This document shows positions 1-64,000 of a stretch of 64,000 nucleotides of DNA, piece by piece. The notes beneath the pieces were generated by a model. The model had not been told where the DNA came from, ran no database searches, and worked only from the letters and a program-made list of their open reading frames with translations. The translations under genes were made by a program, and so were the position numbers. Source of the stretch: Nitrospirota bacterium. Its GTDB lineage: Bacteria; Nitrospirota; Thermodesulfovibrionia; UBA6902. The stretch is from contig JACRHD010000004.1 of assembly GCA_016234115.1 (NCBI GenBank), positions 1 to 64,000 on the forward strand, written 5' to 3'. How positions within the stretch are numbered: position 1 is the stretch's first letter; each line of letters starts with the position of its first letter.

Positions 1-1305
1 AAGATGGCTGATGAGCGGGATATTGAAGTGCCCAAAGGATGCGACTGGACAAGCCTTAAAGAACTATCGGGGACACGCCTGACTGATCATTATTCCGATA
101 TACTTCGCAAGCTTCGCGAGGCAAAAGGAATCCTGGGTGATATCTTTGCCCAGTCAATGCCGCGCTTCAACAATCCTGTGAACCTGAAACGGGTCATCAA
201 TATGATTGACGAGGAAGAATGGTCAGAGATGGATGTGGATGTGAAGGGCGCGGCCTTTGAAGGTCTGCTCGAAAGGGCAGCGAGTGAAGGAAAGAAGGGT
301 GCGGGACAGTATTTCACCCCTCGCGTTTTGATCCAGTCCATTGTCCGGGTCATGAAACCCGACCCGCGCGATGTGCGTGATTTCACGATCTGCGATCCAG
401 CCTGCGGCACAGGAGGTTTTCTGGTCTGTGCTTATTAATGGTTGATAGAGCAGACTAAAGGTGCATTCGACCGCAAAGATATCAAACGGATAAAGTCCGC
501 GACCTATTACGGTCAGGATTTAGTGCCGCGTCCCAGAAGGCTTGCGCTCATGAATCTTTTCCTGCATGGGTTGGAGGCGAGGATTTATTTGGGCGATACG
601 ATTTATGAACCGAACAGAGGAGAGCTTTATAACTGTGTCCTGACCAATCCGCCCTTCGGCACCAAAGGCGCGAACCAAGCCCCTGAGCGGGACGACTTCA
701 CTATCGAGACGAGCAACAAACAGTTGAACTTTGTCCAGCATGTGATGAATATTCTCAAACCCGGCGGCAGGGCTGCAATTGTTCTGCCTGATAATTGTCT
801 CTTTGAAAATAAGGCAGGCGAAGTTTTTGAAATCCTTATGCAGGACTGCAACCTTCACACCATCCTGCGCCTGCCGCGAGGCACGTTTACGCCTTACAGC
901 CAGGGAGTGAAGGCAAATGTTATCTTTTTCCAGAAGGGTGCGAAGACCGAAGACGTCTGGATCTTCGATGCCCGCTCCAATGTGCCGGGCATTACGAAGA
1001 AGGACCGCCCGTTAAGTCCGAAGCATTTTGAGGAATTTGAAAAGTGTTACGGCAAAGACCCTAATGGTCAGAGCAAGCGGAAAGACTTAGGGGAGGAAGG
1101 CCGCTTCCGTAAGTTTCATGTCGATGAGATCAAAGAGCGAAACTTCAAGCTCGATATCACATGGCTCAAAGATGATTCTCTCGAAGACAGCGACGGACTG
1201 CCTGAACCGCAGGACTTGGCCAGTGAGGCGATTACAGAGCTTGAGGCTATGGTGGATGATCTGAGGGATATTATTCAGCTGATAGAAATAAATGGAGAGG
1301 AATGA
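1..1305 (+). pseudogene. hsdM: Type I restriction-modification methyltransferase subunit HsdM, 5' truncated by window edge and interrupted by an in-frame TAA
   Basis: This is the N6-adenine methyltransferase (M) subunit of a type I restriction system. The reading frame is already open at base 2-4 and enters in the family's conserved KMADER stretch, so the true start lies upstream of the window. The SAM-binding motif DPACGTGGF lies near bases 394-420 and the catalytic NPPF motif near 646-657. Between them the frame hits TAA at 436-438 and continues in the same frame with normal HsdM sequence (Trp-Leu-Ile-Glu). The codon is probably a former GAA, which would need a single G-to-T change. A downstream TTG at 442 could restart translation but would give a protein without SAM motif I. 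The alternative is a sequencing error. HsdS lies downstream, separated by an inserted GIY-YIG unit; no HsdR is visible. Confidence 0.85.
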
Positions 1306-1311
1306 AAATGC

Positions 1312-1380
1312 AAGATTCTTCGTTTCACTCAGAATGACATATCGGAGGGAAGTTGTCATTCTGAACGGAGTGAAGAATCT
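1312..1380. repeat. GTCATTCTGA-family palindromic repeat, upstream copy
   Basis: An imperfect inverted repeat with arms AGATTCTTC...TCAGAATGACA (from 1312) and TGTCATTCTGA...GAAGAATCT (to about 1380). It directly follows the hsdM stop codon and ends about 20 bp before the GIY-YIG gene. The same arms recur downstream of that gene. Confidence 0.8.
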
Positions 1381-1399
1381 CGATGGATAGATTTACTGA

Positions 1400-1867
1400 A
1401 TGAAACAATACTATGTCTACATAATGACAAACAGGTCGAAAACACTATATACGGGTGTCACTAACAATCTTGAGCGTCGTGTCTATGAGCATAAAAACAA
1501 GCTTGTTGCCGGCTTTACGAGTAAATACAATATTGACAGGCTTGTATATTTTGAGGCCACCCAAGATATCAATTCTGCGATAGCTCGTGAGAAACAGCTA
1601 AAAGGCTGGCTCAGAGCAAAGAAGGTTGCATTGATTGAGGCGAGCAATCCTGAATGGCAGGATTTATCCTCGGAGTGGCTTGAAAAGAAAAAGACAGATT
1701 CTTCGGCTTCGCCTCAGAATGACAGAAAAAGCGTAGCATGTTGTCCTGTGCCTTTTTTTTGTCATTCTGAATCCTTCGCCTGTCATTCTGAGCAAAGCGA
1801 AGAATTTTGCATTCAGGCTCAGGATAAACTCCGTGAAGAATCTGACTTCGAGGAGCCACGGAAATGA
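1400..1867 (+). CDS. GIY-YIG family endonuclease with a repeat-derived C-terminal tail
   Basis: A small single-domain GIY-YIG nuclease. Residues 1-85 hold the fold: YYVYIMTN at the N-terminus (YVY in place of GIY), LYTGVTNNLERR (YTG in place of YIG, followed by the conserved Arg), the family's H..K segment, and EKQLKGW. From about residue 98 onward the protein is translated from the GTCATTCTGA palindrome and reads as low-complexity Ser/Glu/Cys (CHSEQSEE type). The tail ends in a TGA that overlaps the hsdS ATG by 4 bp. The gene plus its two flanking hairpins splits hsdM from hsdS, which are normally adjacent. The nuclease domain is a confident call; the function is not. It could be a repair or structure-specific nuclease, or it could help mobilise the hairpins. 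Confidence 0.85.
   Translation: MKQYYVYIMTNRSKTLYTGVTNNLERRVYEHKNKLVAGFTSKYNIDRLVYFEATQDINSAIAREKQLKGWLRAKKVALIEASNPEWQDLSSEWLEKKKTDSSASPQNDRKSVACCPVPFFCHSESFACHSEQSEEFCIQAQDKLREESDFEEPRK
1696..1815. repeat. GTCATTCTGA-family palindromic repeat inside the 3' part of the GIY-YIG gene
   Basis: Left arm AGATTCTTCGGCTTCGCC...CAGAATGACAG (1696-1725) pairs with right arm CTGTCATTCTGAGCAAAGCG...GAATTTTGC (about 1779-1810). A third partial arm (GTCATTCTGAATCCTTCG) lies between them at 1761-1778. The repeat is in frame with the nuclease and encodes its tail. Confidence 0.8.
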
Positions 1868-3219
1868 GCGCTGGGCTGCCGCAAGGGTGGGCATCAGTTC
1901 AAATCGCTGAGCTATGTGATGTTTTAAAGGAGAAGGGGCGCGTGGGTGTCGTACCCTATCTGGAAATTGGTAATGTCGACATAGCCTCTAAGAATTATAC
2001 GTTTACCGAAAAACCCTCCGTCAAGGGCTGTAGAACGGCAAAACGGTACGATGTTCTGATTTCAAAGGTGCGCCCGACCAGAGGGGCAATAACTTGGATT
2101 CGGGAGGGAGAACTTCAAATATCTTCAGCGTTCACTGTCTTACGAAATAATGGCGCACTCGCTGAACAATACCTCTGGCTTTATCTCGCTTGGAATCAGG
2201 ATTACTTCAATCATCTCGGAGAAAGCTGCACGGGCACGATGTATCCAACAACATCGGATAATGCAATAGTAGACTTTGAATTGCCGATTGCTCCACTCGC
2301 CGAGCAACGTCGCATTGTGGCGAAGCTCGAGAAACTGTTAGGCAAAATAAACGCCTGCGAGAAGCGGTTGGCTAAGATTCCGGTCATCCTCAAACGCTTC
2401 CGCCAATCCATCCTCGCCGCCGCTTGCTCTGGAAGATTGACAGCGGATTGGAGAGAGAAGAACACCCTCCCCCTCGCCCCCTCCCCTCAAGGGCGGGGGG
2501 AAGAATTGCCAGGCATACCCGAAACTTGGCGGTGGGTGAAACTGCCTGACACTGGAGAAATGAATCGCGGGAAGTCACGACATAGACCGAGGAATGCACC
2601 TTTCCTATTCGGAGGGTCGTATCCATTTATCCAGACTGGCGACATTTCTCAGTCGGGAGGCAGAATCACGTCTCACAAGCAAACCTACAGTGAGGCAGGG
2701 CTCGCTCAGAGTCGTCTTTGGCCGGATCGAACCATTTGCATAACTATCGCTGCGAACATAGCTGAGTCCGCCATCTTAACATATCCTGTGTGTTTCCCAG
2801 ACAGTGTTGTTGGCATTATTACGACGACCGATGTGTGCGTTCCAGAATATGTAGAATATTTTATACGGGTGGCAAAAGCGGACCTTGCTACGTTTGCTCC
2901 TGCTACGGCACAGAAGAACATCAACATCGCAATCTTAAATGAACTCTCAGTGCCTATTCCTCCCCTTCCCGAACAGCAAGAAATCGTCCGCAGGGTGGAG
3001 GCGTTGTTTGCTCTGGCTGACCAGATAGAGGCCCGCTATACCAGGGCAAAAGCCTATGTAGACAAGCTCACCCAGTCCATCCTTGCCAAAGCCTTTCGCG
3101 GTGAACTTGTCCCTCAGGACCCGAATGATGAGCCTGCGTCAGAACTTCTTGAGAGGACAAAGGCAGAGAAGATGGAAATTTCAGGGAAGAAAGCCGGGCG
3201 GGTGATAAAAAGAAAATGA
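1864..3219 (+). CDS. hsdS: Type I restriction-modification specificity subunit HsdS
   Basis: The DNA-recognition subunit, 451 residues, with the expected two-fold layout: target-recognition domain 1 (about 1-145, ending IAPLAEQRRIVAKLEKLL), a central coiled-coil spacer (to about 200), target-recognition domain 2 (about 217-370, ending IPPLPEQQEIVRRVEALF) and a C-terminal coiled coil. The duplicated P-L-x-EQ-x-x-IV motifs mark the ends of the two domains. Residues about 200-215 (NTLPLAPSPQGRGEE) are encoded by a CCCCCTC-type interspersed repeat at 2461-2505 placed exactly in the inter-domain linker, where it should be tolerated. The ATG overlaps the preceding TGA. With hsdM broken, activity is doubtful unless a second M subunit exists. 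Confidence 0.93.
   Translation: MSAGLPQGWASVQIAELCDVLKEKGRVGVVPYLEIGNVDIASKNYTFTEKPSVKGCRTAKRYDVLISKVRPTRGAITWIREGELQISSAFTVLRNNGALAEQYLWLYLAWNQDYFNHLGESCTGTMYPTTSDNAIVDFELPIAPLAEQRRIVAKLEKLLGKINACEKRLAKIPVILKRFRQSILAAACSGRLTADWREKNTLPLAPSPQGRGEELPGIPETWRWVKLPDTGEMNRGKSRHRPRNAPFLFGGSYPFIQTGDISQSGGRITSHKQTYSEAGLAQSRLWPDRTICITIAANIAESAILTYPVCFPDSVVGIITTTDVCVPEYVEYFIRVAKADLATFAPATAQKNINIAILNELSVPIPPLPEQQEIVRRVEALFALADQIEARYTRAKAYVDKLTQSILAKAFRGELVPQDPNDEPASELLERTKAEKMEISGKKAGRVIKRK
2461..2505. repeat. C-rich interspersed repeat inside the hsdS linker
   Basis: CTCCCCCTCGCCCCCTCCCC followed by TCAAGGGCGGGGGGAAG forms a short hairpin-capable stretch unlike the surrounding coding sequence. It keeps the hsdS frame open and resembles the CCCCCTTT...AAAGGGGG repeats near 34.6, 35.6, 54.6, 62.0 and 62.7 kb. 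Confidence 0.65.
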
Positions 3220-3232
3220 GAACAGATTTTTC

Positions 3233-3241
3233 TGTTATAAT
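3233..3241 (+). promoter_or_regulatory. Extended -10 promoter element upstream of the two-gene unknown pair
   Basis: TGTTATAAT is a perfect TGn-TATAAT extended -10 just after the hsdS stop, giving a leader of about 28 nt before the ATG at 3275. No good -35 is visible, which is usual for extended -10 promoters. Confidence 0.5.
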
Positions 3242-3274
3242 AACGTTAAATCATCTTGTTAGCGCAGGGGCATA

Positions 3275-3640
3275 ATGATAGGGACGACCTTAGAAGAAAC
3301 AATCGAGTCTGTTGAGGAAATCTATAAGGAATGTTCTAAAGCAAACTGGGACGGTTATGGCGCCAATCCTGTTTCAAGAGATTCTGTCTTTGAGGCCACG
3401 AAATTTCTTCATCTGATACCCTCTTCTTTCCCTATGCCTCAGGTTGTTGCTGAGCCATCAGGCGAAATAGGGCTGGAATGGAATAATAATCGAGGATATG
3501 TATTTGCAATCAGTTTTGGCAGTAAAAATATGATTGCCTACGCAGGGATATTCGGGAACAGCAAGACGCATGGCACGGAGTATTTCGGGGAAGCAATACC
3601 GCCGGTCATAATTGATAATTTGAGACGTCTTAATCAATAA
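3275..3640 (+). CDS. Conserved protein of unknown function (WDGYGA-type)
   Basis: A 121-residue soluble protein with no signal peptide or membrane segment. The N-terminal third is a helical stretch ending in the NWDGYGANPVS signature; the rest looks beta-rich (EIGLEWNNN, YVFAISFG, IAYAGIFG). An AGGGG-type ribosome-binding site precedes the ATG. It is followed 21 bp later by a second unknown gene, and from memory these two protein types often occur as a pair next to mobile or defence genes. No catalytic motif can be assigned. The pairing, the extended -10 promoter at 3233 and the location in a restriction island suggest a transferred module. Confidence 0.8.
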   Translation: MIGTTLEETIESVEEIYKECSKANWDGYGANPVSRDSVFEATKFLHLIPSSFPMPQVVAEPSGEIGLEWNNNRGYVFAISFGSKNMIAYAGIFGNSKTHGTEYFGEAIPPVIIDNLRRLNQ

Positions 3641-3661
3641 GACGTAAGACAATGAGGGGAC

Positions 3662-4045
3662 ATGGAGCCGGAACAGGTACGACCTGAAGAGGTCTTAGCG
3701 CGATTTATTTTTCATAAAAACCATTTCAGTATTGAGCATAAAAGAGCTAAATATGCAGCCTTTCTTCCTGCGCCCAATGGTGAGACATCGGTATTTCGTG
3801 TTTCCGGATTGACGGATATTGTAATATGGCAAATCGGAGATAAGGACGTTGCGGTAAAGCGAAGAATGCCTATTTTGGGTCGTGCCGATATTTTGGCCTT
3901 TCATGTATTGAACAGATCATTAAGAATTAAGCCTGATGATACTCCTCCCCTGCACGCTAACATCACTGGATGGCCTAAAGAGAAATCGGAACAGAAATTA
4001 ATTGCAATGGAACTGGCGAGGGATGCCCAGCTGTATTTGAAATGA
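3662..4045 (+). CDS. Conserved protein of unknown function, partner of the preceding gene
   Basis: A 127-residue protein without signal peptide or membrane segments. Conserved-looking features are NHFSIEHKRAKYAAFLP near the N-terminus, VFRVSGLTDIVIWQIGD in the middle, and HANITGWPKEKSEQKLIAMELA near the C-terminus. A GAGGGG ribosome-binding site precedes the ATG. Its stop overlaps the radC start by 4 bp (ATGA), so the two are probably translated together. Function unknown; the preceding 121-residue gene and this one look like a fixed pair. Confidence 0.8.
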   Translation: MEPEQVRPEEVLARFIFHKNHFSIEHKRAKYAAFLPAPNGETSVFRVSGLTDIVIWQIGDKDVAVKRRMPILGRADILAFHVLNRSLRIKPDDTPPLHANITGWPKEKSEQKLIAMELARDAQLYLK

Positions 4046-4701
4046 AAAAGCTGCGAGATATACCTGAGTCCGACCGCCCCCGCGAAAAGCTACAGCAAAA
4101 GGGAGCCGAGTCTTTATCTGATAAAGAATTAATGGCAATCCTTTTGGGCAGTGGAACAAAAGGACATGACGTACTAACTGTTGCAGGCAGGATTCTAAAA
4201 ATATTGGATGGCAGTAACGGAAATCTGTATATCGAAGAACTCCAGAAAATAGAAGGCGTTGGATTAGCTAAGGCTACGCTGATTGCTGCCGCCCTTGAGT
4301 TTGCCCGTCGAAGGATTCGTCCGGAAGGGTTGAAAATATCTTTTCCTGCCGACATACTTCCACTAATTCAGCATTATGCAGACCGAAAGCAAGAGCACTT
4401 TATCTGCATTTCAATCAACGGCGCCAACGAGGTAGTAAAAAGCCGTGTTGTCTCCGTCGGTCTTGTAAATAAAACTCAGGTACATCCAAGAGAAGTCTTC
4501 GCTGACCCGATTACCGACAGGGCATCAGCAATAATTGTGGCCCATAACCATCCCGTAGGAACTCTAACTCCAAGCAACGAAGATATTGAAATTACCAGGC
4601 AACTTAAGTCCGCAGGCGATACCCTCGGCATCAGACTTCTCGATCACATCGTCTTCAACCACAAAGGGTATTACAGTTTTCTGGAGAATGGAGAAATGTG
4701 A
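4042..4701 (+). CDS. radC: RadC family JAB/MPN-domain protein
   Basis: A 219-residue RadC-type protein. An N-terminal helix-hairpin-helix region (about 15-85, with IEGVGLAKA) precedes a C-terminal JAB1/MPN metalloprotease-like domain. The zinc signature is visible as AHNHPVGTLTPSNED (His-x-His, Ser, Asp). Despite the name, RadC has no proven role in repair. Close homologues often sit in defence islands and mobile elements, as here, directly after the restriction genes and coupled to the upstream unknown gene through an ATGA overlap. Confidence 0.92.
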   Translation: MKKLRDIPESDRPREKLQQKGAESLSDKELMAILLGSGTKGHDVLTVAGRILKILDGSNGNLYIEELQKIEGVGLAKATLIAAALEFARRRIRPEGLKISFPADILPLIQHYADRKQEHFICISINGANEVVKSRVVSVGLVNKTQVHPREVFADPITDRASAIIVAHNHPVGTLTPSNEDIEITRQLKSAGDTLGIRLLDHIVFNHKGYYSFLENGEM

Positions 4702-4729
4702 GCAGCGATGTATGCTGAACCTTCAATCT

Positions 4730-5191
4730 CTACTTTCCGCTCAATTCCTTCAACAGGCTTTTAATACTCTTCTTCAAAACCGGATGCACTTTATCCGGCG
4801 CTATCTCCGCAAGCGGCTTCAGCACAAATTCCCTCTCGCTGATTCCCGGGTGTGGGATTTCCAGTTCGCCGGTCTTCATTGTCAGATCATCGTAGAGCAA
4901 AATATCGAGATCAATAACCCTGGGGCCCCAGCGGGAAGTCGGCAACCTGCCAACCTCTTCCTCTATTTTTTTCAGCGCTCGCAACAGGTCTTCAGGTCCG
5001 AGGGACGTTTCAGCCTCAACCGCCATATTGATGAATTTCGGCTGTTCCTCAACTCCCCACGGCTCGGTCTCGAGCATGGATGAACGTTTTGTAATTCTTG
5101 TCCCATGTTCTGTCAGCAGCCTGATCGCCCTCTCGCAGTTGTCTTCCCTGTTGCCGAGATTGGAGCCGATGCCGAGGTAGACTGTATGCAT
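4730..5191 (-). CDS. folK: 2-amino-4-hydroxy-6-hydroxymethyldihydropteridine pyrophosphokinase
   Basis: Transfers pyrophosphate from ATP to 6-hydroxymethyl-dihydropterin in folate synthesis. The 153-residue sequence carries the family hallmarks: GSNLGNRE at the N-terminus, ETEPWG, FINMAVEAET, the ATP/Mg-binding RWGPRVIDLDILLYDD, and IPHPGISEREFVLKPLAEIAP. It is monofunctional (not fused to FolB or FolP). It lies downstream of dapL on the same strand, with a heptamer palindrome filling the whole spacer. Confidence 0.95.
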   Translation of the reverse strand: MHTVYLGIGSNLGNREDNCERAIRLLTEHGTRITKRSSMLETEPWGVEEQPKFINMAVEAETSLGPEDLLRALKKIEEEVGRLPTSRWGPRVIDLDILLYDDLTMKTGELEIPHPGISEREFVLKPLAEIAPDKVHPVLKKSIKSLLKELSGK

Positions 5192-5196
5192 AATCG

Positions 5197-5283
5197 GAGT
5201 TAAGAGTTAAGAGTCAAGAGTCAAGAGAAATGCTTCTCAATCAGATATTCTGACTTAACTCTTAACTCATAACTCTTGACTCT
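5197..5283. repeat. Heptamer palindrome (AGAGTTA units) between dapL and folK
   Basis: The left arm (5197-5227) is four or five consecutive 7-bp units of the type AGAGTTA/AGAGTCA. The right arm (5252-5283) is the complementary run CTTAACT/CTTGACT. The loop is about 24 bp. The element fills the spacer up to 2 bp from the dapL stop. The loop and right arm closely resemble the element at 26377-26463, so the two are probably copies of one element. Confidence 0.85.
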
Positions 5284-5284
5284 A

Positions 5285-6460
5285 TTAAAGTACCTTACCT
5301 ATCCTCTCCACCGCTTCCTTTATCCTCTTTGCGGAGGCTGTGAGGGCGAAGCGGATGTAGCCTTCACCGGGCGCGCCGAAGCCGTTGCCGGGTGTGCCGA
5401 GGACCCCCGCGTTATTAAGCAGATGGGCGACAAAGTCGGATGAAGTGAAGCCCTTCGGCACCCTTGCCCAGAGATAGAACGACGCCGCAGGTTTCCCTGC
5501 CTCCAGTCCTATTTTCTTTAACCCGGCGTACAGGACGTCCCGTCTTTCCTGATAAATGTCCCGTATTTTTTCAAGAACGGGCTCTTCGGTCCCGAGCGCC
5601 TCTATGCCGGCCTCCTGGATGGCCTGGAATATCCCGGAATCCAGGTTGGTCTTGATCTTTCCGAGCCCGAATATCGCCTTTGCGTTGCCTACGGCAAAAC
5701 CGATCCGCCATCCCGTCATATTGTATGTTTTGGACAGGGAATGAAATTCAATCCCCACGTCCTTCGCTCCTGGAATCTGGAGAAAGCTCAACGGCTTTTT
5801 GCCGTCATAAAATATCTCCGAATACGCTGCGTCATGACATACGATGATGTTGTTATTTGCCGCGAACTCAATGACCTCTTTGTAAAAGGCCCTACCCGCA
5901 ACAGCCGATGTCGGGTTATTCGGATAATTTATGAACATGAGCTTCGCTTTTTTCAGGGTAATTTTTGGTATGGCCTTAAGCTCGGGAAGATAATCGTTCC
6001 TTTCAAGCAGCGGCATGATATGGCTTTCACCTCCGGCAAACAGTGTCGCGACGGGATAAACAGGATATCCGGGGGACGGCACAAGCACTACGTCTCCGGG
6101 ATTAATAAAGGCGAGCGGCATATGCCCGATGCCTTCTTTGGACCCGATAAGCGAAAGCACCTCCGTCTTCGGGTCTAATGTCACGTTAAACCTCCTTTTG
6201 TACCAGCCCGCGACCGCCTGCCTGAAAGACGGCATCCCCTCATACGAAGGGTAACGGTGATGCTGAGGATTTTCTACGGCCTTTTTCATCCTCCGGACAA
6301 TATGTTTCGGGGTCGGGATATCGGGGTCGCCGATGCTCAAATCTATCACGTCAACGCCTTTGCCGACAGCTTCCTGCTTCATCCTGTCAATCGCGGCAAA
6401 TAGATAAGGAGGCAGGTCCCTGACTCTCCTCGCAAGGTCCACAGATACGATCTTTTTCAA
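5285..6460 (-). CDS. dapL: LL-diaminopimelate aminotransferase (class I/II PLP aminotransferase)
   Basis: A 391-residue fold-type I PLP enzyme, most like DapL, which makes LL-diaminopimelate directly from tetrahydrodipicolinate for lysine and peptidoglycan. Motifs: LSIGDPDIPTP, HHRYPSYEGMPSFRQAVA, INYPNNPTSAVA, HDAAYSEIFYDG, and the PLP-lysine segment SLSKTYNMTGWRIGFAVGN. The start is TTG, placed by a perfect AGGAGG seven bases upstream; no nearby in-frame ATG has such a site. A TATAAT-like element lies just upstream on the same strand. Related alanine or aspartate aminotransferases are the main alternative assignment. Confidence 0.88.
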   Translation of the reverse strand: MKKIVSVDLARRVRDLPPYLFAAIDRMKQEAVGKGVDVIDLSIGDPDIPTPKHIVRRMKKAVENPQHHRYPSYEGMPSFRQAVAGWYKRRFNVTLDPKTEVLSLIGSKEGIGHMPLAFINPGDVVLVPSPGYPVYPVATLFAGGESHIMPLLERNDYLPELKAIPKITLKKAKLMFINYPNNPTSAVAGRAFYKEVIEFAANNNIIVCHDAAYSEIFYDGKKPLSFLQIPGAKDVGIEFHSLSKTYNMTGWRIGFAVGNAKAIFGLGKIKTNLDSGIFQAIQEAGIEALGTEEPVLEKIRDIYQERRDVLYAGLKKIGLEAGKPAASFYLWARVPKGFTSSDFVAHLLNNAGVLGTPGNGFGAPGEGYIRFALTASAKRIKEAVERIGKVL

Positions 6461-6552
6461 AATAAACCTCCTGATAATAATTATAGTGGTCAGTAAAGGT
6501 TGTATTATAAGGAGTTCTCTCTATTATTTCAAAAGCGCATAGCGCATAGCGC

Positions 6553-6587
6553 TTGTGTATTTCGGTAGTGCCTACCGAAATACACAA
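6553..6587. repeat. Perfect TTTCGG-type hairpin
   Basis: TTGTGTATTTCGGTAG, a 3-nt loop (TGC), then its exact complement: 16-bp arms with no mismatch. It lies between the divergent dapL and REC-HDOD genes. Two relatives with TTTCGGGA arms occur at 24190 and 24262. Confidence 0.9.
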
Positions 6588-6639
6588 CCCTGTGCCCTAT
6601 GCCCTATGCTTTCTCTGCGGTTATGCCGAAAAGATATTC

Positions 6640-7866
6640 ATGAGCGGCCGTCAGACCATACTCTTTGTAGACGACGAGCAGAATGTGCTTAATTCCCTCC
6701 GCCGGCTGCTGTATGATGAACCGTGGGACCTGCTCTTCGCGGAGAGCGGAGCGGCAGGGCTTGAGGTGCTCGAAAAAGAAGACGTGGACCTCGTGATCTC
6801 CGACATACGGATGCCGCTGATGGAAGGGGTGGAATTTCTCAAACAGGTAAAAGAGCGCCATCCCCGCGTCTTGCGTATTTTTCTGAGCGGGCATGCGGAC
6901 AGGGGCGCGGTGGTCGAGGCGCTTGCCGAAGGATGCGCCCAACAGATACTGCCGAAGCCCTGGAAGGATGCGGAGCTTAAAGAGGTGATCAGGACGGCCC
7001 TTTTGCAGGCGAATGACCTTAAGAAAAAAAATACCGGTCTCCAGCAGATCATCAACGCCCTCTCATCCCTGCGGACCATGCCCCAGACTTATCTTGAATT
7101 AAAAAAATGCTTTTCACACATAAATACCGTATCGATTGAGAGCCTCGCGGAGATTATCGAACAGGACGCCTCCGTGTCGGCTGAAGTATTGCGCTGGGCC
7201 AATTCCGCGCTTTTCGGGCAGATGCGCAAGGTCGATACAGTCGAACGGGCGTTGATGGTCCTCGGCATCGACATCCTTGAAGGGCTGGTCCTCTCCCATT
7301 CCATCTACGGCTCGATTTCTTCGGTCGCGCGACCCGTCGGGGGGTTTGACCTGAAGGCCTTTCAGACCCATTCATTGGCATGCGGGATACTTTCAAAGCT
7401 GCTTGTCGGCGAGATGTCGCATGTGGACCCGAAGGATGCGGACAGGGCCTTTACAGCGGGGCTGCTCCATGACGTGGGGAAATTAGTGGAGGAGCGGTAT
7501 CTTGCCGATGAATTCAGGAAGATCATCGATGCGGCGCGCCAGGGAAATACGCTCGTGATAGAGGCCGAGTATGAAGTCCTTTCAACGACCCACGATGAAA
7601 TCGGCAATTACCTTGCGCAGTGGTGGAGCATGCCTTCTTTCCTGATAAATGCCATCCGGTGGCACCATAAGCCGAAGCTTTGTAAGGCTGATCAGATTAT
7701 TGTCTCCGCTGTGCATGCGGCAAATGCGCTGGTGCAGAAATTTGAATTGGGCTCAAGCGGTAATTTCCGCCTCCCCAGTGCGGACGCTTCAATCCTGGAA
7801 TTTTTCGAAATCAGGCAAGAGGACCTTCCCGAACTAAAAGAAAAAGTCGCTTATTACCTGTCGTAA
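6640..7866 (+). CDS. Response regulator with REC and HDOD domains
   Basis: A 408-residue signalling protein. The N-terminal receiver domain (1-125) has the acidic pocket DDE at 11-13, phospho-acceptor Asp55 in DIRMPLMEG and the LPKPW lysine motif. A coiled linker leads to an HDOD domain (about 140-340) with AEIIEQDASVSAEVLRWANSA and LLHDVGKLVEERY, which reads as an HD-like remnant. HDOD proteins regulate motility, second-messenger signalling or stress by poorly known means. I chose the ATG at 6640 because the frame upstream runs through the perfect hairpin at 6553-6587. There is no cognate histidine kinase next to it. Confidence 0.88.
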   Translation: MSGRQTILFVDDEQNVLNSLRRLLYDEPWDLLFAESGAAGLEVLEKEDVDLVISDIRMPLMEGVEFLKQVKERHPRVLRIFLSGHADRGAVVEALAEGCAQQILPKPWKDAELKEVIRTALLQANDLKKKNTGLQQIINALSSLRTMPQTYLELKKCFSHINTVSIESLAEIIEQDASVSAEVLRWANSALFGQMRKVDTVERALMVLGIDILEGLVLSHSIYGSISSVARPVGGFDLKAFQTHSLACGILSKLLVGEMSHVDPKDADRAFTAGLLHDVGKLVEERYLADEFRKIIDAARQGNTLVIEAEYEVLSTTHDEIGNYLAQWWSMPSFLINAIRWHHKPKLCKADQIIVSAVHAANALVQKFELGSSGNFRLPSADASILEFFEIRQEDLPELKEKVAYYLS

Positions 7867-7871
7867 CGTTT

Positions 7872-7936
7872 AGTGACGAGTAACAAGTGACGAGTGACGG
7901 GTAACTAAAAAAACAGCTCCCGGTTACTCGTTACTG
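7872..7936. repeat. Heptamer palindrome (GTGACGA/GTAACAA units) between convergent genes
   Basis: The left arm contains five heptamers of the GTGACGA, GTAACAA, GTGACGG type (7873-7905). The right arm GGTTACTCGTTAC (about 7922-7934) is shorter. It fills the space between the stops of the REC-HDOD and ychF genes and could act as a bidirectional transcript end, although no T-tract is present. Confidence 0.8.
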
Positions 7937-7942
7937 ATGTGT

Positions 7943-9052
7943 TCACACATTAAACTTAAAATTAATTATGTCCCCGTCCTGCACAGGATAGGTCTTTCCC
8001 TCAAGCCGCATGAGTCCTTTCTCCTTGGCCTTGTGCATATCTTCTTCCGAGGACACAAAATCCTGATAGTGCACGACCTCCGCGCGGATAAAGCCCCGTT
8101 CTATATCGGAATGTATTTTGCCGGCGGCCTGCTGGGCATTTGTTCCCTTTTTGATTGTCCATGCCCTGACCTCATCCTTGCCGACAGTAAAGAACGGGAC
8201 CAGTCCCAGCGCGTCATACGACACATGACAGAGCTTATGCATTGCCGGTTCATCGATCCCGAGATCGTCGAGGAAGGCCTTTGCCTCATCCGGAGAAAGC
8301 TGCGCGATCTCCATCTCAATCTTCCCGCAGAGGGCCACTACGGGAGGAACGGCGCTCTGTCCGGTCCCTTTAAAATATGACTCTATTTCATTCCTAAGGT
8401 TTCTCACCCTGTCGGAGTTGATGTCGTCCTCTCCGATATTGAGCACGATTATCTCGGGCATAGTTGAAAGGAACTGGTACGGGAGCATGAGCCGCTTTTC
8501 ATCGTCATTGAAATCAAGGTTCCTCAGAGACACTTCTTCTTCAAGGGCGTTTTTGCATTTCAGAAGGAGGTGCCTGTCCGCTTCGTCCTGCTTTTTGCCC
8601 CTTCTGGCCTGCTCCTCTATTTTCTGGAGCCTCTTTTCGACAAGCTCAAGATCGCCCAGGATCAGCTCCGACTCAAACAACCTCACGTCCCTGACAGGGT
8701 CCACGCCTCCAAGCGGATGGGCTATCGATTCATCCTCAAAGGCGCGCGCCACGTGCACAATCGCGACCGCGTCTTTCAACAGGTTGAATACCTTTGTATT
8801 GTGAGATACGTCGCCCTTTGTGACGCCCGCGTAGTCCACGTATTCGACCGTCGCATGGGTGGTCTTCTTGGGCTGGAACACAGCGGTCAGCCTGTCGATG
8901 CGGGTATCGGGGATCTTGACGACGCCGATATGGGGTTCAAGCTCCGGGGTAATTACCGTCGGATATATGGTAGTGGGTATGTTTAACCCGGTAAGGGCAT
9001 TGAAGACCGTTGTCTTGCCTGAATTTGAAAACCCTGTGATTGTCAGTTTCAT
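7943..9052 (-). CDS. ychF: YchF/OLA1-family ATPase (Obg-like)
   Basis: A 369-residue member of the Obg-HflX superfamily that prefers ATP over GTP and associates with ribosomes. The P-loop is GFSNSGKTTVFNAL, a variant of the usual GxPNVGKST. G2/G3 elements (YPTVITPELEPHIGVVKIPDTR, YVDYAGVTKG) are visible, followed by a helical A-domain (about 130-205), the adenine-binding NIGEDD region, and a C-terminal TGS domain ending YPVQDGDIINFKFNV. Length and domain order are typical. It is monocistronic by appearance, between two repeat-filled spacers. Confidence 0.93.
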   Translation of the reverse strand: MKLTITGFSNSGKTTVFNALTGLNIPTTIYPTVITPELEPHIGVVKIPDTRIDRLTAVFQPKKTTHATVEYVDYAGVTKGDVSHNTKVFNLLKDAVAIVHVARAFEDESIAHPLGGVDPVRDVRLFESELILGDLELVEKRLQKIEEQARRGKKQDEADRHLLLKCKNALEEEVSLRNLDFNDDEKRLMLPYQFLSTMPEIIVLNIGEDDINSDRVRNLRNEIESYFKGTGQSAVPPVVALCGKIEMEIAQLSPDEAKAFLDDLGIDEPAMHKLCHVSYDALGLVPFFTVGKDEVRAWTIKKGTNAQQAAGKIHSDIERGFIRAEVVHYQDFVSSEEDMHKAKEKGLMRLEGKTYPVQDGDIINFKFNV

Positions 9053-9067
9053 AGATTAGAAATAAAT

Positions 9068-9134
9068 CCACAGATTACACAGATTAACACAGATTTTTCT
9101 ATATTTCTATTAATAATCTGTGCAATCTGTGGAC
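9068..9134. repeat. CACAGATT-unit palindrome between hemL and ychF
   Basis: Left arm TCCACAGATTACACAGATT plus another unit (9068-9097); right arm AATCTGTGCAATCTGTGGA (9115-9133). It fills the spacer between the ychF start and the hemL stop. The same unit forms the inner arms of the 177-bp twins at 52.9 and 58.2 kb. Confidence 0.85.
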
Positions 9135-9140
9135 GAGATT

Positions 9141-10436
9141 TTATTTTATCTCCTTAAATGTCTCATACGCCGCGCGGGCGGTTTTATTTATGTCCGCGCC
9201 TGAATGAGCGAGGGACATGAAGCCGGCCTCAAACTGTGAGGGCGCAAGGTTGACGCCGCGGTCGAGCATCCCGCTGAAATACTTTGCGAACACCGCCGTA
9301 TCAGAGCTCTTCGCGTCGGTGAAGTTATAAATTTCCTTATCGGTGAAGTAGGTACAGAACATGGTCCCGGCCCTGTAGAACTTTGTCTTTATGCCTGCCC
9401 GCCTTGCCGCGTCTTTCAATGCCTCTTCCAGCGCAGCCGACTTGGCCATCAGTTGCTTATACGTCTCCGGCCTTGAAAGTATCCTGAGTGTCTCGATCCC
9501 CGCGGTCATTGCCAGAGGATTTCCCGAAAGCGTCCCGGCCTGATAAACCGGCCCTTCGGGAGAGACCATTTTCATGATATCGCTTCTGCCTCCATAGGCC
9601 CCGACAGGCAGGCCGCCGCCGATTACCTTTCCAAGACAGGTCATGTCGGGTTTTATCCTGAAGGCCTTCTGGGCCCCTCCGAAGGACACCCTGAAACCTG
9701 TCATGACCTCGTCAAAGATCAGGACTATATCATGTTTCGTCGTTAACTTCCTTATCCCTTCGAGATAGCCGGGACGCGGGAGGATGCAGCCGCTGTTGCC
9801 CACAACCGGTTCGATTATCACACAGGCGATGTGTTTGCCGTCTTTCTCGACAATCCTCTTAAATGCGGCCAGATCATTATAGGGAAGAGTGATTGTGTTT
9901 TTCGCATAATCCCTGGGGACCCCCGGACTGTCCGGCACGCCGAATGTGGCGGCGCCTGAACCCGCCTTCACCAGCAGTCCGTCCGCGTGACCGTGATAGC
10001 AGCCCTCGAATTTTATGACCTTGTCCCTTTTGGTAAAACCCCTTGCGACCCTGATGGCGCTCATGGTCGCCTCTGTCCCTGAGTTGACCATCCTCACGAT
10101 CTCCATGGAGGGATATATCTTGCGGATCATGACGGCAAGCTCTGTCTCCAGCGGTGTCGGCGCGCCGTAGCTCGTGCCCCTTTCACATGCCTTTTGCAAG
10201 GCCTTTATAACAGCCGGATGGGAATGACCGAGGATCATAGGCCCCCATGAAAGGACGTAGTCTATATATCCGTTCCCGTCCACGTCGTAAATCTTCGGGC
10301 CTTTTGCCGACTGGATGAAAATCGGGTTGCCCCCGACGGCCCTGAACGCCCGCACAGGGCTGTTCACCCCGCCCGGTATAATACGTTTTGCTTTCTTAAA
10401 CAAGGCCAGGGATTTAGTATGTTTTAATTTGGACAT
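9141..10436 (-). CDS. hemL: Glutamate-1-semialdehyde 2,1-aminomutase
   Basis: Converts glutamate-1-semialdehyde to 5-aminolevulinate in C5-pathway tetrapyrrole synthesis. The 431-residue protein shows the classic start [21 protein letters not shown], the active-site [16 protein letters not shown], the aminotransferase Asp motif [11 protein letters not shown], the PLP-lysine segment [17 protein letters not shown], and [17 protein letters not shown] placed the start at 10436 because AGGAG lies 6-7 bases upstream; a further upstream in-frame start has no ribosome-binding site. No other heme genes are adjacent. Confidence 0.96.
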
Positions 10437-10591
10437 GGCTGACTCCTGTGTTATTAAATTTTCGCAAGGTTTATTTAACAACAATTCCGAAGGACTTGTC
10501 AAAAAAGGCTCATCGCGCAGGAGTGCGGGCTGATCCCAATAAAAACGCCGTCATTGCCGAGGTCTTTATCGGGAATTCAGCCGTTGCTTCG

Positions 10592-11500
10592 CTATTTCTC
10601 TCCAATGATCTTTCTGTAGTTGTTCATCTTCGGCGGGGCGCCTCTTTTTTCATCCGACAGCTTGCAGTCCCTGTAGTCGGGCTTGTCCTTGCGGTTAAGC
10701 GCGATGAGCGCCTTGACCGCGTCGATATTGACCTCATTTCCGAGGGCCATCGCAGTAAGCTCTTCCAGTGCCGACCTGTTGTCATACGGAGCGGGGCGAT
10801 ACGGCCTATGCGAAATCATGGCGTCATAAATATCACAGACGACGACAATCTCCGCGATCGGATTATCGAGGTGTATCCCGGATGGATATCCGGAGCCGTT
10901 CTTCATTTCATGATGGTCCCTGGCTACAAGGGCCGAGATATTATTGGTGTCTCCATAATAATAATTGAGCAATACATGTCCCGAGACCGGGTGCTGCTCC
11001 AGTATGTCAAGTTCACCACTGGTGAGAGGCGTGGCTTTTTGCAGTATTTTCGGGGGGACGCATATCTTGCCGACGTCATGAGAAGGGCTTGATACGGCTT
11101 CATACATGAGGTCGCGATAGTTGTCTATAAGATGTGTGGCAACCAGGGTAGAGAGTGTGAAGACCGTAAGGGTGTGGCGGTACGTATACATGTCATATGA
11201 CTTAAGAAGATTCATTATCTCGAGGACCGGCTGGATGAGGTGGACTTTTTCCATGAGCCTCAGCAGATCGCGATATTCGTCGCCGAGAGAAAAAATCCAT
11301 TGATACGGGGGGTGGCTGATACAATGGAGAAGGTCCCTCCCGATCGATTCATGGTGCATAAGAGAGAAGCTCTTATAGGGCCTTTTCTTATTTGACGCGA
11401 TAATTTCCCTGAGCACGGCGTCCGTCATCTCGGTCCCTGCCGGGGCCAGTATCTGTTTATCGTGCGTGACGATATCGGCTTTGAGTTTATACGGTTTCAT
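10592..11500 (-). CDS. HD-GYP-type domain protein, possible cyclic-di-GMP phosphodiesterase
   Basis: About 302 residues. The N-terminus (to about 90) is a PilZ-like or unknown region starting KPYKLKADIVTHDKQILAPAG. The C-terminal half is an HD-GYP domain: YTYRHTLTVFTLSTLVA, the metal-binding SHDVGKICVPPKIL, and RDHHEMKNGSGYPSG. The last motif has MKNGSGYP where canonical enzymes have xxDGxGYP, so the usual Asp is replaced by Asn and full activity is uncertain. The start could instead be a GTG at 11530; neither site has a strong ribosome-binding site, so I chose the ATG. Confidence 0.82.
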   Translation of the reverse strand: MKPYKLKADIVTHDKQILAPAGTEMTDAVLREIIASNKKRPYKSFSLMHHESIGRDLLHCISHPPYQWIFSLGDEYRDLLRLMEKVHLIQPVLEIMNLLKSYDMYTYRHTLTVFTLSTLVATHLIDNYRDLMYEAVSSPSHDVGKICVPPKILQKATPLTSGELDILEQHPVSGHVLLNYYYGDTNNISALVARDHHEMKNGSGYPSGIHLDNPIAEIVVVCDIYDAMISHRPYRPAPYDNRSALEELTAMALGNEVNIDAVKALIALNRKDKPDYRDCKLSDEKRGAPPKMNNYRKIIGEK

Positions 11501-11626
11501 GGCTCTTGACGTTGTTTGGCCTGAATTCACAGTTTAAGAATAATGTGGGTCAGCTCCTTTCTACAGGAAATGATAATACAAGCAGCCTGAAACATCAATA
11601 TAAATTTTTAATTTTGCTCTCAAAGC

Positions 11627-11635
11627 TGCTAAAAT
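11627..11635 (+). promoter_or_regulatory. Extended -10 abutting the radA start codon
   Basis: TGCTAAAAT is a TGn-TAAAAT extended -10 ending five bases before the radA ATG at 11641. Transcription would begin at or next to the A of ATG, giving a leaderless mRNA; no Shine-Dalgarno sequence is possible. Confidence 0.6.
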
Positions 11636-11640
11636 AGCGC

Positions 11641-12981
11641 ATGCCCCGTCCCAAAATCCTTTATCAATGCCAGGGCTGCGGATACGCCAGCCCGAAATGG
11701 CTCGGGAAGTGCCCTGACTGCGGGGGGTGGAACAGCTTCGTAGAAGAAGAGCGCGTTACGAAACTGAAGAGCCAGAAGACGGCGCAACCCGTTGTCCTTT
11801 CGGAGATTGCGCCTTCAACCGGCACGAGGTTTTCCACGGGCATCAGGGAGTTGGACAGGACCCTCGGCGGCGGGGTCGTAATGGGGTCGGTTGTCCTGAT
11901 CGGCGGAGACCCCGGCATTGGAAAGTCCACGATCATTCTCCAGGCCCTCAGGGGACTTGCGGAGCTGGGCAAGGTCCTCTACGTCTCCGGCGAAGAATCG
12001 CCTGAACAGGTAAAGTTAAGGGCTGAAAGACTTCAGATATCATCCGACAAAATCATTCTCCTTCCGGAGACCTCCCTTGAAGGCATCATCTCGGTGGCCC
12101 GGGAGATCGATCCGCAGGTCATAGTAATAGATTCGATACAGACCATATTCTCCCTTGAGCTTCCTTCCGCTCCGGGCTCTGTCGGGCAGATAAGGGAATG
12201 CGCGACAAAGCTCATGTTCCATGCAAAAAAACACGGTGTTCCTCTATTCATCATCGGGCATGTCACAAAGGAAGGCGCCATAGCCGGGCCCAAGGTGCTC
12301 GAACATATTGTGGACACGGTCCTCTATTTCGAGGGAGACAAAGGCAACCCGTTCAGGATCCTGCGCGCGGTCAAGAACAGGTTCGGCTCCACTAATGAAA
12401 TAGGGGTATTTGAAATGCAGGAATCCGGACTAATGGAAGTAGACAACCCGTCGCAGCTTTTCCTGTCGGAGAGGCCGCTTAATGTGCCGGGCTCCGTAGT
12501 TACCGTGAGCATTGAAGGGACCAGGCCGCTCCTGGTCGAGATCCAGGCGCTCGTGACCGCGTCGAATTTCGGGGTCCCGAGAAGGACCGCCCTCGGCGTC
12601 GATTACAACAGGATAAACCTCCTGATAGCTGTCCTGGACAAGCGCCTCGGCATGCAGCTTGGCGGGATGGACATCTTTGTGAATGTCGTGGGCGGCCTGA
12701 AAATCGAAGAGCCCGCAATCGACATGGGAATAATAGCGGCCATAGCCTCCTCTTTTAAAAATAATACCATTGAGGCCACGACCTTCACCTTCGGAGAAAT
12801 AGGGCTGTCAGGCGAGGTCAGGGGCATCAGCCAGGCCGAGACAAGGATAAAAGAAGCGGTGAAGCTCGGTTTTACAAAAGGCATTGTCCCTGTAAACAAT
12901 GTGCAGACACTTGAGGGACATGACATGGAAATCATAGGTGTCAAAAATGTCGAAGAGGCCGTTGAGATATTATTTTATTAG
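11641..12981 (+). CDS. radA: DNA repair protein RadA (Sms)
   Basis: A branch-migration helicase in homologous recombination, 446 residues. It has the N-terminal four-Cys zinc finger (CQGCGYASPKWLGKCPDC), a RecA-like ATPase core with Walker A GGDPGIGKST and Walker B VIVIDSIQ, the RadA-specific KNRFGSTNEIGVFEM motif, and a C-terminal Lon-protease-like (LonC) domain beginning near residue 285. Length is standard. Its start is preceded by an extended -10 rather than a ribosome-binding site. The next gene begins at its 3' end through repeat-derived sequence. Confidence 0.97.
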   Translation: MPRPKILYQCQGCGYASPKWLGKCPDCGGWNSFVEEERVTKLKSQKTAQPVVLSEIAPSTGTRFSTGIRELDRTLGGGVVMGSVVLIGGDPGIGKSTIILQALRGLAELGKVLYVSGEESPEQVKLRAERLQISSDKIILLPETSLEGIISVAREIDPQVIVIDSIQTIFSLELPSAPGSVGQIRECATKLMFHAKKHGVPLFIIGHVTKEGAIAGPKVLEHIVDTVLYFEGDKGNPFRILRAVKNRFGSTNEIGVFEMQESGLMEVDNPSQLFLSERPLNVPGSVVTVSIEGTRPLLVEIQALVTASNFGVPRRTALGVDYNRINLLIAVLDKRLGMQLGGMDIFVNVVGGLKIEEPAIDMGIIAAIASSFKNNTIEATTFTFGEIGLSGEVRGISQAETRIKEAVKLGFTKGIVPVNNVQTLEGHDMEIIGVKNVEEAVEILFY

Positions 12982-13693
12982 GGTCAAGGGTCCGGGGTCC
13001 GGGGTCAAGGGGGAAATTACTAATCCCTGTCGTTTAATTGCTGCTGTCTGCTTACTGCTTACTGCTTACTGCTTTACAGCTTGCGCCCCCAAAGTCATCA
13101 GCCCTCCGCCGCCCAGGTATGAAGAAGAACTTTCACTCGACGATATCGTCACAAGGGCCGGTAAAGATATTCAGGTATTAAAGGCGGTTGCGGACATTAG
13201 AATTGAAAAAAACGGCGAGCTCATTGAGCAGGTCAATGCCTCTGTGCTGCTTCAACGGCCGGACCGCGTGCATATGAAGATATATAAGTTCGGCATGCTG
13301 ACAGGCGACTTTGTCATGCGGGACGGGGAGCTGCACGGCCTGGAAGGCTGGACAGATACAAAACTCGGCCGGCTGGCAGGGGAAATTTTCCATGCCGTAT
13401 TCTGGTGGGACAACCTTGAAGGGGCGTCCATGTATTCGACGAAGGATGCGTATATCATAACGACCTTGAATCAGGTGATCCATCTGGACAAGGCCACTCT
13501 TTTGCCTGTAATGCAGGACATAAACTCCTCAGGCCATACCGTTCACGTAACATACTCCGGACCCCGGAACTACGAGGGATTCTGGTATCCGTCTAACCTG
13601 ACGGTCTCCACGGATAATTTCGGATTCGGCGTGAAGATAGAGAGATTAATAAAAAATCCTCCACTGAGTGAAGCTGATTTCAGGGTACGGTAG
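12947..13693 (+). CDS. Probable outer-membrane-associated lipoprotein (DUF4292/LolB-like), repeat-derived signal peptide
   Basis: About 248 residues. A lipoprotein signal (RLIAAVCLLLTAYCFTAC) ends in the lipobox FTA-C, followed by a proline-rich linker and a beta-rich domain of the LolA/LolB-like type (VLKAVADIRIEKNGELIEQVNASVLLQRPDRVHMKIY, VMRDGELHGLEGW). The segment encoding the n-region and hydrophobic core is unusual: it is made of GGGTCAA-type heptamers (12981-13011) and TGCTTAC heptamers (13049-13076), i.e. intergenic repeat sequence used as a signal peptide. The start is uncertain: GTG at 12938 or ATG at 12947, both overlapping radA. I cannot name its partner. Confidence 0.75.
   Translation: MSKRPLRYYFIRVKGPGSGVKGEITNPCRLIAAVCLLLTAYCFTACAPKVISPPPPRYEEELSLDDIVTRAGKDIQVLKAVADIRIEKNGELIEQVNASVLLQRPDRVHMKIYKFGMLTGDFVMRDGELHGLEGWTDTKLGRLAGEIFHAVFWWDNLEGASMYSTKDAYIITTLNQVIHLDKATLLPVMQDINSSGHTVHVTYSGPRNYEGFWYPSNLTVSTDNFGFGVKIERLIKNPPLSEADFRVR
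12981..13076. repeat. Two runs of heptamers (GGGTCAA and TGCTTAC) embedded in a coding region
   Basis: GGGTCAA, GGGTCCG, GGGTCCG, GGGTCAA follow each other at 12981-13011, and TGCTTAC occurs three times in a row at about 13049-13070. Both units match intergenic families elsewhere in the window (24163 and 44383 for GGGTCAA; 57610 for TGCTTAC). Confidence 0.8.
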
Positions 13694-13753
13694 TAGCAGG
13701 CGGCGATCAGGATGTTAACGGGCGCACAAAGGGAAGACCGGCTCAGAACAATA

Positions 13754-13830
13754 AGCGATCAGCAATCAGCTTTCAGCAGTCAGCTTAAAAAACAGACCGC
13801 CTTGGCTGATCGCTGAGAGCTGATTGCTGA
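13754..13830. repeat. Heptamer palindrome (AGCAATC units) upstream of the CysC-like gene
   Basis: Left arm AGCGATCAGCAATCAGC and further units (13754-13786); right arm GGCTGATCGCTGAGAGC onward (13804-13830). The element uses the same unit as the one between pstS and pstC at 20631-20708. Confidence 0.85.
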
Positions 13831-13841
13831 TTTATTTCCTG

Positions 13842-13847
13842 TATAAT
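13842..13847 (+). promoter_or_regulatory. -10 hexamer next to the CysC-like start codon
   Basis: A consensus TATAAT sits six bases before the ATG at 13854, implying a leaderless transcript. The preceding palindrome leaves no clear -35. Confidence 0.55.
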
Positions 13848-13853
13848 TATCAC

Positions 13854-14384
13854 ATGCCTTATGTCATATGGATTACGGGACTGCCGGGCAGCGGCAAGAG
13901 CACGGTTGCGTCGGCCTTAAAGGACAAAATCCCCCATGCGGAAATTCTCAGGATGGACGATTTGCGCAGGGTCGTCACGCCTGAACCCACCTATTCGGAG
14001 GAGGAAAGAGAGCATCTTTACAGGTCCCTTGTTTATATGGCAAAGACCCTTTATGAGCTCGGGCACACTGTCATCATAGACGCCACCGGGAACAGGAAAT
14101 CCTGGAGGGAACTGGCAAGGAATTTAGTGCCGGACTTTTTTGAAATTCATCTCAAATGCCCCCTTGAAGTGTGCATGGAACGTGAAAGCTCCAGGACCGA
14201 TACGCACGGAGCGCCGAAAGATATATATAAAAAGGGAAAAGCGGGCGCGCCTGTGCCGGGGATGCAGGTCCCCTACGAGGAAACGGAGAGGCCGGAGCTG
14301 GTAATCGATACTGAAAAGAAAAGTGTCGCGGATGCGGTTGGGAGAATTATGGGACTGACGGAGGCGCGCAAAGGAAAGCCGTAA
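13854..14384 (+). CDS. Adenylylsulfate kinase-like P-loop kinase
   Basis: A 176-residue P-loop kinase of the CysC/APS-kinase type. Walker A is WITGLPGSGKSTVASAL. Other family signs are RMDDLRRVVTPEPTYSEEERE, LYELGHTVIIDATGN, FFEIHLKCPLEVCMER and KDIYKKGKAG. No ATP sulfurylase or sulfate uptake gene is nearby, so the physiological substrate may not be APS; related stand-alone kinases act on other small hydroxyl substrates. The start at 13854 is chosen over an upstream ATG because the protein homology begins there and TATAAT lies six bases upstream. Confidence 0.85.
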   Translation: MPYVIWITGLPGSGKSTVASALKDKIPHAEILRMDDLRRVVTPEPTYSEEEREHLYRSLVYMAKTLYELGHTVIIDATGNRKSWRELARNLVPDFFEIHLKCPLEVCMERESSRTDTHGAPKDIYKKGKAGAPVPGMQVPYEETERPELVIDTEKKSVADAVGRIMGLTEARKGKP

Positions 14385-14387
14385 TTC

Positions 14388-14469
14388 AGTAGCAAGTAGT
14401 TAGTAGTTAAGGGATACACTTCAAGAAGTTTTTCCCCCTTAACTACTAACTACTTGCTACTAACTACTA
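14388..14469. repeat. Heptamer palindrome (TAGTAGT/AGCAAGT units) upstream of phoB
   Basis: Left arm CAGTAGCAAGTAGTTAGTAG with TTAAGG (14388-14412) pairs with CCTTAACTACTAACTACTTG and repeats (14436-14469). The loop is about 24 bp. The phoB -10 element follows immediately. Confidence 0.85.
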
Positions 14470-14477
14470 TGTAATTA

Positions 14478-14486
14478 TGCTAAACT
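14478..14486 (+). promoter_or_regulatory. Extended -10 upstream of phoB
   Basis: TGCTAAACT (TG-C-TAAACT) ends eight bases before the phoB ATG at 14495, which would give a leaderless or near-leaderless mRNA. The same 8-base gap is seen at scpA and pyrE. Confidence 0.55.
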
Positions 14487-14494
14487 TTCGTTAA

Positions 14495-15193
14495 ATGAAG
14501 GCAAGGGTTTTGGTCGTCGATGACGAAAAGGACATCCTCGAGCTCGTCACATATAACCTGAAAAAGGAAGGCTTTCAGACGGAGACTTCCGCAAACGGGG
14601 AAGAGGCCCTCCGCATGGTCCGCAAGGGGCGTTACGACCTTATTGTCCTTGACCTGATGCTTCCGGGCATTCAGGGCATGGAGCTGTGCAGGATCCTGAA
14701 ATCTTCGGAAAATACATCTTCCATCCCCGTCATCATGCTCACCGCAAAGACAGAAGAGTTGGACAAGGTGCTCGGACTGGAGATGGGGGCAGACGATTAC
14801 ATAACCAAGCCCTTCAGCCCAAGGGAATTCATCGCCCGCGTCAGGGCCGTTTTAAGGCGCACTCAGGAAAGGCCGTCGGCCGCAAAGGTAATAATCGGGG
14901 ACCTCGAAATCAACCCCGACACCTATCAGGTGGCAAAACAGGGGAAGGTCATCAGGCTGAGCGCGACCGAGTTCAAACTGCTCCATTACCTTGCGCAGAG
15001 GAAGGGGAAGATCTTCAGCAGGGACATGCTCCTTGACGCCGTATGGAAGGATGAGGCCTTTGTCGAGCCGAGGACAGTAGACGTCCATATAAGGCGGCTC
15101 AGGACGCAGATAGAAGACGACCCGGCGAATCCCGCGTATGTCAAGACAAAGCGGGGCATAGGGTATTATGTCGATGTGGATGTGACATCATGA
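14495..15193 (+). CDS. phoB: Phosphate regulon response regulator PhoB
   Basis: An OmpR/PhoB-family regulator of 232 residues. The receiver domain has Asp9-Asp10, phospho-acceptor Asp53 (VLDLMLPG), the TAK motif and ITKPF. The C-terminal winged helix (about 135-228) includes LSATEFKLLHYLAQRKGKIFSRDMLLDAVW and the recognition segment RTVDVHIRRLR. It overlaps phoR by 4 bp (ATGA). The neighbouring DUF47-pit and pst-phoU genes and the 11-bp Pho-box arrays upstream of pstS and pstC support the assignment to phosphate control. Confidence 0.93.
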   Translation: MKARVLVVDDEKDILELVTYNLKKEGFQTETSANGEEALRMVRKGRYDLIVLDLMLPGIQGMELCRILKSSENTSSIPVIMLTAKTEELDKVLGLEMGADDYITKPFSPREFIARVRAVLRRTQERPSAAKVIIGDLEINPDTYQVAKQGKVIRLSATEFKLLHYLAQRKGKIFSRDMLLDAVWKDEAFVEPRTVDVHIRRLRTQIEDDPANPAYVKTKRGIGYYVDVDVTS

Positions 15194-16926
15194 AACGGAG
15201 GATCTTCAGACGGCTGTTTATATTCTATGCGCTGGTCCTTCTTTTTTCCGTTATTCTTATCGACCTTTATATTACGCGCGTAGTCCGCGGCAATTATATA
15301 GACAGGCTGACGGACAGCCTCTCGGTCCAGGCGGGGCTTATCGCGGAGAGCGCCGTTTTCGACCCCTCAACGACTCTCGATGATTACTGCAAGCGGATGA
15401 AGGAGAAAACAGGGACCCGCGTTACGATAATTGGTCCCGCAGGCAAAGTCCTGGGCGACTCCGACGGGACGTCCGACGGGATGGAAAATCATCTGAACAG
15501 GCCGGAGATACAGGAGGCGCTCATTGAAGACACGGGCTGGGCCATAAGGTACAGCGACTCAGTCAGGTATGAACTGCTTTACAGGGCTTTGAAGGTCATG
15601 AAGGGTGACACCCTGCAGGGTTTCGTGAGGCTTGCTGTTCCACTTGAAGAAATAGATTCCGGCGTCAGCACGCTTAGACTCAGGATAATCGTTGTTGTCA
15701 TTATTTTCTTTCTGTCCGCCGGGATACTGCTGATCTGGCATACCGAGCGGATAAGAAATTATGTCCTCCAGATAATCGATTTTTCGCGGTCGCTGGCACA
15801 GGGCAGGCTCGACAGCAGGCTTTTCCTGAGGGGCGCGGGGGAGTTCAGCGAACTTGCGCAGAACCTCGACGATATGGCCGAAAAACTGAAAATAAACCTG
15901 GACAAGCGGGAAGAAGAGAAAAACCGCCTCGATACAGTGCTGAAAAACATCCCCGACGCCTTACTCCTCATTAACGTTAACGGAGTTATCGAACAGGCCA
16001 ACAGGGCCGCGTCAGAGCTTTTCGGCAGCGGCGATTTATCCGGCCAGCCGTTTATCAAGGTGGTACGTAATCCCGCCTTCTTCACCCTGATCGATGAAGT
16101 CAGGCAGACCCTCGCGCCGGGTTTCTCCGAGCTTGTGTTTGACTATCCCGAGGAGAGACACCTGTCCGTCAAGGTCTCCCCGCTGCACTATAAAGGCAGC
16201 AGACTTTCGGGCTTTGTGGCGGTCTTTCATGACATCACCCAGATGAAGAAGCTCGAACAGATGAGAAAAGACTTCATGGCCAATGTATCTCACGAGATAA
16301 AAACTCCCGTGACCGCGATAAAGGGCTTTGCCGAAACGCTGCTTGACGGGGCGATCTATGATAAAGATAACGCGCTGAAATTTTTAGCCACTATAAAAAA
16401 CCAGAGCGAGCGCCTCAACAGGATTGTGGAAGACCTGCTGACCATATCGAAGATCGAGCTTGGCGTAATCAGGATCGAGAAGACGGAGGTGGATATTTCC
16501 GCTGTTATCGACAGCGCGATGAACGCCCTCGTTGTGCAGGCCGCGGGGAAGGACATCATTCTTAAAAAAGCGATTGACGGGGAAAAAATAACCATACGGG
16601 CCGACAGGGACAAGCTTGAACAGGTCCTTCTCAACCTGATCGACAATGCCATAAAGTTCACCGACGGCGGGAGCATAGCGGTCGGCGTATCACGGGACGG
16701 GCAGGGGCAATACCTTTTCGTAAGAGACACAGGGGCAGGCATTCCGAAGAAGTATATAGCGAGGCTCGGGGAGAGGTTTTTCAGGGTCGATCCGTCGCGC
16801 TCGCGCGAATTGGGCGGCACCGGGCTCGGACTCGCCATTGTAAAGCACCTCGTAAAGGCGCACGGCTTTGAAATGAAGATAGAGAGCGAGGAGGGACGCG
16901 GGACGGAAGTAAGGGTCTATTTTTGA
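15190..16926 (+). CDS. phoR: Phosphate regulon sensor histidine kinase PhoR
   Basis: A 578-residue membrane sensor kinase. Domains in order: transmembrane helix (about 8-28), extracytoplasmic domain (about 30-160), second transmembrane helix (about 163-186), HAMP linker, a PAS domain (about 250-355, VLKNIPDALLLINVNGVIEQAN), HisKA with the phospho-accepting His near residue 368 (NVSHEIKTPVTAIKGFAETL), and HATPase (NLIDNAIKFTDGG, GAGIPKKY, GGTGLGLAIVKHL). The large periplasmic loop and PAS are typical of PhoR outside enterobacteria. It is translationally coupled to phoB and followed by its own-promoter DUF47-pit pair. Confidence 0.93.
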   Translation: MKRRIFRRLFIFYALVLLFSVILIDLYITRVVRGNYIDRLTDSLSVQAGLIAESAVFDPSTTLDDYCKRMKEKTGTRVTIIGPAGKVLGDSDGTSDGMENHLNRPEIQEALIEDTGWAIRYSDSVRYELLYRALKVMKGDTLQGFVRLAVPLEEIDSGVSTLRLRIIVVVIIFFLSAGILLIWHTERIRNYVLQIIDFSRSLAQGRLDSRLFLRGAGEFSELAQNLDDMAEKLKINLDKREEEKNRLDTVLKNIPDALLLINVNGVIEQANRAASELFGSGDLSGQPFIKVVRNPAFFTLIDEVRQTLAPGFSELVFDYPEERHLSVKVSPLHYKGSRLSGFVAVFHDITQMKKLEQMRKDFMANVSHEIKTPVTAIKGFAETLLDGAIYDKDNALKFLATIKNQSERLNRIVEDLLTISKIELGVIRIEKTEVDISAVIDSAMNALVVQAAGKDIILKKAIDGEKITIRADRDKLEQVLLNLIDNAIKFTDGGSIAVGVSRDGQGQYLFVRDTGAGIPKKYIARLGERFFRVDPSRSRELGGTGLGLAIVKHLVKAHGFEMKIESEEGRGTEVRVYF

Positions 16927-16943
16927 CGCGACTTTCCTTCATT

Positions 16944-16970
16944 TGACATCATATGCCCTTTTTTTATAAT
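16944..16970 (+). promoter_or_regulatory. Sigma70-type promoter for the DUF47-pit operon
   Basis: TTGACA (16944-16949) and TATAAT (16965-16970) are both perfect hexamers with a 15-bp spacer, 11 bases before the DUF47 ATG. There is no 11-bp Pho-box array here, unlike at pstS and pstC, which suggests phosphate-independent expression. Confidence 0.65.
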
Positions 16971-16981
16971 CTAACAGGCGC

Positions 16982-17602
16982 ATGAGATTATTCCCCAAAG
17001 AAATAGATTTCTTCGAGATCTTCGACACGGCCTCTGTCAACCTTACCAAGGCCGCGTCCATCCTTGTAGCGCTCATGGAGAATTTCACCGATATCGACAG
17101 AAAGGCAAAAGAGATTTACGAAGTAGAGCAGGAAGGCGATATCCTGACCCATGATATCATGAAGAAACTCAACAAGACGTTTATCACTCCGATAGACAGG
17201 GAGGATTTGCATGCCCTCGCGTCAAGTCTTGATGATGTCCTGGACCTTATCTGGGGCGCCGCGGACAGGATGTCGGTGTTTAAACTGAAGGAATCGACTC
17301 CCGAAGCAACGGTGATGGCGAAGAACCTCCTGATGACCGCGGAAGTAATTCACAAGGCAATACACATGCTCAAGGAAAAAAACTATTCCCACATGCAGGA
17401 ATATTGCATAGAAATCAACAGGCTTGAAAACAGGATGGACCGGGATTTCAGGGACGCCCTGGCCAAGCTGTTTGACGATTATAAAAACGACCCCGTTCTT
17501 ATTATCAAATGGAAAGAGATATACGAGCATCTTGAAGACGCATCCGATAAATGCGAAGATGTTGCAAACGTCCTTGAAGCCATAGTCCTCAAACATGCAT
17601 GA
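16982..17602 (+). CDS. DUF47/PhoU-like phosphate transport regulator
   Basis: A 206-residue helical protein of the TIGR00153/DUF47 family, related to PhoU: LMENFTDIDRKAKEIYEVEQEGDILTHDIM, INKTFITPIDREDLHALASSLDDVLDLI and IEINRLENRMDRDFRDALAKLF. These proteins are usually encoded next to a Pit transporter and are thought to control it. Here the gene overlaps pit by 8 bp. The start is fixed by the strong promoter at 16944-16970. Confidence 0.92.
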   Translation: MRLFPKEIDFFEIFDTASVNLTKAASILVALMENFTDIDRKAKEIYEVEQEGDILTHDIMKKLNKTFITPIDREDLHALASSLDDVLDLIWGAADRMSVFKLKESTPEATVMAKNLLMTAEVIHKAIHMLKEKNYSHMQEYCIEINRLENRMDRDFRDALAKLFDDYKNDPVLIIKWKEIYEHLEDASDKCEDVANVLEAIVLKHA

Positions 17603-18587
17603 TACTTTTTATCTACTTGTTTGCGTAATAATCCTCGCGACTGTTTTTGATTTCATAAACGGGTTTCATGATACGGCAAATGCCATTGCCACTTCGGTAT
17701 CGACCCGCGTCCTTTCTCCGCGTACGGCGGTAATAATGGCGGCGGGCCTCAATCTGGTAGGGGCCCTGTCCGGAACGGCCGTTGCGAAGACCGTCGGCTC
17801 CGGCCTTGTGGAGGCCGCGTCGATCACCCAGGTGACCGTAATCTCAGCTCTCCTGTCTGCCATTATATGGGACCTGATAACCTGGTATTATGGCCTTCCC
17901 ACGTCTTCAAGCCATGCAATCCTTTCAAGCCTTGTCGGCGCCGCAATCGCCTCTGTGGGACCTGATGTCATTATCAAAAAGGGCGTTTATAAGGTGCTTG
18001 CAGGACTGGTTATTTCCCCCCTGGTCGGACTGGCGCTGGGTTTCCTCCTGATGATGCTGCTAATAAAGATTTTTAAAAATTCCGCGCCCTCGACGGTTTC
18101 CGGCATTTTCAACAGGACGCAGATCGTGTCGGCGGCATACATGGCGTTCAGCCACGGCAGTAACGACGCGCAGAAGACGATGGGAATTATAACGATGGCG
18201 CTCGTCAGTTACTACAATCTTCCGGACTTTCACGTGCCGTACTGGGTAATCATTTTATGCGCGGTGACAATGGCCGCGGGAACAGCCATCGGAGGCTGGA
18301 GGATCATAAAGACCCTCGGCGTGCGGCTGGTGCACCTGAAACCCATTCACGGCTTTGCGGCAGAGGCATCAGCGGCAACGATAATAGAAATCGCATCGAG
18401 AATCGGGCTTCCCCTGTCAACAACACACATTATCTCATCGACCATTATGGGCGTCGGGTCATCCAAAAGACTCTCTGCTGTAAGATGGGGAGTAGGCGGG
18501 AACATCGTATTAGCATGGATATTTACACTGCCGGCATGCATCGTCCTTTCATGGGCCATCTGCAAGGCCATTATTTGGGTTTTGTAG
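17595..18587 (+). CDS. pit: Low-affinity inorganic phosphate transporter (PiT family)
   Basis: A 330-residue multi-pass membrane protein, about ten helices, arranged as two related halves. Both PiT signatures are visible: FDFINGFHDTANAIATSVSTRVLSP at the start of the first half and MAFSHGSNDAQKTMGIITMAL at the start of the second. It imports phosphate as a metal-phosphate complex with protons or sodium. It is coupled to the DUF47 gene and is followed by a GC-rich hairpin. Confidence 0.95.
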   Translation: MHDTFYLLVCVIILATVFDFINGFHDTANAIATSVSTRVLSPRTAVIMAAGLNLVGALSGTAVAKTVGSGLVEAASITQVTVISALLSAIIWDLITWYYGLPTSSSHAILSSLVGAAIASVGPDVIIKKGVYKVLAGLVISPLVGLALGFLLMMLLIKIFKNSAPSTVSGIFNRTQIVSAAYMAFSHGSNDAQKTMGIITMALVSYYNLPDFHVPYWVIILCAVTMAAGTAIGGWRIIKTLGVRLVHLKPIHGFAAEASAATIIEIASRIGLPLSTTHIISSTIMGVGSSKRLSAVRWGVGGNIVLAWIFTLPACIVLSWAICKAIIWVL

Positions 18588-18604
18588 AATACTTATAATA
18601 AACA

Positions 18605-18624
18605 GGGCCCGGTCGCCCGGGCCC
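18605..18624. terminator. GC-rich hairpin between convergent genes
   Basis: GGGCCCGG, loop TCGC, CCGGGCCC: perfect 8-bp arms, 17 bp after the pit stop and 35 bp after the end of the convergent small gene. No T-run follows on either side, so it is a probable but not classical bidirectional terminator. Confidence 0.6.
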
Positions 18625-18658
18625 ATGTCTGTATCGTCTGTGATCGACCGATCATCAG

Positions 18659-18949
18659 CTAATCGTCTCTTTCTCTTATGAACCGCTCATTGAAGAACGG
18701 CCTTTCCTCGAAGCCGAAGAACTCCTCCTCCTCAATGAAGAGGTCATCGTTTAAGAAGAAAGGGCTGAAGAACGGTCTCTCTCTGACGACCACGATCGGC
18801 CTGAAATCGTCATTTACTACCTCACGCACGACGACCGGGCGCTTGTCGATGAAAAACCCGCTGCCGTCGGCAGCAACAACTCCGCTCATGATCAGGACCA
18901 GGCTGATCGTTAACATCACCAGGAGGGATACTTTCAAAAGGGTTTTCAT
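18659..18949 (-). CDS. Small secreted Phe/Glu/Arg-rich protein of unknown function
   Basis: A 96-residue protein with a clear signal peptide (MKTLLKVSLLVMLTISLV, cleavage near VVAADG). The mature part of about 70 residues is strongly biased to Phe, Glu, Asp and Arg: DKRPVVVREVV, FRPIVVVRERPFFSPFF, EEEEFFGFEERPFFNERF, RERDD. Repeated RPFF and FFxxE elements suggest a short tandem motif. AGGAAG eight bases upstream supports the ATG at 18949. It faces pit across a hairpin. No family recognised; it could bind metals or a cationic surface. Confidence 0.75.
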   Translation of the reverse strand: MKTLLKVSLLVMLTISLVLIMSGVVAADGSGFFIDKRPVVVREVVNDDFRPIVVVRERPFFSPFFLNDDLFIEEEEFFGFEERPFFNERFIRERDD

Positions 18950-19025
18950 ATCCAACACTTCCTTCCAGGGTTATGACTTGACGTTCTGCCTTCCGGTATT
19001 ACGTCATAACATACCTCAACCCTAA

Positions 19026-19242
19026 CTATATTATATCGCCTATCCGGTTATCAGTCAAAAAAAGATGAGCCATCTAACGCCTTGAATTATAATTATAATA
19101 TGATGGCATATCTGCCCTCTCCGCGCCGGTGATAAAATCATCGTTCAGATAATCCGTGAACTTGCTGATGTGACGCCCTCAGGGCATCAAAAGAAAATAG
19201 GGGCGGCTGCATGAGATTTCGCCGGACTGGTAGTAAACTGAA
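19026..19242. other. Spacer without recognised gene
   Basis: AT-rich in its first half, with no open frame that looks coding and no strong hairpin. I see nothing assignable here. Confidence 0.5.
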
Positions 19243-19287
19243 AATTAACATACCTGTAACGTTCCTGTAACACGGTGTTGTTATTAT
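19243..19287 (+). promoter_or_regulatory. Pho-box array and extended -10 upstream of pstS
   Basis: Three half-sites ending in TAAC at exact 11-bp spacing: AATTAAC (19243), CTGTAAC (19254), CTGTAAC (19265). Ten bases after the last is TGTTATTAT, an extended -10 with TATTAT at 19282-19287. Direct 7-bp repeats spaced 11 bp and ending about 10 bp before the -10 are the architecture of PhoB-activated promoters. The leader to pstS would be about 325 nt. Confidence 0.85.
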
Positions 19288-19429
19288 TTAGCCACATTGT
19301 TTTTCACAAACATGTCATGTTTCGGCTTATTGTAGAGATAGTTAATGAAGAAAGGAGGGAATGAGAGTTTAGAGTCGCTAATGAGTTCATAATAAGGCTC
19401 CATAGCTCGTCATTCCCGTGCCTAAAGCA

Positions 19430-19545
19430 CCTACTGTCGGCAGTCAGTAAGCGGGAATCCAGGGAGCATTAGAAGAACTGGATGCCCGATTAAGAACCCC
19501 CGATTACGACCTTCGAGGGCAGGCTTCGGGCATGACGCCGATTTA
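19430..19545. repeat. ATTCCCG...CGGGAAT-type interspersed repeat in the pstS leader
   Basis: CGTCATTCCCG pairs with CGGGCATGACG at the far end, and inner CGGGAATCCAG pairs with CTGGATGCCCG. A relative in the opposite orientation lies at 24859-24975. It resembles in general form the dRS3-like ATTCCC-GGGAAT repeats known from other bacteria. Confidence 0.75.
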
Positions 19546-19619
19546 TGTGTCTTTACTTATGAGCTCCTTAGTTAAAGTTTGGGAGTTCAGAAATAAGAAA
19601 ACAAAAAAGGAGATCAGAA

Positions 19620-20630
19620 ATGATTAAAAAAATTGCCATGGGCGCAATAGCCCTGATGTTTTTATTAACGGCAGCAGCCGTGACGGTAACAGCCGCTGAC
19701 AAGATAGTCAGGATCGACGGCTCCAGCACGGTCTATCCGATTACAGAGGCGGTGGCGGAGGAGTTTCAAAAGGCCAGGAGGGGCGAAGTCAAAGTCACGG
19801 TCGGCATCTCAGGCACGGGCGGGGGGTTTAAAAAGTTTTGTCGCGCTGAAACCGACATATCCGATGCCTCAAGACCCATACTGAAAAAGGAGATTGACGT
19901 GTGCAAGGAGCAGGGCATTGAATATATTGAGCTTCCGGTCGCGTATGACGGGCTCGCCGTAATTGTAAACCCGAAAAATACATGGGTAAAATCCTTGACG
20001 GTTGCCGATCTTAACAAGATGTGGGCGCCGGCTGCCCAGGGCGTCGTGACAAAATGGAAACAGGTAAGACCTGAATGGCCGGATGCTTCCTTAAAGCTGT
20101 TCGGGCCGGGAGTTGATTCAGGGACCTTCGACTATTTTACAGAGGCCGTCAACGGCAAATCAAAGGCTTCGCGGGGCGATTTCACCGCAAGCGAGGATGA
20201 CAATGTCCTTGTTCAGGGAATATCCGGCGACAAAAATGCCCTCGGATACTTCGGCCTTGCGTACTACGAAGAAAATAAAGATAAGCTGAAGCTCGTTCCC
20301 ATAGTGAATCCCGCGACAGGCAAGGAAGTCCTCCCGTCGGAAAAGACCGTCATGGACGGGTCGTATACGCCTCTTTCGAGGCCGTTGTTTATTTATGTCA
20401 ATAAAAAATCAGTGGAAACAAAACCGGAGATTAAAGAATTTGTCGATTTTTATCTCAAGAGCGCGCCAAAGCTCACAGGGCAGGTAAGGTACGTTCCGCT
20501 TCCGTCAGTCGCGTACAAGCTTGCAGAGGAGAGGTTTGCGAAGAAGAAGACGGGCAGCATGTTCGGCGGCGAGGAAAAAGTTGGCATGAAGATCGAAGAT
20601 CTGCTCAGGATGGAAGAAGGCAAGAAGTAG
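19620..20630 (+). CDS. pstS: Phosphate ABC transporter periplasmic binding protein
   Basis: A 336-residue exported protein: Sec signal peptide (about 1-25, [13 protein letters not shown]), then the phosphate-binding loop [40 protein letters not shown] and [18 protein letters not shown], all typical of PstS. AAGGAG seven bases before the ATG fixes the start. It is separated from pstC by a heptamer palindrome and by a second Pho box, so it can be made in excess over the membrane components. Confidence 0.95.
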
Positions 20631-20708
20631 CGATCAGCAATCAGCGGTCAGCAGACAGCAAAAGGGGTCTTTTATAAGCTGACTGCTGAAAGCTGATTGC
20701 TGATCGCT
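20631..20708. repeat. Heptamer palindrome (AGCAATC/AGCGGTC units) between pstS and pstC
   Basis: It starts at the base after the pstS stop codon. Left arm CGATCAGCAATCAGCGGTCA and GCAGACAGC; right arm GCTGACTGCTGAAAGC with TGATTGCTGATCGC. It could stop or stabilise the pstS transcript 3' end. Confidence 0.85.
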
Positions 20709-20709
20709 G

Positions 20710-20765
20710 GATTAACGTTACCGTAACGCAATTGTAACATTCCTGTAACAATGCTCCTGCATAAT
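20710..20765 (+). promoter_or_regulatory. Four-unit Pho-box array upstream of pstC
   Basis: Four half-sites at exact 11-bp spacing: GATTAAC (20710), CCGTAAC (20721), TTGTAAC (20732), CTGTAAC (20743). The last ends ten bases before CATAAT (20760-20765), a -10 element nine bases before the pstC ATG. This is a second PhoB-type promoter inside the pst cluster. Confidence 0.88.
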
Positions 20766-20774
20766 TAAGGCACG

Positions 20775-21665
20775 ATGAAGAAGGTAACGCCGCAAAAGGT
20801 CCGTGAGAGGGTGATAGAGGCGATACTGTTTTTGAGCGCCCTTTCTTCCATACTGATTACCGTCAGCATCGTCTTCATCCTCTGTTACGAATCCTGGGGT
20901 TTTTTTAAAGAAGTTTCGGTAATTGAGTTCCTTACTGAAAAGGACTGGATGCCCCTCTTTGCAAATCCCAAATTCGGGATACTTCCGCTTGTTATGGGCA
21001 CACTGCTCACCACCGGCATAGCGCTTATAGTCGCCCTGCCGCTTGGGATACTGGTTGCGGTATACCTGAGTGAATATGCCCCGCATAAAATAAGGGAAAT
21101 TATAAAGCCCGTTCTCGAACTCCTTGCCGCTGTGCCGACAGTCGTTTACGGATATTTCGCGCTCCTGTTTCTCACCCCGATACTTCAGAAATTCCTGCCG
21201 GATTTGTCCGGGTTCAACGCACTGAGTCCTGGTGTAATCATGGGTATCATGATAATCCCGTATGTAAGCTCGGTCAGCGAGGACGCTATGATCGCGGTGC
21301 CTATGCATATCCGGGAAGGCTCTTATGCAATGGGCGCGACAAAGCTCCAGACGGCCTTCAAGGTCGTTATTCCCTCTGCATTCTCAGGGATTGCGGCGGC
21401 CTTCATCATAGGCATATCACGAGCTATAGGAGAGACGATGGTCGTCTCGATAGCCGCAGGAGGAATGCCGAACCTGACTTTAAACCCGCTTGAGTCGGTC
21501 CAGACGCTCACCGCGTACATAGTGCAGGTAAGCCTTGGAGACGTGCCGCACGGGACTGTTGAATACAGAACAATATTCGCAGCCGGGATGACGCTTTTTT
21601 TGATGACTCTCGGTTTTAATATAGTGGGGTTCTGGCTGAGAAAAAGGATTCGGGAAGTGTACTGA
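20775..21665 (+). CDS. pstC: Phosphate ABC transporter permease PstC
   Basis: A 296-residue permease with six predicted membrane helices. It carries the family stretch LGILVAVYLSEYAPHKIREIIKPVLELLAAVPTVVYGYFALLFLTP and the ABC-interaction loop [41 protein letters not shown] in the cytoplasmic EAA position. It pairs with PstA to form the phosphate channel energised by PstB. The start is preceded by AAGG and the Pho promoter. Confidence 0.95.
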   Translation: MKKVTPQKVRERVIEAILFLSALSSILITVSIVFILCYESWGFFKEVSVIEFLTEKDWMPLFANPKFGILPLVMGTLLTTGIALIVALPLGILVAVYLSEYAPHKIREIIKPVLELLAAVPTVVYGYFALLFLTPILQKFLPDLSGFNALSPGVIMGIMIIPYVSSVSEDAMIAVPMHIREGSYAMGATKLQTAFKVVIPSAFSGIAAAFIIGISRAIGETMVVSIAAGGMPNLTLNPLESVQTLTAYIVQVSLGDVPHGTVEYRTIFAAGMTLFLMTLGFNIVGFWLRKRIREVY

Positions 21666-21753
21666 AAATTCAAAATGTAAAATTCAAAATTCAAAATTAA
21701 GGAAAGATATTTATTGAAAATTTCTTCCACAATTTTGATTTTTGATTTTTAAT
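21664..21753. repeat. Heptamer palindrome (AAAATTC units) between pstC and pstA
   Basis: Left arm: five successive heptamers of the AAAATTC, AAAATGT, AAAATTC type (21665-21699). Right arm: AATTTTGATTTTTGATTTTT (21730-21750). It begins inside the pstC stop codon and ends about 10 bp before the pstA ATG. Confidence 0.85.
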
Positions 21754-21762
21754 CTTGCTTTT

Positions 21763-22671
21763 ATGGAAGACATCAAAAAACGCATAGCGCATATCAAGTT
21801 CTGGAACGGGTTGTTCCAGGTTGTGGGACTGCTTTCGACATTTGTCGGCCTGGTCCTGCTGTTTACGCTGATGGCAGACCTGTTTACCGACGGCGCGCCG
21901 CGCCTCAGCTATAAGTTTTTTACATCGTTTCCATCGAGGTTTGCTGAAGAGGCGGGGATACTATCTGCGTGGGTCGGAAGCTGCCTTGTACTTCTTGTCA
22001 CCGCGTGCGCCGCCATTCCACTCGGGGTCGCGGCGGGCATTTATCTTGAAGAATATGCGTCCAAAAACCGCCTTACGGACCTTATAGAAATCAACATAGC
22101 AAACCTTGCAGGGGTCCCTTCCATCGTCTACGGGCTTTTAGCGCTGGGACTATTCGTGTACTTCTTTGAATTCGGGGAGAGCATACTCACCGGAGGACTG
22201 GCCCTTGCGTTGCTGATACTGCCGATGGTTATCATGGCGACGAGGGAGTCGATACGCGCGATACCGAATTCCATAAGAGAGGCGTCGTACGCGATGGGAG
22301 CTACCAAGTGGCAGACGGTGAAGTGGCATGTGCTTCCGTATTCAACAGGCGGGGTACTTACGGGAATAATAATCGGGCTCTCAAGGGCGATAGGCGAGAC
22401 AGCGCCGATTATTACGGTCGGGGCCCTGACCTTTATCGCTTTTTTGCCCACTCCTCCTGTATCATCAGACTTTCCTTTTATTTCTTTTAAATGGCTGTTC
22501 GATCCGTTTACGGTCATGCCCATACAGATGTTCAACTGGGTCTCGCGGCCGCAGAAGGAATTTCAACTCAACGCCGCGGCGGCCGGGATAGTCCTCATGG
22601 GTATGACGCTGCTGATGAACGGTGTTGCGATTTATATAAGGTATAAATTCAGGAAGAAGATAAAATGGTGA
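21763..22671 (+). CDS. pstA: Phosphate ABC transporter permease PstA
   Basis: A 302-residue permease, about six helices, with the EAA-loop [44 protein letters not shown] and [40 protein letters not shown], both PstA-like. I use the ATG at 21763; an upstream TTG would add seven residues encoded by the palindrome. No clear ribosome-binding site is visible at either. Confidence 0.94.
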
Positions 22672-22705
22672 GAAAGACAGGGGCAAGGGTCAAGGGAAAG
22701 GCAAA

Positions 22706-23485
22706 ATGAGCGCGGTTACATCGAAAGATCTTAAAGCGGAAGCGAAGGGCCTGAATTTCTTCTACGGCTCTGTTCATGCCCTGAAGAATATCAGTCTTCC
22801 AATTGAAAGAAGAAAGGTGACGGCGCTGATAGGTCCCTCGGGCTGCGGAAAGACCACGTTCCTGCGGTGCTTCAACCGTATGCACGACCTTTATCCTCAC
22901 AACAGGTACGAGGGCGAGATTCTGCTGTATCCGGACAACGTCAACATCATTTCGCCGGAGATCGATCCCATAGAAGTGAGGATGCAGATAAGCATGGTCT
23001 TTCAGAAACCCAACCCGTTTCCCAAGACCATATATGAAAATGTAGCGTACGGCCTCAGGGTCAGGGGGACCAGGAAGAAGCAGGTAATCGACGAGAGGGT
23101 GGAAAAATCATTGCGCGGCGCCGCGTTGTGGGAAGAGGTGAAAGACAGGCTCCACAACCTGGCGTTCGACCTGTCGGGCGGCCAGCAGCAGAGGCTTTGC
23201 ATAGCAAGGGCGCTGGCGACCGACCCGAGGATACTCCTCTTTGACGAACCGACTTCAGCTCTGGACCCGATAGCGACTTCGAAAATCGAAGAGCTGATAA
23301 TAGAGCTAAAAAATGAAGTAACAATTATAATAGTGACGCATAATATGCAGCAGGCGGCGAGGGTGTCCGATTACACGTCCTTCATGTATATAGGTGAGAT
23401 CATTGAATATGACAGGACCGATAAGATATTCACAGCCCCTTCCAGCAAGCTTACTGAAGATTACATAACAGGGAGGTTCGGATAA
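22706..23485 (+). CDS. pstB: Phosphate ABC transporter ATP-binding protein PstB
   Basis: A 259-residue ATPase. Walker [10 protein letters not shown], the PstB-specific [12 protein letters not shown]-loop [26 protein letters not shown] signature [16 protein letters not shown], Walker [14 protein letters not shown] and the switch histidine in [19 protein letters not shown] are all present. The stop codon overlaps the phoU ATG by one base. The 34-bp gap from pstA contains a short G-rich repeat (GGGGCAAGGGTCAAGGG). Confidence 0.97.
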
Positions 23486-24147
23486 TGCCTGTAAGGAGCG
23501 TGGAACTGGAGCACCTGAAGGAAATGATCCTGAAAATGGCTATGACTGTTGAGGCTGCGATAAAAGATTCGGTGCGCTCCCTCGTTGAAAGGGATTCCGA
23601 ACTGGCCAGGCGGGTAATTGATGAAGACCGCAAGATCAATACCTTCGACGTACAGATAGACGAGGAGTGCGTGCGGCTTCTGGCCCTCAAACAGCCGATG
23701 GGGAAAGACCTGAGATTCATCACTACCGCCATGAAGATCACTACTGATCTGGAGAGGATTGCCGACAACGCAGTCAATATAGCCGAGAGGGCGCTGGAGC
23801 TGAATGAAGAGCCCCTCCTGAAACCTTATATCGATATACCGAAAATGAGCAGGATCGCGCAGGGCATGGTGCGCGACACCATAGACGCCTTTATCAATGA
23901 GGACAAGCAGCTTGCCAAGGACGTCATCATGCGGGATGATGAAGTCGACGATCTGAATGAGACCGTGATAAAGGAGCTGATGTTCATCATGACCCAGGAC
24001 CCCTCGACCGTCTCAAGGGCGGTCAAGATAAGTTATATATCAAAATACCTCGAGAGGATCGCCGACCATTCAACCAATATAGCGGAGACCGTTATCTACA
24101 TGGTGGAGGGAAAGATAATCCGCCATATGCTGCCGGACCAGATATAG
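23485..24147 (+). CDS. phoU: Phosphate-specific transport system accessory protein PhoU
   Basis: A 220-residue protein made of two PhoU three-helix repeats. Metal-binding motifs of the E/DxxxD type are seen in TTDLERIADNAVNIAERAL and YLERIADHSTNIAETVIYM. PhoU couples Pst transport status to PhoR and dampens the Pho response when phosphate is plentiful. It completes the pstSCAB-phoU set. The transcript is followed by a 900-bp gene-free region rich in repeats. Confidence 0.95.
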   Translation: MPVRSVELEHLKEMILKMAMTVEAAIKDSVRSLVERDSELARRVIDEDRKINTFDVQIDEECVRLLALKQPMGKDLRFITTAMKITTDLERIADNAVNIAERALELNEEPLLKPYIDIPKMSRIAQGMVRDTIDAFINEDKQLAKDVIMRDDEVDDLNETVIKELMFIMTQDPSTVSRAVKISYISKYLERIADHSTNIAETVIYMVEGKIIRHMLPDQI

Positions 24148-24159
24148 AAAACAGGGTCA

Positions 24160-24413
24160 AGGGGCCAGGGTCCGGGGTCACGTTTTGTGTTTCGGGAGTC
24201 CCTCCCGAAACCGGTCCGGCTCAAGAGACGAGAATGATAGGGCGTATTGACAGCAGGATTGATTTCGGGAAGGATTCCCGAAATACAGAAACACCATATT
24301 TACATTTTTGCTTCTGCGCACTTCTTGTCTTTATCCTTATTTGTACGGGCGGGGTCACCCCGCCCCTACCTCTTGTTGTTTCATAAGAATAAACCCCGCT
24401 AATACTAAAATTA
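24160..24413. repeat. Gene-free cluster of several short palindromes after phoU
   Basis: Holds, in order: GGGTCAA-type G-rich heptamers (24163-24180); TTTCGGGAG-TCC-CTCCCGAAA (24190-24210); ATTTCGGGA-AGGAT-TCCCGAAAT (24262-24284); and a GTACGGGC...GCCCCTAC palindrome with GGGGTCACCCC at its centre (24343-24369). No coding frame. Confidence 0.75.
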
Positions 24414-24424
24414 TTATTATTAAG

Positions 24425-24451
24425 TAGACAATAAATCGGTTTTGGTATAAA
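24425..24451 (+). promoter_or_regulatory. Candidate promoter of the small RNA at 24458
   Basis: TAGACA (24425-24430) and TATAAA (24446-24451) with a 15-bp spacer, ending seven bases before the start of the predicted outer stem region. Confidence 0.5.
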
Positions 24452-24457
24452 AAAATA

Positions 24458-24565
24458 GTGAGAGGATGTTGACAGTAATTTAAAAGGTTAACCCACCTAA
24501 ATAAGAGCCCAACCTTTTAAACTTCATCCATGTCCCCTAAAAAAGGTCAGCATCCTCTTTTTTTT
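24458..24565 (+). ncRNA. Candidate structured small RNA with its own promoter and terminator
   Basis: The outer stem is AGAGGATGTTGAC (24461-24473) with GTCAGCATCCTCT (24546-24558): 13 pairs, one of them G-U. An inner stem is TTTAAAAGGTT (24479-24489) with AACCTTTTAAA (24511-24521): 11 perfect pairs around a 21-nt loop. The closing stem is followed by seven T residues, an intrinsic terminator. A -35/-10 pair lies just upstream. The unpaired parts are C-rich (AACCCACC, GAGCCC, CATCCATGTCCCC), which could pair with Shine-Dalgarno sequences. It does not match SRP, 6S or tmRNA as I know them. No coding potential seen. Confidence 0.62.
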
Positions 24566-24649
24566 ATTCCTTTAGCCACAAATTTTCACGAATTGACCCG
24601 AATAAAAAATTGTAACGTGTCATCGGTAAGGGGTTTATCTTAGAAAAAG

Positions 24650-24795
24650 CAGTTAACCACAGAGGCACAGAGGCACCGAGTTAAAAAATAAGAGAAAAGG
24701 CCAATATGAATCATTCACCTAAGTGATGAAGCAAAATTATTCGATAACCTCTTGTTTTCTCAGTGTCTCTGTGCCTCTGTGGTAAATGAACTGCT
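24650..24795. repeat. CACAGAGG-unit palindrome nested in the compound repeat
   Basis: GCAGTTAACCACAGAGGCAC and a further CAGAGGCACC unit pair with GTGTCTCTGTGCCTCTGTGG and TGAACTGC. The unit is 8 bp (CACAGAGG). The loop is about 85 bp and does not look coding. Confidence 0.8.
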
Positions 24796-24816
24796 GTTTT
24801 TAGGTTTATTCATTGT

Positions 24817-25015
24817 AACCGCTCAGTGGATAATGCTGCATGCTCGACCTCATAGAACTGTCATGCCCGAAGTTCCCCCGACTAAGGCCTTCGAGGGCAG
24901 GCTTAATCGGGCATCCATGGACCAGTAGAAGGGTGGATTTCCGCTTAATGACTGCGGGAATGACAGGCTTCGATAGATATTACTGATATTACTGCACCCA
25001 CATAACTGAGCGGTT
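24817..25015. repeat. MITE-like element with AACCGCTCAGT terminal inverted repeats
   Basis: AACCGCTCAGT at the left end and its exact complement ACTGAGCGGTT at the right bound about 199 bp. The interior carries a GTCATGCCCG...CGGGAATGACAG palindrome. A second element with the same ends but a different interior lies at 62644-62784. Confidence 0.72.
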
Positions 25016-25058
25016 CCTATTCATTCGAGTTTATTCGTGTAATTCGTGGCTGATTGCC

Positions 25059-26360
25059 TCACGGTCTTCCGATTGAATAATAAGTGAAGCCCATTTTCCT
25101 CAGCCTTTCCGGTTCATATATGTTCCTGAGGTCAAAGAAGAACTCTCCCCTAGCGAGCTTTTTTATCCGGTTGAAATCCAGGTTTCTGAACTGGTTCCAT
25201 TCCGTGACGATCACAACGGCGTCCGCGCCCTTGGCGGCGTCATAGACGTCTTTGCAGTAGGTGACTTTCGGCATGACCTTCTTTGCGTCGTCCATCGCAA
25301 CGGGGTCATAGGCCCTTACCTTTGCCCCGCCTTTGAGGAGCCTGTTAATGATAAAGAGGGCCGGCGATTCTCTCATATCATTGGTGTTGGGTTTGAATGA
25401 AAGGCCGAGAACGCAGACGGTCTTTCCTTTTGCCTTTACAAGCGCTTTTATTATCTTGTCCGCTGCCCGCTCTTTCTGATAATCGTTGGTCTTCACCGTT
25501 GCCTCGATAAGCCCCATATGGACCTGGTTTTCTCTGCCTATTTGTAAAAGGGCCATGGTATCTTTAGGAAAGCATGAGCCGCCGTACCCGGGCCCGGCGT
25601 GGAGGAATTTGGGGCCTATCCTGCGGTCCAGCCCCATGGCCTTTGCAACTACCTGCACATCGGCCCCTACGGTCTCGCATAGTGTGGCGATCTCGTTAAT
25701 AAAAGAAATTTTAACGGCAAGAAAGGCGTTCGACGCATATTTTATCAACTCGGCGGTCTTTATATCGGTAATGACAATGGGCGTCTCAATGAGATAAAGG
25801 GGCCTGTAAAGGTCCTTCATGATGGCGACCGCCTGGTCGCTCGATGCCCCGATAACAACCCTGTTGGGCCTCATAAAATCCTCAATCCCGGCGCCTTCGC
25901 GCAGAAATTCCGGATTGGAGACAACGTCGAAATCGACGCTCTCTTTTAAATTTTTAGCTATGATACTGCGGATCTTCTCCCCTGTCCCAACAGGTACGGT
26001 GCTCTTGGTCACGATCACCTTGTAGCTGTTGATATGCCTTGCGATTTCTCTTGCAACGCCTTCAACATATTTCATGTCCGCTGAGCCGTCTCCGCGCGGG
26101 GGCGTGCCCACGGCTATAAAGATCACCAGGGCGGTGTCTACGGCATCGGCAATATTGCTCGTAAAGTCCATCCTGCCGGCCTTGAGGTTCCTCTGCAGGA
26201 GCTCTTCAAGCCCGGGTTCGTAAAAAGGTACGACGCCTTTCTTCAGAAGCTCTATTTTGTTCTCATCGTTGTCGACGCAAGTTACGTGTATCCCGAATTC
26301 CGCAAAACACGCCCCTGTAATCAGTCCGACATACCCGCTGCCTATTACGGCAATATTCAT
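25059..26360 (-). CDS. ugd: UDP-glucose 6-dehydrogenase
   Basis: Oxidises UDP-glucose to UDP-glucuronate for polysaccharide or LPS sugars. 433 residues: N-terminal Rossmann motif IGSGYVGLITGACFAEFG, VAVGTPP-type segment (IFIAVGTPPRGDGSADM), VVSNPEFLREGAGIEDFMRPNRVVIG, the catalytic cysteine in GPGYGGSCFPKD, and the C-terminal domain VLGLSFKPNTNDMRESPAL. A GGGGGTAAG ribosome-binding site precedes the ATG. Heptosyltransferase and other envelope genes lie upstream on the same strand. Confidence 0.96.
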   Translation of the reverse strand: MNIAVIGSGYVGLITGACFAEFGIHVTCVDNDENKIELLKKGVVPFYEPGLEELLQRNLKAGRMDFTSNIADAVDTALVIFIAVGTPPRGDGSADMKYVEGVAREIARHINSYKVIVTKSTVPVGTGEKIRSIIAKNLKESVDFDVVSNPEFLREGAGIEDFMRPNRVVIGASSDQAVAIMKDLYRPLYLIETPIVITDIKTAELIKYASNAFLAVKISFINEIATLCETVGADVQVVAKAMGLDRRIGPKFLHAGPGYGGSCFPKDTMALLQIGRENQVHMGLIEATVKTNDYQKERAADKIIKALVKAKGKTVCVLGLSFKPNTNDMRESPALFIINRLLKGGAKVRAYDPVAMDDAKKVMPKVTYCKDVYDAAKGADAVVIVTEWNQFRNLDFNRIKKLARGEFFFDLRNIYEPERLRKMGFTYYSIGRP

Positions 26361-26376
26361 ACTTACCCCCTTAATT

Positions 26377-26463
26377 AGAGTTAAGAGTCAAGAGTTAAGA
26401 GTTAGGCGCAAGGCCTTAATCTTCAATCGGATATTCAGACTTAACTCTTAACTCCTGACTCTT
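26377..26463. repeat. Heptamer palindrome (AGAGTTA units) upstream of ugd
   Basis: Left arm AGAGTTAAGAGTCAAGAGTT and a further unit; right arm CTTAACTCTTAACTCCTGAC. The loop segment TTCAATCGGATATTCAGACTT matches the loop of the element at 5197-5283 with few changes. Confidence 0.85.
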
Positions 26464-26555
26464 TTTTTTCCGTGACTCTGTGGTTGTTTCTTCAGTTCGT
26501 CCTTATTGAAGCTAAAATGAATTTTAAAACAATTCCCCGGAAAATATAAACGCCG

Positions 26556-27362
26556 TCAAATATCCCCTTCGGCCAGCTCCGCCGTGAAGTGGCCGATCTT
26601 GACCTTGCTCTTTAACAGGACAGGGAGTCTTTTATCATCGTCTGTGGTCCAGATAAATATATCTCCGGTCCTCCGGAAAAGACCCTCTGACTGCAAAAGA
26701 GGTTTTACCAGTATCGTATTGAATTCCCTGTTCCGGACGCGGATATTTTCTTTTTTCAATACCTGGACCTCCGTATGCCATACTCTTTTATGGTCGATGA
26801 TATCTATGTACTCGGAGCTTCCCGGCTGTAAAGGCCTTTTAGTCAATGCATACAGCGCCGACAGATAATCGTACGCAGGCGTCTCAAGATGCAATTCTTT
26901 TTTTTCATTATCAAGTATATTGTGGAAAGCGATCTTCTGCGGACTGTTTCCGGTCAACGGTTCAAAATATATCGCGAGGTCCCTCTTGCGGCGGCCCTCC
27001 CGCGTCTTCAGTATAAAGCTCCTCGGGTACCCGTCGGGATGCATGTCGCTTTGTGCGAAGTCATCGACTTCATAGAAAAGGGAAAGCCACGGAGCGGACG
27101 TCGCGTGTGTCTTGATCGTAATGCCGCTGCCGGCAGTCTGAACGTCCAGGACCGCCGTGCCCGCCCTGATGCCGGACCAGTAGATATAATAAACAAATCT
27201 TTTATGCGCGTCTTGCGCCGATGCGAGGGAGACGCAAAGCAGAACACAGGACACAGAACACAGAACACAGACAGCAGAAAAAAAGAGACGTGGAAATTGT
27301 TTCTGTGCCCTGAGCTCCGAGCTCTGTTGTCTGTATTTTGTGTTCTGTGCCCTATCTGTCAT
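26556..27362 (-). CDS. DUF3108 family exported protein with repeat-derived signal peptide
   Basis: A 268-residue protein of the DUF3108 type: YYIYWSGIRAGTAVLDVQ, SAPWLSLFYEVDDFAQSDMHPDGYPRSFILKTREGRRKR, and PAYDYLSALYALTKRPLQPG. An export signal ends at SLASAQ-DAHK near residue 50. Its n-region and Cys/Val/Leu-rich core (VCVLCSVSCVLLC) are encoded by GAACACAG-type repeat units at about 27235-27350, as in intergenic elements. The ATG overlaps the waaC stop by 4 bp, so the genes are coupled. Function unknown; DUF3108 proteins are beta-rich and often encoded near envelope genes. Confidence 0.85.
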   Translation of the reverse strand: MTDRAQNTKYRQQSSELRAQKQFPRLFFSAVCVLCSVSCVLLCVSLASAQDAHKRFVYYIYWSGIRAGTAVLDVQTAGSGITIKTHATSAPWLSLFYEVDDFAQSDMHPDGYPRSFILKTREGRRKRDLAIYFEPLTGNSPQKIAFHNILDNEKKELHLETPAYDYLSALYALTKRPLQPGSSEYIDIIDHKRVWHTEVQVLKKENIRVRNREFNTILVKPLLQSEGLFRRTGDIFIWTTDDDKRLPVLLKSKVKIGHFTAELAEGDI

Positions 27363-28414
27363 AAATACTCACTCAGCGCCTCAAATACCGTCTCAACCTT
27401 TATACCCTTCATACATACGAGCTCCCTGCATCTCGTCTTTCTGCACGGGCTGCATGGGGGAGCGGTCCTTATGACTTTCATATTCCCGCTCCTTTGCCAT
27501 CCGTACGGACCGGTCTTTGCCGGATCGGTAGGGCCGAAAAGGGCGATGACGGGTCTATTGAGGGCGGCCGCAATATGCATAGGTCCGGAATCGTTGCTCA
27601 CAACTGCCCTGGCGCCTTCGATGAGGGCGACAAGCTCTTTCAATGTAGTCTTGCCGCAGAGGTTGAGAGGAGTAACCCCCCCGTCCCCCCTTAACTTAAT
27701 GGGGGAGAAATGGGGGTCATTTGTATGCTGTATTCTGTTTATTATTCCCTCCGCTAATTCCCTGTCTCCTTTTGAGCCGGCGAGAACACCCGGAAGCCCG
27801 ATCTTGTTCAGGAGTGAAGCAAAGTTTTCAGCGGGCCATCGCTTGGTGTCCCACCTCGCCGAGGGAAACAGCACGACGTATCCGGGGAGATTGCCCGTGA
27901 GGCGAGTGATTTTTTCACGCGCCTTCGCGTCGGCAAAAAGAGGGAATTCAGCCTTTTTGTTTTTTGCGCCGAGGGCCAAGGCGATTTCGAGGCATTTGTC
28001 AACGGCGTGGACAGCGGCGCCGTCAGAAATTTTTTTGTCATAAAAATAACGGCTCCCTTCCCGCGCGCTCTCGAAACCGACTTTCGAGGACGCCGGAGTA
28101 AAGAAGGCGATAAGCCCGCTTCTGAGAAGCCCCTGCAGGTCCACGACAAGGTCATATCGCCTCGACTTGAGCGCTTTTCTCAGGTCTGTAATCTCCGATA
28201 ATGTCTTGGGAAGCTTTCTGATATCTTTCCAGGAGTCTTTGTCAAAGGGGATGAGCTCATGAATGAGCGGATGGCCTTCGAGAACGCCTCTGAGGTTCCT
28301 GCTGATCACCCAGTCCACCTGCGCGTCCGGGAAGGAATCCTTTATCGCCTTAAGGAACGGGAGGGCATGTATAACGTCACCCAGAGAGCTGGGTTTTATG
28401 ATGAGTATTTTCAT
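27359..28414 (-). CDS. waaC: ADP-heptose:LPS heptosyltransferase (WaaC/RfaF family, GT9) with an internal repeat insertion
   Basis: Adds heptose to the lipopolysaccharide inner core. 351 residues: N-terminal ILIIKPSSLGDVIHALPFLKAIK, LVVDLQGLLRSGLIAF, VVLFPSARWDTKRWPAENFASLL, and the donor-binding VSNDSGPMHIAAALNRPVIALFGPTDPAKTGPYG. Residues about 230-250 (NDPHFSPIKLRGDGGVTPLN) are encoded by a CCCCCTTAA...GGGGG repeat (27672-27717) that preserves the frame, lying between two family-conserved blocks. I use the ATG at 28414; a TTG three codons upstream is possible. It could be heptosyltransferase I or II. Confidence 0.9.
   Translation of the reverse strand: MKILIIKPSSLGDVIHALPFLKAIKDSFPDAQVDWVISRNLRGVLEGHPLIHELIPFDKDSWKDIRKLPKTLSEITDLRKALKSRRYDLVVDLQGLLRSGLIAFFTPASSKVGFESAREGSRYFYDKKISDGAAVHAVDKCLEIALALGAKNKKAEFPLFADAKAREKITRLTGNLPGYVVLFPSARWDTKRWPAENFASLLNKIGLPGVLAGSKGDRELAEGIINRIQHTNDPHFSPIKLRGDGGVTPLNLCGKTTLKELVALIEGARAVVSNDSGPMHIAAALNRPVIALFGPTDPAKTGPYGWQRSGNMKVIRTAPPCSPCRKTRCRELVCMKGIKVETVFEALSEYL
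27672..27717. repeat. CCCCCTTAA-type repeat inside the heptosyltransferase gene
   Basis: CCCCCCGTCCCCCCTTAACT and AATGGGGGAGAAATGGGGG form a hairpin. The element belongs to the CCCCCTTT...AAAGGGGG class seen at 34.6, 35.6, 54.6 and 62 kb. It keeps the reading frame. Confidence 0.7.
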
Positions 28415-28458
28415 CTGTGTCAATCTCTGCAGGTCCGCGGCTGAATTTCGTTTCTTAT

Positions 28459-29553
28459 TTAGTTCCCCATCCCCTGCATTTTACCCGACAGCACGACGAT
28501 CCTCTGCTTCACTTCAGCCCTGGTTTTGTCATCAAGAGAGGGGCCGGCGTAAGCTGTCCTGTAAATTTTCAGCGCCTCGACGGCATCACCCCGTTTTTCG
28601 TATACACGAGCGAGGCCGACGAGGCCCGATGCGCTCCCTGATCCGGCGAGCTTCGAGAAATAGCCGGTCGCCTTCGGATAGTCCGTCAGTTTTTCATAGA
28701 GAAGGGCCAGGTTGAACAGGGCGTCATGGCTGTTGGAATCGATTCTCAGGGCGCGATTGAAATATTTCTCCGCGTCAGGGACATTGCCGGACATTGCCGA
28801 GGCGATCCCGAGATTTATCAGGGCGGGGACATAATTACCGTTTGCCTGCAGCGCCATTGTGGAATATGTGACGGCCTCCTCAGTCAGGCCCATTTTCAGA
28901 TAAAGGTACGCCATATTGTTCATGGCGGTGAAGTTGTTCCTGTCCAGTTCGAGGACTTTTTGGTAATTGCCCAACGCCCCGCGATAGTCGCCTTTCATCT
29001 CTGATTCTCTTGCCTTGTATAAATATGTGTCCCGCGCCGACTCATCCGCCGGTCCCGCCTTTAAGGCAGGGCTTTCCTTAACAATAACCTGTTCGAGCGC
29101 CGGAAGGATATCGCCTCCCTTTACGGACCTCTTGCGCTGGGCCGACGGCAGTGAAGACGCGGAGGCCTTATCTTTTTTCTCTGAAGGTCCTGCCTTGGCC
29201 TCTTTTTCCAAAGCAGGAGCAGGGGGCGGCTGGGTTTCAGTTGCCGCAACACGGGGGTTATCTTTGTCCGGTTTACGCGCCTCCTCGACCTGTGCCTGTT
29301 CAGCGGCCCCGGTCCTTTTCTGCCGGGGCATACCGATATCGCCGTCCGGTTTTTCAGAGAGACTCTTTGACAAGTAGACAAGATAGACGCCTGCCAGCAC
29401 GGCAACGATCAACAAAGACGACAGCAATATGATCCGTCTCATTCCGGCTGATTTCTTCGCGGAGGCTTGAACGATGTTTTTCAGATTAGGCGGGACATCT
29501 CTTGCTGTCTGTGGCTGTTTTACCTTTGCAAGCAGATCAGCAAGAAAGCTCAT
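28459..29553 (-). CDS. Membrane-anchored TPR protein
   Basis: A 364-residue protein. A cytoplasmic N-terminus of about 38 residues precedes one transmembrane helix (RRIILLSSLLIVAVLAGVYL), a charged low-complexity linker (about 65-165, rich in Pro, Ala, Lys and Glu), then a run of at least five tetratricopeptide repeats (ALGNYQKVLELDRNNFTAMNNMAYLYLKMG, ALINLGIASAMSGNVPDAEKYFNRALRID, and so on). TPRs mediate protein assembly. Nothing in the sequence names the partner; the position before envelope genes suggests a secretion, pilus or cell-surface complex. Confidence 0.85.
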   Translation of the reverse strand: MSFLADLLAKVKQPQTARDVPPNLKNIVQASAKKSAGMRRIILLSSLLIVAVLAGVYLVYLSKSLSEKPDGDIGMPRQKRTGAAEQAQVEEARKPDKDNPRVAATETQPPPAPALEKEAKAGPSEKKDKASASSLPSAQRKRSVKGGDILPALEQVIVKESPALKAGPADESARDTYLYKARESEMKGDYRGALGNYQKVLELDRNNFTAMNNMAYLYLKMGLTEEAVTYSTMALQANGNYVPALINLGIASAMSGNVPDAEKYFNRALRIDSNSHDALFNLALLYEKLTDYPKATGYFSKLAGSGSASGLVGLARVYEKRGDAVEALKIYRTAYAGPSLDDKTRAEVKQRIVVLSGKMQGMGN

Positions 29554-29634
29554 GAAATTTCTTTCACCCTTACATTTATCATCACGTAATTATATCAAAT
29601 ATGGATTTTTAACACACCGGGCGGGACGGGAATT

Positions 29635-29890
29635 TGCAAAGGGCAAAGCGCAGAGGGTAAACGGCAAAGCGCAGAGGGCATAGGGCAAAGACTGAGGTAA
29701 CTCAAAGGCGCGCTATGCTCTATGCTCTATGCTCTATGCTCTGTGCTCTATGCTCTATGCTCTGTGCTCTATGCTCTGTGCCCCATGCTCTATGCTCTGT
29801 GCTCTATGCTCTGTGCTCTATGCTCTATGCTCTGTGCCCTATGCTCTGTGCTCTATGCTCTGTGCCCCATGCTCTATGCTCTTTGCCCTT
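29635..29890. repeat. Expanded heptamer array: about 25 tandem TATGCTC/TGTGCTC units
   Basis: From 29714 to 29890 there are about 25 consecutive 7-bp units of TATGCTC, TGTGCTC, TGTGCCC and CCATGCTC type. A shorter opposing arm (GGGCAAAGCGCAGAGGG units, 29637-29690) precedes it. The array is open in two frames, where it reads as LYALCSM-type repeats, but there is no ribosome-binding site and I do not regard it as a gene. It fills the 370-bp spacer between the TPR gene and the hydrolase. Confidence 0.88.
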
Positions 29891-29924
29891 CTTCCCGGTT
29901 AGACAAATCGACCCCCTTGATGGT

Positions 29925-30752
29925 ATGTTAAATTTCATGAAGGCCGGCTTTTATCAATTCAGCCCCATGTTCGGCAAAAAAGAGGAAAATGTGCGGAAGG
30001 TCCTGGACGCTGTAAAGGACACGGATGCCGAGCTCCTTGTGCTTCCGGAATTCTTTGCTACGGGTTATCAGTTTGTTTCATGCAAGGAGGTGGAGGAGCT
30101 TTCCGAATCCGTGCCGTCCGGGTACACGACGCGCGCGCTGGCTGAGTTTTCCAGGGAAAGGGGACCGCACATTGTCGCGGGTCTTCCGGAGAGATGCGGC
30201 AATAAATTTTACAATTCCGCAGTCCTGATCGGGCCGGAAGGGTTTATCGGGGTCTACCGCAAGACCCATCTCTTTTTTGAAGAAAATATCTGCTTCTCTC
30301 CGGGCGATACCGGCTTCAGGGTCTGGGACACGGCCATAGGGCGCATCGGGGTCATGATATGCTTCGACTGGTTTTTTCCCGAGGCCATGAGGGCGCTTGC
30401 CCTTTCAGGCGCGGATATCGTTGCTCACCCTTCTAACCTTGTATTGCCGTACTGTCCCGACTCCATGCCGGTAAGATGCCTGGAGAACAAGGTGTTTTCC
30501 GTGACCGCCAACAGGACCGGGACCGAAAACAGAAAAGAGGGACAGTCGTTACGTTTCATAGGTAAAAGCGAAATCGTCTCGCCCAAAGGAGAAATCCTGG
30601 CGCGCGCCCCGGAAGATGAAGAGGCCTTAATGGTCGCGGAAATCGACCCGAAAGACGCGAGGGACAAAAAGTTGAATCCTTTTAACGACATGTTCGCGGA
30701 CCGGAGGCCGGAAATGTACCGGGCGCTGCATGAGACGCCGTCTGAAAAGTAA
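29925..30752 (+). CDS. Carbon-nitrogen hydrolase (nitrilase superfamily)
   Basis: A 275-residue amidase/omega-amidase-type enzyme. The catalytic triad is visible: Glu42 (LPEFFATGY), Lys113 (VYRKTHLF) and Cys146 (GVMICFDWFFPE). The substrate cannot be told from sequence; relatives hydrolyse N-carbamoyl compounds, omega-amides or amino-acid amides. The frame runs open far upstream through the heptamer array, which would add a Leu/Ala/Cys-rich extension, but homology begins at MLNFMKAGFYQFSP, so I start at the ATG at 29925 (29937 is the alternative). Confidence 0.9.
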   Translation: MLNFMKAGFYQFSPMFGKKEENVRKVLDAVKDTDAELLVLPEFFATGYQFVSCKEVEELSESVPSGYTTRALAEFSRERGPHIVAGLPERCGNKFYNSAVLIGPEGFIGVYRKTHLFFEENICFSPGDTGFRVWDTAIGRIGVMICFDWFFPEAMRALALSGADIVAHPSNLVLPYCPDSMPVRCLENKVFSVTANRTGTENRKEGQSLRFIGKSEIVSPKGEILARAPEDEEALMVAEIDPKDARDKKLNPFNDMFADRRPEMYRALHETPSEK

Positions 30753-30844
30753 TTAAAATCGGGGCATTCCGGGCAAGCGGCCTATTGTTTACAAAATTCA
30801 TACAACTGTATAAAAAAAGTATCCGCTTCATGAAAAATATTTGC

Positions 30845-30872
30845 TTGCATTTTCAGAATCTAATGTTATAAT
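30845..30872 (+). promoter_or_regulatory. Promoter of scpA with extended -10 close to the start codon
   Basis: TTGCAT (30845-30850), 16-bp spacer, TATAAT (30867-30872) preceded by TGT. The ATG at 30881 is eight bases after the -10, so the mRNA would have zero to two leader bases. Confidence 0.7.
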
Positions 30873-30880
30873 ATTTCGCA

Positions 30881-31726
30881 ATGCCGGAAGTGTTGGATAC
30901 GCAGATATCTGAGGATGGACTTCAGGCGCAGAACAACGCGGTAGGCGAAGCCGGTTCTGCGGCGCCGGATAGTTTTCATTTCAAGCACGCGGTATTTGAA
31001 GGCCCTCTCGATCTCCTTCTCCATCTGATCAGAGAGAACAAAGTCGACATCTACGATATCCCGATAGCAGAGATAACCCGCCAGTACATCTCATACGTTG
31101 AGCTTATGAAGGACCTCAACCTTGAAATCGCCGGTGAGTTCCTTGTAATGGCGGCGACCCTTATCCACATAAAATCCAGAATGCTTCTCCCACCCGATGA
31201 AGAAGAAAAGAAGGAGCCCGCCGAAGACCCGAGGTCCGAGCTTGTTCAGAGGCTCCTTGAATATCAGTCCTACAGGGAGTCGTCTGTTTTCCTGAGGGAG
31301 CGGGAAGGGGCCTGGAAAAATATCTTCAGAAGGAGCGCGCCTGACGAGGACAATCTTGAATTTGAGGCCGAGCCCCTGCTCTTTGAGGCGGATGTCTTCG
31401 ACCTTATCACGGCCTTCAGAAAGCTCCTGGAAAAGGCGCCTGCGCACGTACTTGAAATTACGAGAGAGACCCTGACCGTGGCCGAGCGGATCAATTTTAT
31501 TATGGAGCGGCTCGACAAAGAAGACGGTATGCGCTTTGAAAACCTCTTTGAAGAAGGCCTGACAAGGGTGACCCTTATAGTTACATTTCTCGCCCTTCTT
31601 GAGCTTGTAAGGCTCGGGCTGATAAAGACCTATCAGGAAAAGGCGTTCGGGACCATATGGATTATCAATCCTCAGAAACAGGCGGACGCTACGGCTGATG
31701 AGGCAGTTCAGGAAATATTATCTTAA
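30881..31726 (+). CDS. scpA: Segregation and condensation protein A
   Basis: The kleisin subunit of the bacterial SMC condensin, 281 residues. N-terminal signature FEGPLDLLLHLIRENKVDIYDIPIAEITRQYISYVELMKDLNLEIAGEFLVMAATLIHIKSRMLLP binds the SMC neck; an acidic linker follows, and the C-terminal winged helix (FENLFEEGLTRVTLIVTFLALLELVRLGLIKTYQEKAFGTIWI) binds the SMC head. No scpB follows; a convergent HEAT-repeat gene overlaps its 3' end by 9 bp. Confidence 0.96.
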   Translation: MPEVLDTQISEDGLQAQNNAVGEAGSAAPDSFHFKHAVFEGPLDLLLHLIRENKVDIYDIPIAEITRQYISYVELMKDLNLEIAGEFLVMAATLIHIKSRMLLPPDEEEKKEPAEDPRSELVQRLLEYQSYRESSVFLREREGAWKNIFRRSAPDEDNLEFEAEPLLFEADVFDLITAFRKLLEKAPAHVLEITRETLTVAERINFIMERLDKEDGMRFENLFEEGLTRVTLIVTFLALLELVRLGLIKTYQEKAFGTIWIINPQKQADATADEAVQEILS

Positions 31727-32125
31727 CCGGGCTGCTCCCCGCTTTTGGATCGCTTCTATGGCCTCAATAACAGTTTCCCTTACCAGTCCGTTTTCATCAT
31801 TTATCGCCCCGGTGAGAAAAGGCAGCGCATCCACGTGTCCTATGATCCCCAACAGGTAGGCCGCGTCGCCGCGGATGGTCGGGTTGGTGTGATTTAAGAC
31901 CTTTGCAACACCCGGAAGCGCGCTCAGAATATTGTCGGGGGCGTCTGTCAGAAGGGTCTCTACAAGGGCCACTGTGCCGATCCTCACCCTGCTGCGTTCA
32001 TCTTCAAGCATCTCTCCTACTAACGAAAATAATTTTTCATCGTGTTTGAACATGTCGATGATGTTATCAAGAAAACCATTCTCCATGTGATCGGTCAGCA
32101 GTTTTATCATATAAGAGGCAGCCAC
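31718..32125 (-). CDS. Small HEAT-repeat protein
   Basis: A 135-residue helical protein with about three HEAT/PBS-lyase-like repeats: VRIGTVALVETLLTDAPDNILSALPGVAKVLNHTNPTIRGDAAYLLGIIGHVDALPFLTGAINDENGLVRETVIEAIEAI. Each unit has the Asp-x-x-x-Arg-x-x-Ala pattern. Such proteins usually act as protein-binding scaffolds. It overlaps the end of scpA tail to tail, and a heptamer palindrome separates it from selD. Confidence 0.85.
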   Translation of the reverse strand: MAASYMIKLLTDHMENGFLDNIIDMFKHDEKLFSLVGEMLEDERSRVRIGTVALVETLLTDAPDNILSALPGVAKVLNHTNPTIRGDAAYLLGIIGHVDALPFLTGAINDENGLVRETVIEAIEAIQKRGAARLR

Positions 32126-32148
32126 TGATTTGCGCGGATATCAAAAAA

Positions 32149-32217
32149 GTTACGAGTAACAAGTGACGAGTTACTGTTTCCGAATTACCCGTCACTTGTT
32201 ACCTGTTACTTGTCACG
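32149..32217. repeat. Heptamer palindrome (GTAACAA/GTGACGA units) after selD
   Basis: Left arm GTTACGAGTAACAAGTGACG and further bases (32149-32175); right arm ACCCGTCACTTGTTACCTGT with TACTTGTCAC (32187-32216). It ends 2 bp before the selD stop codon. Confidence 0.85.
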
Positions 32218-32218
32218 G

Positions 32219-33244
32219 TCACTCTACAATGATCTTCCCTTTTCCCTTAATCACTTCTCCGATGATCCGGTACGGCACATTCTCTTTCTTTGCGGCCCGT
32301 TCAAACTTCTTTATGCCCGCTGCAGGAACGGCAATGAGCAGGCCGCCCGAGGTCTGTGGGTCCGACATGACCAATTGCGCGCCCAGTGGGAAGCCCTCGG
32401 GGAATATAACGTCTTTTCTGCAAAAGTCGAGATTTCTCTGCGCCCCCTTTGGGACCGCGCCGGCTTCGGCAAGTTTCCCGACGCCGTCCATCACAGGCAC
32501 TTTGTCGTAATGGACAATAAGGTCGACCTTTGAGCTTCTTGCGATATTCAATCCGTGACCCAGCAGGCCGAACCCCGTGACATCCGTCGCGGACCGTGAT
32601 CCCGACAGGACTGCGGCCCTGGAAGCCGCACTGTTAAGCCGTGTCATGGAAGAGATGGCCGTCTTCAGGGGATTTCCTGTCACTTTTCCCTTTTTTGCCG
32701 CGGACGTGATAATACCCGTACCGAGCGGTTTTGTCAGGACAAGGATGTCACCGGGAGACGCCCCGGCCACTCTTAAAATATGCTCCTTTGCCACCACTCC
32801 TGTTACCGAGAGCCCGAACTTGAACTCCTTGTCTTCAATGCTGTGCCCTCCGACCAGACACGCGCCGGCTTCCGTAAGCTTATCAACACACCCTTTTAAT
32901 AATTCTTTAATAACAGGGGGCCCGAAATCACAGGACGAGAAACCGAGGACCGCAAGCGCCGAAAGGGGCGTTCCTCCCATGGCATACACGTCACTCACCG
33001 AATTGGCGGCGGCAATAGCGCCGAAAGTATACGGGTCGTCCACAATGGGCGTGATCAGGTCTATGGTCTCGACAAGGAGGCAGTCCCTGAACCGCACGAC
33101 GCCCGCGTCATCGCCGGGGCCGACGACGATCCTCCGGTGTCCGCATTTAGGCAGGTCTGTCAGGATTTCGGAAAGGTCCGCCGGACCTAATTTTGCAGCT
33201 CAGCCGCCCGCCGTCACTTTTTCAGTAAGCCGTACAGGTTTCAT
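32219..33244 (-). CDS. selD: Selenide, water dikinase (selenophosphate synthetase) containing selenocysteine
   Basis: Makes selenophosphate from selenide and ATP. The full gene starts at the ATG at 33244 and reads MKPVRLTEKVTAGG, then an in-frame TGA (33202-33200) at codon 15, then AAKLGPADL. The TGA sits at the family's Cys/Sec site, with the essential Lys three residues later, so it should encode selenocysteine. A hairpin AGGTCC-GGC-GGACCT begins 14 nt after the TGA and is a plausible SECIS. Downstream motifs GPGDDAGVV, ANSVSDVYAMGG, ATDVTGFGLLGHG and MSDPQTSGGLL are typical. Ordinary gene callers would start at the GTG at 33097 and lose 49 residues including the active site. 341 residues in total. 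Confidence 0.95.
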
Positions 33245-33566
33245 TGTAGATAATGATACTGAAAAGATTTTGCCTTGTCAAAATTATTCATTAATACCGC
33301 CGCAGGCCGGCCGCCGGATCAGGCGCAGGCATTTGACAAGGGCGTCAGTATTCATGTATTGTCGAGATACCGGCTCGTGCCTTCATTCCGGCTTCCGTTC
33401 TCCGTAGTTCTACGCAGGATGAATGTGCAGAACCGGTTTTTTCATCCCGGCTAATCAGCTTGGGCTGAAAAGAGTAATCCGGACCGGTCCCCGCTGGCCG
33501 GGGACGTGAGCGGGAAATCCACCGAATTCCCACTTCAAAAAAAGGCAATAAATAAGGGAGGCGACT
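33245..33566 (+). promoter_or_regulatory. Promoter and long GC-rich, possibly structured leader of the small basic protein gene
   Basis: TTGACA (33333-33338) and TATTGT (33357-33362) with an 18-bp spacer would start a leader of about 200 nt. The leader contains a strong hairpin GTCCCCG...CGGGGAC near 33487-33507 and several CCGG-rich segments that could pair, followed by an A-rich stretch before the ribosome-binding site. I do not recognise a known riboswitch. Confidence 0.45.
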
Positions 33567-33767
33567 ATGGCTATGCGTTCCGGGATGTACAGCAGCAACA
33601 AACGGAAGAAAGAATTGATGCGGCAGAAAAAGCAGGAAGAAAAGAGACAGAGACGGCAAAGCAAGGGCTCTTCCCAGGAACCCGAAGCAACGGCCCCGGT
33701 GGATGCCGCACCCGGACCGACCGCTGAGGAGTCCGGGCCGGGGACCGAGCAGGTTTCAAATGAATAA
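33567..33767 (+). CDS. Small basic lysine/arginine-rich protein of unknown function
   Basis: A 66-residue protein. The N-terminal half is highly basic and helical (SNKRKKELMRQKKQEEKRQRRQSKG); the C-terminal half is acidic and Pro/Gly-rich. GGGAGG six bases before the ATG and a candidate promoter about 200 bp upstream support expression. Small proteins of this look occur next to RNA-related genes; here ywbE and greB follow. It may bind nucleic acid, but no family is assigned. Confidence 0.72.
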   Translation: MAMRSGMYSSNKRKKELMRQKKQEEKRQRRQSKGSSQEPEATAPVDAAPGPTAEESGPGTEQVSNE

Positions 33768-33823
33768 CGATTTTATATTAGAAAGACGGCAGTATGCCTG
33801 TTAATTGCCCGCGAGGCGGTGTA

Positions 33824-34027
33824 ATGGTAAAACACTCTATGAACGGTACAAGACGTTCGGACATAAAACCCGGACTGCGCGTGTCAATCGTGCTGAAAAA
33901 AGACCAGCGGACCGGGAAGCTGACAGAAGGAATTGTAAAAGATATTTTGACCAAATCACCTGCACATCCGCATGGAATCAAGGTCCGCATGGAAAGCGGA
34001 GAAGTAGGGCGTGTAAAAGTCCTTTAG
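33824..34027 (+). CDS. YwbE family protein
   Basis: A 67-residue protein matching the YwbE (DUF2196) family almost throughout: GTRRSDIKPGLRVSIVLKKDQRTGKLTEGIVKDILTKSPAHPHGIKVRMESGEVGRVKVL. The fold is expected to be a small beta barrel; the role is unknown. The ATG at 33824 has GAGGCGG five bases upstream; 33839 is the next option. Confidence 0.85.
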   Translation: MVKHSMNGTRRSDIKPGLRVSIVLKKDQRTGKLTEGIVKDILTKSPAHPHGIKVRMESGEVGRVKVL

Positions 34028-34084
34028 CCCTGAGTCAAGAAGGGTCTTCCCTCAGCTCGTGCCCTTTTGCGCCAAGAGAAATTT

Positions 34085-34579
34085 ATGAGAAAACCATTAC
34101 GAAATAAGACAACTGTCTCACCGTACATCACGCCTGAAGGACAAAGACAATTAAGCGCGGAATTGTCATATCTCTGGAAGACGAAGCGTCCCGTGGTCAC
34201 CCGGGCCGTTGCAGATGCTGCGGCCATGGGAGACCGTTCTGAAAACGCCGAGTATATCTACGGCAAGAAACAGTTAAGGGAGATCGATGCCCGCATGAGG
34301 TTTCTCCAGAAGCGCCTGGATGAGCTGGTCGTAGTGGACAGGACACCCGAGGACAAGTCAAAGGTGTTCTTCGGCGCATGGATCGAGATCGAGGATGACG
34401 ACGGCGACGTATTCAAGTATCGCATTGTCGGCCCGGATGAAATCGATCCCGGCAAGAATTTCATAAGTATTGATTCACCTATGGCAAAGGCATTGTTAAG
34501 CAGGTCCGAGGGCGACGAAGTCATGGTGAGCAGGCCGAACGGGACGTCTGTATTTGTCGTTATATCCATCCGCTATTAA
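34085..34579 (+). CDS. greB: Transcription elongation factor GreB
   Basis: A 164-residue Gre factor that stimulates RNA cleavage by backtracked RNA polymerase. The N-terminal coiled coil carries the acidic tip MGDRSENAEYIYGKKQLREIDARMRFLQKRLDEL (Asp-x-x-Glu-Asn at the tip), and the C-terminal FKBP-like domain includes IVGPDEIDPGKNFISIDSPMAKALLSRSEGDEV. ITPEGQRQLSAELSYLWKTKRP is closer to GreB than GreA. AAGAGA precedes the ATG at 34085. Confidence 0.93.
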   Translation: MRKPLRNKTTVSPYITPEGQRQLSAELSYLWKTKRPVVTRAVADAAAMGDRSENAEYIYGKKQLREIDARMRFLQKRLDELVVVDRTPEDKSKVFFGAWIEIEDDDGDVFKYRIVGPDEIDPGKNFISIDSPMAKALLSRSEGDEVMVSRPNGTSVFVVISIRY

Positions 34580-34598
34580 GGCGAAGACATTTCATTAG

Positions 34599-34678
34599 AA
34601 AATCCCTCCTCACCTCCCTTTGCCAAAGGGAGGGAGAATACCCCTCTTTGGTAAAGAGGGGATGGGGAGATTTTTTAA
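34599..34678. repeat. CTCCCTTT-type palindrome after greB
   Basis: AAATCCCTCCTCACCTCCCT at the left pairs with AGAGGGGATGGGGAGATTTT at the right; an inner hairpin CTCCCTTTGCC/AAAGGGAGG sits inside. It lies between the convergent greB and zinc-ribbon genes. Confidence 0.75.
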
Positions 34679-34686
34679 ATAAATTC

Positions 34687-35163
34687 CTATTCAATAATAA
34701 GAAGGGTCAGCCCGCAGTCCGGGCACTCGACCGCATCTGAACTTACAGGGGAACTGCATGCCGGACATTGCCCCCGGCCCATCATCTCTCTTGAAGCCTT
34801 CAGCTCCGGATGGAGCAACGCGCAGTGTTCCTCTATTCGCTCACTGGCCTTTTCCGCATCCTCCGACGACACCAGTAGCCGGTACGTACTTCCACAGCAT
34901 CCTTTTTTGCACCCGGCATCTGTAGTGACGGCACAGGAGATATTGGAGCCGATAAGGACGTTGTAAAGTTCATCCATCCATGTCAAACTGCCCTCTCGAA
35001 CAACGACCGTGTCCTCCGGGATCTCATCCATGCACCGCTGCTTTTCTTCCTGTATCTTTTTGTTTTCCTCAGGCGTCAGAAGGACCGCGCCGCAGTCCGC
35101 GCACCGCCCGATATGAGGGAAATACTCCGTTTTACAATCAGGGCATATTTTTATCTGTGTCAT
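34687..35163 (-). CDS. Zinc-ribbon protein with a central DUF2007-like domain
   Basis: A 158-residue protein with a four-Cys zinc ribbon at each end (CPDCKTEYFPHIGRCADC near the N-terminus; CPACSSPVSSDAVECPDC near the C-terminus). In the middle, LTWMDELYNVLIGSNISCAVTTDAGCKKGCCGSTYRLLVSSEDAEKASERIEEH resembles the DUF2007 ACT-like domain, with an extra Cys cluster (CKKGCC). Function unknown, possibly metal sensing or protein binding. The ATG at 35163 is chosen because TATAAT lies six bases upstream. Confidence 0.8.
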   Translation of the reverse strand: MTQIKICPDCKTEYFPHIGRCADCGAVLLTPEENKKIQEEKQRCMDEIPEDTVVVREGSLTWMDELYNVLIGSNISCAVTTDAGCKKGCCGSTYRLLVSSEDAEKASERIEEHCALLHPELKASREMMGRGQCPACSSPVSSDAVECPDCGLTLLIIE

Positions 35164-35169
35164 GGTTTC

Positions 35170-35175
35170 ATTATA
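35170..35175 (-). promoter_or_regulatory. -10 hexamer next to the zinc-ribbon start codon
   Basis: TATAAT on the minus strand with a six-base gap (GAAACC) to the ATG at 35163, implying a leaderless transcript. Confidence 0.55.
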
Positions 35176-35251
35176 ATGATAACCGACCTCGTTTGCCAGC
35201 ATGCTATCCGCCTTGCACGCTTTCGCGCTCAGGAATCAGTAGAAAAAGCGT

Positions 35252-35389
35252 ATGGTTTGTCATACACAGGCAAAGTCTCTTGATACTTTGATGAAAAGGA
35301 TTAAAGAGGCGGTTCTGCTTTGTCTTGAAGTGCAGGGAGAAAAGCGCACTAAAACGCATCTTGTAGGCGTTCAGAAGATCGCAGTATGA
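35252..35389 (+). pseudogene. hicB: HicB antitoxin remnant (C-terminal part)
   Basis: An open frame of 45 codons reads MVCHTQAKSLDTLMKRIKEAVLLCLEV, then HLVGVQKIAV and stop. This matches the C-terminal half of HicB antitoxins (the S-L-x-x-L-M-x-x-I-K-E-A helix and the VGVQ end). An in-frame TAG lies four codons upstream of the ATG, and the usual N-terminal half is absent. The stop overlaps a hicA-like ATG in the usual ATGA manner. Confidence 0.7.
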
Positions 35390-35430
35390 GCAAATTTCCA
35401 TCGCTGTCCGGAAAGAAATTGTTTCCTTAA
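35386..35430 (+). pseudogene. hicA: HicA toxin remnant (first 14 codons)
   Basis: MSKFPSLSGKKLFP then TAA. The start is typical of HicA mRNA interferases (MSK-x-PS-x-SGK-x-L), and it overlaps the hicB remnant by 4 bp. The catalytic His region is missing and the following bases do not restore it in any frame I could see. The locus is a decayed toxin-antitoxin pair. Confidence 0.65.
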
Positions 35431-35555
35431 TTCTATTATTTATTTGTTTTCTCGCTGGTTAGTAAGTTCAAGTAGTCAACAACGTCCCTTATTTTCTCAG
35501 GCAAGGGGAAAACACAAGAATAAAATTCTCTTTCCGGAACCATTCAGTGTAACGG

Positions 35556-35666
35556 GGAAACCCACCCCTGCACCCCTCCCGAGAGTGGAAGAAAGATTTT
35601 TTGATGAACGAGTTTAATTACAAAATCCCCCTTCATCCCCCTTTTTCAAAGGGGGAATATAGCTTA
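35556..35666. repeat. C-rich repeats upstream of the membrane protein gene
   Basis: GGGGAAACCCACCCCTGCAC with CCCTCCC, then AAATCCCCCTTCATCCCCCT with TTTTCAAAGGGGG. These match the arms of the elements at 54604-54690 and 62041-62154. They are open in the frame of the downstream gene but are not likely part of it. Confidence 0.7.
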
Positions 35667-35729
35667 TTGACTGCTTCCTCTCTTGAATCTTTGACGGCTC
35701 AAGACCACAAGCAGTGTCTTAAAATAAAT

Positions 35730-35735
35730 TATACT
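35730..35735 (+). promoter_or_regulatory. -10 hexamer next to the start codon of the two-helix membrane protein
   Basis: TATACT ends six bases before the ATG at 35742, another leaderless-type arrangement. Confidence 0.5.
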
Positions 35736-35741
35736 ATCCAT

Positions 35742-36269
35742 ATGAACAGGAACCTGAAAATATTTTTAGCGAGCGGGGTCCCTTTCGGTATATTTGCCGC
35801 AATATTGTTTTCATCTTTTTACGGAACCGATGCCGGTCTTCCGGGCGGGCTGATTTCCGGGTTGGTCTTCGGGTTTCTTATGTTTATCATCCTCGGTTTT
35901 CTTCACAGCCGGGCGGTAAAAAGAATTGCGGGAGAAAAATCCGGGGAGGCAATGGGGACCTGTCATGTCCGGGACATAAAGTTGCCGCTCCCCTATGACA
36001 GGACATTTGACCTTTGCATCGATTCTCTAAAGCTGATCAGAAGGTGCAGGGTCCAAGAGGAAGACCGTTCTCAGGGCAGGATTACAGCGAGATCGTCTAT
36101 TAACTGGAAGACATGGGGAGACACGATCTCTTTTGACATAACCGGGATAAATAGTGAGAACACTGCTGTAAAAGTTACAAGCAGACCGACTGTACGGACA
36201 ACTATTGTGGATTACGGCAAGAACCTGGAGAATGTGAAAAGAATAATATCTTTTCTAAAAAATCATTGA
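35742..36269 (+). CDS. Membrane protein with two N-terminal helices and a cytoplasmic beta-rich domain
   Basis: A 175-residue protein. Two transmembrane helices (LKIFLASGVPFGIFAAILFSSF and GGLISGLVFGFLMFIILGFL) form a hairpin, then a soluble domain of about 100 residues (RDIKLPLPYDRTFDLCIDSLKLI, GRITARSSINWKTWGDTISFDITGI, NLENVKRIISFL) that reads like a lipid- or ligand-binding fold. Upstream frame extension is encoded only by repeats, so I start at 35742. No family assigned. Confidence 0.75.
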   Translation: MNRNLKIFLASGVPFGIFAAILFSSFYGTDAGLPGGLISGLVFGFLMFIILGFLHSRAVKRIAGEKSGEAMGTCHVRDIKLPLPYDRTFDLCIDSLKLIRRCRVQEEDRSQGRITARSSINWKTWGDTISFDITGINSENTAVKVTSRPTVRTTIVDYGKNLENVKRIISFLKNH

Positions 36270-36664
36270 GTGTTCTTCTTTTGAATCTCTAATGGGTCAG
36301 GGCCGAACCTGTTCGGGCCGGGGGTCCCGGGGAAGAAGCCGTTTCGGACCAGCGACCATATCGGGCCGACGAAGGGGACGAAATTCAGCAGCAACCATAG
36401 AGCGGTTTTGTCCTGATCGTGCCAGCGCTTGGCCTGGACAGCCAGGCTGGGCCATAAGATCCAGAGCATGAACATCAACTGCGGCCTGGTGAATTCATAC
36501 AGGTTACTGGAAATCCCGGTGAATGAAGTCAGAATCAGCGCTCCAAGGAACGCAACAAGATAAAAAAACCAGAACTGCTTTCTGCTGACCCGTCCTTTAA
36601 ATGAAAATAAAAACCATACAGCCTTCATTACGTTGTTCTTTTCAGCGGAAGTGTCATGGTTCAT
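36263..36664 (-). CDS. DUF805 family membrane protein
   Basis: A 133-residue inner-membrane protein with about three hydrophobic helices. It has the DUF805 hallmarks FSFKGRVSRKQFWFFYL near the N-terminus, AVQAKRWHDQDKTALWLLLNFVPFVGPIW in the second half, and a Pro/Gly-rich cytoplasmic tail (GTPGPNRFGPDP). AAGGA lies eight bases before the ATG. Function of the family is unknown. It converges on and slightly overlaps the preceding membrane gene. Confidence 0.88.
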   Translation of the reverse strand: MNHDTSAEKNNVMKAVWFLFSFKGRVSRKQFWFFYLVAFLGALILTSFTGISSNLYEFTRPQLMFMLWILWPSLAVQAKRWHDQDKTALWLLLNFVPFVGPIWSLVRNGFFPGTPGPNRFGPDPLEIQKKNTQ

Positions 36665-36691
36665 ATTATATCCTTACTGTTTACAAAATTA

Positions 36692-37279
36692 TCAGAGATC
36701 CTGACTCAATACCTGAATTCCGAACTCTTTGAGGCATTCGGTAAGGGCGCAGAGAGGGAGCCCCATTACGTTGAAAAAATCCCCTTCGATCTTTTTGATA
36801 AAGACAGCCCCAAGCCCCTGGACCGCGTAGGCGCCCGCCTTGTCCAGAGGTTCCTTTGATCCGACATATGTGATTATCTCTTCATTGCTCAACTTCCTGA
36901 AATACACCTTCGTCTCCACTGACCTCGATACTGTTTTACCATCAGAGGAATCCAAAATGGTAAAGCCGGTGATTACCGAATGCGCCTTTCCATTCAGCAT
37001 ACTCAGCATCTGCCCTGCTTCTTTATCAGTGCGGGGTTTGCCCAGCAGCATCTCTTTGAAGACGATAAACGTGTCCGCAGCGATGATTATCGCGTTGCTG
37101 TATTTATGCGCGACGGCTTCCGCCTTTTTGCGCGAAAGGAACCTTGCGAGCTCGCGGGGTTTTAGCGGCAGCGCGAGGTCCTCGTCATAATCACTCGCGT
37201 AGACAGTGAACGGAAGACCTGTCATGCTGAGGATGTCCTTTCTCCGGGGAGACGCTGATGCAAGCACTATTTTTCTCAC
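36692..37279 (-). CDS. maf: Maf-like nucleoside triphosphate pyrophosphatase
   Basis: A 195-residue house-cleaning enzyme that hydrolyses non-canonical or selected NTPs and can affect septation. Signature ASASPRRKDILSMTGLPF at the N-terminus, IIAADTFIVFKEMLLGKPRT, MLNGKAHSVITGF, and DKAGAYAVQGLGAVFIKKIEGDFFNVMGLPL. The start is GTG. It is divergent from the flavoprotein gene at 37326. Confidence 0.93.
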   Translation of the reverse strand: MRKIVLASASPRRKDILSMTGLPFTVYASDYDEDLALPLKPRELARFLSRKKAEAVAHKYSNAIIIAADTFIVFKEMLLGKPRTDKEAGQMLSMLNGKAHSVITGFTILDSSDGKTVSRSVETKVYFRKLSNEEIITYVGSKEPLDKAGAYAVQGLGAVFIKKIEGDFFNVMGLPLCALTECLKEFGIQVLSQDL

Positions 37280-37325
37280 GGTGAGATTTATTGTAATTAA
37301 AATAATGATAAAATCAAAGGCGGTT

Positions 37326-38594
37326 ATGCAAACTGGTAATTATGATCTCGCGATAATAGGGGCCGGGCCCGCCGGCATGATGGCCACGGTGCGCGCGTCC
37401 GAATGCGGCGCGCGCGTTGTCCTCCTTGAAAAAAATCATGTTCCCGGCGTGAAGCTGCTGATGACCGGAAAAGAACGGTGCAACATCACGAACGCTGAAA
37501 CGGACGTTCAGAAATTTGCGGCGCGTTTCGGGAAGAACGGGAAATTCCTCCTCAGCGTCCTCAGTCGTTTCGGGGTGCGGGAGACCATAGATTTTTTCCA
37601 CAGGAATAAATTGAAGACAAGGGTTGAGAGCGACGGACGTGTATTTCCCGAAAGCGACAGGGCCAGGGACGTACAGGCGCTTTTCCTGAGGCTAATGAGA
37701 GAAAATAACGTCGCCTTGCTCACAGACAGCAGAATAAACAATATAACCCGTCGCGAAGATACCATAGAAAAGATCATCCTCGATACCGGCGAGGTCAGTG
37801 CAAATAATTATTTGATCAGCACCGGGGGGCTTTCTTATCCCGGCACAGGCTCTTCCGGCGACGGGTACAATTGGGCCAAACAGATGGGACATACCATCGT
37901 GAAACCCGGACCCGCGCTGACGCCGCTGATTATAAAAGAGAGATGGGTAAAGGCGCTGGAGGGCGTAAGTTTGAAAGACGTCCGGATTTCTGTCTATCAG
38001 GGCAATAAGAAGAGGGAAGACGGGATGGGGGAAGCCCTGTTTACCGGCGTCGGCCTGAGCGGGCCGTTGGTCCTGAACATGAGCAAGGCAATAGGGAAGT
38101 TGCTTGCCGGCGGGCAAACGGATTTGTTCATCGATTTCTGTCCTGAAACGGACTTTCAGATGCTGGATGAAACACTTCTCAGGGACTTAAAAGAACATGG
38201 CAACAGGACGATAAAGAATATACTCTCAGGGCTGGTCCCCCCAAAACTTGTCCCGCTGGTACTTGAACTGTCAGAGACGGACGCGGACAAAAAAGGCAAC
38301 TCCATTACGAAAGATGAACGCAAAAAACTGCGGTCGCTGCTGAAACAATTCCCCCTGACAATTGAAGGCCTGTCTGGATTCGACAAAGCGATAATCACAA
38401 CCGGGGGGATAGCCTTGAAAGAGATCGACCCCAAAACAATGCGGTCCCGGATAATGAAGAATCTGTATTTCGCCGGAGAGATACTGGACCTCGACGGGCC
38501 TACGGGGGGATATAACCTGCAGGTCTGCTGGAGCACGGGGTATGTAGCTGGAGAGAGCGCGGCGCACAAAGGGAGGGATGGCGACCGAGAATGA
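37326..38594 (+). CDS. HI0933/YhiN-family NAD(P)/FAD-dependent oxidoreductase
   Basis: A 422-residue flavoprotein. FAD-binding Rossmann motif IIGAGPAGMMATVRASE, the family-specific KLLMTGKERCNITN, LISTGGLSYPGTGSSGDGYNWA, and the C-terminal NLYFAGEILDLDGPTGGYNLQVCWSTGYVAG. The physiological substrate is unknown; relatives were once called BaiN-like. The ATG at 37326 has AAAGGCGG just upstream and a TGATAAAAT extended -10 at 37306-37314. Confidence 0.92.
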   Translation: MQTGNYDLAIIGAGPAGMMATVRASECGARVVLLEKNHVPGVKLLMTGKERCNITNAETDVQKFAARFGKNGKFLLSVLSRFGVRETIDFFHRNKLKTRVESDGRVFPESDRARDVQALFLRLMRENNVALLTDSRINNITRREDTIEKIILDTGEVSANNYLISTGGLSYPGTGSSGDGYNWAKQMGHTIVKPGPALTPLIIKERWVKALEGVSLKDVRISVYQGNKKREDGMGEALFTGVGLSGPLVLNMSKAIGKLLAGGQTDLFIDFCPETDFQMLDETLLRDLKEHGNRTIKNILSGLVPPKLVPLVLELSETDADKKGNSITKDERKKLRSLLKQFPLTIEGLSGFDKAIITTGGIALKEIDPKTMRSRIMKNLYFAGEILDLDGPTGGYNLQVCWSTGYVAGESAAHKGRDGDRE

Positions 38595-38658
38595 GACGAG
38601 AGCCCCATGCCCTGCCTGTCTTTGAATTGATGAAAGCCCGGCATGCTCCGCATTATGG

Positions 38659-38664
38659 TATACT
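38659..38664 (+). promoter_or_regulatory. Extended -10 upstream of ettA
   Basis: TGGTATACT (TG-G-TATACT) about 65 bp before the ettA ATG. Unlike the leaderless genes, ettA keeps a leader and a purine-rich ribosome-binding region. Confidence 0.5.
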
Positions 38665-38728
38665 TCAAGATTGTATTGCAGGGGCGTGTTTTAACCCCGC
38701 CCTAAGGAAAGAAAGGATTTAAGACAAG

Positions 38729-40414
38729 ATGAGCAATGAACCGAATAAAGTCATTTACTCCATGATCGGGGTAAGCAAATTTTACGACAAAAAGCCGGTC
38801 CTGAAGGATATCTATCTCTCCTATTTCTACGGGGCCAAGATCGGCGTCATCGGCCTCAACGGGTCTGGAAAGAGCTCCCTCCTCCGCATCCTTGCCGGAA
38901 GGGACAAAGAGTTCAACGGAGAGACGGTCCTGTCCCCAGGGCATACCGTAGGCTTTCTTGAGCAGGAGCCGCTGCTGGATAACAGTAAGACCGTGAGGCA
39001 GATTGTCGAAGAGGGCGCGCAGGAGATTGTCGATGCCATGAATGAGTACAACCTCATCAATGAAAAATTCGCCGGGCCCATGTCTGATGATGAAATGAGC
39101 AAACTTATTGAACGCCAGGGCAAGGTACAGGAGAAATTGGACGCGATGAACGCGTGGGACCTGGATTCTCGCCTGGAGATGGCGATGGACGCCCTGCGAT
39201 GCCCGCCGGGAGACACGCCGGTCAAGGTGCTTTCAGGAGGTGAACGGCGTCGCGTGGCATTGTGCAGGCTGCTCCTTCAGAAGCCGGACATTCTTCTTCT
39301 GGACGAGCCCACAAACCACCTCGACGCGGAGACCGTCGCATGGCTGGAGCACCATTTGCAAAGTTATCCCGGCACCATCATCGCCGTTACTCATGACCGG
39401 TATTTCCTCGATAATGTCGCGGGCTGGATCCTGGAATTGGACAGGGGGCAGGGGATCCCGTGGAAAGGCAATTACTCTTCGTGGCTTGAACAGAAGAAAG
39501 ACCGCCTTCAGAAGGAGGAGAAGTCCGAGAGTGAGAGGCAGAAGACCCTTCAGCGCGAGCTCGAGTGGATAAGGATGTCTCCCAAGGGACGCCACGCAAA
39601 ATCAAAGGCGCGCATCAGTTCCTATGAGGCGCTGCTGAGTCAGGATGTCGAGAAAAACTCGAAAGAGCTTGAAATATACATTCCACCCGGACCCCGCCTC
39701 GGCAACGTCGTAATCGAGGCCGATAATGTGAGCAAGGCATACGGCGACAATATCCTCATGGAAGGGATGACCTTCTCGCTTCCTCCCGGCGGAATTATAG
39801 GGATCATCGGTCCTAACGGCGCCGGCAAGACCACGCTCTTCAGGATGATCACCGGTCAGGTGCAGCCTGATTCGGGCAGCTTTAAAACAGGAGAGACCGT
39901 TAAGCTTGCGTATGTAGACCAGAGCCGGGACGACCTCGACCCGGACAAGTCCATATGGGAGATAATCTCCGACGGCTTGGATGTGGTCCAGCTCGGAAAG
40001 AGGCAGGTCAACTCACGCGCCTATGTCGCGCGGTTCAATTTCTCCGGCAGCGACCAGCAGAAAAAGGTCTCGATGCTCTCCGGGGGCGAGAGAAACCGCG
40101 TGCATCTTGCGCGTATGCTGAAGGAAGAGGCCAATGTCCTGCTGCTGGATGAACCTACGAACGACCTCGACGTAAACACCATGCGCGCCCTGGAAGAGGC
40201 GCTGGAGAATTTCGCAGGCTGCGCAGTGATCATCAGCCATGACCGGTGGTTCCTCGACCGTATCGCCACGCATATCCTCGCCTTTGAAGGAGACAGCAAG
40301 GTGGTCTGGTTCGACGGAAATTATTCGGAATATGAAGCGGACAGAAAGGCGCGTTTGGGAGCGGAAGCGGAACAGCCGCACCGTATCAAATACAGGCATT
40401 TGACACGGGGATAA
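38729..40414 (+). CDS. ettA: Energy-dependent translational throttle protein EttA (ABC-F)
   Basis: A soluble ABC-F ATPase of 561 residues that binds the ribosomal E site. Two ABC domains: first with GLNGSGKSSLLRILAG, LSGGERRRVALCRLL and LLLDEPTNHLDAETVAWLEHHL; second with GPNGAGKTTLFRMITG, LSGGERNRVHLARML and LLLDEPTNDLDVNTMRALEEAL. The arm inserted in domain 1 and the inter-domain linker (WIRMSPKGRHAKSKARISSYEAL) are typical of EttA. No membrane domain is encoded nearby. Confidence 0.96.
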   Translation: MSNEPNKVIYSMIGVSKFYDKKPVLKDIYLSYFYGAKIGVIGLNGSGKSSLLRILAGRDKEFNGETVLSPGHTVGFLEQEPLLDNSKTVRQIVEEGAQEIVDAMNEYNLINEKFAGPMSDDEMSKLIERQGKVQEKLDAMNAWDLDSRLEMAMDALRCPPGDTPVKVLSGGERRRVALCRLLLQKPDILLLDEPTNHLDAETVAWLEHHLQSYPGTIIAVTHDRYFLDNVAGWILELDRGQGIPWKGNYSSWLEQKKDRLQKEEKSESERQKTLQRELEWIRMSPKGRHAKSKARISSYEALLSQDVEKNSKELEIYIPPGPRLGNVVIEADNVSKAYGDNILMEGMTFSLPPGGIIGIIGPNGAGKTTLFRMITGQVQPDSGSFKTGETVKLAYVDQSRDDLDPDKSIWEIISDGLDVVQLGKRQVNSRAYVARFNFSGSDQQKKVSMLSGGERNRVHLARMLKEEANVLLLDEPTNDLDVNTMRALEEALENFAGCAVIISHDRWFLDRIATHILAFEGDSKVVWFDGNYSEYEADRKARLGAEAEQPHRIKYRHLTRG

Positions 40415-40447
40415 GGATTATGTGTTGCCCGACCCGTCCACGGAAAA

Positions 40448-41422
40448 TCAGGCCTTCGCGATCATATTAAACAAAAGCCCGGCGGCGCCGAGCGAGCCTG
40501 CGTCCTTCGCGGCGGCGCTCTTGAGGATTTTCACATTCGAAGAGAACGGTTTGAGACCGCATTTGAAGGCCTCTTTTGTCAGTTCCTCAATAAACAGGTC
40601 CCACGCCCCGATTAGTCCGCCGCCTATGATTACGGCGTCAATTCGGAACAGATTTATAAGGTTTGCTATGCCCAGCCCCAGATACTGTCCCACCTCTCTG
40701 AAAACCTCCCTGCTCAGACTGTCGCCGTCAAAGGCCCGCTGAAAAACAAGCTCGGGAGTTATCCTGTAATAATTGCCTTCACAGCATTCAATCAATGAGC
40801 TTTTCGCTCCATTCTGTATAGACGTTGAGACCCTGTCCACGATGGCCCTGCCGGAGGCGTATGATTCAAGGCAACCGTGATTTCCGCACGGACAAAAGCG
40901 TCCTTTGGGTTCTATAATCATGTGACCGATTTCAAACGGCCCTTCATATAATGCGCCCTTATAGATGTGCCCTCCTCCAAGACCCGTGCCGAGGGTCAGG
41001 GCAATAAAATTGTCTAAATCCTCTCCTGCGCCGCGCCATTTTTCTCCATATGCATAGGCGGCCGCGTCATTTTCAACTATTACGGGAAGAGAAAACTCCT
41101 TTTCAAAAAGCTCCCGGACCGGCAGGCCGTCAGCAGAAGAAATATTAGGGGACTTTATAATCTTTCCCCTGTCCCTGTCTATGAAACCCGCAACTCCGAT
41201 GCCTATGCCGGCAATATTTGCCGGGCCGGCCAGTGCCCCCGCAATCTTTTCATGGTTTATGAAATCCCTCAGGGTCTCGACCAGTAAGTCTCCGATCTTC
41301 CCGGAATTTCCTGAAATGCCGGGGGTCGCGCATTGCATGCCGGCGAGTATATTCCCTGTCTCATCGACAAGGATAATTCTTGTGTTTGTGCCGCCTATGT
41401 CTATTCCGATAGCAATCTTCAT
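40448..41422 (-). CDS. ROK family sugar kinase (glucokinase-like)
   Basis: A 324-residue ROK protein. ATP-binding GIDIGGTNTRIILVDE, GIGVAGFIDRDRG, catalytic ENDAAAYAYGEKWRGAG, LTLGTGLGGGHIYKGALYEGPFEIGHMI, and the zinc motif CPCGNHGCLESYASG. There is no helix-turn-helix, so it is an enzyme rather than a repressor. Glucose or another hexose is the likely substrate. GGAG precedes the ATG. Confidence 0.92.
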   Translation of the reverse strand: MKIAIGIDIGGTNTRIILVDETGNILAGMQCATPGISGNSGKIGDLLVETLRDFINHEKIAGALAGPANIAGIGIGVAGFIDRDRGKIIKSPNISSADGLPVRELFEKEFSLPVIVENDAAAYAYGEKWRGAGEDLDNFIALTLGTGLGGGHIYKGALYEGPFEIGHMIIEPKGRFCPCGNHGCLESYASGRAIVDRVSTSIQNGAKSSLIECCEGNYYRITPELVFQRAFDGDSLSREVFREVGQYLGLGIANLINLFRIDAVIIGGGLIGAWDLFIEELTKEAFKCGLKPFSSNVKILKSAAAKDAGSLGAAGLLFNMIAKA

Positions 41423-41625
41423 TCAGGTTATTAACTCCAATAATTAATGACCACAGAGGAAACAAATCAGGACAGTTGCAGGGCGACCCTTCAGGGTTGC
41501 TTCGCGATGTCTTCCGTGGAAATAAAAAATAGAATACACAAAATATTATCACAATTCAAACGCCGTGTAAATAATCCCGGGCCTTCAAGGCCTGCGGAAA
41601 ATCGACCTGAAGTTCGGGGCAATTA

Positions 41626-42195
41626 TTAATTTCGAGCAGGGATAAAATCGTTTACAGTCAGGATACTGTAGACCGGATAGCCTAATGCTTCTATATTCTG
41701 CCTGCCGTTCTGTTCACATCGGTCCAGGAGAACGATGACCGCGTCTATAATAAGACCGTAATCACTGGCGGCATTTATGGCCTTTATCGTCGAATTGCCC
41801 GTTGTCACCACGTCGTCGATGATAATGACATGATCTCCTGCCATGACATCGCCTTCCACCGGAAGTTTAAGGCCGTGCTGTTTGGGCTCTTTCCTTATTA
41901 CCATGGCATTGATATGCTCTTTGGCCGTATACGACTGCATGGCTACGGCGTAGGCGATAGGGTCCGCTCCGAGGGTCAGGCCTCCGATGGCAGCCGGATG
42001 TAAGCCGAGTTCCCTGATTTTCTCATATATAATTTTACCCACGATATACATGCCGTCAGGGGACTGGGTCGTCTTCTTCAGGTTAAAATAGAAATTGCTG
42101 ACCGCCCCGGAAGACAGTTTGAATTTCGGCTCAGGACTATATTGAAAGGAGCGCTCCCGGATTATCTGAATGAGTTGTTCTCTAAGGTTGTTCAT
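41626..42195 (-). CDS. pyrE: Orotate phosphoribosyltransferase
   Basis: Couples orotate with PRPP in pyrimidine synthesis. 189 residues with FKLSSGAVSNFYFNLKKTT, GGLTLGADPIAYAVAM, VIRKEPKQHGLKLPVEG and the PRPP-binding VIIDDVVTTGNSTIKAI. No other pyrimidine genes adjoin it. On its own strand it has an extended -10 eight bases before the ATG. Confidence 0.94.
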   Translation of the reverse strand: MNNLREQLIQIIRERSFQYSPEPKFKLSSGAVSNFYFNLKKTTQSPDGMYIVGKIIYEKIRELGLHPAAIGGLTLGADPIAYAVAMQSYTAKEHINAMVIRKEPKQHGLKLPVEGDVMAGDHVIIIDDVVTTGNSTIKAINAASDYGLIIDAVIVLLDRCEQNGRQNIEALGYPVYSILTVNDFIPARN

Positions 42196-42203
42196 CGGAA
42201 GGG

Positions 42204-42212
42204 AATATAACA
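42204..42212 (-). promoter_or_regulatory. Extended -10 upstream of pyrE
   Basis: TGTTATATT on the minus strand (TG-T-TATATT), eight bases before the ATG at 42195; the gap (CCCTTCCG) has no ribosome-binding site, so the transcript is likely leaderless. Confidence 0.6.
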
Positions 42213-42287
42213 GATAGGTGAATATTTTTCAATCGGTCGAAAGCAGAATGATATATAATAACCCGGACATACGGGAACAAAAAATTG

Positions 42288-42374
42288 AACCGCAAAGGCG
42301 CAAAGGACGCAAAGTGCTTTTTGATTTAATACAAAAAATACATCCTTTCTTTGCGCTCTTCACGCCTTAGCGGT
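42288..42374. repeat. GCAAAGG-unit palindrome
   Basis: AACCGCAAAGGCGCAAAGGA with CGCAAAG on the left; CTTTGCGCTCTTCACGCC with TTAGCGGT on the right. It lies in the spacer between the divergent pyrE and DUF296 genes. Confidence 0.85.
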
Positions 42375-42413
42375 AAAAAAGCTTTTTTCATTTTTTCATG
42401 AACGGGAGGGAAT

Positions 42414-42848
42414 ATGAAATACCAGACGGGACGGGCCGGCAGGATAATCGTGGCAAAATTTGAAGATCATGAGGACGTGCTGTGCAACCTTGCGGGTCTG
42501 GCGAAGACCGAAAATATCAGGGCCGGGATTTTCTATCTCGTCGGAGGAATGAGGGAAGGCCGGATCGTTGTCGGCCCCGAAACAGATGATCTCCCGCCAA
42601 AACCGGTCTGGAAGACACTCGGGGAAAGCCATGAAGTCGTCGGGCTCGGAACAATTTTCTGGCATGACGATGAACCCAGGATACACTTTCACGGCGCCTT
42701 CGGCAAAAAGGACAAGGTCTCGGTAGGATGCCTCAGGGAAAAATCGGAGGTCTTTCTTGTCCTGGAGGCCGTCATCATCGAAATGGAAGGGATTACCGCG
42801 CGGAGAGAACTCGATCCCGTGTCGGGAATGGTGTTGCTGAAACTGTAG
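42414..42848 (+). CDS. PPC/DUF296 domain protein
   Basis: A 144-residue single-domain protein of the PPC (DUF296) family: FEDHEDVLCNLAGLAKTENIRAGIFYLVGGMREGRIV, then the metal-binding IHFHGAFGKKD and EVFLVLEAVIIEMEG. In plants the domain is attached to AT-hooks; the bacterial stand-alone form has no established function. GGGAGGG lies before the ATG. Its TAG stop is contributed by the left arm of the palindrome at 42845-42900. Confidence 0.88.
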   Translation: MKYQTGRAGRIIVAKFEDHEDVLCNLAGLAKTENIRAGIFYLVGGMREGRIVVGPETDDLPPKPVWKTLGESHEVVGLGTIFWHDDEPRIHFHGAFGKKDKVSVGCLREKSEVFLVLEAVIIEMEGITARRELDPVSGMVLLKL

Positions 42849-42900
42849 GGGCGATTCGGTGAATCGCCCTGTTGGGGGCGACCCGCCGGGTCGCCCCTAC
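42845..42900. repeat. Double GTAGGGGCG palindrome supplying both flanking stop codons
   Basis: GTAGGGGCG-ATTCGGTGAAT-CGCCC followed by GGGGGCG-ACCCGCCGGGT-CGCCCCTAC. The outer GTAGGGG/CCCCTAC arms contain the TAG stop of the DUF296 gene on one side and that of the convergent regulator gene on the other. Relatives lie at 24343-24369 and 50135-50163. Confidence 0.85.
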
Positions 42901-43445
42901 TTGACCGGTATTTTCAATTTCTTTATCTTGCTTCGCAGGGTATTGCGGTTTATGCCTAAAAGCCTTGCCGCCCTGATCTGGTTGCCGCCCGTCTCCTTCA
43001 TCACCATAACTATGAGCGATTTTTCAACTTCCGGTATGACCATGTCGTACAGGTTGAATTTTTCAAGCCGTTTAATATTCTGCATGAAGCCCTTCAGCCG
43101 GGTCTCGATAAATTTACCGACTGATTTAGGCTGCCTCTGTTTGAGGTCGAAATCTTCAGGCAGAAGCACAGGTCCTTCCGAAAGGATGCATGCCTTTTTG
43201 ACGGCATGCTCAAGCTCTTTTTCATCGCCGGGCCAATCATATGTCACGAGGTATTCCTCGGCTTCCTCCGAGATTTTTTTACTCCCTGTGCCGAGGTGTT
43301 CGTCGGACAGCCTGATAAAATGATTCGCGAGCGAAAGGATCGCCTCCTTGCGGTCCTTAAGGGGAAAGTTCTCGCCGAAGGACGCAGGAAGAGGCAATGA
43401 AAAAGAAGACTGGTTTTCCATGTTGTATGAGTTTTGAATAGACAT
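42897..43445 (-). CDS. Truncated NtrC-type regulator: AAA+ lid and Fis-type DNA-binding domain only
   Basis: A 182-residue protein matching only the C-terminal part of sigma-54 activators. LKDRKEAILSLANHFIRL and YDWPGDEKELEHAVKKACILSEGPVLLPEDF correspond to the AAA+ lid; LIVMVMKETGGNQIRAARLLGINRNTLRSKIKKL is a Fis-type helix-turn-helix. The receiver domain, Walker A/B and the GAFTGA loop are absent, and nothing upstream restores them. It may act as a DNA-binding repressor or nucleoid protein, or be a domain remnant; the intact frame and separate start suggest it is maintained. Confidence 0.82.
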   Translation of the reverse strand: MSIQNSYNMENQSSFSLPLPASFGENFPLKDRKEAILSLANHFIRLSDEHLGTGSKKISEEAEEYLVTYDWPGDEKELEHAVKKACILSEGPVLLPEDFDLKQRQPKSVGKFIETRLKGFMQNIKRLEKFNLYDMVIPEVEKSLIVMVMKETGGNQIRAARLLGINRNTLRSKIKKLKIPVK

Positions 43446-43512
43446 TTGACGAATAGTTTAAATCAGAAATCAAGTTATCGCGCCTGTTGCTTCAGGGCCG
43501 ACAGAGAATAGC

Positions 43513-44376
43513 TTAAACCAGCTTTTCCATATTGTCAATTATAATATTATCAATTAACCTCGTGTCCCCGATCCTGACCGCGAGGCATATTGCCGCCGGT
43601 GTCTTAATCTCCCGAATTTCCGCGAGATTTTCAGCGTCGACGACCTCGACATATTCCACGCCGACTAAGGGCTCGCCCTCTATTAATCCCATCATCCCGC
43701 TTTTGACGCGTCGCGCGTCGCTTATCCGGCCTGAAACCACGAGGTCTTTCCCGAGCATCAGGGACCTGAACAATATTGCAGCGGCCTTCCTTTGTTCTTT
43801 AGTCAAATACGCATTCCTTGAGCTCATCGCCAGGCCGTCCGTCTCCCTGACCGTCGGACAGACATTGACGTCAATGTCAAAGTTAAGTTCTCTTACCAGC
43901 TTCCTGATGACCGCCGTCTGCTGAAAATCCTTTTGCCCGAAATAAGCCCTGTGCGGCATTACTATATTGAAAAGTTTCGACACCACCGTCGCAACGCCGT
44001 TGAAATGACCGGGTCTCGACGCCCCGCAGAGTATTTCCCCGATATGTCCGATCTGAATGGAAGTGGAAAAGCCTTCCGGATACATCTCCCCGGCGTCAGG
44101 AAAAAATACTGCGTCCACTTTCAGCGGCGACAGTTTGTCTAAATCGCCGTCGAGGTCCCTTGGATATTTATTGAAGTCTTCTTGAGGTCCGAACTGTGTC
44201 GGGTTTACGAATATGCTGACTGCCGTAAAGACGTTTTCATCTTTAGAACGCCGCAAAAGACTCAGATGCCCCTCATGCAGCGCCCCCATTGTCGGCACAA
44301 AGCCGATGCTTTTCCCTTCAGACCTCAGCCTTGTGCTTAACGCCTGCATTTCTTTTATGGCTCGGATGGTCTGCAT
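43513..44376 (-). CDS. panC: Pantothenate synthetase (pantoate-beta-alanine ligase)
   Basis: Joins pantoate and beta-alanine with ATP. 287 residues with the HIGH-type motif VPTMGALHEGHLSLLRRSK, SIFVNPTQFGPQEDFNKYPRDLD, FGQKDFQQTAVIRKL, TVRETDGLAMSSRNAYL and the C-terminal VEYVEVVDAENL. No panB or panD neighbour. Confidence 0.96.
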   Translation of the reverse strand: MQTIRAIKEMQALSTRLRSEGKSIGFVPTMGALHEGHLSLLRRSKDENVFTAVSIFVNPTQFGPQEDFNKYPRDLDGDLDKLSPLKVDAVFFPDAGEMYPEGFSTSIQIGHIGEILCGASRPGHFNGVATVVSKLFNIVMPHRAYFGQKDFQQTAVIRKLVRELNFDIDVNVCPTVRETDGLAMSSRNAYLTKEQRKAAAILFRSLMLGKDLVVSGRISDARRVKSGMMGLIEGEPLVGVEYVEVVDAENLAEIREIKTPAAICLAVRIGDTRLIDNIIIDNMEKLV

Positions 44377-44382
44377 GATATT

Positions 44383-44475
44383 AAGGGTTCCGGGTTCAAG
44401 GGGTCAAGGGGTCGAGGGGTGAGGGGACAGGTAACGCTCCCTCTCGAACCCTTAAACCCTTGAACCCGGAACCCT
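44383..44475. repeat. Heptamer palindrome (GGGTCAA/GGGTTC units) upstream of panC
   Basis: Left arm AGGGTTCCGGGTTCAAGGGG followed by TCAAGGGGTCGAGGGG; right arm CCCTTAAACCCTTGAACCCG with GAACCCT. It fills the spacer between the panC start and the stop of the next gene. Confidence 0.85.
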
Positions 44476-44482
44476 GATCTTA

Positions 44483-44845
44483 TTACGGCATACTGACGGC
44501 TATCTCGTAGCTTCCCACGGACGTCTTGTCAGCCAGGCCCTTTTTCCAGAGGAGGTCAATGACTTTTGCTTTTGATGTCTTGGGGACCATCAGGACCAAT
44601 TTGGCGCCGAGGCCGGAGAGCTTCTTCCATTCGTCCGCCTTTTCGGGGGTGATACTACCCTCCGTCTCCACCTCCATAATAGCAAGGACCAGTCCGTGAT
44701 TGCCGAGGATCAGGTCAGGATAATACCCGTTAAATTCGTTTTTCTTTTCCGGTTCGGAGTTTGCCCTGACATCATTGTAATCCCGGGAGAGCCTGTCTTT
44801 CAGATAAGAAACCATCCAGTCGTGAATCAGTTTTTCGTTCGGCAT
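44483..44845 (-). CDS. Hypothetical protein with a possible PD-(D/E)xK-like nuclease core
   Basis: A 120-residue protein. The segment YYPDLILGNHGLVLAIMEVETEGSITPEKADEWKKLSGLGAKLVLMVPK has the spacing of a restriction-endonuclease fold (Asp, then Glu-x-Glu about 13 residues later, then an alpha-helix and beta-strand), but the final Lys is replaced by Glu or Thr, so activity is unproven. A GATAAT element lies five bases before the ATG. A stand-alone enzyme or a remnant are both possible. Confidence 0.7.
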   Translation of the reverse strand: MPNEKLIHDWMVSYLKDRLSRDYNDVRANSEPEKKNEFNGYYPDLILGNHGLVLAIMEVETEGSITPEKADEWKKLSGLGAKLVLMVPKTSKAKVIDLLWKKGLADKTSVGSYEIAVSMP

Positions 44846-44857
44846 AGCTGATTATCG

Positions 44858-44933
44858 GCCACGAATTTTCACGAATTGTCTCGAATAATAATATATCTTA
44901 TTCTTTCGTGTTTATTAGTGTTCATTCGTGGCT
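44858..44933. repeat. Intact CACGAATT palindrome
   Basis: GGCCACGAATTTTCACGAAT on the left; ATTAGTGTTCATTCGTGGCT on the right. It spans from 13 bp before one gene's start to the stop codon of the DUF3187 gene. This 76-bp form is the uninterrupted version of the compound at 24576-25054. Confidence 0.85.
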
Positions 44934-45900
44934 AAAGCTCCATCTTGTACGTAAGATTCGCAATAAAATCCGGCGAGCCGGATACGTTCAGGTCTTCTGT
45001 CAGGGACAGATCAAAACTGTTGCCGCCTTTATGATACCTTCCGCCGAAAGTAATCATAACGGCCTCCCCGTCAACGGCTTCCACGCCGGTCTCGGGGAAG
45101 AAGGATGACTGGCCCATGACCTGGACCAGCAGGCCAAACCCCTTCCCCGCGTCGGCCTCGATTGCGCCGCCTCCGTATATGAAATTTCTTAAATCTATCG
45201 TTTCATGTCCCTTCACGTCTCCGGGAAATACCGCGCCGAAACTCCAGTAGCTCATAAGCCGGTCCGTAATTCTCATGTCGAGCAGGACCGCTGCCCCGGC
45301 GTCCAGGCTGCCGTTGCCGTACCCCTCTTTGGCGTTGCCGACGGGGACTTCCACGTCCCCCTTTACACTCAGAGCAAGCCCGTTGAGGGATATCAGGGAC
45401 TTTTTCAGGGCAAGCCTGACATCGCCGAGCTTCGTGTCGCTGTGTCCTTTGACAAGCAGGACGCCGTCTTTTTTTATTTCATAGAGAAACTCATTGTTCG
45501 GTCTCCGGCTTCTTCCATAATCGGCAAACCCGAATGTACTGTGATAGGACTCGAGAAAACCGTCCATGAACCCTTCGCCGATAACGAGGACAGGGACATC
45601 CAGGTCAAACTCAATGAAATCCCTCAAGATCCTCCTGTATGTGAAATTCAGACTGGTAATCTCCATGTCGAGGTTGACGTCCCAGTCGGCCGAGCTATCG
45701 ACAGTATAGGTGCTTGAGTGCGACAGGCTCAACGACGCGGAGTTTTCCATTTCCGCCTTTTCGAGGTAAGGCTGATTCGCGTGAAGGAATATCGGATAGA
45801 GGTTCCTTGCCTGAAAGGGGCCTTCAAAGGAAAAGGCAGCGGTAAAGGGACACGCAAGAAACAGAAAAAAAAACAGGATGGCCCTCGGAGCAGTTTTCAT
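44932..45900 (-). CDS. DUF3187 family outer-membrane beta-barrel protein
   Basis: A 322-residue exported protein with a signal peptide (RAILFFFLFLACPFTAAFS) and alternating hydrophobic beta-strands to the C-terminus, which ends in TYKMEL. FQARNLYPIFL near the mature N-terminus and SLSHSSTYTVDSSADWDVNLDMEITSLNFTYRRIL are typical of DUF3187, predicted outer-membrane proteins of unknown cargo. It is 4 bp from pgk on the same strand. Confidence 0.82.
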   Translation of the reverse strand: MKTAPRAILFFFLFLACPFTAAFSFEGPFQARNLYPIFLHANQPYLEKAEMENSASLSLSHSSTYTVDSSADWDVNLDMEITSLNFTYRRILRDFIEFDLDVPVLVIGEGFMDGFLESYHSTFGFADYGRSRRPNNEFLYEIKKDGVLLVKGHSDTKLGDVRLALKKSLISLNGLALSVKGDVEVPVGNAKEGYGNGSLDAGAAVLLDMRITDRLMSYWSFGAVFPGDVKGHETIDLRNFIYGGGAIEADAGKGFGLLVQVMGQSSFFPETGVEAVDGEAVMITFGGRYHKGGNSFDLSLTEDLNVSGSPDFIANLTYKMEL

Positions 45901-47216
45901 AACGCGCTCTTGCCCGTTCTCTCCTTGTTTTCCATCAGGGCCTGGATCGGCTTCAACCCGTAAGGGCTGCCTTTTTCTATAGCGGTCAGCACCGTCCCGC
46001 CGCCAGTGAAGAAATAGTATCTCGTGCTGTCAAGAATTGACAGGTAAAGGCCCGGGCACAGGTTCTTGAATTCCTGAAGCGTGTCCCCGCCGCCGTACAT
46101 CTTCAACGCCATGGAGTTCCTGTCTATAGTCTCGTCCAGCGCCTTCGAGCCCTCGGTGAAGTGCGGGGTATATCCCATTACCGCATTCACAAAGATAGTG
46201 CTTGCGCCGAGAATTGTTTCCTCTACTTCCCCGTCCGTGAAGGACCTCGGGTCTATGTCCAGGATATATCCCCTTCGGTCATTCTTTCTGAAGTCATTGA
46301 TCGAGACGGTCCTGTATTTGCCCTCTATCCTGCCTTCCATGGTGTCCGATTCGACGATATAGGGAAGTTCGAGGATTTTCTTCTTTTGCCTGTCTATCGC
46401 AACGAGGTCTTTCGCGGCCCTGATGTCTTCCTCGGCAATCCCTTCGATGGAGATGTCATATTTGGCGCAGAGGTAGCCGTTGTACAGCACACCGCCTAAG
46501 ATGAGATGGTCCGCTTTTTCATAAATTGCATAAAGGGGCCCTATCTTGGTATCGTATTTCGATCCCGCGATGACCGCAAGAAACGGCCGGTCGGGATTCA
46601 TTACATTGTTCAGGTTCTCTATCTCCTGCTGCATCAGGAAGCCGGCATACGAAGGGATGAATTTAGTAATGTCGTATGTGGAGACATGGGGCTGCCATGA
46701 GCCGAAGGCGTCATTCACATAAACGTCCGCAAGGTCCGAAAGCTGCACTGCAAAGTTGTCCCTGAAAAATCCTTCCCCTTCCTCGCCGCGGAACCATCTT
46801 GCGTTAGGCAGATAAATTCCCCCTATCTTCCTTTCTTTCAGGTCCTTCACCGCCCTGGTCACATCATCGCATAGCCCGGCAATGCCCAGGTCCTGGTCGA
46901 TCTTGCATGCCGGGACATGAAAAGTGGTGTGAAGTTTGCGCTGCAGATATTCAACAATGGGCTCTACGGAATCGCCGGGATTGCAGGTGATCTTTCCGGT
47001 CTTTTTGTCTCTGGGCCTCCCGACGTGGGTCATCAGTATCGGGCGCCCTCCCCGGTCAACAATATAATACAGCGTGCCGAGGGTCTTATCGATCCTGAAA
47101 GGGTCCTTGATCGAGCCTTTTTTTACAACATTATGATCAAACCTGACAAGGACGACTTTCCCGTTCAGATTGGCCTCCTGAATAAGAGGCAGCCTTTTAT
47201 CCAAGGTCGAGGACAT
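45897..47216 (-). CDS. pgk: Phosphoglycerate kinase, divergent form
   Basis: A 439-residue PGK-like enzyme: substrate-binding GKVVLVRFDHNVV (DHN instead of the usual DxN), PILMTHVGRPRD, the FAVQLSDLADVYVNDAFGSWQPHVST block, and LAVIAGSKYDTKIGPL. The nucleotide-binding end reads TGGGTVLTAIEKG rather than the usual GGDSxAA, and the protein is about 40 residues longer than standard. It belongs to a divergent branch and may be a secondary isozyme. I start at 47216; upstream extension has no support. Confidence 0.88.
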   Translation of the reverse strand: MSSTLDKRLPLIQEANLNGKVVLVRFDHNVVKKGSIKDPFRIDKTLGTLYYIVDRGGRPILMTHVGRPRDKKTGKITCNPGDSVEPIVEYLQRKLHTTFHVPACKIDQDLGIAGLCDDVTRAVKDLKERKIGGIYLPNARWFRGEEGEGFFRDNFAVQLSDLADVYVNDAFGSWQPHVSTYDITKFIPSYAGFLMQQEIENLNNVMNPDRPFLAVIAGSKYDTKIGPLYAIYEKADHLILGGVLYNGYLCAKYDISIEGIAEEDIRAAKDLVAIDRQKKKILELPYIVESDTMEGRIEGKYRTVSINDFRKNDRRGYILDIDPRSFTDGEVEETILGASTIFVNAVMGYTPHFTEGSKALDETIDRNSMALKMYGGGDTLQEFKNLCPGLYLSILDSTRYYFFTGGGTVLTAIEKGSPYGLKPIQALMENKERTGKSAL

Positions 47217-47268
47217 GCAACATTTTAGCAAAAGAACAAGAAATTGGAAAGAATTTTTTGAAAACTTT

Positions 47269-48435
47269 TCAGCCGCGCTTCTCCAGCCACTCCGCCGGAT
47301 CGACAGGCCTTCCGTTGTGCCTGATTTCAAAATACAGGGCCGGTGTATTCAGAAGTTTCGACCTGGTTATTTTTCCTAAATCCGTCCCCTGGATCAGCAG
47401 GTCGTTTTTCCTCAGCGGAATGTCGGAGAGGTTCCCGTATAAGGTATTGTAGCCGTTGCCGTGGTCTATAATGAGGAGCATGCCGTAATTTTCAAAAGGG
47501 CTCGCAAATATCACCCTGCCTCCGGCTACCGCAAGCGGCGCGGCATCGGGCCCCGCCTCGATCTCTATGCCGTTTTTAAAGGTACTGATATTGAAGATTG
47601 TATCTTTGTACTCGCCGTACGGAACAAGCACTTTCCCCCGGACCGGCCACGGCAGATGCCCTTTGGCCGATACAAACCCGCTGCCGGTAATAGCCTCGGG
47701 TATTTTCTTCTTTTCTGCGCCCGCGACCACTCCCTGGATTTTTTTTGATGATGCCTCCAGTTCCCTTATTTTCTTCTCGTACGCCACCTGTTTGTCCCTG
47801 ACCCCGGCCAACAATTCGCCTTTCTTTGAGAGGTCGGCCTGTAACACCTTTTTCTTTTCCCGCGCCTCTTCTTTACCCGCTTCCAGCTCTGCGATAAGGG
47901 CCTCCATGCTGCGCTGCCTTGAGTTTATCTCCTGGATATCGTTGACATATTTTTGTATCACTCTGTTTTCATAGTTGGAAATGAGACTCATATACTTGCT
48001 CTTTCTTGACAGGTCCTGATAATCCGTTGCCGAGGCGAGGACAAAGGCATTGTCGCCATGTTGCTGTTTATAAAGAAAATTGATGTATTCCTTCAGATGC
48101 TGTTTTTGACTGTCCAGCTCACCCTTAAGCATCTCGATCTCGGATGCAATATCCCCGATTTCCGCTTGTGTACGGGACATCCGCTTCTCATAATCCCTGA
48201 GGTCCTTCTCCCGGCTGCCGATGGTCTCATTTATTTTTTCCATGCTTGCGCGTATGGCTTTTTCTTCTTCTTTCGATTCGCCGACGCTGTCCCAGGCCTT
48301 TCGGATCTTTTGCTTGATCTCATATAGCTTGTTTATCTTTTCAGCAGAGGCGTCACGGGAAATCAGAGGAGCGGGCGCCAGAGACAACAGCAGTATAAAT
48401 AGCGCCGCGGGCCTGACGATGAGGCGCCTTCGCAT
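47269..48435 (-). CDS. envC: Murein hydrolase activator EnvC (coiled coil plus degenerate LytM domain)
   Basis: A 388-residue periplasmic protein: signal peptide (about 1-30), a long coiled coil (about 32-245) and a C-terminal M23/LytM domain (about 265-385). The domain lacks the metal ligands of active peptidases: FKNGIEIEAG replaces the HxGxD site and NTLYGNLS replaces the usual HxH end, just as in EnvC, which activates amidases instead of cutting. The end ALYFEIRHNGRPVDPAEWL is typical. It starts one base before the ftsX stop, completing an ftsE-ftsX-envC operon. Confidence 0.92.
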   Translation of the reverse strand: MRRRLIVRPAALFILLLSLAPAPLISRDASAEKINKLYEIKQKIRKAWDSVGESKEEEKAIRASMEKINETIGSREKDLRDYEKRMSRTQAEIGDIASEIEMLKGELDSQKQHLKEYINFLYKQQHGDNAFVLASATDYQDLSRKSKYMSLISNYENRVIQKYVNDIQEINSRQRSMEALIAELEAGKEEAREKKKVLQADLSKKGELLAGVRDKQVAYEKKIRELEASSKKIQGVVAGAEKKKIPEAITGSGFVSAKGHLPWPVRGKVLVPYGEYKDTIFNISTFKNGIEIEAGPDAAPLAVAGGRVIFASPFENYGMLLIIDHGNGYNTLYGNLSDIPLRKNDLLIQGTDLGKITRSKLLNTPALYFEIRHNGRPVDPAEWLEKRG

Positions 48436-48436
48436 T

Positions 48437-49354
48437 TTAATACCTTATCTTTCCGATGGCCATAAAGCTCCCTGCAAGGCTCATCGCTGCGCCTGCCGCG
48501 GGGATGATCAAATACACGTACAGGGGCAGAGATGACACGATGAACCTGATCGCAGGAAGAAATTCGACCATTTTATACATGGTGAATGAATAGAGGCCGA
48601 AGATCGCAAGAGAACTGAGCGCGCCGCCCATGGTCCCTATAAAAAGACCTTCCATTAAAAAAGGCAGCCTTATGAAGCTTCTTGACGCGCCCAACAATTT
48701 CAACGTTTCTATCTCTTCTTTTCTTCTGTGGAGAAAAATCCTGATGGTGCTGTACGTGATGAATGTAACGGCGATAAATATAGCGGTCCCGAAGATAATT
48801 GAAACTATCTTCATCGCATTTACGATGGTATTAAGGGACGCCAGCCATTTTTCGCCGTACTGCACCTCCTGGACCCCGGGCCACTGTCCTATCTGCGCTG
48901 CCTTCTGTTTTACGACCGACGGGACCAGAGAATTACTTTTAAGCCTGAACTCAAAGGAAGAAGGAAGTGGGTTTTCATTGAAGACGTCGAGTATTAAGGC
49001 ATTTGGGCCCAGTGTCTTTTTTATTTCCTCGAAGGCCCGGTCCTTTGATACGAAATTAACATTTTCAATGTCCGCATCCTCCGAAAAACGCTTCTTCAGG
49101 ATAAACTCGTCTTCTTTGCTCGCGTCTTCATTGAGATATACGACCACGCCGAAGTTTTTGGCCCAGCGCTGGAGGGCCGAATTCACATTTGTATTTATCA
49201 TGATAAAGGCGCTGAGTATTGTCAGGCCGGTGCTGACAGTCAGGACCGTGAGCAGGTTGATCCATTTTTCATGGATGATGCTCTTAAAGGCGGTCTTGAC
49301 GGAGTATCGCAGGACTTCAAGCCATATATTATTGGATGAGTTTACTGTCTTCAA
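48437..49354 (-). CDS. ftsX: Cell division protein FtsX
   Basis: A 305-residue membrane protein with four transmembrane helices and a large periplasmic loop between helices 1 and 2 (about 50-180). FtsX features: KSIIHEKWINLLTVLTVSTGLTILSAF, VVYLNEDASKEDEFILKKRF, FHRRKEEIETLKLLGASRSFIRLPFLMEGLFIGTMGG. It transmits FtsE ATP hydrolysis to EnvC in the periplasm. It overlaps ftsE by 4 bp. Confidence 0.95.
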   Translation of the reverse strand: MKTVNSSNNIWLEVLRYSVKTAFKSIIHEKWINLLTVLTVSTGLTILSAFIMINTNVNSALQRWAKNFGVVVYLNEDASKEDEFILKKRFSEDADIENVNFVSKDRAFEEIKKTLGPNALILDVFNENPLPSSFEFRLKSNSLVPSVVKQKAAQIGQWPGVQEVQYGEKWLASLNTIVNAMKIVSIIFGTAIFIAVTFITYSTIRIFLHRRKEEIETLKLLGASRSFIRLPFLMEGLFIGTMGGALSSLAIFGLYSFTMYKMVEFLPAIRFIVSSLPLYVYLIIPAAGAAMSLAGSFMAIGKIRY

Positions 49355-50013
49355 CCCATGTACTCCTTTTCTATATAATGGTCGTTCAGGTAAATTACCC
49401 TGTACCCTGAGCCCTGAAAAAGTGTCTCGTCATGAGTGGCGACAAGCACGGTGGTGCCTTTGCCGTTTATCTTGCTGAAGAGCTCCATAATGGCCTTCGC
49501 GTTGTCCACATCAAGGTCGCCGGTCGGCTCATCGGCCAACAGGACAAGGGGCTTTGATACCATCGCCCTCGCGATCACGACCCTTTGCTGCTCGCCTCCT
49601 GAAAGAAACTGGGGGAACAGATTTGCCTTGTCCATCAGTTTGACTTCCTCAAGGACCTCGTTTACATAATGTCTTATTTTCCCGGGGTTCATGCCGTGTA
49701 TGCTCAGCGCGAGGGCCACATTGTCAAAGACCGTTCTGTTGGGCAGCAGTTTGAAATCCTGAAAGATGATGCCAATGTTCCGCCTTAATTCGGGGATACC
49801 GCGCTGGCTTAATCTGCTTACTTCCCAGTCGGCGACGGTAATATGCCCGGCGTCAGGACGCTCAGAACAGTAAATAAGTTTCAGCAAGGTCGTCTTTCCG
49901 GCGCCGCTCGGGCCCGTGATAAAAAGCAGGTCCCCCTTCTTGATGTTTATTGAAATAGAGTCCAGAACGGCCTTCTTCCCGAACCTTTTTGTAACATCGG
50001 CGAAAACGATCAT
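49351..50013 (-). CDS. ftsE: Cell division ATP-binding protein FtsE
   Basis: A 220-residue ATPase: Walker A GPSGAGKTTLLKLIYC, Q-loop IIFQDFKLLPNRTVFDNVALAL (the FtsE-specific DFKLLP), signature LSGGEQQRVVIARAM, Walker B LLADEPTGDLDVDNAKAIMEL and H-loop ATHDE. AGGAAG precedes the ATG. It heads the ftsE-ftsX-envC operon that controls septal peptidoglycan splitting. Confidence 0.97.
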   Translation of the reverse strand: MIVFADVTKRFGKKAVLDSISINIKKGDLLFITGPSGAGKTTLLKLIYCSERPDAGHITVADWEVSRLSQRGIPELRRNIGIIFQDFKLLPNRTVFDNVALALSIHGMNPGKIRHYVNEVLEEVKLMDKANLFPQFLSGGEQQRVVIARAMVSKPLVLLADEPTGDLDVDNAKAIMELFSKINGKGTTVLVATHDETLFQGSGYRVIYLNDHYIEKEYMG

Positions 50014-50134
50014 ATCTTCCTCGTTCTTATTTTAATGCGGGCAGTTATTACCGGATGTAATGCAGGTCACAGAAAAACCGGAATTGCGGCGACGCGGCTC
50101 GAATATCTGCATTAATAAGGAGCCAAAGTGAGGA

Positions 50135-50163
50135 GTAGGGGCGGGTTTCAAACCCGCCCCTGC
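50135..50163. repeat. GTAGGGGCG palindrome
   Basis: GTAGGGGCG-GGTTTCAAACC-CGCCCCTGC is a near-perfect 29-bp palindrome 12 bp after the end of the ExeA-type gene. The base of the stem matches the elements at 24343 and 42845 while the tip differs. Confidence 0.85.
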
Positions 50164-50173
50164 AAACTTATAG

Positions 50174-50992
50174 CTACCCGAGGTCCAGGTCGAGGTTTTT
50201 TGCAACAAGCTCGACAGTGTCCCTGTCAATCGGTTTTTGCTTTATGAAGAAGCCTTCAAGGATGGCATTATCACAAATGGTGTTTATCAAGCGGGGATTG
50301 CCCCCTGAATATTTGTGGATATGCGTAACGGCTTCAGGGGTGAATATCTCGTCTTCACAGCCGGCCACCTTAAGCCTGTGCTGAATGTATTGCCGCGAAA
50401 CATTCAGATCGAACCCGTCCAATTTGAATTTTATGGCGATTCTCTGTTTCAGCGGCTCGTCGAGGGCAAGGGCGTCGTCAAGGTCGGACAGCCCGAACAA
50501 CAGCAGCGTCAGAAGCTTTCCCTGTGCCACTTCCATATTGAGCAGTCCGCGGAATTCCTCCATTATCTCCCGGTCCTGAAGCATCTGGGCCTCATCTATC
50601 AGGACAGCGGTCTTCAGGCCGGCTTCATGTATTTCTATCAGCCTCCTGTATAACTGGCCGAGGATGTCGAGTTTGTTCTCGGCCACATTTTCAATGCCTA
50701 ACTGGATGGCGATTTTTCTCAGCAGCCAGTCCGCCGAAACAGATGAATGAAGCACTACAAGCAGAGCGGCCTCATATCTGTCTTCATCCAGCTCATCGAG
50801 GATCCTCCGGGCGAGGGTCGTCTTGCCGGTGCCGATCCCTCCTACCACGACCGCTAATCCCTTCATGGAATCAACGGCATATTTAAGCCGTATAAGCGCG
50901 TCGGTATGCCGCGTATCGCTGAAAAAATACCTGTTGTCGTTTGAATTGGAAAAGGCCTGCTCTTTTAAGTTATAAAATTTCAGATGCTCCAT
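50174..50992 (-). CDS. ExeA/GspA-type AAA ATPase
   Basis: A 272-residue ATPase with the N-terminal signature FYNLKEQAFSNSNDNRYFFSDTRHTDALIRLKYAVDSMKGLAVVVGGIGTGKTTLARRIL (Walker A GGIGTGKTT), Walker B AVLIDEAQML, and a C-terminal lid IHKYSGGNPRLINTICDNAIL. Proteins of this type assist type II secretion secretin assembly (GspA) or polysaccharide and pilus systems. The peptidoglycan-binding tail of full-length GspA is missing. A TPR gene lies upstream on the same strand. Confidence 0.9.
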   Translation of the reverse strand: MEHLKFYNLKEQAFSNSNDNRYFFSDTRHTDALIRLKYAVDSMKGLAVVVGGIGTGKTTLARRILDELDEDRYEAALLVVLHSSVSADWLLRKIAIQLGIENVAENKLDILGQLYRRLIEIHEAGLKTAVLIDEAQMLQDREIMEEFRGLLNMEVAQGKLLTLLLFGLSDLDDALALDEPLKQRIAIKFKLDGFDLNVSRQYIQHRLKVAGCEDEIFTPEAVTHIHKYSGGNPRLINTICDNAILEGFFIKQKPIDRDTVELVAKNLDLDLG

Positions 50993-51088
50993 TTTAATAC
51001 AAATTAGTATACAATGATTAAAGAAATTTTGACCCGGACGATGAATGACCGGGTTGTGCGGCAGAATGAGTGTCAGAGTACAGAAAAG

Positions 51089-52861
51089 CTAAATATACGA
51101 TATCCGGTTTTTTCTGGTCTTCTGTGTCCCTTCAGACTTCATCATAAGGTCCCGCAGGACCTCGAGCTTATGAGAAACGTCCCTGTAGTCCCGGTCCCAT
51201 GCCCTGATCCCGGAATATATCTCAAGGGCCTTGCCGTAATCATTGTTCTGCATGTGCGCCCCGGCCAGCTCATACTCAATATCATGTCGCCGTTCGTCAC
51301 TGCCGGACATTGATTCAAGCAGAGTGTTCAACTCCCCGATTGCATGGACGAAGGCGCCTTTTTCCATGTAGCACATTGCGATCATCCTGGAGCATAACAG
51401 GGCCTTTCCGGGATCCTTTGCCACAACGCGAAATTCCCTGATGGCGTCATCCAGCAGCCCTTTCTGCCTGTATTCAATCCCTGAATTGTACCGCGCTTCA
51501 TAATCCTCTTCGTCGATGTCCGTATATTGTATCTCTTCCGCCGGGGAGTTGTCGGTGGATTGGACTGCTTCTTCCGCAGCAGGGGCCTCAAATGTGGGCG
51601 GCCCTGTTTCCAAAGCGGACATCAGTGAATCAAGCTTGTCCTGGATGTTTATGACGCCGGGACTTTCAACAGGTTTTAAACCTAATAATGTTTCAAGCTC
51701 CTCAATTTTACCCGCAATTGCAATATCATCAGGCCTCAGCTCCGCTAATTCCCTGTAAAGCCCAAGCGCATTCCTGTGCGCCTCCTGCCCTTCAAAAAGC
51801 ATTGCCAGATCATTCAACTCACGTTCCAGAGACTCGTTATCGGCTTTGCCGCGGTAAAAAGTAATGAGTCTTTGCCTGACAGGGACCGGAAATGATTCCC
51901 TGAACTGGTCGAGCAATTCATACGCATCATCCCAGTTTTGGTCCTGCAGCAGATCATCGATGCAGGGCAGCAATATTTCCCATGCCTTTTCGGGCTGCCC
52001 CTCGCTGATATAAACATTGCCTAACATTTTTTTTAAAAAAATGTCGGCCGGCGCTGCCAAAATCAGACCGGAAAGGGTATTTCCGGCGTCATCCGCCTTG
52101 CCTGCCCTGACGGCAAGCTGAACGTATCTTGAAAGGATGTCATTGTCGTTTTGCGAATAATTCAGCGCCTTTTGCTCAAACTCCAGAGCCTGCTCGAGGT
52201 TATTTTGCCTTTCAGCCAGCTTGCTGAGTCCGATAAATGAAGCGACATTCTGCGGATCAATGCCGAGGGCTTTGGAAAAGAATTCAACCGACACGTCAAG
52301 TTCATCTCTTTCGAGATAGTGCCCTGCTATTGCGGCATAATCATTTGCCGCCTTTTCGGGAAGCCCTCTGCTGAGCCATAAATCAGCTATCCTCGTTCTG
52401 ATGCTGATGTCGGAAGGGGTAAGCCGAAGTATTTTATTGTAGATATCAATTGCCTTGTCAGGATTTCCGTCCCTGGATAATTTTTCAGCCGCCTTAATAT
52501 AATACGTAGCCGCGTTGCCGGCAAAGTCTTTTTCCGCGTAAAGGTCGGCTAAAGCCACAAGGGCGCCGACATCGGAAGGAATTATATTCAGGATCTTTTT
52601 ATAGATCGCCACCGCCTTCTGGTGAAAGCCGTCGGTCTTGAACCTGCCGGCCGCCAATGTGAATACTTCGATTGCTTCCGTTTGAAGCCCTTTTTTAAGA
52701 TACAGATCGCCGAGGGTGTTGTAGCTGTTGGCGTCCTCGCGAATGGCGAGAATGCTCTTCCATGCGGAGATGGCCTTGTCGTAGTCGCCTTTTAGGGTAA
52801 AGTGCTGCGCGGATTCCTGAAGTGCGGCGAGGCCGCCTTTCGATTTTTCATTCACATCCAT
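51089..52861 (-). CDS. Large TPR-repeat protein
   Basis: A 590-residue soluble protein made almost entirely of tetratricopeptide repeats. At least ten units are visible (AISAWKSILAIREDANSYNTLGDLYLKKG; AIDIYNKILRLTPSDISIRTRIADLWLSRG; ALEFEQKALNYSQNDNDIL; ALGLYRELAELRPDDIAIAGKIEEL), broken by an acidic linker at about 405-465. The start lies six bases after a TATAAA element on the minus strand. No catalytic domain. Its neighbour is the ExeA-type ATPase, which suggests a shared envelope complex, but this is inference. Confidence 0.85.
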   Translation of the reverse strand: MDVNEKSKGGLAALQESAQHFTLKGDYDKAISAWKSILAIREDANSYNTLGDLYLKKGLQTEAIEVFTLAAGRFKTDGFHQKAVAIYKKILNIIPSDVGALVALADLYAEKDFAGNAATYYIKAAEKLSRDGNPDKAIDIYNKILRLTPSDISIRTRIADLWLSRGLPEKAANDYAAIAGHYLERDELDVSVEFFSKALGIDPQNVASFIGLSKLAERQNNLEQALEFEQKALNYSQNDNDILSRYVQLAVRAGKADDAGNTLSGLILAAPADIFLKKMLGNVYISEGQPEKAWEILLPCIDDLLQDQNWDDAYELLDQFRESFPVPVRQRLITFYRGKADNESLERELNDLAMLFEGQEAHRNALGLYRELAELRPDDIAIAGKIEELETLLGLKPVESPGVINIQDKLDSLMSALETGPPTFEAPAAEEAVQSTDNSPAEEIQYTDIDEEDYEARYNSGIEYRQKGLLDDAIREFRVVAKDPGKALLCSRMIAMCYMEKGAFVHAIGELNTLLESMSGSDERRHDIEYELAGAHMQNNDYGKALEIYSGIRAWDRDYRDVSHKLEVLRDLMMKSEGTQKTRKNRISYI

Positions 52862-52867
52862 ACAGGT

Positions 52868-52873
52868 TTTATA
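52868..52873 (-). promoter_or_regulatory. -10 hexamer next to the TPR gene start
   Basis: TATAAA on the minus strand with a six-base gap (ACCTGT) to the ATG at 52861, a leaderless-type arrangement. Confidence 0.5.
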
Positions 52874-52916
52874 TTAAAAACTTGCAGATGCAAAGTCAAT
52901 TACAAAGATCACTCAA

Positions 52917-53093
52917 AATCCACCACCTAACCACAGAGGGCACAGAGAAGAGATTTATTTATCCGCAGATTACACAGATTTCACAGATTGAAAAAATATT
53001 TCTAAATACATCTGTGTTAATCAGTGTAATCTGTGGATTAATATTTATTTTTTTCCTCTGTGGTCTCTGTGGCTTGTCTTTTGATGGTGAATC
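52917..53093. repeat. 177-bp compound palindrome, copy A
   Basis: Outer arms ACCACAGAGGGCACAGAG and CTCTGTGGTCTCTGTGG enclose inner arms ATCCGCAGATTACACAGATT and AATCAGTGTAATCTGTGGAT. The ends AATCCACCACC and GATGGTGAATC are imperfect inverted repeats outside the stems. It is the same length as copy B at 58190-58366, with about 8 differences by eye. It ends 5 bp before the ubiD stop. Confidence 0.9.
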
Positions 53094-53097
53094 AAGG

Positions 53098-54543
53098 TCA
53101 CTCAATCCCGTATTCTTTCCATCTCGAGGCGACGCGTTTCTTTATCTCTTCGGACATGACTATTTCATTGGGCCATACGCGGGCGAAACCCTCCGACGGC
53201 CACTTCTTTGTCGCGTCGATCCCCATCTTTCCGCCATAAGCCGGGATGTCGGATGCATGTTCAAGCGCATCAAGCGGTCCCTCGACGATAACGGTGTCCC
53301 TTTTCGGGTCCACATTGTTTCCCATCCTCCAGACTACTTCGCTGAGGTCCTGAACATTGACCCACTTATCAACGATTACGATCGCCTTCGTGAAACTCAT
53401 CTGACCCATTCCCCAGAGCGCGTACATCACTTTCCTCGCATGCCCCGGATACCGCTTGTCGATGGAAATAACGGCGAGGTTATGAAAAACGCCTTCAAGA
53501 GGAAGATTCATATCGACGATTTCCGGAAGCTGTTTCTTCAGCAGCGGAAGAAAGATGCGCTCTGTCGCCTTGCCTATGAAACAATCTTCCATAGGCGGTT
53601 TTCCGACAATGGTTGCGGGATAGACGGCGTCTTTTCTGTGGGTGACGCAGGTAATATGGAAAACAGGGTACTCGTCGGCAAGTGAATAGTAGCCGGTATG
53701 GTCCCCGAACGGGCCTTCAATCCTTCTCTCTCCGGGGTCGCAGTAACCCTCAAGAACTATCTCGGAATTTGCAGGGACTTCAAGGTCCACAGTCTCGCAT
53801 TTGACGAGTTCCACCGCCGAGTTTCTCAAAAAGCCTGCAAAGAGCATCTCGTCGACCCCTTCGGGAAGAGGGGCGGTCGCGGAGTACATTACCGAAGGGT
53901 CGGAGCCTATTGCCACGGCGACTTCAAGCCTTTTGCCCTGCTGTTCCGCTTTTCTGTAATGCCGGGCCCCGTCTTTATGCACATGCCAGTGCATCCCGGT
54001 GGTCCTGGAATCATACACATGCATGCGGTACATCCCGCAGTTTCGCTCTCCTTTTTCAGGGTCTTTCGTGAAGACCATCGGCAGTGTGATGAATTTCCCC
54101 CCGTCTTCGGGCCATGTCTTCAGGATAGGGAATATATCGAGGGACGGATTGTCCTTATTGATGACTTCCTTGCACGGGCCGGTCTTTACGATTTTTGGGA
54201 AGAAGTCCGAGAGTTTTTTGAGTTTCGGCAGCGCCTTGAGTTTTTCAAGGAAGTTGGTCGGGATGTCAGGTTCAAGAAATTCAAGAAAACGGACCCCTAT
54301 TTCGTCGAGGCTTTCCACATCCATCGCTAGACGCATCCTCTCATAAGAGCCAAAGGCATTTACAAGTACGGGGAACTTCGAGCCTGCCGGGTTTTCAAAA
54401 AGAAGCGCCGGACCGCCTGCCTTCACGACCCTGTCGTTGATCTCCGCTATCTCGAGGTCAGGGTCTACTGCGGCGCGAATCCTCTTCAGCAATCCCCTTT
54501 TTTCAAGGAGGCTAATAAACTCTCGTAAATCTCTGTAAGCCAT
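53098..54543 (-). CDS. ubiD: UbiD family (prenylated-FMN-dependent) decarboxylase
   Basis: A 481-residue decarboxylase of the UbiD family, which needs prenyl-FMN from UbiX. Motifs: MAYRDLREFISLLEKRGLLKRI at the start, PALLFENPAGSKFPVLVNAFGSYERMRLAM, GMYRMHVYDSRTTGMHWHVHKDGARHYRKAEQ, EIVLEGYCDPGERRIEGPFGDHTGYYSLADEYPVFHIT with the catalytic Glu-Arg region, and VDPKRDTVIVEGPLDALEHAS. The substrate may be 4-hydroxy-3-polyprenylbenzoate or another aromatic acid in quinone synthesis. No ubiX adjoins. Confidence 0.92.
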   Translation of the reverse strand: MAYRDLREFISLLEKRGLLKRIRAAVDPDLEIAEINDRVVKAGGPALLFENPAGSKFPVLVNAFGSYERMRLAMDVESLDEIGVRFLEFLEPDIPTNFLEKLKALPKLKKLSDFFPKIVKTGPCKEVINKDNPSLDIFPILKTWPEDGGKFITLPMVFTKDPEKGERNCGMYRMHVYDSRTTGMHWHVHKDGARHYRKAEQQGKRLEVAVAIGSDPSVMYSATAPLPEGVDEMLFAGFLRNSAVELVKCETVDLEVPANSEIVLEGYCDPGERRIEGPFGDHTGYYSLADEYPVFHITCVTHRKDAVYPATIVGKPPMEDCFIGKATERIFLPLLKKQLPEIVDMNLPLEGVFHNLAVISIDKRYPGHARKVMYALWGMGQMSFTKAIVIVDKWVNVQDLSEVVWRMGNNVDPKRDTVIVEGPLDALEHASDIPAYGGKMGIDATKKWPSEGFARVWPNEIVMSEEIKKRVASRWKEYGIE

Positions 54544-54558
54544 TGCAGAATATGATAA

Positions 54559-54781
54559 CAGTAACAAGTGACAAGTGACAAGTAACGGTATCCATCCAGT
54601 TACAAGTTAAAACACACCCCTGCACCCCTCTCAAGAGGGGACTAAAGACAAGGTCCCCTCCTGGGAGGGGTGGGGGGTGGGTTTCTTTCCTGTACAAAGA
54701 TACACCCTATAACTGAATGGGTATCAAGTAACGAGCAGTTTTCTTGAATTAACGGTTACTCGTTACTCATCACTTGTTACT
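54559..54781. repeat. Triple-nested repeat upstream of ubiD
   Basis: The outermost layer is a GTAACAAGTGACAAGTGACA heptamer arm (54561) with GGTTACTCGTTACTC...CACTTGTTAC (54754-54780). Inside it, GGTATCCATCCAGTTA (54587) pairs with TAACTGAATGGGTATC (54711). Innermost is ACACCCCTGCACCCCTC with GAGGGGTGGGGGGTGGGT (54604-54690). Three different element types are stacked like dolls. Confidence 0.82.
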
Positions 54782-54784
54782 GGA

Positions 54785-55378
54785 TTACAGTTCCCGGCGG
54801 CCTTCGAGGGATTTTGAGAGGGTCACCTCGTCGGCGAATTCAATATCGCCGCCGATGGGGAGCCCGTATGCGATACGGGAGATTTTTGTTCCAAGGGGCT
54901 TCAACGCCCCGGCCAGATATTGCGCGGTGGTTTCCCCTTTAGTATTAGGATTTGTGGCAATGATTACTTCTGAAATGCCGCCCTCCCTCACCCTGTTGAT
55001 CAGCTCATTGATTTTGAGCCGCTCCGGAGTTATGCCGTCAATCGGGGACAGGGCGCCGAGAAGGACATGATAAAGTCCGTTGTAGCTTTTTGTATTCTCA
55101 ATGACAATAACATTGCTCGGCTCCTCGACAACACAGATTATACTCCTGTCCCTCCGGGGATTTGTACAGATCGGGCACAATTCAGACTCGGTGATGTTGA
55201 AGCATTGCCGGCAAAAACCGGCCTTCTTTTTTATCTCGATAATGGCATTGGCAATCGAGACCGCCTCCTGCTCCGGCATGCCCATAATAAAAAAAGAAAG
55301 GCGCTGGGCCGTCTTCCTGCCGATGCCCGGAAGCCTCGTAAGCTCGTTTATCAGATTTTCTACAACACCGCTGTTCAT
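54785..55378 (-). CDS. recR: Recombination protein RecR
   Basis: A 197-residue RecFOR-pathway protein: N-terminal helix-hairpin-helix (INELTRLPGIGRKTAQRLSFFIM), four-Cys zinc finger (CRQCFNITESELCPIC) and a Toprim domain (SIICVVEEPSNVIVIENTKSYNGLYHVLLGALSPIDGI, EVIIATNPNTKGETTAQYLA). It is part of the classic dnaX-ebfC-recR order, interrupted here by repeats in both spacers. Confidence 0.96.
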   Translation of the reverse strand: MNSGVVENLINELTRLPGIGRKTAQRLSFFIMGMPEQEAVSIANAIIEIKKKAGFCRQCFNITESELCPICTNPRRDRSIICVVEEPSNVIVIENTKSYNGLYHVLLGALSPIDGITPERLKINELINRVREGGISEVIIATNPNTKGETTAQYLAGALKPLGTKISRIAYGLPIGGDIEFADEVTLSKSLEGRREL

Positions 55379-55478
55379 AGTTAAGAAATAATCCGCAGAT
55401 TACACAGATTTCGCAGCTTCTGAAAAAAAAGAGATATTATTTAATCTGTGAAATCTGTGGATAAGAATTCTTTGACTG

Positions 55479-55808
55479 TTAGCCGAACATATTCCCCAGG
55501 CCCGGCAGGTTCATCCCCCCGGTCAGCCTGCTCATATCCTCTGAAACCATTTGCTGCGCCCTGCGAAGGGCCTCGTTCACGGCCGCGGCAACCAGGTCCT
55601 GGAGCATTTCAACATCATCGGGGTTGACGACGTCGCGCTCGATCTTTATTGAGACGATCTCCAATGCGCCGTTTGCAGTGACGACAACCATGCCCCCGCC
55701 GGATGACGCCTCGACGGTCTTCTTCTTTGATTCATCCTGTATCCTTCCCATTTCCTGCTGCATTTTCTGGGCCTGCTTCATCAGGTCGCCAAGCATTTTC
55801 TTTGACAT
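55479..55808 (-). CDS. ebfC: YbaB/EbfC family nucleoid-associated protein
   Basis: A 109-residue DNA-binding protein: MSKKMLGDLMKQAQKMQQEMGRIQDE at the start, VEASSGGGMVVVTANGALEIVSIKIERDVVNPDDVEMLQDLVAAAVNEALRRAQQMVSEDM, then a flexible Gly/Leu/Pro tail. GGAGGGACAT before the ATG at 55808 fixes the start. It lies between dnaX and recR as in most bacteria. Confidence 0.95.
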   Translation of the reverse strand: MSKKMLGDLMKQAQKMQQEMGRIQDESKKKTVEASSGGGMVVVTANGALEIVSIKIERDVVNPDDVEMLQDLVAAAVNEALRRAQQMVSEDMSRLTGGMNLPGLGNMFG

Positions 55809-55825
55809 ATGTCCCTCCATTCGAG

Positions 55826-55903
55826 ATTAGAGTTAAGAGTCAAGAGGTAAGAGTCAAGAACATCCTTATACATAACTCTTAACTCATAACTCTTGACTCT
55901 TCT
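55826..55903. repeat. Heptamer palindrome (AGAGTTA units) between dnaX and ebfC
   Basis: Left arm AGAGTTAAGAGTCAAGAGGT with AAGAGTCAAGA; right arm ATAACTCTTAACTCATAACT with CTTGACTCTT. Third occurrence of this unit in the window (also 5197 and 26377). Confidence 0.85.
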
Positions 55904-57527
55904 ATTCCTTGTCATCCTCCCCGAGCGACTTCACGTTGACCACGGAACTGTTGAAAATCCTCATGGCATCCTGCACGAGGGGTTCGGCAAAGACCTGCTG
56001 CTTTATTTTATCGATGTCCTTCTTTGTCTCTTTTTGAGGAAGCGCCTGTATCTTCAGTTTGATTTTGTGACCGCTCAACCTATTCAGCAGAGGTTCAATG
56101 ACCGAAGAGTTCTTTTTTATCGAATCGGCAAGCACAGACATCCCGCCGTTGAAGCCTATGGTCAACTCCGCTGTCGTAAGGCCGACAAGTTTCGCCTCCG
56201 AAAGTTTGCATGCAAGCAGATGGTCCTCGGCATCAAGATGCTCAAGGAGTCTCTGCCACAGACCTTCCTTATCGGCGACGGCAGTTTTGATATCGGAATC
56301 AGCGGTTGCCGGTTTTGCTTTATTTTCCGCCGGCGGTTTATCAGGAATTTCGGCCCTCGACGGGGTCCCTGCGGATTCACGGACATAATCCTGCCCCGGT
56401 CCCGCGTCCAACTTCTTCAGGACCTGTTCAATGGAAGTCATTCCTTTTACAAAAGACGTCCTGAGGAGGCCGAGCTCTAAGACGTATCTCGGGTTTACCG
56501 CGTTCCTTACGTCGCTCTCGATCCGGAGGAACTCGGTCAGAAGCAGGGTAAGCTCTTCAATGCCGACATCAGACGAAAAGTCGCGCAGCCGCTTCACTTC
56601 CTCCTCCGTAAACTCAAGAAGGTCCCCCGCATTCCCTGTGATTTTTGCAATCGTAACGTTTCTGAAATGTTCAACAAGCTCTTTCGCTATCTGGCGAAGG
56701 TCATTGCCCCGGTCCGTCAGTTCCTTGATTATGGAAAGTGTCTGCGGTATGTCACCCCTGAGAATGGTTTCGGAAAGGTTAAAAATGATTTCACTCTCGG
56801 GAAGGCCCAGAAGGGTATGGAGCTCCGTTTCCGTTATCTCGTCGCTGAAGGAGTAAGCCTGGTCCAGAAGCGTAAGTGCGTCCCGCATGCTGCCGTCCGC
56901 AGCCCTTGCTATCATATCCAGCGCTTTTTCCCTGATAGTGATGCCTTCCGCTTCTGTAATCTTCCGGAGCTGCTCCTTTATCCTGCTTTTGGCGACCCTG
57001 CGGAATGAATGATGCTGGCATCTGGAGAGGATAGTGGCGGGCACTTTTTTGGGTTCCGTTGTTGCAAATATAAAAACCACATGGGGCGGCGGTTCCTCCA
57101 GCGTCTTCAGGAGCGCATTGAAGGCGGACGTGCTCAACATATGCACTTCGTCGATTATATATATCTTGTATCTTCCGCCCGCCGGGGCGTATTTGACCGT
57201 TTCCCTTAACTCCCTTACCGCCTCCACGCTGTTATTGGAGGCTCCGTCTATCTCTAATACGTCGACGGAATGTCCCTCTGTTATTGCCTTGCAGTTCCGG
57301 CAGTCGCCGCACGGTTCGCTGCCGGTCCTCTGCTCGCAGTTCAGCGCCTTTGCAAGGATGCGCGCAGATGATGTCTTCCCAACGCCCCTCGGTCCGGAAA
57401 AAAGGTAGGCGTGCGCTATCTTTCCGCTTGACAGGGCGTTCTTTAAAGTCGAGACCACGGCCTCTTGCCCGATAAGGTCATCAAAGCCCTGGGGCCGCCA
57501 TTTTCTTGCAAGTACAACGTAACTCAT
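55902..57527 (-). CDS. dnaX: DNA polymerase III subunit gamma/tau
   Basis: The clamp-loader ATPase, 541 residues. MSYVVLARKWRPQGFDDLIGQEAVVSTLKNAL, Walker A GPRGVGKTSSARILAKALNC, the zinc-binding Cys cluster (CEQRTGSEPCGDCRNC), Walker B IYIIDEVHML, sensor ILSRCQHHSF, then a lid and collar and a tau-like C-terminal part from about residue 360 (with a Pro/Lys linker at 375-420). The SRP RNA and a tRNA-Ser lie upstream on the same strand, a frequent arrangement. Confidence 0.96.
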   Translation of the reverse strand: MSYVVLARKWRPQGFDDLIGQEAVVSTLKNALSSGKIAHAYLFSGPRGVGKTSSARILAKALNCEQRTGSEPCGDCRNCKAITEGHSVDVLEIDGASNNSVEAVRELRETVKYAPAGGRYKIYIIDEVHMLSTSAFNALLKTLEEPPPHVVFIFATTEPKKVPATILSRCQHHSFRRVAKSRIKEQLRKITEAEGITIREKALDMIARAADGSMRDALTLLDQAYSFSDEITETELHTLLGLPESEIIFNLSETILRGDIPQTLSIIKELTDRGNDLRQIAKELVEHFRNVTIAKITGNAGDLLEFTEEEVKRLRDFSSDVGIEELTLLLTEFLRIESDVRNAVNPRYVLELGLLRTSFVKGMTSIEQVLKKLDAGPGQDYVRESAGTPSRAEIPDKPPAENKAKPATADSDIKTAVADKEGLWQRLLEHLDAEDHLLACKLSEAKLVGLTTAELTIGFNGGMSVLADSIKKNSSVIEPLLNRLSGHKIKLKIQALPQKETKKDIDKIKQQVFAEPLVQDAMRIFNSSVVNVKSLGEDDKE

Positions 57528-57531
57528 AAAT

Positions 57532-57629
57532 AAGTAGTTAGTAGATAGTAGTTAGCAGTTAAGGGTAAGGATTAGTAGATTTCTCTTTTTATTCATTCCC
57601 TAACTACTAACTGCTTACTACTAATCCCT
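57532..57629. repeat. Heptamer palindrome (AGTAGTT units) between dnaX and the SRP RNA
   Basis: Left arm TAAGTAGTTAGTAGATAGTA with GTTAGCAGTTAAGGG; right arm CCCTAACTACTAACTGCTTA with CTACTAATCCC. Confidence 0.82.
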
Positions 57630-57640
57630 GTCTTTTAAAA

Positions 57641-57750
57641 GCCGGGTCTTCAGGTAATCCTGCGGCACCCAGGATAACTGCTTACCGTTGCTCCCTTCCG
57701 GACCTGGCGGAGTTCACAGCATACTGTTGCACAGGGCCCAAAGACCCGAC
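57641..57750 (-). ncRNA. ffs: Signal recognition particle RNA (bacterial 4.5S-type)
   Basis: On the minus strand the RNA begins GTCGGGTCTTTGGGCCC and ends GAAGACCCGGC; CGGGTCTT pairs with AAGACCCG as the terminal stem. The conserved apical domain is visible: GCCAGGTCCGGAAGGGAGCA, i.e. the GGAA tetraloop with the asymmetric A/C-rich internal loops that bind Ffh. About 110 nt, the small SRP RNA type. A TTTT run follows the 3' end. Confidence 0.95.
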
Positions 57751-57758
57751 CATTCTTA

Positions 57759-57862
57759 ACAAGTCAGAAGTGAGAAGCAGGAAGTAAGAAGTCCGATATA
57801 TCGGCTTTTGACAGCTTGTGTCGTCAACTTCTCACTTCTCATTTCTTACTTCTCACTTGTCT
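57759..57862. repeat. Heptamer palindrome (AGAAGTG units) between SRP RNA and tRNA-Ser
   Basis: Left arm AAGTCAGAAGTGAGAAGCAG and GAAGTAAGAAGT; right arm ACTTCTCACTTCTCATTTCT with TACTTCTCACTT. Confidence 0.85.
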
Positions 57863-57864
57863 AA

Positions 57865-57955
57865 TGGCGGAGAGGGAGGGAGTCGAACCCTCGAGACGGT
57901 ATTAGCGTCTACACGATTTCCAGTCGTGCTCCTTCGGCCTCTCGGACACCTCTCC
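57865..57955 (-). tRNA. tRNA-Ser (anticodon GGA)
   Basis: A 91-nt class II tRNA on the minus strand. The acceptor stem is GGAGAGG with CCTCTCC, followed by discriminator G and encoded CCA (57867-57865). The anticodon loop CTGGAAA gives anticodon GGA, read for serine UCC/UCU codons. A long variable arm (TAGACGCTAATAGCGTCT) and the T-loop GGTTCGACTCC are present. Confidence 0.97.
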
Positions 57956-57960
57956 TTTGC

Positions 57961-58044
57961 AAAGTTTAGAGTTAAGAGTATAGAGTTTAGTAGAATACTT
58001 TGATGTGTTGACACTAAACTCCAAACTCTGAACTCCATACTCTA
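57961..58044. repeat. Heptamer palindrome (TAGAGTT units) upstream of tRNA-Ser
   Basis: Left arm AGTTTAGAGTTAAGAGTATA with GAGTTTAGTAG; right arm CTAAACTCCAAACTCTGAAC with TCCATACTCT. Confidence 0.82.
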
Positions 58045-58189
58045 TTCATTGCGACTTTGTCCTGCGAAGAAAAGGCCGTATGCAGACGCAGACGATTTTG
58101 GAGTTAGTTTAACATTTTTTTCCGCGGTTGTGTACCGCGTCTTTCACGTCCCCTTGCATAGGGAATAGAGCATAGAGCAAAGACACCAG

Positions 58190-58366
58190 AATCCACCACC
58201 TAACCACAGAGGTTACAGAGAAAAGATTTATTTATCCGCAGATTACACAGATTTCACAGATTGAAAAATTATTTCTAAATACATCTGTGTTAATCAGTGT
58301 AATCTGTGGATAAATATTTATTTCTTTCCTCTGTGGTCTCTGTGGTTTTTCTTTTGATGGTGAATC
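58190..58366. repeat. 177-bp compound palindrome, copy B
   Basis: Same layout and length as copy A at 52917-53093, including the flanks AATCCACCACC and TGATGGTGAATC. It lies in the gene-free stretch between tRNA-Ser and smpB. About 8 substitutions and no indel by eye separate the copies. Confidence 0.9.
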
Positions 58367-58505
58367 CGGGGACACAGGGTTTATTGACAAGAACCTTCAA
58401 ATCTGTGAACAGGGGCTCCTGATTTTTACCCTCTGCCCTATGCTCTTTGCCCTGTGCTCCCGGACAATATTGACTTGCGGGAGACTGTAAGTTATCCTCT
58501 TTGTC

Positions 58506-58955
58506 ATGGAAGAAAAGGTCGTTGCCACCAACAGAAAGGCCTATCATGATTATCACATCGGGGAGACTTATGAAGCCGGAATATCGCTCCTCGGCACGGA
58601 GGTAAAGTCCCTGCGTGAAGGCAAGGCCAACCTGAAAGACAGTTACGCAATTGTTAAGAATAATGAGATGTTCCTTCTTAACTGCCACATAAGTCCGTAC
58701 AGTCACGGAAACATTTTTAACCACGATCCGCTCCGGACAAGGAAACTTCTTCTGCACAGGAAAGAGATAAACAAGCTCTTTGAGCACATGACACAAAAAG
58801 GTTTTACGCTTGTCCCTCTGAAGATATATTTTAAGGATGGAAAGGCCAAAGTCCAGATAGGCCTTGCCAAGGGAAAGAGACAATACGAAAAAAGAGAGGC
58901 GGTAAAGGAAAAAGACGCAAGGCGTGAGATTGAGAGACATTTAAAAAGGAAGTAG
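58506..58955 (+). CDS. smpB: SsrA-binding protein SmpB
   Basis: A 149-residue partner of tmRNA in ribosome rescue. [64 protein letters not shown] is typical, followed by [15 protein letters not shown] and a basic C-terminal tail ([22 protein letters not shown]) that enters the mRNA channel. No ssrA gene is visible in the window. Confidence 0.96.
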
Positions 58956-59043
58956 CCATTCACATATTGCCGCCTGAATCAGGTATAATACATTACCTGT
59001 TTGAAGGACCCTTTTTTCTTCAGACAAGCTCAGGAGGAATACA

Positions 59044-60175
59044 ATGATCACTTATCAGGAATTAAAAGATAAATCAGGCGAAATTCTGTCAAGGATCGAT
59101 ACCCTCCGGAGGTATCTTTGATGTACCCTCTCAATTACACCGTCTCGAAGCCCTCCAGGATGAGCTCTTAAACGAGAACCTCTGGGAAAACCCCTCAAAG
59201 GCCCAGGAGCTGCTGAGGGAAAAGTCGGCTGTAGAAAATTCTCTCCAGCTTTTTCACTCATTAGAGAAAAAATATGAAGACATCCATATACTGCTCGAAC
59301 TTTCGGGAGAAGACGGGGGCGAGGGTTTTCTTAAGGACGCTGAAAAAGGGTTAGACGACCTGATGTCGGAAATCGACGAGGCGGAATTGAAAAGCATCCT
59401 TTCCCAGGTCGAAGACAGACACGATGCCATTATGACCATACATCCCGGCGCAGGCGGGACCGAAAGCCAGGATTGGGCCCAGATGCTGATGAGGATGTAT
59501 ATAAGATGGGCCGAGCGGAAAGGGTTTAAAGTTGAAATAGTCGATCTGCTATCGGGTGAAGAGGCCGGGATAAAGAGCGTTACCCTGACCATCAACGGCC
59601 CGTATGCGTTTGGATACCTCAAAGGAGAGGCGGGTGTTCACCGTCTTGTGAGGATATCTCCGTTTGACGCGAACAAAAGAAGACACACGTCCTTCGCCGC
59701 CGTTCTTGTTTATCCTGAGATAAGCGAAGACATTGAAATAGATATTAAAGAAGACGATCTGAAAATAGACACGTTCAGGGCTTCCGGGGCCGGGGGGCAG
59801 CACGTCAACAAGACCTCCTCGGCAGTAAGGCTGACTCACATTCCGTCTGGCATTATCGTCAGTTGTCAGAATGAGCGCTCCCAGCATAAAAACAAGGCAA
59901 CGGCCTTGAAGATCATCAAGGCGCGTTTGTATGCGATGAAGAAAAAAGAACAGGATGAAAAACTCGAAGAGTTCAAAGGCGAGAAAAAAGACATCGCCTG
60001 GGGCAGTCAGATACGGTCATACACCCTCCAGCCGTACCAGCTCATCAAAGACCACAGGACAGGGTACGAAACGGGAAACGTCAATGCCGTGCTGGACGGC
60101 GGTATAGATAATTTCATAAAAGAGTTCCTGCTTGTTAAAAAGACGGGCGTAAAGACAGTGACGGGCAACAAGTAA
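59044..60175 (+). CDS. prfB: Peptide chain release factor 2, expressed by programmed +1 frameshifting
   Basis: RF2 recognises UGA and UAA. Frame 1 starts at the ATG at 59044 (AGGAGG upstream), runs 25 codons and stops at TGA (59119-59121) in the context GGAGG-TAT-CTT-TGA. This is the known prfB shift site: an internal Shine-Dalgarno, a slippery CTT and the TGA. A +1 shift joins it to the long frame, giving about 376 residues. The RF2 anticodon-like tripeptide SPF (RISPFDANKRRHTSFA) and the catalytic SGAGGQHVNKTSSAVRL are present. The last codons (VTGNK and the TAA stop) are encoded by the GTGACGG/GTAACAA heptamer repeat at 60161. Confidence 0.96.
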
Positions 60176-60229
60176 CAAGTGACGAGCAGCTTTTAAAGTG
60201 ACCTGTCACTTGTTACTCGTTACTTGTCA
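60161..60229. repeat. Heptamer palindrome (GTAACAA/GTGACGA units) overlapping the prfB 3' end
   Basis: Left arm GTGACGGGCAACAAGTAACA with AGTGACGAG; right arm GTGACCTGTCACTTGTTACT with CGTTACTTGTCAC. The prfB TAA lies within the left arm, and the prmA stop lies at the end of the right arm. Confidence 0.85.
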
Positions 60230-61087
60230 CAATACAGTGGCCTTCTCAACCACAAGGGTCACCCACTTGTCATCAACTACTTTCTCCCTGAGCGCCAGTC
60301 CAGCCCTCTGCGCTGACTCTATTACCTCATCCTCCTGTCCCGCAAGCATCCCTGACAGGATGGCCGTGCCTCCCGGATTAAGGCGGGATACGATATCCTG
60401 TGCGATTTGTATTAATGTCCCGGCCAGGAGGTTTGCGCTGATTACGTCGAAAGTACCAGCGACATCCATGATCTCTCCCTTTTTTATGACAATATTTTTC
60501 AGATCGTTCAGCCCGACATTAAACAGGGAAGCCTCGACGGACAGAGGATCATTATCTATTGCGGTTACCGGCGAAAATCCTAACCGCGCCGCGGCAATGG
60601 CAAGTATTCCCGTCCCGGTCCCGATATCGAGGAAACTCTCTCCCGCAGAATTATCAGATATTCTCTCTATGAGAGTCAGACACATCCTGGTCGACTCATG
60701 GTGCCCCGTGCCGAACACCTGCCCGGGGTCGATGATGACGGCAATGCGGTCCGTGTCCGCTTTCACCCATGAGGGAACGATGGTGAGTTTATTCCCGACT
60801 TCGATCGGGTTGAAGTTCTTTTTCCAGGATTCATTCCAGTCTGTTTCGGGAAGAAGGACATAATCAAAAGAAAATGCCGGGCTGAGGCCGGCGTCAGTCA
60901 GGACCTTCCTGAATTCATCAAGCTCGGCGCACAATTCCGGCATGATCACTCCGTCGTCAAAATAGGCGATTATACTGCCGTCCCGTTCATAGACACCCGG
61001 CGATCCCATCTCCGCAAGTTTGTTCATAACTGCGTCGCGCGATTCGTCCGGCATGCTGACTGTAAATTCATAATAGCTGGGCGACAT
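60227..61087 (-). CDS. prmA: Ribosomal protein L11 methyltransferase
   Basis: A 286-residue SAM-dependent methyltransferase. The N-terminal half is the L11-binding domain (MSPSYYEFTVSMPDESRDAVMNKLAEMG). Then DWNESWKKNFNPIEVGNKLTIVPSW, DPGQVFGTGHHESTRMCL and the SAM motif FLDIGTGTGILAIAAARLG, with ISANLLAGTLIQIA as motif IV. GGGAAGGACT before the ATG at 61087 fixes the start. Confidence 0.94.
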   Translation of the reverse strand: MSPSYYEFTVSMPDESRDAVMNKLAEMGSPGVYERDGSIIAYFDDGVIMPELCAELDEFRKVLTDAGLSPAFSFDYVLLPETDWNESWKKNFNPIEVGNKLTIVPSWVKADTDRIAVIIDPGQVFGTGHHESTRMCLTLIERISDNSAGESFLDIGTGTGILAIAAARLGFSPVTAIDNDPLSVEASLFNVGLNDLKNIVIKKGEIMDVAGTFDVISANLLAGTLIQIAQDIVSRLNPGGTAILSGMLAGQEDEVIESAQRAGLALREKVVDDKWVTLVVEKATVL

Positions 61088-61134
61088 AGTCCTTCCCTGA
61101 TGAATTGCCAAATTCTGCCTGTTATTTTAAGATG

Positions 61135-61140
61135 TATTTT
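61135..61140 (+). promoter_or_regulatory. -10 hexamer next to the nitroreductase start
   Basis: TATTTT five bases before the ATG at 61146, preceded by GATG. It is weaker than the other leaderless cases but has the same geometry. Confidence 0.4.
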
Positions 61141-61145
61141 ACCTT

Positions 61146-61649
61146 ATGGACATCACAGAAATCATAAGAACGCGCCGGAGCATAAGAAAGTTCACGGACC
61201 TGCCGGTCTCTGATGAGATTATTGATAAAATAATAGAGGCCGGGACATGGGCGCCGTCAGGGATGAACAATCAGCCGTGGAAATTCGCCGTCATAAAAGA
61301 TGATGAATTGAAGGCGCAAATCTCAGAGCTTACCCATTATTCAAAAATAATCCGGAGGGCGAATGTCTTGATCGCCGTATTCCTCGACCATTCTCTCAGT
61401 TACGACAGGACGAAGGATTGTCAGGCTGTAGGCGCATGCCTGCAGAACATGCTTCTGACAATTCATTCACTTGGACTCGGCGCTGTATGGTTGGGTGAGA
61501 TATTGAAAAATAAAGACAGGATCAGAGACCTGATCGACGGACCTCAGGACATTGAGCTCATGGCAGTAATAGCCCTCGGCCATCCTGATGAAAAGGGCGG
61601 GAAAGGCAGTAGAAAGGGTTTAGGGCAGACCATCATCTTCAGGCGATGA
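61146..61649 (+). CDS. Nitroreductase family FMN-dependent protein
   Basis: A 167-residue flavin oxidoreductase: IIRTRRSIRKFTDLPVSDEIIDKIIEAGTWAPSGMNNQPWKFAVIKD (FMN-binding Arg-Arg-Ser and Asn/Pro residues), then DCQAVGACLQNMLLTIHSLGLGAVWLGEIL and VIALGHPDEKG. Substrates of this group range from nitroaromatics to quinones and cannot be told here. Divergent from prmA across a 58-bp spacer. Confidence 0.92.
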   Translation: MDITEIIRTRRSIRKFTDLPVSDEIIDKIIEAGTWAPSGMNNQPWKFAVIKDDELKAQISELTHYSKIIRRANVLIAVFLDHSLSYDRTKDCQAVGACLQNMLLTIHSLGLGAVWLGEILKNKDRIRDLIDGPQDIELMAVIALGHPDEKGGKGSRKGLGQTIIFRR

Positions 61650-61668
61650 AGGCCTGCCGGGGCATATA

Positions 61669-61992
61669 TTACCTCAGGTTCCTTAATAATTCTTTATACG
61701 TTGAAGGCGGGTCTATGATTTCCATTCCCACACTGTTGGTAAAGCCGTGAGGGGGCGTCATGTACGACCACTTTACTTTGCAGTGCAGGACATGGGCATC
61801 TCCGGTGGAGTTCTGAAACCTCAGTTCAAGCATTGTGTCGGGGCATAAATCCGAAGGGTTTTTCTGGGGAGCGGTCACGACATAGACGCCATTATCCGAA
61901 AGGTTCTCAATTGTGCCTGCAACCCGTTTGTCCCTGCAGACCAGTTCAGCCGGGAAGCTTACTATTACCCTCTGATGCTGCCTCGCTTCCAT
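61669..61992 (-). CDS. PilZ domain protein
   Basis: A 107-residue single PilZ domain. The cyclic-di-GMP binding residues are visible as RQHQRV near the N-terminus (Arg-x-x-x-Arg type) and GTIENLSDNGVYV (the Asp/Asn-x-Ser-x-x-Gly motif, here N-L-S-D-N-G). With the HD-GYP-like and HDOD proteins it points to cyclic-di-GMP control of surface or motility functions. Confidence 0.85.
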   Translation of the reverse strand: MEARQHQRVIVSFPAELVCRDKRVAGTIENLSDNGVYVVTAPQKNPSDLCPDTMLELRFQNSTGDAHVLHCKVKWSYMTPPHGFTNSVGMEIIDPPSTYKELLRNLR

Positions 61993-62040
61993 AGGATATT
62001 GTACTACATCCTGTTTTTATTTCGTCAAGGAAAAAATCAG

Positions 62041-62154
62041 GAGTTATTCCCCCTTTAAAAAGGGGGATGAAGGGGGATTTTGAAATAAGAGGCATTCATT
62101 ATAAAATCTCCTGCTTAAGGCGCCTACTGTTGGTCTTTTCCAAAGAGGGGAACT
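62041..62154. repeat. CCCCCTTT-type repeat, copy upstream of the RF-domain gene
   Basis: ATTCCCCCTTTAAAAAGGGG, then GATGAAGGGGGATTTTGAAA, a middle part, and CTTTTCCAAAGAGGGGAA. The copy at 62660-62771 is closely similar over about 110 bp. Confidence 0.82.
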
Positions 62155-62207
62155 GAATTGCTACGCTTGTATATTTGAATATGATTCACCTTTTTATGAA
62201 CAACCTT

Positions 62208-62213
62208 TATAAT
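62208..62213 (+). promoter_or_regulatory. -10 hexamer next to the RF-domain gene start
   Basis: A perfect TATAAT five bases before the ATG at 62219, implying leaderless transcription. Confidence 0.6.
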
Positions 62214-62218
62214 TAACC

Positions 62219-62635
62219 ATGTTCGCTGTAAGCCCTGAAAAAGAAAACAAGCTGAGGGCCAAACTCGACGCCCTCGGCATTTATGAAAAAGACCTTGAGG
62301 AGACTTTTGTCCGTTCTCAGGGCAGGGGCGGGCAGAATGTCAACAAGACTTCTACCTGCGTTTATCTTAAACATATTCCGACGGGCGTCGAGGTGAAATG
62401 TCAGAAGGCCCGTACGCAAGGCCTGAACCGATATTATGCAAGGGTGTTTCTTTTTGAAAAAATAGACCGCTTGATAAAGGGGAAAGAAAGCGAAGAAGAG
62501 CAGCGCATTGCAAAAATTCGGCGGCAGAAGCGTAAACGCTCCGTGCGTGCAAAGGAGAAAATGCTGGCCGGGAAGAGAATGCAGTCCGTTAAGAAATCAG
62601 CGCGTTCCTCCCGGATTTCTTTTGATGAAGTTTGA
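62219..62635 (+). CDS. Release-factor-domain protein (ArfB/YaeJ-like peptidyl-tRNA hydrolase)
   Basis: A 138-residue protein with only the catalytic RF domain. GRGGQNVNKTSTCVYLKHIPTGVEVKCQKARTQGLNRYYAR contains the GGQ tripeptide and the Asn-Lys-Thr-Ser region; the C-terminal tail is strongly basic (KIRRQKRKRSVRAKEKMLAGKRMQSVKKSARSSR). There is no stop-codon recognition domain. Such proteins rescue stalled ribosomes using the basic tail as a sensor. It is an alternative to the SmpB pathway also encoded here. The gene sits between two copies of a 110-bp repeat. Confidence 0.9.
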   Translation: MFAVSPEKENKLRAKLDALGIYEKDLEETFVRSQGRGGQNVNKTSTCVYLKHIPTGVEVKCQKARTQGLNRYYARVFLFEKIDRLIKGKESEEEQRIAKIRRQKRKRSVRAKEKMLAGKRMQSVKKSARSSRISFDEV

Positions 62636-62643
62636 CAAGAAGT

Positions 62644-62784
62644 AACCCGCTCAGTTATGTGGAGTATTCCCCCTTTGAAAAAGGGGGAGGAAGGGGGATT
62701 TTGAAATAAAAGGCATCCATCAAAAAATCTCCCCTCGCCCATCTTTTCCAAAGAGGGGATTTGTCCCCCAGTAACTAAGCGGTT
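62644..62784. repeat. Element with AACCGCTCAGT-type ends carrying a CCCCCTTT interior
   Basis: Left end AACCCGCTCAGTTATGTGG, right end CAGTAACTAAGCGGTTA. The interior (62660-62771) is the CCCCCTTT...AAAGAGGGG repeat. The element at 24817-25015 has the same ends but a GTCATGCCCG interior. Confidence 0.72.
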
Positions 62785-62936
62785 ACGACATGAAGTAATT
62801 TTTTTGCATATTTTCCTCTTCTTTTGATAATATTTACGCCACGGCATCTGTCATCGGAAATTGATGACAAATAGGACAAATCGTCAGGTCGGTAGTTTTT
62901 AGCGCAGGACTTTTTTCTATTGACTTAGAGGCGGTT

Positions 62937-63407
62937 ATGCTTGATATTGAAATACCCGGTTTCGGCTCTGTCAAACTTCAGCATCTTGTTACAGATTTTA
63001 CGGGGACCTTATCATTTGATGGAAGACTTGTCCCGGGCGTCATGGAGCGTCTTCTCCGCATATCGGAATTCCTCAACATACATGTCCTGACGTCCGATAC
63101 CTTCGGCACGGCCGCGTCCGAGTTGAAGGACATCCCCTGTATTGCTTATGTCCTTGAAGGAGACTATCATGATATACAGAAAGAGGAATATGTCGAAAAA
63201 CTCGGCGCCGGCTCCGTGGTTGCATTCGGCAACGGCAATAATGACAGAAAGATGTTAAGGGCCGCGCGTATCGGCATTGCCGTAGCAGGCGGTGAAGGCT
63301 GCGCAGTCGATATCCTCATGGCCGGAGACGTGCACGTCAAAAGCATTCTCGATGGTCTTGAGCTCCTTCTTAATCCAAAACGCCTTAAAGCGACATTGCG
63401 GTTTTAA
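62937..63407 (+). CDS. Soluble P-type ATPase-like HAD phosphatase
   Basis: A 156-residue HAD-superfamily protein without cap or membrane helices. Motif I reads VTDFTGTLSFDG (nucleophile Asp in DFTGT, close to the P-type ATPase DKTGT), motif II is HVLTSDTFGTAASEL, and motif IV is VVAFGNGNNDRKMLRAARIGIAV. It corresponds to the group called soluble P-type ATPase (COG4087-like). Its role is unknown. GAGGCGG lies before the ATG. Confidence 0.87.
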   Translation: MLDIEIPGFGSVKLQHLVTDFTGTLSFDGRLVPGVMERLLRISEFLNIHVLTSDTFGTAASELKDIPCIAYVLEGDYHDIQKEEYVEKLGAGSVVAFGNGNNDRKMLRAARIGIAVAGGEGCAVDILMAGDVHVKSILDGLELLLNPKRLKATLRF

Positions 63408-63440
63408 TCAGTATGAGATCAATCTGAAAAGGAGAAAGCC

Positions 63441-64000
63441 TTGGACTTTTTAGAAGTCTTTTTCCCGGTTTCCGGAGTTAAGATCTCCCTGCTTGTTCCT
63501 CCGCTTGTGGCGCTTTGCATATCCTTTTTTACTTCCATGGGTGGGGTGTCCGGGGCCTTCCTGCTTCTGCCCTTTCAGATGAGCGTCCTTAAATACACAA
63601 GTCCCTCTGTAAGCGCAACCAACTTCGTATTCAATATAGTCGCGATACCAAGCGGCGTATACCGTTACATAAAAGAAGGCCGCATGGCATGGCCCCTGAC
63701 GTGGATTGTCATTGTGGGGACATTGCCGGGAGTATTCATAGGTTATTACATCCGCGTATCGTATCTCCCTGACCCGAGGACGTTCAAGCTCTTTGTCGGT
63801 TGTGTCTTGTTATATATCGGAAGCCGGCTTTTTTATGAAGTCACCGGCAGGGCAGCCGCGGGGAAGTCAAAGATGAAGGCGCTGGAGGACAAATTCAAAC
63901 AGCGGGCCGAAGAGCTTAAAAGGCAGCAAAATGCCCGGGTTGCCTCAGGCATACCGAAAGAGGCGGTCGTTAAAACAATATCCTTTTCCCTCGCCAAAGT
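63441..64000 (+). CDS. TauE/SafE family sulfite exporter-like permease (3' end outside window)
   Basis: Starts with TTG at 63441 behind AAAAGGAG. The first 186 codons are visible: VKISLLVPPLVALCISFFTSMGGVSGAFLLLPFQMSVLKYTSPSVSATNFVFNIVAIPSGVYRYIKEGRM is typical of TauE/SafE permeases (membrane helix 1 with SMGGVSGAFLLLP). A second block with GTLPGVFIGYYIRVSYLPDPRTFKLFVGCVLLYIGSRLFYE follows, and then a charged cytoplasmic insert (SKMKALEDKFKQRAEELKRQQN) that is longer than usual. Cargo (sulfite, sulfoacetate or others) is not known. Confidence 0.85.
   Translation, partial: MDFLEVFFPVSGVKISLLVPPLVALCISFFTSMGGVSGAFLLLPFQMSVLKYTSPSVSATNFVFNIVAIPSGVYRYIKEGRMAWPLTWIVIVGTLPGVFIGYYIRVSYLPDPRTFKLFVGCVLLYIGSRLFYEVTGRAAAGKSKMKALEDKFKQRAEELKRQQNARVASGIPKEAVVKTISFSLAK

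Follow-up and report, generated by a model that had tools for sequence, protein, structure and literature searches.

In the genome of an uncultivated Nitrospirota bacterium, the two arms of a hairpin stand apart in the intergenic region where phoU and ugd converge, with other repeats between them. How did the arms become separated, and do mobile elements enter the loops of such hairpins by preference? We regard it as highly probable that the interval is a palimpsest, in which a hairpin (C) was later hit separately by two unrelated MITEs, A (most likely IS1380-like) and B (most likely IS66-like). The window that we analysed is a stretch of 64,000 nucleotides on contig C33 of a 3.5-Mb metagenome-assembled genome (MAG; G000). 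Judged by the protein of the adjoining ugd, the nearest named relatives are MAGs of Nitrospiraceae and Thermodesulfovibrionia (86-80% identity). The features of the nested site are as follows.

23485-24147: phoU, convergent with ugd, left flank of the nested site
24574-24638 (+): left half of hairpin C (CACGAAT words), ending in the left TTTAT of A (24634-24638)
24639-24804 (+): element A, a 166-bp MITE with ends CTTAGAAAAAGCAGTT / CCTAAAAACAGCAGTT, an inner CACAGAGG hairpin and TTTAT on either side
24805-24814 (+): 10-bp spacer TTTATTCATT, in which the right duplication of A (24805-24809) overlaps the left one of B (24807-24814)
24815-25017 (+): element B, a 203-bp MITE with ends GTAACCGCTCAG / CTGAGCGGTTCC and TATTCATT on either side
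24860-24964 (+): cargo hairpin pair D within B (GTCATGCCCG...GGGAATGAC), similar to a CGTC-tagged REP dimer
25018-25051 (+): right half of hairpin C with the right duplication of B (25018-25025), match to 44896-44933
25059-26360: ugd, UDP-glucose dehydrogenase, convergent with phoU, right flank of the nested site
44858-44934 (+): uninterrupted free-standing hairpin C, with further copies at L032, L033, L035 and L037

One hairpin with two insertions

The initial annotation had recognised the 44858 palindrome, in two separated arms, at 24576-25054, and its reading depended on homology between these flanks and that element. The homology stands. In a search against the whole window, the left arm (24575-24608) matched 44858-44891 at 88% (E 1.4e-6) and the right arm (25015-25051) matched 44896-44933 at 84% (E 6e-5), in the order and orientation of the palindrome. 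The two elements reported between the arms, a CACAGAGG element (A) and a AACCGCTCAGT-bounded element with a GTCATGCCCG palindrome (B), were confirmed. The check for target-site duplications suggested at that time revealed an exact 5-bp duplication for A (TTTAT) and an exact 8-bp duplication for B (TATTCATT), which bear out the claim that the elements were inserted in a pre-existing hairpin. Excision of A and B, each with one duplication, restored a C hairpin of 96 bp (109 bp including flanks). The rejoined C folds as a single hairpin (-15.1; -13.8 for the intact copy at 44858). C must be older than either MITE.

Half copies of C do exist: at L038 only the left arm is present, beside a D element. 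In addition, the left half at the nested site holds about 29 bp that are absent from the 44858 copy. It could be argued that two separate half-hairpins came to lie on either side of A and B by chance, rather than being one split element. We find this barely credible, because the two halves correspond to one and the same element, with order and orientation preserved, both duplications are intact, the joined sequence folds as one hairpin and the other C copies also vary in spacer length.

Misassembly of the contig at the nested site seems unlikely, because phoU and ugd are also neighbours in a related MAG (L252, isolate SURF_23), with conserved synteny. There, the two genes border the same interval. 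In this relative, the interval is without A, B and the CACGAAT hairpin, and a CACAGAGG-word hairpin occupies the place of the last. The orthologous segments (L252:2770-3250 and window 24461-25085) thus differ in the word of this hairpin and share the AGAGGATGCTGACC hairpin beside it. The CACAGAGG-word hairpin of L252 is possibly an independent insertion, or possibly the product of a word change in one hairpin at a fixed site. The AGAGGATG...CATCCTCT hairpin of the window (24461-24559) has a positionally conserved counterpart in L252, and L092 contains a diverged relative of it. Elsewhere in this genome, A repeats did break the assembly, as at least 15 contig ends (L007-L024) sit inside A copies; plentiful near-identical copies of A account for many contig breaks.

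The site had been described as one of repeats inserted inside repeats. A and B are neighbours on the two sides of the 10-bp spacer, and neither encloses the other. As their duplications overlap, the junctions do not tell which of A and B came first: either order, when written out, gives the identical final sequence. Thus, of the claim that nesting gives a relative order of insertion, the part placing C before A and B was upheld, and the part concerning A versus B was not. B is probably older than A, judging from the greater divergence of its copies: about ten copies of B in the own genome are 78-89% identical, and more than 20 copies of A, full or at contig ends and many cut by them, are 94-99% identical. 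The own-genome counts refer to a 464-kb sample and targeted stretches.

The movers of A and B

Both elements are MITEs, short and non-coding, with target duplications and conserved terminal inverted repeats. We surveyed their flanks genus-wide, with the loci of relatives collected around the same A and B ends. Among A-type end pairs, the 5-bp flanks were identical in 30 of 81, compared with 3.5% in a control in which left and right flanks were taken from different copies. All 29 A duplications examined had T as the second and A as the fourth base, which gives the target WTNAW. Among B-type pairs, 20 of 45 had identical 8-bp flanks, and the same kind of control contained no match at 7 or 8 of the 8 positions. 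More than half of the A and B end pairs are without an exact duplication, several of them being decayed copies or spurious pairings. Across word classes and genera, A keeps two distinguishable ends (CCTAAAAACGGCAGTT and CCTAtAAAAAGCAGTT); because they stay different from each other across genera, the A shells form one family. A 281-bp composite, consisting of A and 115 bp that end in a second A-type end, was also observed at L005:1385-1665 and L100:1-251, with an identical junction at both loci.

The ends of A begin with CCT, and its duplications follow WTNAW. This agrees with what we take to be the rule of the IS1380 family, namely ends beginning with CC and an AT-rich duplication of 4-5 bp. 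An IS1380-family gene in a relative of the same order (L151) has ends CCTGAATCCTGCGT, beginning with CCT, and flanks TTTAA/TTCAA of the same target pattern. A is probably IS1380-like, because this gene shares both its CCT ends and its target pattern. Similarly, B has GTAACC ends and an 8-bp duplication, and GTAA ends with an 8-bp duplication are presumably features of the IS66 family. By this likeness, B is most likely IS66-like. Each MITE would then have been moved into the spacer of C in a separate event, A by a transposase making 5-bp duplications at WTNAW sites and B by one making 8-bp duplications.

Resident partners of these families were considered and rejected. PF13701 (IS1380) was absent from the own genome, and PF03050 (IS66) was represented there by a single partial gene on C23 without B ends. 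The PF13701 genes found in relatives had ends other than those of A, or no detected ends. In relatives, a search for A ends at a spacing of 1-2.5 kb, as a partner element would have them, gave only MITE-sized pairs or unpaired ends. No transposase with A or B ends was found in the own genome or at the sites from relatives, and an exact 30-base pattern from A had no match in named genomes.

The GTCATGCCCG palindrome had been taken as a further element that entered at this locus. We found otherwise: it is cargo brought by B, because the same hairpin pair (D) occurs in other B copies (L025, L026, L028-L030 and L082). Free relatives of D occur at 19409-19533 of the window and at L089. The window holds a third B-type MITE besides the two at the nested and stacked sites.

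62642-62786 (+): B-type MITE with cargo CCCCCTTTG...CAAAGAGGGG and flanks GACAAGAA / GACATGAA, identical at 7 of 8 positions

In the definition given in PMC3733652, CGTC-tagged REPs have a CGTC or TGTC tag, an 8-9 bp stem starting with AT, a CCA tail and a loop of 4-5 bases; loops of other length are noted there as exceptions. Like these repeats, among them the neisserial dRS3, D starts with (C)GTCATTCCCG, has an 8-bp ATTCCCGC stem and a CCA tail, and forms an inverted pair with the tags outside. The tag, stem and tail were seen directly in L082, L089-L091 and L127-L128. The loop of D is about 9 bases (e.g. AGTCAGTAA) instead of 4-5, and D is carried within a MITE. Its host belongs to Nitrospirota, which is not among the phyla in that paper's listing for CGTC repeats. 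D within B may be of REP-type single-strand origin.

With such a resemblance to the REP dimers described in PMC3733652, and with five Y1 transposase genes in the own genome, REP-associated tyrosine transposases might have moved the hairpins as REP-type single-strand elements, and the nesting would be insertion by such an enzyme beside hairpins. This appears very unlikely. C, D and the ends of A and B are absent from the flanks of all five genes, and these enzymes were rejected as movers of C or D, no such palindromes lying near them. Moreover, the terminal repeats and target duplications of A and B are not a product of single-strand transposition. The five genes are at L045-L049, and L046 has a GAAGTAGGAAGTGAGAAG hairpin upstream.

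Insertion into hairpins

We return to the two separate MITE insertions and to the claim that elements enter loops as a rule. A second stack had been reported at 54559-54781, and it is indeed present: a B-type element with a AAGTAACG duplication splits a hairpin.

54559-54587 (+): left arm of a CAAGTGAC-word hairpin (34.6 bits), ending with AAGTAACG
54588-54725 (+): B-type MITE GTATCCATCCAGTTA...TAACTGAATGGGTATC with a CCCCTCTCAAGAGGGG (CCCCTC) hairpin inside, AAGTAACG on either side and one extra base in its right end
54726-54782 (+): right duplication AAGTAACG (54726-54733), loop and right arm of the CAAGTGAC-word hairpin

We scanned 464 kb of the own genome for hairpins of at least 34 bits. 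The scan gave 144 merged hairpins, mostly of 70-90 bp (175 raw hits, compared with 3 in shuffled sequence), and they made up 13.1% of intergenic DNA. Of 12 target-duplicated insertions in the own genome, four lay within hairpins (binomial P = 0.06), a figure biased by the fact that three of the four came from a window picked for its nesting. Outside the window the count was one of nine, the A copy in a GCAAAGGG hairpin at L119. In relatives, none of the flank pairs reached P < 0.01. The enrichment in hairpins is not significant, and a loop preference is not established. The position varies, from the spacer to the edge between arm and loop (54588) and the arm (L106); at 54588 the element sits at the loop edge and not at the loop centre.

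IS elements aimed at REPs are known, such as ISPsy8 and ISPpu9, which split REPs at one fixed position in all copies (PMC1525189). There, as here, the palindrome is split by a mobile element, and its two halves can be joined again. In contrast, only a minority of our copies are in hairpins, and their positions differ. If the present elements recognised hairpins and inserted preferentially into loops, as some IS elements do in Pseudomonas REPs, the nesting would be targeted, and the four insertions in hairpins, including the L119 copy of A and the B element at 54588, would fit. We consider this unlikely, given the non-significant P value, the bias from the choice of window, the low count outside it, the lack of a flank pair at P < 0.01 in relatives and the variable positions, where the known elements use one. 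The two MITEs would rather have landed in C because it was AT-rich, gene-free target DNA, without recognition of the loop. Landing in AT-rich spacers would be favoured for A because its target rule is WTNAW.

Shells and hairpin cores

Two MITEs in an old free-standing hairpin are a mostly ordinary mechanism; the new part is the modular shells. The A ends enclose hairpin arms whose words differ among members: CACAGAG, CAGATT and CACGAAT, the last being the word of hairpin C. Within an A shell, an arm matches its partner more closely than it matches arms of another class (median scores 22-33 versus 14.5). More than one word class was present within single genomes (G007, G008 and G009), a count corrected by eye since word classing had put a few CACAGATT elements (L145, L240 and L241) under CACAGAG. 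Similarly, at least five unrelated hairpins occur between B ends, namely the GTCATTCCCG pair and the GTCATTCTGAG, CCCCTTTG, TTCGACAGG and CCCCTCTCAAGAGGGG hairpins. Some of these cargo hairpins, e.g. D, occur free as well.

Elements also met one another. At L106, B lies within an arm of A, with GTCTCTGT on either side, and at L139, L243 and L246 an A adjoins the left end of another A. An A shell at L217 has a half-replaced interior.

We tentatively propose, as a possibility that falls somewhat short of probable, that the MITEs of Thermodesulfovibrionia are modular: the conserved ends form a shell, the hairpin core is swapped for other hairpins, and its short repeated word changes while its arms stay complementary. 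Each MITE would be a terminal-repeat shell around a hairpin core acquired earlier. Free hairpins may likewise change their word, because the phoU-ugd interval of the relative has a CACAGAGG-word hairpin in place of the CACGAAT-word one.

Bacterial MITEs such as RUP, NEMIS, ERIC and Nezha are, like A and B, short, non-coding, intergenic and multicopy, with inverted repeats, target duplications and strong hairpins. Here, in contrast, one set of ends carries several unrelated cores, some of which also occur outside the shells. In Halothiobacillus neapolitanus and Anabaena variabilis, a longer palindrome surrounds REP-like dimers (PMC3733652, section 7), as B surrounds D. That section reports neither target duplications nor alternative cargo, whereas here the outer palindrome forms a shell that is mobile, is flanked by 8-bp duplications and holds varied cargo. 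In the literature, we found no description of one mobile end set carrying several different hairpins, some of them also free. How REP-like hairpins spread when they lack their own enzyme is an open question about such repeats, and one end set carrying many hairpins would offer them a route. A repeat family counted by its core would also differ from one counted by its ends. In addition, small bacterial repeats can be dated against each other by nested insertions whose duplications are intact, and such insertions provide clean test sites.

Several minor observations concern other hairpins and shells. Three kinds of element are combined in a hybrid at L217:468-650: between A-type ends lie a third-type shell, represented by its left half, a D pair and a right arm of CAGATT words. 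Third-type shells, whose ends resemble AGGAGTTCATAAGTAAAG and whose cargo is of D type, were seen at L127:7708-7846, L127:15537-15703 and L128:11127-11350. In the window, hairpins of 65-90 bp have arms made of a word of 7-9 bases repeated two to three times, and the word differs in most of them (5197-5282, 6534-6605, 9067-9133, 13758-13831, 14388-14461, 20629-20708, 21678-21751, 26383-26463, 55829-55900, 57538-57624 and 60158-60230).
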